A stretch of DNA of 18,606 nt from Treponema sp. (lineage in GTDB: Bacteria > Spirochaetota > Spirochaetia > Treponematales > Treponemataceae): positions 1 through 18,606 of the forward strand of contig DLYJ01000155.1 of assembly GCA_003447785.1 (NCBI GenBank), given 5' to 3'. Position numbers and translations under genes: made by a program. Positions within the stretch are counted from its first letter, which is position 1. Every line of letters begins with the position of its first letter. The notes beneath the pieces are model-generated. The model had not been told where the DNA came from, did not search any database, and was given only the letters and a program-made list of their open reading frames with translations. Of this stretch, positions 1-18,606 are shown piece after piece.

Positions 1-45
1 ATGATTAATGATCCTGCCGTAAAAGCAGCATACCTGGGCGGCTGA
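1..45 (+). CDS. C-terminal tail of an upstream gene, probably an ABC transporter ATPase (LptB/LivF type)
   Basis: Only the last 14 codons and the TGA stop are inside the window, and the reading frame runs off the left edge. The visible tail ends DPAVKAAYLGG. The pattern of a short acidic/Pro segment, Val, then AYLGG resembles the C-termini of LptB and LivG/LivF-type ABC ATPases. The ATG at base 1 need not be a real start. The assignment rests on this short tail only; the rest of the gene lies outside the window. Confidence 0.45.
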   Translation: MINDPAVKAAYLGG

Positions 46-47
46 TG

Positions 48-59
48 TTGTGCTATAAT
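48..59 (+). promoter_or_regulatory. Extended -10 promoter for the CBS-ACT gene
   Basis: TTGTGCTATAAT contains a perfect TATAAT (54-59) preceded by TGC, an extended -10. No good -35 is visible 17 bp upstream, which is typical of extended -10 promoters. It starts 2 bp after the upstream stop codon. The same 12-mer with one change (TTGTGCTACAAT) precedes the SDR gene at 11965. A GGAGG Shine-Dalgarno (75-79) sits 6 nt before the ATG at 86, so this mRNA has a normal short leader. Confidence 0.65.
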
Positions 60-85
60 ATAACTAGTTTAAACGGAGGCTTGAT

Positions 86-733
86 ATGAAAGTATGTGAT
101 ATTATGACTAAAAGTCCTATTTATGTAGGACCGGACACTTCTGTAACTGACGCTAAGGCACTTATGAACAAAGAAAAAATCAATAAGCTGCCTGTTCTTG
201 ATAAATCAAACCGGCTTGTTGGAATCGTAACCAAGAATGACCTTCAGAAAGCAGATCCGTCAAGTGCTTCTACTCTCGATATTTATGAACTTGGATACCT
301 TTTGTCCAAACTTAAGGTTGAAAAGGTTATGGTTAAAAATGTTGTAACTGTTGATTGCGACGAGGTAATCGAAGAAGCTGCCCGCATTATGGCAGATAAA
401 AAAATCGGTTGTCTGCCTGTCCTGAGTGAAGGCATTTTGACCGGAATCATCACTGAAACAGATATTTTTAACGCATTTGTCAATATGTTTGGTGCACGTC
501 ATCCCGGTGTACGCGTAACTCTGGAAGCGCTGGAAAAACCAGGTGAACTTGCACGCATTACTCAGGCTCTGGCTGAAAAGAATGCAAATATCGTTTCTAC
601 AGTAACTACTGACGGAATCGATGTTTCTAAACGCAATGTAACAATCAAGGTTGGTAATATTTCCCTCAAGGAAGTTGAATCCATCCTGAACGGCTGCAGC
701 GTAAAAATTCTCGACATCCGGGAAACTAAATAA
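86..733 (+). CDS. CBS-pair and ACT domain regulatory protein (AcuB-like)
   Basis: This 215-residue protein has two CBS motifs in tandem (about residues 1-57 and 79-133) and a C-terminal ACT-like domain (about 142-212). Each CBS unit shows the usual layout: a VCDIMTKSPIYVGPD or VMVKNVVTVD strand, then LPVLDKSNRLVGIVTKNDL or LPVLSEGILTGIITETDI. The ACT part begins VRVTLEALEKPGELARITQAL, the normal PGEL...A ligand-binding turn. CBS pairs bind adenine nucleotides and ACT domains bind amino acids or similar ligands, so it is probably a cytosolic allosteric sensor. The layout matches AcuB-family proteins, but no acetoin genes are nearby, so the effector and target are unknown. The start is firm: GGAGG lies 6 nt upstream. 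The gene appears to be transcribed alone from the extended -10 at 48-59. Confidence 0.85.
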   Translation: MKVCDIMTKSPIYVGPDTSVTDAKALMNKEKINKLPVLDKSNRLVGIVTKNDLQKADPSSASTLDIYELGYLLSKLKVEKVMVKNVVTVDCDEVIEEAARIMADKKIGCLPVLSEGILTGIITETDIFNAFVNMFGARHPGVRVTLEALEKPGELARITQALAEKNANIVSTVTTDGIDVSKRNVTIKVGNISLKEVESILNGCSVKILDIRETK

Positions 734-740
734 TTTTTGT

Positions 741-778
741 TAATTTAATGGACTTCGGGAACTTCCCATATTAAATTA
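741..778. repeat. Inverted repeat in front of the 488-aa gene
   Basis: TAATTTAAT (741-749) is perfectly complementary to ATTAAATTA (770-778). The stem continues as GG/CC with a 2-nt bulge, and the centre holds GGGAA-c-TTCCC. There is no T-run after either arm, so it is not a canonical terminator. The right arm overlaps the putative -10 of the next gene, so an operator or a weak attenuating hairpin is possible. Confidence 0.5.
749..777 (+). promoter_or_regulatory. Putative promoter giving a leaderless transcript of the 488-aa gene
   Basis: TGGACT (749-754) and TAAATT (772-777) are 17 bp apart, each matching consensus at 4 of 6 positions. The -10 ends 6 nt before the ATG at 784, and no Shine-Dalgarno lies between. 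Transcription would start at or next to the ATG. The element is weak alone but fits the pattern at the 7002, 7069 and 11984 starts. Confidence 0.4.
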
Positions 779-783
779 TATAT

Positions 784-2250
784 ATGACCCTGAGTTTAGA
801 ATCTCTGCTTGAAAGATTTTTAAGAAATTATACGTCTCCCTTTACTGTCAATGATTTGTTACACTTGATGAAAACATGCGGTAAAAAAGTTGATAAGGAT
901 GAATTGACCGAATTTCTTCAGATGGACGAAAGGGTTTTTGCCCTTGAAGGCAATCTTTTTATAACTCAGGCCGGTGCATTTACCGGAATGTTTTTCAGTT
1001 TTGTCCCGACCCAGCAGGAACTGGACCAGAAGGTTTTTGTACCCGGCGACAGATGCATGCCCTTTGTTGATGGCGAAATGCTTTCCTGCAGCCTTGATTT
1101 TGAGTATGCGGGCAAAATTCTTCCGAAGACGACATTTGAAACGGACTGTAACACCGCTCGCGACCTGTTTACCTTTTACGGTGATGAATACGCAAGCCAG
1201 TACATCGGAGCAGACCCGATAAACGCTGACTTAAACCTTGCAAACAACGCTTTTGAGCTTCCGCCAAAATTAAAGCTTACGGCAGTTTCTCTTGAGCGCG
1301 TAATGGAAGACTTTGACTTTCAGAAAGGCGACAGAATTCTCTGCCGTGTCAACAACTGGGACAGAGGTGTTATAGAAATCTTCCCGGAAATCGAACACAA
1401 CAAGAATCCGTTTATCCGTGCCGCAGAAATTTCTGAACGGGAAAAATGGTGCAAAAAACTTGAAGACGCACTTCTTTTAAGCTTTGACAAGATGGGCCCG
1501 TGTAATTCAATGGAACAGCAGCTCGGTTTTGCCTTTTATGAAAACCGCCGGGAGTTATGTTCGCCGGAATGCGCCTCAATTCATGAATTTCTGGACAAGG
1601 CCCAGCGTGTCGGCATGGAACTTTTTGGTGTAGAAACACGTCTGTGGAAAAAGAACGAAGATGTTCCGGCGGTAGGCAAGTGGAATATGGAAACCCTTTT
1701 CCACGGAACGTCTGACAAAGATTGTTTTGCTCCCGCGAGATTCAGCGGAATGCCTGAGTATATAATTGACTGCTACATCAAGGATCAGTTGTACGAAAAA
1801 AAAGATGACCTGGATTCATTATGCGAAGCAATGATTCCAAGTTCAATTCAACTGACAGAAAAAGAGAGATCTGACTTTACATTGCATATTATGCGGCGAA
1901 ATGCTATAATCCGTAACAAATACAACAGATTTGCTGACTTTGCGATGGGTTCAATCAGACATGACGCATTGAGTTTGTATTCAAGAGTAGGCGACCTTGT
2001 TTACGAAGTGGATTGTGCAGGTAAAGAAATTGCCAAGTTCCCGCAACAGGAACTTGTAACCCTGTCACAGTTGTTTGCCCACATTACAAGGATGCTCGAA
2101 ATGCTTGCCGGCGAAAAGGAATGTGCAGATGAAGAAAAAACTGCAATTAAACTTTCGCTGGAAGGCATGGAATATAATTTTGAAGATATCCGAACCCGCT
2201 TAAAAGCAGCTGTTGACAGATCTCTTGCTAAAAGATTCAAGGTTATCTGA
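784..2250 (+). CDS. Conserved-looking protein of unknown function, 488 aa
   Basis: I do not recognise this protein. It is 488 residues, soluble and acidic, with no signal peptide or membrane segment. The first 60 residues (FTVNDLLHLMKTCGKKVDKDELTEFLQ...VFALEGNLFIT) read like a small winged-helix-type domain. The middle (about 165-205) has a beta-rich patch, DFQKGDRILCRVNNWDRGVIEIFP, which could be an OB/SH3-like barrel. The last 120 residues are mostly helical (LAHITRMLEMLAGEKE..., LSLEGMEYNFEDIRTRLKAAV). Cysteines are scattered without a metal-binding pattern. The ATG has no Shine-Dalgarno; an AT-rich -10-like box sits 6 nt upstream. The ptsN-like gene starts 35 bp downstream on the same strand, so co-transcription is likely. 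Length and normal codon use support a real gene. Confidence 0.8.
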   Translation: MTLSLESLLERFLRNYTSPFTVNDLLHLMKTCGKKVDKDELTEFLQMDERVFALEGNLFITQAGAFTGMFFSFVPTQQELDQKVFVPGDRCMPFVDGEMLSCSLDFEYAGKILPKTTFETDCNTARDLFTFYGDEYASQYIGADPINADLNLANNAFELPPKLKLTAVSLERVMEDFDFQKGDRILCRVNNWDRGVIEIFPEIEHNKNPFIRAAEISEREKWCKKLEDALLLSFDKMGPCNSMEQQLGFAFYENRRELCSPECASIHEFLDKAQRVGMELFGVETRLWKKNEDVPAVGKWNMETLFHGTSDKDCFAPARFSGMPEYIIDCYIKDQLYEKKDDLDSLCEAMIPSSIQLTEKERSDFTLHIMRRNAIIRNKYNRFADFAMGSIRHDALSLYSRVGDLVYEVDCAGKEIAKFPQQELVTLSQLFAHITRMLEMLAGEKECADEEKTAIKLSLEGMEYNFEDIRTRLKAAVDRSLAKRFKVI

Positions 2251-2285
2251 TCAGAGACTGTTCGCTATTTTTGCGGAGGATTACA

Positions 2286-2747
2286 ATGATTTCAGATGTA
2301 AATATCGGTGAGTTTTTAAGACTTGGTGGCATTTACAAAGACATTGGCGGCGCTACTGCTATAGAGTGCTTTGATTCAATCTGCAAAAAAATCAACCTTC
2401 CTCAGGGATTATCAGCCAGACATTTATATGAAGCTCTCTGTCAGCGCGAAAGCGTTTTAAGCACTGCTGTGGGAAAAGGTTTTGCAATTCCACACTCACA
2501 GCAGCCTCTTGTAAAGCGCGTTGAAGACCAGAGAATTTATATCTGCTATTTGAAAGAGCCGATTGATATGCAGGCAATGGACAGCAAAAGGGTTTCTACA
2601 ATGATTATTCCCCTGAGCTGCAGTGTACAGGCACATTTGCATATTATTTCCCGTCTGGCACGACTTTTACAAAATCCACAGTTCAAAAATGCACTGGAAA
2701 CCAGACAGGATCTGGATGTCATCTTTCCGTTGACACGTCAGTTCTAA
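2286..2747 (+). CDS. ptsN: PTS EIIA-type phosphoacceptor protein (PtsN/fructose EIIA family)
   Basis: This 153-residue protein is the size of a stand-alone EIIA(Ntr)/EIIA(Fru) domain. The phosphohistidine signature is GKGFAIPHS, with His70 as the probable acceptor. Preceding LYEALCQRESVLSTAVG and following ICYLKEPIDM match the family fold. PtsN proteins take phosphate from a PTS relay and usually act as regulators rather than sugar transporters; no EIIB or EIIC domain is nearby, favouring a regulatory role. The start is ATG 2286 because GCGGAGGA (2273-2280) is ideally spaced before it; a TTG at 2271 in the same frame overlaps the Shine-Dalgarno and is rejected. Transketolase follows after 37 bp, suggesting a carbon-metabolism operon. 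Fructose-specific EIIA cannot be excluded. Confidence 0.8.
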   Translation: MISDVNIGEFLRLGGIYKDIGGATAIECFDSICKKINLPQGLSARHLYEALCQRESVLSTAVGKGFAIPHSQQPLVKRVEDQRIYICYLKEPIDMQAMDSKRVSTMIIPLSCSVQAHLHIISRLARLLQNPQFKNALETRQDLDVIFPLTRQF

Positions 2748-2784
2748 GGTTTTTAGTCTAAAATATTTTTTAAGGGGTTATTTT

Positions 2785-4752
2785 ATGGACACAAAAGGTA
2801 TTGCTGCCGTTGCAAAATCAATTCGCAGTCTGTCAATCGATGCTATCCAAAAAGCAAAATCAGGTCATCCTGGACTCCCGCTTGGATGTGCAGAACTTGC
2901 TGCTGTTTTGTACGGAGAAATCCTCAAGCACAATCCGGCTGATTCAAAATGGGCTGATCGTGATCGCTTTGTTTTGTCGGCAGGACATGGCTCAATGCTG
3001 CTTTATTCAATTCTTCATTTGAGCGGCTACAAAGTTACTATGGAAGACATCAAAAACTTCCGCCAGCTTGGTTCAGCCTGCCCGGGACACCCGGAATACG
3101 GCTACACAGACGGTGTAGAAAACACAAGCGGCCCCCTTGGTCAGGGTATCGCACTTGCTGTTGGTATGGCTCTCGCAGAATCACACCTGGCTGCAAAATA
3201 TAATACTAAAAATCACAAAATCGTAGATCACTACACATATGCCCTTGTTGGAGAAGGCTGTCTTGAAGAAGGTGTTTCTTCTGAAGCAAGTTCTTTTGCA
3301 GGTCACAACAAGCTCGGCAAACTGATTGTATTCTACGACCAGAATAAAATTTCAATCGACGGTTCAACTGATATTACTTTTACGGAAGATATCGGAAAGC
3401 GCTACGAAGCATACGGCTGGCAGGTTTTGAAAGGCGATATGTACAATGTTAAGGGCATTGTAAAACTTGTTGAAAAGGCTAAAAAATGCTCTGACAAACC
3501 TACTTTGATTATGCTCAAGTCAGTTATCGGTAAGTTTGCTCCAAAACAGGGAACTCCTGCCGTACACGGTGAACCTCTCGGTGACAACGATGTAGCACTT
3601 ACAAAGAAGGCTCTGGGAATCAGCCCTGAAGAATTTTTCTATGTTGACCCGGATGCATTGCGCTACTTTAATGAAAAGAAAGCTGACTTTGCCAAAAAAG
3701 AAGACGACTGGAACAAAGAATTTAAAGCGTGGGCAGATGAAAATCCTGAACTTGCAAAACAGTGGAAGGCTTCTTACGAAGGAACAGAAACTGCTTCTGC
3801 TGCAGACCCGACTTACGAAATTGGAGCTTCAGTTGCAACACGTACTGCAAGCGGCGATATGATCAACACAATGGGTCTGAGCCATTCATATCTCGTTGGC
3901 GGAAGTGCCGACCTTAAGGGGTCAAATAAATCAGGAATGAAGTGTGATGGTGGAACTTATACACCTTCAAACAGAGCAGGCCGTTCAATTGAATACGGTA
4001 TCCGCGAGTTCGGAATGGCAAGCGAAGCTGCCGGAATGAGTCTCCACGGAGGAATCCGCCCATTCGTTGCAACATACCTCGTATTCAGTGATTACATGAG
4101 ACCGTCTATTCGTCTCGCTTCCATCATGAAGCAGCCTGTAATCTACGACTTGACTCATGACTCAATTTACCTTGGCGAAGACGGTCCAACTCACCAGCCG
4201 ATTGAACAGCTCGCTTCTCTGAGGGCTATTCCGGGCGTACAGGTTTTGAGACCGGGCGATGCTGAAGAAACTGTAAGTGCATGGCACATGGCTATGGAAA
4301 GCAAGGACCATCCGGTTGTTCTTGCCCTTACAAGACAGAATGTTCCTGTTTATGCAAAAGAGGATTCAAATTGGAAAAACACTATCAGGCAGGGCGCTTA
4401 CATTGTTAAAAAAGGAAGCGATACTCCTGATGTAACAATCCTCGCTACAGGCAGTGAAGTTTGCATGGCACTTGATGCTGCTGCAAAGGTAACCGGAAAG
4501 GCTGTTCGCGTAGTAAGTGTAATGGACAAAAAACTTTTCGAAGCTCAGGACGACGCCTTTAAGGCTCAAATCCTTGGCGGAGCAAAACGCGTTGTTGTTA
4601 CGGAAGCCGGATGTTCAACCGGATGGGAAAGCTACGTTAACGACAAAAAAGATTTGTTTACAATCGACCGCTTTGGCGAAAGCGGACCAGGCAAGAAAAT
4701 TGCGGAAGCTTTCGGCTTTACAGCAGAAAAACTTGCTGAATTGATTAAATAA
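2785..4752 (+). CDS. tkt: Transketolase
   Basis: This 655-residue protein has the full length of bacterial transketolase, the thiamine-diphosphate enzyme moving two-carbon units between sugar phosphates in the non-oxidative pentose phosphate pathway. Landmarks: SGHPGLPLG (His28), SAGHGSMLLY (His68), the TPP/Mg motif GEGCLEEG at 156-163 with the paired Asn187 in YDQNKISIDG, the pyrimidine-domain segment LTHDSIYLGEDGPTHQPIEQLASLRAIP, and a C-terminal domain ending FGESGPGKKIAEAFGFTAEKLAELIK. Phosphate-binding residues appear conserved (AGRSIEYGIREFGM). AAGGGG (2772-2777) is 7 nt before the ATG. It probably ends the operon begun at 784, with a strong terminator 14 bp after the stop. Codon use is regular, as expected for a highly expressed enzyme. 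Confidence 0.97.
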   Translation: MDTKGIAAVAKSIRSLSIDAIQKAKSGHPGLPLGCAELAAVLYGEILKHNPADSKWADRDRFVLSAGHGSMLLYSILHLSGYKVTMEDIKNFRQLGSACPGHPEYGYTDGVENTSGPLGQGIALAVGMALAESHLAAKYNTKNHKIVDHYTYALVGEGCLEEGVSSEASSFAGHNKLGKLIVFYDQNKISIDGSTDITFTEDIGKRYEAYGWQVLKGDMYNVKGIVKLVEKAKKCSDKPTLIMLKSVIGKFAPKQGTPAVHGEPLGDNDVALTKKALGISPEEFFYVDPDALRYFNEKKADFAKKEDDWNKEFKAWADENPELAKQWKASYEGTETASAADPTYEIGASVATRTASGDMINTMGLSHSYLVGGSADLKGSNKSGMKCDGGTYTPSNRAGRSIEYGIREFGMASEAAGMSLHGGIRPFVATYLVFSDYMRPSIRLASIMKQPVIYDLTHDSIYLGEDGPTHQPIEQLASLRAIPGVQVLRPGDAEETVSAWHMAMESKDHPVVLALTRQNVPVYAKEDSNWKNTIRQGAYIVKKGSDTPDVTILATGSEVCMALDAAAKVTGKAVRVVSVMDKKLFEAQDDAFKAQILGGAKRVVVTEAGCSTGWESYVNDKKDLFTIDRFGESGPGKKIAEAFGFTAEKLAELIK

Positions 4753-4765
4753 TCATATAAAAACG

Positions 4766-4809
4766 AACGCTCGGGGAAGGTTTTACCTTTTCCGGGCGTT
4801 TGCTTTTAT
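4766..4809. terminator. Bidirectional intrinsic terminator between tkt and lgt
   Basis: A 15-bp near-perfect stem pairs 4766-4780 with 4786-4800 around TTTTA, with one or two non-Watson-Crick positions. On the plus strand it is followed by TGCTTTTATTTA; on the minus strand the stem is followed by CGTTTTTATATG. Both tails are T-rich, so it can stop both tkt and lgt transcripts. Confidence 0.85.
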
Positions 4810-4813
4810 TTAG

Positions 4814-4853
4814 TCGTAGTCAAGGCTTTAAGCGTATGCGTGCCTTGACTCGA
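4814..4853. repeat. Inverted repeat between tkt terminator and lgt
   Basis: AGTCAAGGC (4818-4826) and GCCTTGACT (4842-4850) are perfect 9-bp arms around a 15-nt loop, flanked by TCG/CGA (4814-4816, 4851-4853) that could extend the stem past a short bulge. No T-run follows on either strand. It may be an extra 3'-end stabilising hairpin for lgt mRNA, or a protein-binding site. Confidence 0.55.
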
Positions 4854-4866
4854 CGTAATAATCCTG

Positions 4867-5838
4867 TCAGTCTTTTCTGGATTTTAAATATGACACAACA
4901 CCAAGTGTAATTCCGCCAACTATCATCAGGAAGCAGAGTATCTGGCCTGTAGAGATGTTGAACATGGAAGTGTTCATGTAGAGCGGTGCCGACGGGTCTG
5001 CTGAGATGCGGTAACCGATGTCTGCGTCCGGCTCCCTGAAGTATTCAATAAAGAATCTGAAAATTCCGTAGCCTGCGATATAAAGTGAACTTGAAAATCC
5101 GTCAAAGGGCTTTTTTTTGTGAAGCAGCCAGATAATCAGAAATAAAATCAGTCCTTCAAAAAGTGCTTCGTAGAGCTGGCTTGGATGACGGGGCAAATTG
5201 ATGAGAGCGCCGTTGACTTCCATTCCGCACTTTTGTGCAAAGTTCTGTACCCACGCAATGGAAGCAGAAAAGCGTTCAGCACTCGGAAAAACTGTTCCCC
5301 AGGGCATTGTGGTGATGCGGCCGTAAAGTTCTCCGTTGAGGTAGTTTCCCAGACGGCCAAATGTGTATCCGGCAGGAATTGCGGTTGCCATTGCGTCCAC
5401 CCATTTGAGTATAGGTTTTTTGCGGCGTACACACCAGAAAATCATTCCGATAAAGCCGCCGATAAAACCGCCGTGATAACTCATGCCGGCAAGACCTGTA
5501 AATTGTCCCTTATCATTGAACGGCCAGAAAATCAGCCATGGTTTTTTATAATAAATTCCTGAAGTGTCGTAAACGAGGGTGGAAAAAATGCGGGCGCCGA
5601 TTAAAAGAAAGACGATGCCTGTGGCAATAAAACTAAAAATGTCATCTTCCGTTGCCTTGTAGCCCTGTGCATCAAGAGCACCTTCCTTGAGAAGTTTCTT
5701 GAGCACAATGAATGCGGTTCCAAAGGCAAAAATATACATAAGTCCGTACCAGCGGATTAAACCGAGCACCGGCACTCCCGGAAAAATTTCGGGATGAATC
5801 CATGAAGGATAGTTAATGTATAGCGGTAGAAAATTCAT
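4867..5838 (-). CDS. lgt: Prolipoprotein diacylglyceryl transferase
   Basis: This 323-residue polytopic membrane protein transfers diacylglycerol from phosphatidylglycerol to the lipobox cysteine of prolipoproteins, the first step of lipoprotein maturation. The signature GRLGNYLNGELYGR is at 161-174 (Arg162, Glu170). The essential His is His122 in SYHGGFIGG, and RHPSQLYEALFEG (217-229) and RFFIEYFREPD (261-271) are also family motifs. Several hydrophobic helices are visible. It is somewhat longer than the E. coli enzyme, mostly from insertions at 92-115 and 190-215. The minus-strand leader has AAGGAA before the ATG. It lies 21 bp downstream of the MinD-like gene and is probably co-transcribed with it. 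Spirochetes are lipoprotein-rich, so this gene should be important. Confidence 0.97.
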   Translation of the reverse strand: MNFLPLYINYPSWIHPEIFPGVPVLGLIRWYGLMYIFAFGTAFIVLKKLLKEGALDAQGYKATEDDIFSFIATGIVFLLIGARIFSTLVYDTSGIYYKKPWLIFWPFNDKGQFTGLAGMSYHGGFIGGFIGMIFWCVRRKKPILKWVDAMATAIPAGYTFGRLGNYLNGELYGRITTMPWGTVFPSAERFSASIAWVQNFAQKCGMEVNGALINLPRHPSQLYEALFEGLILFLIIWLLHKKKPFDGFSSSLYIAGYGIFRFFIEYFREPDADIGYRISADPSAPLYMNTSMFNISTGQILCFLMIVGGITLGVVSYLKSRKD

Positions 5839-5859
5839 TTTTTATTCCTTTTTTAAATT

Positions 5860-7002
5860 CTATAATTTAAATCCCTGCTGGGCTGCCTTTACGAGTTTGC
5901 TCTTTAAAAGCAGGTTTTCGTTTCTCAACTGGGTAATTTCGTAAGCCTGGGTTTTGATTGTTTCTGCAAGTTCGCCCATGCTGAGGGCACCGGTTCCAAC
6001 CAGGTCTTCAACATAAGACATCTTCTGAGAAAAATCGTCGTTTGCTTCTTCTGTTGCAAGTTCGTAAGAAGCGTCCGTATCAATGTCTTCAAAAGTTCCT
6101 TCAAACTGAAGTGTTTCGCTCTGGAGAACCTTTTCTGCGATACGGTAAATTGCCTGGGAAATTACAGCGTTCGGTTTGTAAATGATAACCGGCAGACGTG
6201 AAGAAAGCGCCTTGTCCTGGAGTGAGTCACGGTACATTACGCCCAAGGATTCAACATCGAGACCAAGGTACTGCTGGCATGAACGGCGGATTTTGAGAGC
6301 CTTGTCAGCGTCCTTCGGTTCGTCAATCATGTTCATTACCAGGCGCGGATGGAACTGACTCATGCGATCAGAAAAAACTTTTGCACTTTCAGGGTCAATT
6401 TCGCGGATTGCCTCAATCATTTTTGGAATGTATAAGCGCTGAAGGGATGCAGAGTCGCCCTTGAGCTTTTTCATGTACTGGGCTGCCGGGCTGTTCTTTT
6501 TGAATGAACTTGCCATCAGCCTGAATACTGCGTTTTTAAGGAAAAGATAACCGTTCAATGTGGCTGTAACTGTGGGAGCGGTTACAACGATTCCCTGAGG
6601 TGACAGGAGGAACAGATCAAGAATTGTGAGGTGTGTTCCTGCACCAAGGTCTATAATGAGATAGTCGCAGTCCAGGGACTGGAACTTTTTAATCAGATTG
6701 TTTTTCTGGAAGATTTTGAGGGAACTTAAGCCCGGAATTTCGGAATCTCCGGCAATAAAGGAAACGTTTTCGTACTCTGTGGGCTGAATTATTTCTTCGA
6801 AGGAACTCTCGCCTGTCAGAAAGGTTCCGATTCCCTTTTTTGGTGAGCTTTGTCCGATTACAAGGTGGAGGTTTGAAGCCCCCAAATCCAAATCAGCAAG
6901 AACAACTTTTTTTCCTGCCTGTCCTAAAGTTATTGCGAGGTTAGCGGAAAGAAGACTTTTTCCAACGCCGCCTTTACCGCTGGCTATAGGTATTATCTGC
7001 AT
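5860..7002 (-). CDS. MinD/ParA-family P-loop ATPase with long C-terminal extension
   Basis: From the ATG at 7002 this is 380 residues. The deviant Walker A, ASGKGGVGKS (residues 7-16, signature Lys10 and Lys15), the A' motif LADLDLGASN (Asp37, Asp39) and Walker B CDYLIIDLGAG place it in the MinD/Mrp/FlhG group. These ATPases dimerise on ATP and position or assemble cell structures. It is over 100 residues longer than MinD: a charged insertion around 165-215 and a C-terminal tail ending in a leucine-rich coiled coil (ITQLRNENLLLKSKLVKAA). That tail might mediate oligomerisation or membrane contact. A TTG at 7008 in frame is a poorer start: the -10 TATACT ends 6 nt before ATG 7002 with no Shine-Dalgarno. 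lgt follows on the same strand. The partner and cellular role are not evident; no flagellar genes are close. Confidence 0.85.
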   Translation of the reverse strand: MQIIPIASGKGGVGKSLLSANLAITLGQAGKKVVLADLDLGASNLHLVIGQSSPKKGIGTFLTGESSFEEIIQPTEYENVSFIAGDSEIPGLSSLKIFQKNNLIKKFQSLDCDYLIIDLGAGTHLTILDLFLLSPQGIVVTAPTVTATLNGYLFLKNAVFRLMASSFKKNSPAAQYMKKLKGDSASLQRLYIPKMIEAIREIDPESAKVFSDRMSQFHPRLVMNMIDEPKDADKALKIRRSCQQYLGLDVESLGVMYRDSLQDKALSSRLPVIIYKPNAVISQAIYRIAEKVLQSETLQFEGTFEDIDTDASYELATEEANDDFSQKMSYVEDLVGTGALSMGELAETIKTQAYEITQLRNENLLLKSKLVKAAQQGFKL

Positions 7003-7008
7003 TATCAA

Positions 7009-7037
7009 AGTATATCACGAAAGGGAGCGATTGACCA
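7009..7037 (-). promoter_or_regulatory. Promoter of the MinD-like gene, leaderless
   Basis: On the minus strand TGGTCA (7037-7032) and TATACT (7014-7009) are 17 bp apart, and TGA precedes the -10 (extended -10). The -10 ends 6 nt before the ATG at 7002, so the mRNA probably starts at the initiation codon. The -35 overlaps the -35 of the divergent ctpA promoter. Confidence 0.6.
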
Positions 7038-7059
7038 AGTGTGAATTGAACCATAAAAT
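7031..7059 (+). promoter_or_regulatory. Promoter of ctpA, probably leaderless
   Basis: TTGACC (7031-7036) and TAAAAT (7054-7059) are separated by exactly 17 bp. The -10 ends 9 nt before the ATG at 7069, and the intervening bases contain no Shine-Dalgarno. The start of transcription would fall within about 3 nt of the ATG. Confidence 0.65.
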
Positions 7060-7068
7060 AAATATAAT

Positions 7069-8565
7069 ATGAAAAAGATTAGTCGCGCCTTATATCTGGC
7101 ATTTTCTGTTTTTTGTCTGACCATTTTTGCGTCACAGTGTTTTGCTCAGTCCAACAGTTCTACTTCTGATTCTTCAAGCAAGGAAGCAAGACAATACATG
7201 GAACTTATGAACGGAGTTTTTGATTTTGTTCAGCGTAATTACGTTGACGAAGTTGACCCGGCCGTTTTGTACAGAGGCGCGCTCAAAGGCATGCTCGAAG
7301 CCTTAAACGATCCGTATACACTTTATCTGGACAGTTCTTATTTCAGGGATTTGAGCGATACAACCGAAGGAAAGTTTGGTGGTGTCGGCCTGACAATTTC
7401 CAAGCCGGCAGAATCCACTCCGGAAAAACCTGCTTATGTTGAAGTTGCTTCTCCGGTAGAAGACACTCCGGGCTTCAGGGCTGGAATCCAGGCAGGTGAC
7501 CTTATCATTTCTGTAAACGGAACTGATACTTCCACCATCACAATGGAAGAAGTTCTCGGGATGCTGCGGGGAAAGGTTGGTGAAAGCGTTGACGTAGTTA
7601 TCCGCCGCGGAAAGAACATGGAATTCCCGGTGACTTTAGTAAGAGCTGTAATTGAAGTTCCGACAGTTAAGTTCGGGACAATTAAAACCGCTAAAAACAA
7701 TACGGTCGGCTTTCTGAGGATTATTGAATTTACACCGCTGACAGCAGACAAGGTTCAGCAGGCCCTTGATTCATTCAAAAACGAAAAAATCTCGTCCCTC
7801 ATCATCGACGTACGTAACAATCCGGGCGGACTGTTGAATTCAGTTGCTGATGTGGCAGACAAATTTATTGATAACGGCCCGATTGTTTCTACCAAGAGCC
7901 GTATTTCCTTTGAAAACTCCGTATACACTGCAAGCCCGAGAAAGACAACCTTCAAAAAAGGAACTCCAATCGTTGTCCTTATCAACAAAGGTTCTGCTTC
8001 GGCTTCTGAAATCCTCAGCGGCGCCCTCAAGGACAATCACCTTGCATACCTTGTAGGCCAGCGTACTTACGGAAAAGGTTCCGTTCAGCAGGTGCTCCCG
8101 CTGTCGGCAACTGACGGTGTAAAAATCACAATGGCACGTTACTACACTCCAAGTGACACAAATATCGACAAGATTGGAATTCCGCCGGACAGAGAAGTTT
8201 TGTTCCCTGCTTTGAGCGAAGAAGGCGAAAAACAGTATATCGAACTGTTTAAGAGTGACGAAATCAAAAATCATGTTGAAGCAGCGGGCCAGATGAGCGA
8301 AAAGGCAATCGCCTCTTACGCAAAGACCCTCAAAACAAAATATCCGGAAATCGACCTTGCCAGTTTGAGAAAACTGATTCGTAACGAAGTAAACCGTACA
8401 AAGGGAACTCCATTGTACGACCTTGATTATGACGTTCAGTTGAATGCGGCCATCGACATTCTTGAAAACGAAAACTTTGAAAAGCTTGTACGTTCAACCA
8501 AGACTTTAAAAGAACTTCAGGAAGAAGCAGCTGCAACCCAGGAAAAAGAAACCGCTAAAAAATAA
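7069..8565 (+). CDS. ctpA: C-terminal processing peptidase, S41 family, exported
   Basis: This 498-residue periplasmic serine protease is of the CtpA/Prc type. A signal peptide covers residues 1-26 (KKISRALYLAFSVFCLTIFASQCFA), with probable cleavage after FA; the Cys is not in a good lipobox. A PDZ domain spans about 105-190 (GLTISKP..., AGIQAGDLIISVNG). The peptidase core contains IIDVRNNPGGLL (245-256), the nucleophile segment NKGSASASEILSGALKD with Ser311, and YGKGSVQ with Lys336, 25 residues later as in the Ser-Lys dyad of E. coli Prc. Members trim or degrade envelope proteins. The stop codon overlaps the rsmE start by one base (TAATG), so translation is coupled. The C-terminal tail (about 380-498) is helical and charged. 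Confidence 0.95.
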   Translation: MKKISRALYLAFSVFCLTIFASQCFAQSNSSTSDSSSKEARQYMELMNGVFDFVQRNYVDEVDPAVLYRGALKGMLEALNDPYTLYLDSSYFRDLSDTTEGKFGGVGLTISKPAESTPEKPAYVEVASPVEDTPGFRAGIQAGDLIISVNGTDTSTITMEEVLGMLRGKVGESVDVVIRRGKNMEFPVTLVRAVIEVPTVKFGTIKTAKNNTVGFLRIIEFTPLTADKVQQALDSFKNEKISSLIIDVRNNPGGLLNSVADVADKFIDNGPIVSTKSRISFENSVYTASPRKTTFKKGTPIVVLINKGSASASEILSGALKDNHLAYLVGQRTYGKGSVQQVLPLSATDGVKITMARYYTPSDTNIDKIGIPPDREVLFPALSEEGEKQYIELFKSDEIKNHVEAAGQMSEKAIASYAKTLKTKYPEIDLASLRKLIRNEVNRTKGTPLYDLDYDVQLNAAIDILENENFEKLVRSTKTLKELQEEAAATQEKETAKK

Positions 8566-9362
8566 TGAGACAGTTTGTTTCGTCCACAAATCCGGATAAA
8601 AACGGATTGATTGTTGTAGAAGGAAAAGATTTTCGATACTTCAGACAGGTTCTGCGCCTGAATACCGGTGATATGCTGAGCGTAAGAATTCCGGACGGGC
8701 AGCTCGTTAACACAACTGTTTGTAAAATCGACGACAAAAAGCACAGCGTAACCCTGCAGTTCTGCGACACTCAAGATTCAGCAGAAAACCAGAGTTCCTT
8801 TACACAGACCTGCGAATTCTACCTTTTTCAGTTTGCGGCAAAGGGCCAGAAAATGGATCTGATTATCAGGCAGGCGACTGAGTGCGGTGTGAGCGCGATA
8901 ATTCCGGTAACCGGAGAATTTTGTCAGGCGGGTGCGGCAGAAAAAAACTTTAAGGCAGAACGCTACGACAGAATCATTAAAGAGGCGCGCCAGCAGAGCG
9001 GAAGTCCCGTCAACACCCGCGTAGAGAAAACCATGTCTCCCGAAGACGCCCTTGAATACTGGAAGAGCGTTTGTCAGGACGGGTCCGGCTCAGAAATGGC
9101 CTGTGTTTTGTACGAGCGCTCGGAAAAAACAACCAGCCTTCATAAACTTGCCGGTCAGTTTGAACAAATTAAAAAATGCGCTATAGTTTGTGGTGCAGAA
9201 GGTGGAATCAGTCCGCAGGAAATTGAACTTTTACAGAACGGTGGATTTACACCCGTTCATTTTGATACTAATATTTTGAGGTGCGAAACCGCTGCCCTGT
9301 ACGGCATTGCAGCTGTACAAAGTGCGGTTCTGGAGAAAAATTTATGGCAATCGAAAGAATAA
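8565..9362 (+). CDS. rsmE: 16S rRNA m3U1498 methyltransferase
   Basis: This 265-residue protein is the usual length for RsmE, which methylates N3 of U1498 in 16S rRNA using S-adenosylmethionine. The N-terminal part resembles a PUA-like barrel (FRYFRQVLRLNTGDMLSVRIPDG). The SPOUT knot appears as RQATECGVSAIIPV (102-114), RYDRIIKEARQQSGSP (133-148), CGAEGGISPQEIELL (209-223) and NILRCETAALYGIAAVQ (236-252). The canonical GPEGG is GAEGG here and LRTETA is LRCETA, conservative changes. The ATG shares its A with the ctpA stop codon, and the next gene starts inside its last 19 bases, so it sits within a tightly coupled operon. Confidence 0.93.
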   Translation: MRQFVSSTNPDKNGLIVVEGKDFRYFRQVLRLNTGDMLSVRIPDGQLVNTTVCKIDDKKHSVTLQFCDTQDSAENQSSFTQTCEFYLFQFAAKGQKMDLIIRQATECGVSAIIPVTGEFCQAGAAEKNFKAERYDRIIKEARQQSGSPVNTRVEKTMSPEDALEYWKSVCQDGSGSEMACVLYERSEKTTSLHKLAGQFEQIKKCAIVCGAEGGISPQEIELLQNGGFTPVHFDTNILRCETAALYGIAAVQSAVLEKNLWQSKE

Positions 9363-10090
9363 AACTGCTTGGTGTTCCTGTTGATGTCTGCAACAACGAA
9401 GACCTGGAAAACGTAATCCTGGAAATAATTGCAAAACCAGGAACAAAACAGATTATTTTTCTTTCCATCTGGGATCTTTTAAAAGGCCGTAACCAGAAAA
9501 AAGATTTCTGCCAGTGTCTTAATGCGGCTGACCTGATTCTGCCGGTTTCAAAATCGATTATCTGGGGCGCAAAATTCCTTAAGAAAAGCATTCCTGTCCG
9601 CTACAATCCTTTTAACGCCGTAATAAACATTCTTTCCATCATGGAAAGCCACTATAAATCACTCTACCTTCTGGGCGGTCACAAAAAGTCGCTCATGCAG
9701 GCAGAACGCAACGTCCGCGAAACCTTCCCGAACCTTGCAATCGTCGGACGCTATGTGGGCTATTATCCCCGTTCAATTGAACCGGACATCGTGCAGGCAA
9801 TTTACAAGGCTTCTCCTTCACTCGTGCTTTTGAGCGAAGGCATTAAGGAAAAAAATCTCTGGCCATATGTAAGGCGCAACAATTTTTCTCAGAGTATCTT
9901 TCTTTACTACCGGGAAGCTGTGGGAATTTTCTCGGAACGAATCAAACGCGTAAGTGAAAAGACCTTTGACAAAGGCCTGGAAATCTGGTCAGAAATCGTA
10001 AGAAACCCTCTCAAATTATTTCTTGTATTTCCGTTTATTCGATATATACTTTTACTTGTGTGGTATAGAATTTTTAAGAAGTCGGCTTAA
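9344..10090 (+). CDS. Divergent WecG/TagA/CpsF-family (GT26) protein, active-site residues lost
   Basis: This 248-residue protein aligns along its length with GT26 glycosyltransferases, which add N-acetylmannosamine or similar sugars to undecaprenyl-linked intermediates. Recognisable parts: N-terminal LLGVPVDVCNNEDLENVILEII, LYLLGGHKKSLMQAERNVRETFPNLAIVGRYVGYYP (107-142), and the C-terminal membrane-binding tail KGLEIWSEIVRNPLKLFLVFPFIRYILLLVWY (210-241). The conserved motifs are degraded. The AD..LPDG segment with the proposed catalytic Asp reads ADLILPVSKS (62-71), GLGxPKQExW reads SEGIKEKNLW (164-173), and the RVxGxDL element reads RYNPFNA (86-92). It may be inactive or have a changed substrate. 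GGAG (9332-9335) precedes ATG 9344; an upstream in-frame start at 9281 would overlap rsmE by 82 bp and lacks a better ribosome site. Confidence 0.8.
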   Translation: MAIERIKLLGVPVDVCNNEDLENVILEIIAKPGTKQIIFLSIWDLLKGRNQKKDFCQCLNAADLILPVSKSIIWGAKFLKKSIPVRYNPFNAVINILSIMESHYKSLYLLGGHKKSLMQAERNVRETFPNLAIVGRYVGYYPRSIEPDIVQAIYKASPSLVLLSEGIKEKNLWPYVRRNNFSQSIFLYYREAVGIFSERIKRVSEKTFDKGLEIWSEIVRNPLKLFLVFPFIRYILLLVWYRIFKKSA

Positions 10091-10101
10091 AAGTTCGTCT
10101 A

Positions 10102-11205
10102 TTGAAAAAAGTAATTGTATTCTCCTGGGACAAGAAGTTCAGAAGGCTGTGTACCTCGTGTCTGGAAAAGCATGCAGATGCGTGCGTGCTGGACTCTTTT
10201 GAACTGCTGTGTAACCTCTTAAAATCAGATCATTATTTTACACTGCTGGCAGACTCAAGGCTTGCAGAAGAAGACAAAATTAAAATCCGGTTTTTGTGCG
10301 AAAAATTCAATCATAATGTCGTTTTTATTTCTTCTAAAATTGAACTTGGATTATGCCGCCAGAAGTCCGGTTCAATTTCCATGCCCTTTGGACTGAAACA
10401 CCTTATAAAAACCCGTCCCGAGCTGTTTACTTTACAGGATGAACTTCAAAATGCTGACAGACAGACAATTAACCCCCTTGATAAAATTGCGGGAACCAGC
10501 CCGGCAGTTCAAAAATTAAAGGAAAAGATTTTAATTGCGGCAAAAGAAGACGTGATTGTTCTTCTGCGTGGAGAAAGTGGCTGCGGTAAAACTTTAATTG
10601 CCCGTGTAATTCACGAATTAAGCGCCCGTTCCGGCTGTGGACGGCCCTTTGTAAGCCAGAATGTGGCTGCAATTGCAGAAGGCCTTGCGGAAAGCGAATT
10701 GTTTGGAGTTGCCGAAGGTGCGTACACGGGCAGTGTGAGTTCAAGAATGGGACTTTTTGCCAGTGCGGACAAATCAACGCTCTTTCTGGATGAAATCGGC
10801 GAGCTGAGTCCCGCTATGCAGGCAAAAATCCTTCAGGTCATCCAGGACGGAACATACCGTAGACCGGGTGACGATAAGGTTTATCACTGTGACGTCCGGC
10901 TGATTTTTGCAACCCACGCCAACCTGGAGCAGATGATAAATGAAAAACGGTTCAGGCAGGATTTGTATTACAGGATAAATCAGTTTGTAATCGAAGTTCC
11001 GCCGCTCCGTGAGCGCAGGGAAGACATTGAAGAGCTTGCCAAAGACTTTTTTAAGAAAGAAAAAATTCAAAAATCATTGAGAGCCGACGCAGTTTTAAAG
11101 CTTAAAAAACGTGACTGGCCCGGCAATATCCGCGAACTTGAAAACTGCCTCCGCACGGCAAGTATTTTGTGCGAAGACAGGATAATCGGGGCAGACTATT
11201 TTTGA
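10102..11205 (+). CDS. Sigma54-activator-like AAA+ protein with degenerate receiver and no DNA-binding domain
   Basis: This 367-residue protein has an N-terminal receiver-like part (1-110) and a sigma54-interaction AAA+ domain (about 124-350). Walker A is GESGCGKT (157-164), the sigma54-contact loop is GAYTGS (206-211, canonical GAFTGA), Walker B is LFLDE (227-231), the arginine-finger region is RQDLYYRIN (285-293) and sensor II is WPGNIRELEN (339-348). The receiver lacks the paired N-terminal acids (FSWD) and the KP dipeptide (MPF at 94-96), although Asp51 could still be the phospho-site. The chain stops at GADYF just after sensor II, so the usual Fis-type helix-turn-helix is absent. The start is TTG, supported by the receiver-like MKKVIVFSWD; no Shine-Dalgarno is visible. 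It follows the GT26-like gene by 11 bp and its last 10 bases overlap the trmJ-like stop. Confidence 0.85.
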   Translation: MKKVIVFSWDKKFRRLCTSCLEKHADACVLDSFELLCNLLKSDHYFTLLADSRLAEEDKIKIRFLCEKFNHNVVFISSKIELGLCRQKSGSISMPFGLKHLIKTRPELFTLQDELQNADRQTINPLDKIAGTSPAVQKLKEKILIAAKEDVIVLLRGESGCGKTLIARVIHELSARSGCGRPFVSQNVAAIAEGLAESELFGVAEGAYTGSVSSRMGLFASADKSTLFLDEIGELSPAMQAKILQVIQDGTYRRPGDDKVYHCDVRLIFATHANLEQMINEKRFRQDLYYRINQFVIEVPPLRERREDIEELAKDFFKKEKIQKSLRADAVLKLKKRDWPGNIRELENCLRTASILCEDRIIGADYF

Positions 11206-11918
11206 GTTGAATTTTTACTGTTCAGGCCCGCAATTTTTGTAAAGGTTTTTTCGATATATGACGCGTCGCCTTCGCTCAAAACTGCCCGGGACAAAAGTCC
11301 GCGCCAGAAGCGTTCCATGTCGGCCTGGCCTGCAACCTTGAAAAAACCAACCTGCTTGAGGGAACGGCTGATTGTGTCTACAGTTTTGTCCAGGCGCTTA
11401 AGGTCGATGGGTGTGTAGCCCGGCGAAACTTTGCCCTGCTGTCTGAAAAGATGGTAGCAGATAATCTGTACTGCATGAGAGAGGTTGAGGGAAGCAAATT
11501 CTTGAGAGGATGGAATTGTGACTCCGATTGTGCACTCTAGAACTTCTTCATCGGTAAGGCCCGTGCGTTCGTTGCCGAAAACCGCTGCAATTTTTCCGCC
11601 GCTTTTGTCGCAGAGTTCTGCAAATTCTTCTGGAAGGAGAAGTTTGTCGGCGCGCTTTTTGCCGCGGCGTCGTGTGGTTCCTGCGGCGATTGAACAGTCA
11701 GCGGTTGCCTCTGTAATTGAATTAAAAAATCTGGCGTTTTCCCAGATGTATGCGGCATGAATTGCCAGTATGCGGACGCGCTCTTCGTCGTAGTCGGATT
11801 TTTTTCCTACAATGCGCAGGTCGTGAATGTTATTGTTTGCCATTGCCCTGCAGACTGCACCAATATTGCGGCTTTCGTCAGGTCTGACAAGGACCACTGT
11901 GATATTATCCAGATTCAT
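11196..11918 (-). CDS. trmJ: SPOUT RNA 2'-O-methyltransferase (TrmJ type)
   Basis: This 240-residue TrmH-family enzyme is of the TrmJ branch, which methylates the ribose at position 32 of tRNAs. The three SPOUT motifs are SRNIGAVCRAM (16-26, Arg17/Asn18), VFGNERTGLTDEEV (113-126) and IPSSQEFASLNLSHAVQIICYHLF (135-158). The family-typical segment AAGTTRRRGKKR (78-89) is present. The C-terminal 80 residues are helical, as in TrmJ. A minus-strand AAGGAA lies 4 nt upstream of the ATG, supporting the start. It is convergent with the AAA+ gene, overlapping by 10 bp at the 3' ends. Other TrmH group members share these motifs, so the exact tRNA substrate is inferred. Confidence 0.85.
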   Translation of the reverse strand: MNLDNITVVLVRPDESRNIGAVCRAMANNNIHDLRIVGKKSDYDEERVRILAIHAAYIWENARFFNSITEATADCSIAAGTTRRRGKKRADKLLLPEEFAELCDKSGGKIAAVFGNERTGLTDEEVLECTIGVTIPSSQEFASLNLSHAVQIICYHLFRQQGKVSPGYTPIDLKRLDKTVDTISRSLKQVGFFKVAGQADMERFWRGLLSRAVLSEGDASYIEKTFTKIAGLNSKNSTQK

Positions 11919-11964
11919 AAAATTCCTTTGTTATTTTTGTATAAGTCTAATTCTTTTTGATTTT

Positions 11965-11976
11965 TTGTGCTACAAT
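11965..11976 (+). promoter_or_regulatory. Extended -10 promoter of the SDR gene, leaderless
   Basis: TTGTGCTACAAT has TACAAT (11971-11976) preceded by TGC, and matches the element at 48-59 in 11 of 12 bases. The -10 ends 7 nt before ATG 11984 and no Shine-Dalgarno is present, so transcription should start at the ATG. Confidence 0.65.
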
Positions 11977-11983
11977 AATATAT

Positions 11984-12754
11984 ATGAATATTTTTGAAGG
12001 AAAAACTGCGGTTGTAATCGGAGGCAGCGGCGGAATCGGACTTGAGATTTCTAAAATCCTCGCCAGAAACGGTGCCTCTCTGACAATTCACGGCAGGGAC
12101 GACAAAAAGCTCAAAAAAGTTTCGGATGAACTTCAAAAACAATTCAATTCAAATGTAAAAACTGTAAATCTGGACCTTGAAAAAACAGATTTTTTAAATA
12201 TTGATTCAACTTTGCTAAACAAGTTTGTTTCGGTTGCCGATATTTTATGTGTCTGTTATGGTCCCTTTCTTCAGGAAAGTGTAGATCAGATGACAGCGCA
12301 GCAGTGGAAGGACATGAGTCTTTTGAATTATGCTCTTCCCGGATTTTTCGTAAGTTCCGCATTAAAAAATATGATGAATAAGAAGTGGGGCCGGATTTTG
12401 CTTTTTGGTGGAACGGGCACTTCTTTCAGAACAGAGTATAAAACCAATGCTGCCTATGCCGGTGCAAAAAGCGCCCTGGGAATACTGGTTCAATCTGTTG
12501 CATCAAATTATGCGGATTACGGAATAACCTGTAATGCCATTATGCCTGGCTTTGTTGATACAGAATATATTGGTCCGCAGCAGAAAACTGAGCTTGCAAA
12601 AAAAATGCCGGGCGGTAAGTTGATAAAGGAAGAAAGTGTTGCTTCGGCAGCTGAGTTTCTTCTTTCAAACGGTGATTTAAATGGCGTTTTATTGCGTTTA
12701 GACCGCGGTTTGAGTGCAAATTTGGGCAGGAATAATGCCTTGAATTTGACATAA
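11984..12754 (+). CDS. Short-chain dehydrogenase/reductase (SDR), 256 aa
   Basis: This classical-length SDR oxidoreductase has the NAD(P)-binding GGSGGIG (13-19) with AVVIGGSGGIGLEISKILARNGASLTIHGRD, and the catalytic YAGAK (Tyr158, Lys162). HGRDDKK after beta2 suggests NADPH preference. The loop normally reading NNAG reads CVCYGPF (90-95), and the position of the catalytic Ser is a GGTGTS stretch (142-147). PGFVDTEYIG (about 189-198) and an RLDRGLSANLG C-terminus resemble FabG-type reductases. Substrate unknown; it could be a 3-oxoacyl-ACP reductase homologue. The start is ATG 11984; a TTG at 11957 adds nine residues that precede the promoter and is rejected. It is divergent from trmJ and probably monocistronic. 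Confidence 0.85.
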   Translation: MNIFEGKTAVVIGGSGGIGLEISKILARNGASLTIHGRDDKKLKKVSDELQKQFNSNVKTVNLDLEKTDFLNIDSTLLNKFVSVADILCVCYGPFLQESVDQMTAQQWKDMSLLNYALPGFFVSSALKNMMNKKWGRILLFGGTGTSFRTEYKTNAAYAGAKSALGILVQSVASNYADYGITCNAIMPGFVDTEYIGPQQKTELAKKMPGGKLIKEESVASAAEFLLSNGDLNGVLLRLDRGLSANLGRNNALNLT

Positions 12755-12775
12755 TGGTGATTTTTGTAGTATTCT
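12746..12775 (+). promoter_or_regulatory. Promoter of the STAS-zinc ribbon gene
   Basis: A perfect TTGACA (12746-12751) overlaps the 3' end of the SDR gene and lies 18 bp from TATTCT (12770-12775). The predicted start near 12782 gives a leader of about 50 nt ending in TAGGAG (12822-12827) 4 nt before the ATG. Confidence 0.6.
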
Positions 12776-12785
12776 TTTAAGAATA
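12770..12785. repeat. Palindrome overlapping the -10 of the STAS gene
   Basis: TATTCTT and AAGAATA are perfect 7-bp arms around a TT centre. The left arm is the -10 box itself and the right arm covers the predicted start site, an operator-like location. The 2-nt centre is too small for an RNA hairpin of full length; only a 5-bp stem with a 6-nt loop could form. Confidence 0.5.
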
Positions 12786-12831
12786 GTATGGCTTTTTAGT
12801 TTAAAATGAGTTTATAAATGGTAGGAGATCT

Positions 12832-13383
12832 ATGAGCAATAATAACAACCTTGTTCCTGGTTTTAACGATGAAAAAGATGACAGCCTCAAAATCAATCTG
12901 GAAAAAATCTCAGAAGTTGAGAACTGTCTTACAATTTATTTGAATGGTTACATCGATACCTATAACTCAAGTTTCTTCCAGAAGAGAATTTCTAAGGTTG
13001 TAGAAGCCGGATATAAAAACCTTATATTCAACTGCGCATCGCTTAACTATGTATCATCAACTGGTATCGGTTCTTTTACCGCATTCCTTAAAATGGTAAA
13101 GCCAAAGGGAGGAGACATTGTTCTTCTCGAAATCCAGCCAAAGGTATACGAAGTATTCCAGCTGCTTGGATTCAGCCAGTTCTTTAATATCAAGGATTCA
13201 ATGTCAGACGCTGTTAACTTCTTTAAGCAGGGCGCTCCTGTTACAGAAAGCGTATTCCCTAAAGTGTTCAGCTGTCCTGTATGTTCTAAACGCCTTAAGG
13301 CTTCAAGAAGCGGACGTTTCCGCTGCTCTGAATGTAAATCAATCCTTGCCATCGACCAGCAGGGTCAGGTTTTCCTGGGCTAA
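12832..13383 (+). CDS. STAS-domain (anti-anti-sigma-like) protein with C-terminal zinc ribbon
   Basis: This 183-residue protein carries an acidic N-terminal tail (1-20), a STAS domain (about 28-133) and a four-cysteine zinc ribbon (148-168). The STAS core has VENCLTIYLNGYIDTYNSSFF and the phospho-site region LNYVSSTGIGSF, where Ser76 aligns with the serine phosphorylated by anti-sigma kinases in SpoIIAA/RsbV; the usual preceding Asp is Ser75. The ribbon is CPVC...CSEC (Cys148, 151, 165, 168). STAS antagonists normally bind an anti-sigma factor; no kinase or sigma gene is nearby. The zinc ribbon could bind nucleic acid or another protein. Strong Shine-Dalgarno, consensus -35 and a strong terminator point to an abundant single-gene transcript. 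Confidence 0.9.
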   Translation: MSNNNNLVPGFNDEKDDSLKINLEKISEVENCLTIYLNGYIDTYNSSFFQKRISKVVEAGYKNLIFNCASLNYVSSTGIGSFTAFLKMVKPKGGDIVLLEIQPKVYEVFQLLGFSQFFNIKDSMSDAVNFFKQGAPVTESVFPKVFSCPVCSKRLKASRSGRFRCSECKSILAIDQQGQVFLG

Positions 13384-13390
13384 AATCAAC

Positions 13391-13419
13391 GCTCCGTTGC
13401 TAAAACGGAGCTTTTTTTT
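13391..13419 (+). terminator. Intrinsic terminator after the STAS gene
   Basis: GCTCCGTT (13391-13398) pairs perfectly with AACGGAGC (13404-13411) around a 5-nt loop, followed by eight T residues (13412-13419). It starts 7 nt after the stop codon and isolates the downstream AT-rich region from read-through. Confidence 0.95.
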
Positions 13420-13422
13420 GCC

Positions 13423-13455
13423 TGTGCCTAACTTGTGGATAACTTGTTTCTAACT
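13423..13455 (-). repeat. Left array of three 11-bp DnaA-box-like repeats
   Basis: Three contiguous units read on the plus strand: TGTGCCTAACT (13423-13433), TGTGGATAACT (13434-13444) and TGTTTCTAACT (13445-13455). All share TGT-N3-TAACT. The middle one contains the perfect consensus box in minus orientation; the first matches it at 7 of 9 positions and the third at 6 of 9. Confidence 0.7.
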
Positions 13456-13468
13456 GCCTGTATAGGCA
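13455..13468. repeat. Short palindrome next to the left array
   Basis: TGCCT-GTAT-AGGCA has perfect 5-bp arms around 4 nt and abuts the last 11-bp unit. It has no T-run after it, so it is a possible protein-binding site rather than a terminator. Confidence 0.4.
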
Positions 13469-13521
13469 AAAATACTAGTCAAAACGCTAATTCTATCTAA
13501 TATAATAAGTTAAGTTGAATT

Positions 13522-13550
13522 TTGTTATATTTAGCCTAAATCTATATAAT
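13522..13550 (+). promoter_or_regulatory. Promoter inside the AT-rich core
   Basis: TTGTTA (13522-13527) and a perfect TATAAT (13545-13550) are exactly 17 bp apart. Transcription would start near 13557, giving a leader of about 165 nt before the membrane-protein gene at 13721 and running through the right DnaA-box array, or a small untranslated RNA. AT-rich sequence yields chance -10 boxes, so confidence is moderate. Confidence 0.5.
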
Positions 13551-13648
13551 ACAAGGAAATATTTAATTTTTAAGGCCAAAAAAACTTATAATTTCTTTTA
13601 ATATTGTGAGTTAGAAATGCCGAAAATTTAGAAACTAACGAAAGTTTG

Positions 13649-13681
13649 TGTTGACAACCTGTGGATAACTTGTGATTAGAA
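13649..13681 (-). repeat. Right array of three 11-bp DnaA-box-like repeats
   Basis: Units on the plus strand are TGTTGACAACC (13649-13659), TGTGGATAACT (13660-13670) and TGTGATTAGAA (13671-13681). The middle contains the perfect box; the others match it at 7 of 9 and 6 of 9. The phase of 11 bp equals that of the left array. A TTGACA (13651-13656) overlaps the first unit. Confidence 0.55.
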
Positions 13682-13687
13682 AGTGAG

Positions 13688-13716
13688 TTGTGCTCAGGTT
13701 TGTTGCGGAGTATACT
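13688..13716 (+). promoter_or_regulatory. Promoter just upstream of the first membrane-protein gene
   Basis: TTGTGC (13688-13693) and TATACT (13711-13716) are 17 bp apart. The -10 ends 4 nt before ATG 13721 and 7 nt before ATG 13724, so the mRNA would be leaderless. A GCGGAG (13705-13710) in the spacer could act as Shine-Dalgarno only on longer transcripts from upstream. Confidence 0.5.
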
Positions 13717-13720
13717 GAAA

Positions 13721-14722
13721 ATGATGAAAAACGCTTTAACAATGTTTATGTATTTTTTCCTCATGACTGCCTGTGGAACTCTTGCCGCCGCATTCATCTT
13801 TATGATCTGCTGCAATCTGACCCTGCTGGTTTGTGGAGAAAGTTTTGCCTTTTTTAATTGGGATTTTTATATCAGGGGACTTTTGATTTCGCTCCCCCTG
13901 GTTTGTGTCATTGTTCTGGCGTTGATGATTGTCTATGGTTTGCGCCATAAAAAAAATCCGGTTATCAGACTCGCTGTTTATGTTGTTTCTGGACTGATTG
14001 TCTGGCTGATTCTGATTCCTTCAAGTTTTACCCTGTTACACAAATATGAAGAAAAGTACGCAAAAACTTATGAAGTTCCATTTTTGTCTCCGGGCTTTTT
14101 CAGGCCGGAGTCGGGCGGAGTTTTTTATTTTTCCCGGGTTCAGGAAGATGGCAAGGCTGACGGTCTGTACATCGATTTAACCGGAATTACGGGCGAGAAG
14201 GGAAGTGTTGTCCGATTCTCAAATTCAATAATCGACGCTGATTTTTCGGGACAGTTTGCAGATTCAATTATCCGTGATGCCGTTAAGCTTCCTTTTGTGA
14301 TTTTAGCCCCGCTGGAATTATATTCAGTTCTGCGGGACAAGGCACAGGCCGCCTGGAATGATTCCTTTGCCCACTGGCTTTTGTTTTTATGCCTTGCACT
14401 TGCCCTTGGTTCCTGCATTGCCTTTGAAAACTTCAGCGCATGGAGTCTGATTGACGCTCTCGCAGCCTTTTTTACGGGACTTCTGGTTTGTGTTGTAAAC
14501 TGGGCGTATTACAAGGGCTATCTGTTCAGTTCGGTTACCGGCAAATGGAATGAACTGATTGTGGATACTCCCGTGACAGGCGGATTCTTTAATTCAATCA
14601 TACATTCACCTGACTTATTTATAAACTTTGTCAATTTTATAATTTTTGCACTTCTTACACTGACAGGAATTTTACTTTTTATCTTTAAAAGTAAAACAGA
14701 AACGGAGGACGAACTGGTATGA
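13721..14722 (+). CDS. Polytopic membrane protein of unknown function, 333 aa
   Basis: I do not recognise the family. There are six probable membrane helices: about 7-37, 51-73, 83-105, then 218-235, 243-265 and 303-322. By the positive-inside rule (GLRHKKNPVIR between helices 2 and 3; FKSKTET at the end) the 106-217 segment faces the periplasm; it looks beta-rich (GGVFYFSRVQEDGKADGLYIDLTGI). The 3+3 topology around a periplasmic domain resembles LptF/LptG, but no sequence motif of that family was seen. ATG 13721 or 13724 starts the protein; a TTG at 13688 is rejected because it overlaps the promoter. The stop codon overlaps the next gene's ATG (ATGA), so the two products are probably made together and may form one complex. 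Confidence 0.8.
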   Translation: MMKNALTMFMYFFLMTACGTLAAAFIFMICCNLTLLVCGESFAFFNWDFYIRGLLISLPLVCVIVLALMIVYGLRHKKNPVIRLAVYVVSGLIVWLILIPSSFTLLHKYEEKYAKTYEVPFLSPGFFRPESGGVFYFSRVQEDGKADGLYIDLTGITGEKGSVVRFSNSIIDADFSGQFADSIIRDAVKLPFVILAPLELYSVLRDKAQAAWNDSFAHWLLFLCLALALGSCIAFENFSAWSLIDALAAFFTGLLVCVVNWAYYKGYLFSSVTGKWNELIVDTPVTGGFFNSIIHSPDLFINFVNFIIFALLTLTGILLFIFKSKTETEDELV

Positions 14723-16536
14723 GACGTATTTTAGGAATCATTTTTTCGTATACAGTTCTGGCCTTTGCTGCCTGTCTGATAACTGCAACTGTGCTCGGTC
14801 ATCTTCCGACTCTCCTTGAAGGTGCAAAAACCAGCTGGATTCTCTGCCGTGCATTTATCTTCTTTTTCAGAATTCTTCCGGCAACTCTTGCGGCAGCCTT
14901 TGTGCTTGCATTTGCCATAGATTTTGGAAAGGACGCCCAGAAAGCCCTGATGAGATTCAGCCGCGTTATTATGTCAAACTTTAAGCACGTTCTGATTGTA
15001 GCAGTTTGTCTTGTTGCAATTATGACCGTTACAAGCGAGATTTTGAGCCCGATGATTGCGCGCAGAAAGGATTATCTTGAACGTGCTCCCCATCTTTTAA
15101 GTGAATACATCAAAAACGGCCAGGAAGCTCTGGCCGAAAATAATCATACTCTTGCCCATAGATATGGAACTCAGGCAATCAAGATTGATTCTAAAAGTAT
15201 TCAGGCCCGTGAATTGATCGATAAGAGTGAAGCGGTACTCAAGGCCATTAAAAAAGCTCCTAAAACTCCGGTAGAAACTGCAAACCAGCTCCTTCCTTAT
15301 CTTGAAGCCAGGGGCGAAACTGTAACTTCCCTGATTAGAAAGTCAAAGGAAGCGGCAGAGCACAACAAGTGGTTTGACAGCCATTATTACGCTCAGCTTG
15401 CAATCTCCAGCGGAAGCGGCATGGATTCAAATCTCAGGGAAGCAAAACGTCTTGCTTCAGTTGCATGGAACAACCTTATGGGCGCTCCTAAACTTGAAAA
15501 GGACCGTGACCAGCTCCTGTTTGAAAAAAAGCGCAGGGCTTATAAGGCACTTTCTGAAGGCGACAATGTTGAATCATACTATCAGTTTATGGAAATTGCA
15601 GCCGAGGACGAATCCTGGTCCAGCGACCCTGATGTTACCCAGTATCTTGAAATTGCAAAAAAGCGCGTTCAGAGCCAGTGTTTCTTTATTGATGAAACTG
15701 ACCGTCTCCAGACCTTTGAAAATTATATGGACGTCTACTTTACAATCAAGCATGACGGCGGTGTAACTGATGTTATCTACATCCGCGGAATTACGCCTGT
15801 AAGCGACGGCGGACGAATGGTTCAGTACTTGCGTGGCTTTAACATGACAACCTTCGGTAAAAACGGTTCCTTTGTCAGAAGTGTAAGCGTGCCTTACGTA
15901 AAACTTCTTTCCGTGCCGGTTAATAACTTTGACGAAGAAACCCGGGAAAACCTCGGCTTAAAAGCAGAATATAAATCTGTTCCGTATCTGATGCTGGACA
16001 GCATTGACCGCAATATGCGGGGAAAGCGAAGCGGTCCTGTCTGGGAATACGCACCATATATTACAAAGGAAAATCAGAAAAACGAAAACTCCCTTGTGCT
16101 TTCGATGCGGTTTGAAGATTTTAACACTGCCTGCGATTTGTACGGCGACCCTGATAAAATGCGTCTCGATGCCCTGGTAAAGATGAGTTCGGCGGCGCAG
16201 AACCTGGGATACTCGGGCGAAGTGTTTAATTCAATGATGATTAAACGGTTGACCTATCCGCTGATTATGCTGATTGTGCTTGTGATTCTTGCATCTGTTG
16301 CATGGAACCTCCGCACCAGAAAAGACCAGGTATTCAAGTTTGTATGGATTTTTGCCCTGCCGTTCTGTACTGTGATTATTGATATTTTTATTCAGCTGAT
16401 ACTGACTGTTACCGGGCTCTGTACCTTTGCCTTTGCAGCATGTGCTGGAAACTCGGCCCTGCTTGTGGCATTCGTGATTTACGCGGTTGTACTCGTTGTC
16501 GTTTCACTGCATTTTGTATTTAAAAAGTCGGCGTAA
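14719..16536 (+). CDS. Membrane protein with large periplasmic helical-repeat domain, 605 aa
   Basis: No family recognised. Three N-terminal helices (about 7-28, 41-67, 90-112) and three C-terminal ones (511-530, 538-563, 580-600) flank a soluble part of about 400 residues. Lys/Arg-rich loops at 71-89 and 531-540 place that part in the periplasm. Residues 120-320 are helical hairpins of TPR-like character (EYIKNGQEALAENNHTLAHRYGTQAIKID; EAAEHNKWFDSHYYAQLAIS; YKALSEGDNVESYYQFMEIAAED). Residues 320-500 are mixed alpha/beta (YFTIKHDGGVTDVIYIRGI). It overlaps the upstream gene by 4 bp and the J-domain gene follows after 8 bp, so three products are likely expressed as a unit. It ends FKKSA. Confidence 0.8.
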   Translation: MRRILGIIFSYTVLAFAACLITATVLGHLPTLLEGAKTSWILCRAFIFFFRILPATLAAAFVLAFAIDFGKDAQKALMRFSRVIMSNFKHVLIVAVCLVAIMTVTSEILSPMIARRKDYLERAPHLLSEYIKNGQEALAENNHTLAHRYGTQAIKIDSKSIQARELIDKSEAVLKAIKKAPKTPVETANQLLPYLEARGETVTSLIRKSKEAAEHNKWFDSHYYAQLAISSGSGMDSNLREAKRLASVAWNNLMGAPKLEKDRDQLLFEKKRRAYKALSEGDNVESYYQFMEIAAEDESWSSDPDVTQYLEIAKKRVQSQCFFIDETDRLQTFENYMDVYFTIKHDGGVTDVIYIRGITPVSDGGRMVQYLRGFNMTTFGKNGSFVRSVSVPYVKLLSVPVNNFDEETRENLGLKAEYKSVPYLMLDSIDRNMRGKRSGPVWEYAPYITKENQKNENSLVLSMRFEDFNTACDLYGDPDKMRLDALVKMSSAAQNLGYSGEVFNSMMIKRLTYPLIMLIVLVILASVAWNLRTRKDQVFKFVWIFALPFCTVIIDIFIQLILTVTGLCTFAFAACAGNSALLVAFVIYAVVLVVVSLHFVFKKSA

Positions 16537-16544
16537 GTTCTAAA

Positions 16545-17288
16545 TTGAATATCAAAGCTTTTGCCCGGAAAACACTTTTAATTCTTCTTGATTTGCTTAA
16601 ACGGCACTGGATTTTTGCTGTCTGCGTATGCATCGGCCTTCTGGCAGGTCCCTACGGAGCAATAGCAGGTCTTTTTACGGGCTTTTTTGTTGAACTCATC
16701 GTTAACAGGATTAAAGACGAGCGCTCCCTCAAAAACGTCCTCAAGGGAGGAAAGCGGGTTTTAAACAAAAATGAACCTTTTCCGGGAGCGGTGTATGCGT
16801 GCGCGCTTGCATGCTGGTGTCTTGGTGACAGTGCCAGTGCGGCACGGGGGGCAGCCCTTGTGTTTGGTCCCCGCTTTAAAGCCGACTGGAATTCAATCTG
16901 CCGTTCTTCAATAATCGAAGACTTTAACAAGGATCTTGCCGTAGAAAACCTTGCTTCAGTTCTGCTGCATGAAAAGGAAACACTTGTTCCCGTGACAGAG
17001 ATTTTTGCGTTTTTACGCGGCTCGGAATTTGCCTGGGACGAAGACAAGGGCGAAAAACCCTCTGTTTACCTTGCATCATTGCTCAATTACTCGGTGCAGA
17101 ATGATGAAGCAGAAAATGCATACCTCGTTCTCGGCCTGAATAAAGATTCACCCCTTGATGAGGTTAAACGGGCTCACAGGAGACTCGCCGCAAAATTTCA
17201 TCCGGACAGCGGGACAGAAAAAAATGACGCGGAATTTATCCGCGTTCAGAAAGCATACGAAGTTATTATTCAAAGATTTGCAAATTAA
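16545..17288 (+). CDS. Membrane-anchored J-domain co-chaperone, DjlA-like layout
   Basis: This 247-residue protein has a C-terminal J-domain (about 188-247): ENAYLVLGLNKDSPLDEVKRAHRRLAAKFHPD, with the HPD triad at 219-221 that stimulates DnaK ATPase, then VQKAYEVIIQRF. The N-terminus carries a Gly-containing hydrophobic segment (about 22-52, FAVCVCIGLLAGPYGAIAGLFTGFFVE), and the middle (80-165) is helical and might be a TerB-like domain. That order (TM, helical domain, C-terminal J) is the DjlA arrangement, which places DnaK activity at the inner membrane, but sequence similarity outside the J-domain is not clear. The start is TTG with no Shine-Dalgarno, 8 bp after the upstream stop, so translation is probably coupled. 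It converges on murA with a 2-bp gap. Confidence 0.85.
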   Translation: MNIKAFARKTLLILLDLLKRHWIFAVCVCIGLLAGPYGAIAGLFTGFFVELIVNRIKDERSLKNVLKGGKRVLNKNEPFPGAVYACALACWCLGDSASAARGAALVFGPRFKADWNSICRSSIIEDFNKDLAVENLASVLLHEKETLVPVTEIFAFLRGSEFAWDEDKGEKPSVYLASLLNYSVQNDEAENAYLVLGLNKDSPLDEVKRAHRRLAAKFHPDSGTEKNDAEFIRVQKAYEVIIQRFAN

Positions 17289-17290
17289 AT

Positions 17291-18574
17291 CTATTCAATT
17301 TCTACACGCTTGATTTTTGCTCCAAGGCTCTGGAGTTTTTCTACAAGGTGTTCGTAGCCGCGTTCAATCTGATAAATATTGCTGATTGTTGACTCGCCGT
17401 GAGCCGCCATTGCAGCGATTACCATTGCCATGCCTGCACGAACGTCCGGGCTTACAAGGTGGTCTCCGTGGAGAACGCTCGGTCCCGAAACTACAGCGCG
17501 GTGCGGGTCGCAGAGTGTGATTCGTGCGCCCATGCTGATAAGTTTATCAACAAAGAACATGCGGCTTTCAAACATTTTTTCAAAAATCAAAACTGTTCCT
17601 TCAACCTGGGTTGCAACGACAGTCATGATGGAAGTCAAATCAGGCGGAAATCCCGGCCACGGAGAGTCGTCGATTTTTGGAATCATGCCGCCCAGGTCTG
17701 TGTTAACCTTCATTTCCTGGCCCACATCAACACTCAGTCTGTCACCTTCGATGGTCCAGCGGATGCCCAGCTTGCCGAAAGCTACGCGGAGCGGACGCAT
17801 GTCTTCTGAGCGAACTCCGGTGATTGTAATTGAACCCTTTGTTGCGGCCGCAAGACCGATATATGAACCGATTTCCATAAAATCTGGTCCGATTGTAAAG
17901 TCAACTGTGTGCAGTTTTTTAACGCCGTCGATTATAAGAATGTTTGAACCGATTCCGCTGATTTTTGCTCCCATGGCTACCAGCATATTGCATAAATCCT
18001 GAACGTGAGGTTCAGAAGCGGCGTTGGTAATCTTTGTTCTGCCTTCTGCAAGAACGGCTGCCATAACTGTGTTTTCTGTTGCGGTAACCGATGTTTCATC
18101 AAGGAAGATGTCGGCTCCGACGAGCTTGTTTGCAGTGAAAGAGAATGGTCCGTTGGCAGTGATTACGGCACCGAGTTCCTGGAGTGCGAGGAAGTGAGTA
18201 TCCACGCGGCGGCGTCCGATTACATCTCCGCCGGGCGGAGGCATGATTGCCTTTCCTGTGCGGGCGATGAGCGGGCCTGCAAAAAGAATTGAAGCACGGA
18301 TTTTCTTGCTCAATTCGGCCGGAATGTCATTTTTTTCGATTTTCGCAGCGTGGATTTTCCATACGTGGTCACCTGCGTTTTCTACAGTTGCTCCGAGAGA
18401 CTGAAGAATCAGGAGCATTACGTTTGTGTCTTCAATTGCCGGAATATTGCGTAAAATTACCGGCTCGTCGGTTAAAATTGCTGCTGCAATACAAGGAAGA
18501 GCGGAGTTTTTGTTGCCGCTTGCTGCGATTGTTCCGCGGATTGGAATTCCGCCTTCTACTTTGTATTCGTACAT
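17291..18574 (-). CDS. murA: UDP-N-acetylglucosamine 1-carboxyvinyltransferase, Asp-type active site
   Basis: This 427-residue enzyme transfers enolpyruvate from phosphoenolpyruvate to UDP-GlcNAc, the first committed step of peptidoglycan synthesis in the cytosol. Family features are ASGNKNSALP with Lys22, the loop PPPGGDVIGRRRVDTH (113-127), FTIGPDFMEIGSYIGLAA, DDSPWPGFPPDLTS and DVRAGMAMVIAAMAAHGES. The loop residue that is Cys115 in E. coli is Asp117 here. In Mycobacterium, Chlamydia and Borrelia this Asp form is active and not alkylated by fosfomycin. AAGGAG precedes the ATG on the minus strand. A partial hairpin with T-run upstream (18588-18606) ends an earlier minus-strand gene, so murA probably has its own promoter further upstream or within the leader. 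Confidence 0.97.
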   Translation of the reverse strand: MYEYKVEGGIPIRGTIAASGNKNSALPCIAAAILTDEPVILRNIPAIEDTNVMLLILQSLGATVENAGDHVWKIHAAKIEKNDIPAELSKKIRASILFAGPLIARTGKAIMPPPGGDVIGRRRVDTHFLALQELGAVITANGPFSFTANKLVGADIFLDETSVTATENTVMAAVLAEGRTKITNAASEPHVQDLCNMLVAMGAKISGIGSNILIIDGVKKLHTVDFTIGPDFMEIGSYIGLAAATKGSITITGVRSEDMRPLRVAFGKLGIRWTIEGDRLSVDVGQEMKVNTDLGGMIPKIDDSPWPGFPPDLTSIMTVVATQVEGTVLIFEKMFESRMFFVDKLISMGARITLCDPHRAVVSGPSVLHGDHLVSPDVRAGMAMVIAAMAAHGESTISNIYQIERGYEHLVEKLQSLGAKIKRVEIE

Positions 18575-18587
18575 TTAGTTCTCCTTT

Positions 18588-18606
18588 AAAAACTCCGCGT
18601 TAGCGG
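18588..18606 (-). terminator. Partial intrinsic terminator upstream of murA
   Basis: On the minus strand CCGC-TAAC-GCGG followed by AGTTTTT reads as the 3' part of a hairpin terminator; the window ends at the outer base of the visible stem, which may be longer. It lies 13 bp before the murA start, indicating a minus-strand gene beyond the right edge. Confidence 0.6.

Follow-up and report, generated by a model that had tools for sequence, protein, structure and literature searches.

A palindrome-centred DnaA-box module in Treponema as a candidate extra-origin site for control of replication initiation

Two arrays of DnaA boxes that flank A+T-rich DNA in a Treponema genome raise the question of whether such a locus is a chromosomal origin or a site of another kind through which replication is controlled. 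The locus lies towards the right of the window, i.e. the whole stretch of 18,606 nucleotides that was analysed. The original prediction named it as a candidate origin and, as a fallback, as a DnaA-titrating or replication-coupled regulatory site.

Anatomy of the element and its central palindrome

The two exact TTATCCACA boxes of the element, at 13434–13442 and 13660–13668, share one orientation (minus strand) and are 226 bp apart, as had been predicted; of 200 dinucleotide-shuffled versions of the window, just one had at least two exact copies (mean 0.14). Each perfect box forms the middle of three contiguous 11-bp units, giving a left array at 13423–13453 and a right array at 13649–13679 (both on the minus strand) with unit matches of 7/9, 9/9 and 6/9. 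The flanking units, which match TGTGGATAA at 7/9 positions on the left and 6/9 on the right, bear out the predicted grouping by three in both arrays, and both arrays are kept in relatives. The DNA between them (13454–13648) is non-coding and reaches 76 % A+T, compared with 56 % window-wide, in agreement with its earlier description as very AT-rich. On the left, an intrinsic terminator with an 8-pair stem (13391–13411, plus strand) is followed directly by T8, and this strong terminator, which had also been anticipated, insulates the left side of the element. Counting boxes per genome and per cluster, as the original prediction proposed, yielded 12 exact boxes in the organism's own draft genome (267 contigs, 75 % complete), where the element is the sole pair less than 500 bp apart.

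Both neighbouring genes are carried on the plus strand. The left neighbour (12832–13383), which ends ahead of the terminator, encodes a STAS-domain protein (PF01740) with a C-terminal, zinc-ribbon-like CxxC...CxxC tail that gives a weak PF12760 match, below cut-off; the module does not require the STAS gene. The right neighbour (13721–14722) encodes a membrane protein without a Pfam match.

The feature that turned out to be the most informative was absent from the original prediction. Alignment of the regions exposed a 25-bp palindrome with the consensus TAATTCnTTGTAWTACAAnGAATTA, the main copy of which (13537–13561, score 24.9) lies with its centre 111 bp from that of the left box and 115 bp from that of the right box. 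A second copy (13488–13512, score 16.8) has its centre 62 bp from the left box centre, while a third, weak copy (13589–13613, score 11.2) is centred 63 bp from the right one. The scoring matrix was trained on 43 regions picked for having boxes; 40 of these score above 14, compared with a 99th percentile of 11.7 among shuffled regions.

The palindrome is not confined to the module. A search of 16 genomes with two mismatches allowed found 0–21 copies per genome, compared with 0–3 for the reversed control. Of the 34 places examined, 28 were intergenic (between mechanically called open reading frames), and a palindrome scoring above 10 directly follows dnaA in 16 of 26 dnaA loci. The genes beside these copies are diverse by Pfam, and include those for sigma factors (two genomes), HSP20, a LacI regulator, an ArsR/MarR-type regulator, a ParA-like protein (own genome), an integrase, a RelE-like protein and metabolic functions; comparison of these flanking genes gave no single candidate for the putative palindrome-binding protein, here called protein X. 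Since the palindrome is present at other genomic sites, protein X may be a general regulator, and the spread of its candidate sites suggests that it is probably a broader DNA-binding protein.

Several of these copies deserve separate mention. An alternative sigma-70 gene is preceded by the palindrome in genomes of two families (L229:2362 and L236:2007), and judging from this placement protein X may regulate a sigma factor. In the organism's own genome, one of the top two palindromes is located approximately 360 bp upstream of a gene encoding a ParA-like ATPase (contig C231, L222:1501-2657). In T. socranskii (G061), a near-identical variant, TAAGTC...GACTTA, is found at several places and is possibly carried by a repeated element.

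Conservation, helical geometry and neighbouring genes

Conservation was assessed beside the STAS gene in the best 80 of 438 STAS relatives (L089–L168, near-identical strains included), of which 9 were excluded for having less than 500 bp downstream, leaving 71 testable Treponema loci. A pair was defined as co-oriented boxes 165–300 bp apart and no more than 600 bp downstream of the STAS gene. Such a pair is present in 42 of the 71 testable loci and absent from 29, and was found in 2 of 2009 control windows of 600 bp elsewhere in the same loci. The pair together with a centred palindrome occurs in 38 of the 71, compared with 0 of 2009 control windows; the palindrome rate in the 71 loci is partly circular because 43 of these regions served to train the matrix, while the control windows, the order-level genomes and the oriC loci lie outside the training set. 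As the species are related, none of these locus counts are independent. The boxes are almost all co-oriented, and the whole arrangement is inverted in L129, L133, L134, L143 and L144.

The 11-bp phase is likewise retained. Among 107 boxes of relatives, a match of at least 6/9 is found at +11 in 57 % and at −11 in 43 %, while the remaining offsets, tested to 30 in each direction, give 0–16 %, the highest being +22 (16 %) and −21 (13 %), near multiples of the phase. Conservation of the boxes and of their phase in related genomes, which the original prediction had put forward as a check, was therefore found. In 20 additional loci (15 belonging to other families of the order and five to the same genus) the pair is present in 16 and missing from L270, L277, L279 and L281. 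Thirteen of the 16 pairs sit 1.2 to 2.2 kb from the STAS gene; a palindrome scoring above 12 accompanies the pair in nine of the 16 loci, and no palindrome above that score was found in the remaining seven.

The 29 testable loci without a pair at the STAS gene, which include the T. ruminis group, indicate that the element is dispensable or replaceable in some lineages. A modified version of the composite pattern described below, with shorter gaps, revealed no relocated palindrome-bearing copy in T. ruminis, so that some lineages may do without the element; nor did it reveal a relocated module in four of five other genomes, with one weak match, in G012. Separately, one T. ruminis genome (G060) carries two co-oriented TTTTCCACA boxes, 182 bp apart, at 2,730,325–2,730,515, where no palindrome match was found. 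This pair, at 2.730 Mb, is a possible relocated remnant of the element.

The palindrome and the boxes stand in fixed register. Removal of modules more than 80 % alike over their central 120 bp reduced the set from 108 to 98. In these non-redundant modules, palindrome and box centres are separated by distances that cluster at about 97, 108, 119 and 130 bp on the left and at about 93, 104, 115 and 126 bp on the right. Taking the nearest box on either side gives, for a period of 11 bp, a Rayleigh z of 22.2 on the left and 40.9 on the right. When each 50 %-identity cluster is represented by a single module (n=69), the values are 21.6 and 29.0, in an analysis that took from multi-box arrays the box nearest 107 bp and therefore favours concentration, which the nearest-box analysis of the 98 modules does not. 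Any period between 10.5 and 11.5 bp gives a similar fit, and the shared ancestry of the species makes nominal p-values for the phasing unreliable. Resultant lengths for modules at oriC are 0.76 (left) and 0.93 (right), compared with maxima of 0.67 and 0.62 in 5000 jittered controls; those for ectopic modules are 0.43 and 0.52, compared with 0.30 and 0.29. The geometry of the module is fixed to the DNA helix.

The position of the element between two genes invites another explanation, namely that it is a promoter or operator through which DnaA and protein X couple the next gene, that of the membrane protein (13721–14722), to replication. The right array lies just upstream of this gene, and in the window a promoter-like site overlaps the main palindrome; the predominantly intergenic location of the palindrome, upstream of sigma-factor genes in two families, would also suit such a role. 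In Borrelia burgdorferi, according to an excerpt of PMC9879097, DnaA binds upstream of several other genes, and the search for the borrelial DnaA box is still under way. However, a DnaA-regulated promoter would be inherited with the gene it regulates, and here the neighbours vary. The inverted module of L129 adjoins a NUDIX gene, that of G273 lies between acetyltransferase and M18 peptidase genes, and in G058 and G009, neither of which has a module at the STAS gene, it lies by an aminotransferase gene and a TPR-protein gene, respectively. The membrane-protein gene was not found beside the module in some other relatives, and it is kept in the T. ruminis group without the element, mostly about 80–160 bp from the STAS gene. 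These differing neighbours argue against a simple promoter, which would moreover need neither the two-sided symmetry nor the phase shared with oriC, and coupling of the next gene is considered unlikely. As judged from gene order, the ectopic copy is independent of its neighbouring genes.

GC skew and the twin module at oriC

If the element were the chromosomal oriC of its source organism, it would be expected at a replichore boundary, marked by a switch in GC skew. It does combine a DnaA-box cluster with adjacent A+T-rich DNA, as origins do, and since the organism's genome is incomplete and no dnaA was found in it, its own origin locus is not visible. In four relatives with one-contig chromosomes, however, the skew switches at dnaA, 260–473 kb from the element. 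In G045, dnaA is near base 1 and the element at 260 kb, with positive skew on both sides of it. In T. parvum, where dnaA is also near base 1, the element (2.259 of 2.626 Mb) is surrounded by negative skew; the skew is near zero and locally slightly positive at 2.31–2.59 Mb, and the clear switch is at dnaA. The skew of G080 is weak; it is positive after dnaA, and every 20-kb mean sampled ahead of dnaA is negative, those to either side of the element (3.508 of 3.856 Mb) included. In G085, which belongs to the same genus, the skew is negative in two samples 75–105 kb before dnaA and positive after it, and six 10-kb samples surrounding the element at 474 kb range from 0.001 to 0.045. In a fifth relative, no lasting reversal accompanies the element within the first 400 kb of a 409.7-kb contig (G004:C2), nor is there a reversal at the element in the window, where skew is positive on both sides. 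The skew of G264 is too weak to inform on the position of the switch.

The origin reading was accordingly rejected, there being no skew switch at the element in five relatives and a switch at dnaA in four of them; that the element is the chromosomal oriC is very improbable. Of the two outcomes named in advance as refuting the original prediction, a skew minimum elsewhere came true, as judged in relatives, and a lack of conservation did not.

The element nevertheless has a counterpart at the origin. The strict composite pattern (box, 82–112 bp, palindrome core, 82–112 bp, box, in a single orientation), which was shaped on loci already seen, some from genomes later searched, matched 76 of 390 genomes of the order, and the reversed-pattern control matched none in any genome. 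For the other 314 genomes the result refers to the strict pattern, not to absence of the module. In a draw of 198 genomes from the phylum the composite was found in ten, nine of 25 within the order and one of 173 outside it. Among the matches listed, 12 of 30 composite loci lie immediately upstream of dnaA, with gyrB across from the module in six of the 12, and 18 of the 30 are STAS-linked (G045 and G186 included). Copies at both the STAS gene and dnaA are present in G045, G080, G115, G157, G175, G264 and G366, and an eighth genome with two copies, G058, carries one beside dnaA and one at another, non-STAS place. The oriC and ectopic modules (15 and 81, respectively, the dnaA–dnaN modules L078 and L085 being excluded) agree in phase modulo 11, with 9.0 versus 8.9 on the left and 5.5 versus 5.0 on the right, and their arms are A+T-rich to a similar degree. 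They differ in an inverted repeat, TGTAT-N8-ATACA, which with at most two mismatches occurs in 27 of 81 ectopic left arms, compared with 14.5 % in mononucleotide shuffles, and in one of 15 oriC left arms. In the window, a tentative candidate with one mismatch lies at 13459–13476, and the repeat is also seen in ectopic left arms of other families, e.g. L302, L303, L310, L337 and L354. This near-palindrome is suggestive only of a possible further site.

The same module upstream of dnaA, with arms that are A+T-rich in both copies, could also indicate a secondary or dormant origin built from the module of oriC and used under special conditions. Against this stand the GC skew, which in five genomes does not reverse at the element, and the distribution of parS-like sites. 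With up to two mismatches, such sites were found in 0 of 40 pair-bearing ectopic regions, compared with 6 to 16 per 20 kb in five dnaA/gyrA regions of the genus; control windows gave 7 of 1081. With up to three mismatches they were present at the element in 4 of 40 regions and in 110 of 1081 controls, i.e. not above background. A dormant origin is thus regarded as improbable. Even less can be said for the element being what is left of the origin of an integrated plasmid or phage. In the T. ruminis chromosome (L221, 1,367,300), a RepA-like plasmid replication gene has beside it a palindrome with an exact DnaA box approximately 107 bp away, and such pairs therefore do occur near plasmid-type replicons. 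The syntenic place of the element across families, together with the copy at oriC, and the Pfam-scanned flanking genes in the window, which are not replication genes, make this origin of the element highly improbable.

The parS-like sites also drew attention to the origins of the genus themselves. A 1.5-kb non-coding region that follows gyrA in T. berlinense (L228:6826-7738) holds two DnaA boxes separated by 128 bp, two palindromes, one of which is midway between the boxes (63 and 65 bp), and five parS-like sites. It is the likelier origin in this species, and would be an oriC that has shifted to the gyrA side. ParS-like sites and DnaA boxes also cluster after gyrA in L282, L284–L286, L290 and L292–L294, of the same genus, which suggests that the origin has moved out of the dnaA–gyrB gap in several of its genomes.

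In one-contig genomes the element is separated from dnaA by about 5–17 % of the chromosome, taken the shorter way (G048, 5.2 %; G045, 8.0 %; G264, 8.7 %; G080, 9.1 %; G177, about 9.5 %; T. parvum, 14.0 %; G391, about 14.6 %; G085, 16.9 %). An ori-proximal position would suit timing by gene dosage. It was set aside as evidence of a datA-like site because the STAS gene of T. ruminis, which lacks the element, is similarly close to dnaA (about 15 %).

Comparison with known systems and a proposed role

DnaA boxes outside the origin have precedents in other bacteria. As described in excerpts of PMC4585315 and PMC5295017, datA of E. coli contains five DnaA boxes and an IHF site, lowers DnaA-ATP and holds a conserved relative place among E. 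coli strains, while DARS1 and DARS2 act in the opposite direction; DARS2 also requires IHF and Fis sites (PMC4585315, likewise in excerpt). The Treponema element resembles datA, so far as these excerpts describe it, in being a non-coding cluster of several DnaA boxes outside oriC, at a conserved place (the 29 STAS loci without a pair apart). It may also have a site for an architectural protein, the candidate being the phased central palindrome, for which the binding protein is putative and need not be IHF. Unlike datA, the element consists of two symmetric phased arrays around a 25-bp palindrome, and its module recurs at oriC; the likeness is one of architecture, not of sequence comparison. 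With DARS1 and DARS2, as they appear in the same excerpts, it shares DnaA boxes outside the origin.

In B. subtilis, the excerpt of PMC5295017 reports, citing Okumura 2012, that removal of all six DnaA-box clusters leads to early initiation, which is partially relieved when one cluster is put back; that review judges the role of the clusters to be minor. Like these clusters, as far as the excerpt goes, the element has DnaA boxes outside oriC, away from the skew switch. Unlike them, it occupies at most one ectopic place per genome besides the oriC copy, among the matches listed, and has a central palindrome. The oriC of B. burgdorferi, which the excerpt of PMC9879097 places between dnaA and dnaN, is likewise intergenic DNA bound by DnaA (binding being putative for the element), but the element is far from dnaA and off the skew switch. 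By analogy, the element most likely works like datA, DARS or the B. subtilis clusters; it is not classed as any of these because they are defined by activities and the element by sequence alone.

The anatomy of the module agrees with that of a site where DnaA assembles on a scaffold provided by a second protein. The DnaA of T. berlinense keeps, near its C-terminus, a GRDHTT motif, which presumably reads the DnaA box. In the proposed mechanism, DnaA would load directionally on both phased arrays, while protein X would bind the central palindrome and bend or bridge the DNA, a role equivalent to that of IHF at datA. Both arrays, presented on defined helical faces, would then join in one complex, which after the fork has copied the locus may sequester DnaA or alter its ATP state and would, on this model, delay re-initiation.

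The fallback of the original prediction, a DnaA-titrating or replication-coupled site, gains support at the level of sequence from the conserved boxes, phase and spacing, the architecture shared with oriC and the independence from neighbouring genes. On balance, with confidence that is somewhat more than even and well short of firm, the element is interpreted as an extra-origin DnaA-assembly module that helps to control initiation at oriC, and it is probably a control site that helps to set the time at which replication starts. A more specific and rather doubtful version of this is that the oriC module and its ectopic twin compete, or pair physically, via DnaA and a new palindrome-binding protein, thereby controlling initiation. 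Handcuffing is known from plasmids, and pairing of the twins would, with the same small likelihood, be its chromosomal analogue.

The timing of replication in spirochaetes is mostly obscure, and extra-origin control of DnaA is known mainly from E. coli and partly from B. subtilis. The literature searched, consisting of abstract openings with few subscription journals, contained no report of an extra-origin DnaA control site in Treponema. A module that is present in several families, with a fixed helical geometry and a twin at oriC, offers a defined object to test, for which natural absences and relocations provide built-in controls, while the palindrome, as a candidate binding site, points to a replication factor. 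If the interpretation is true, the strategy of datA and of the DnaA-box clusters would exist beyond E. coli and B. subtilis, with a different architectural protein.
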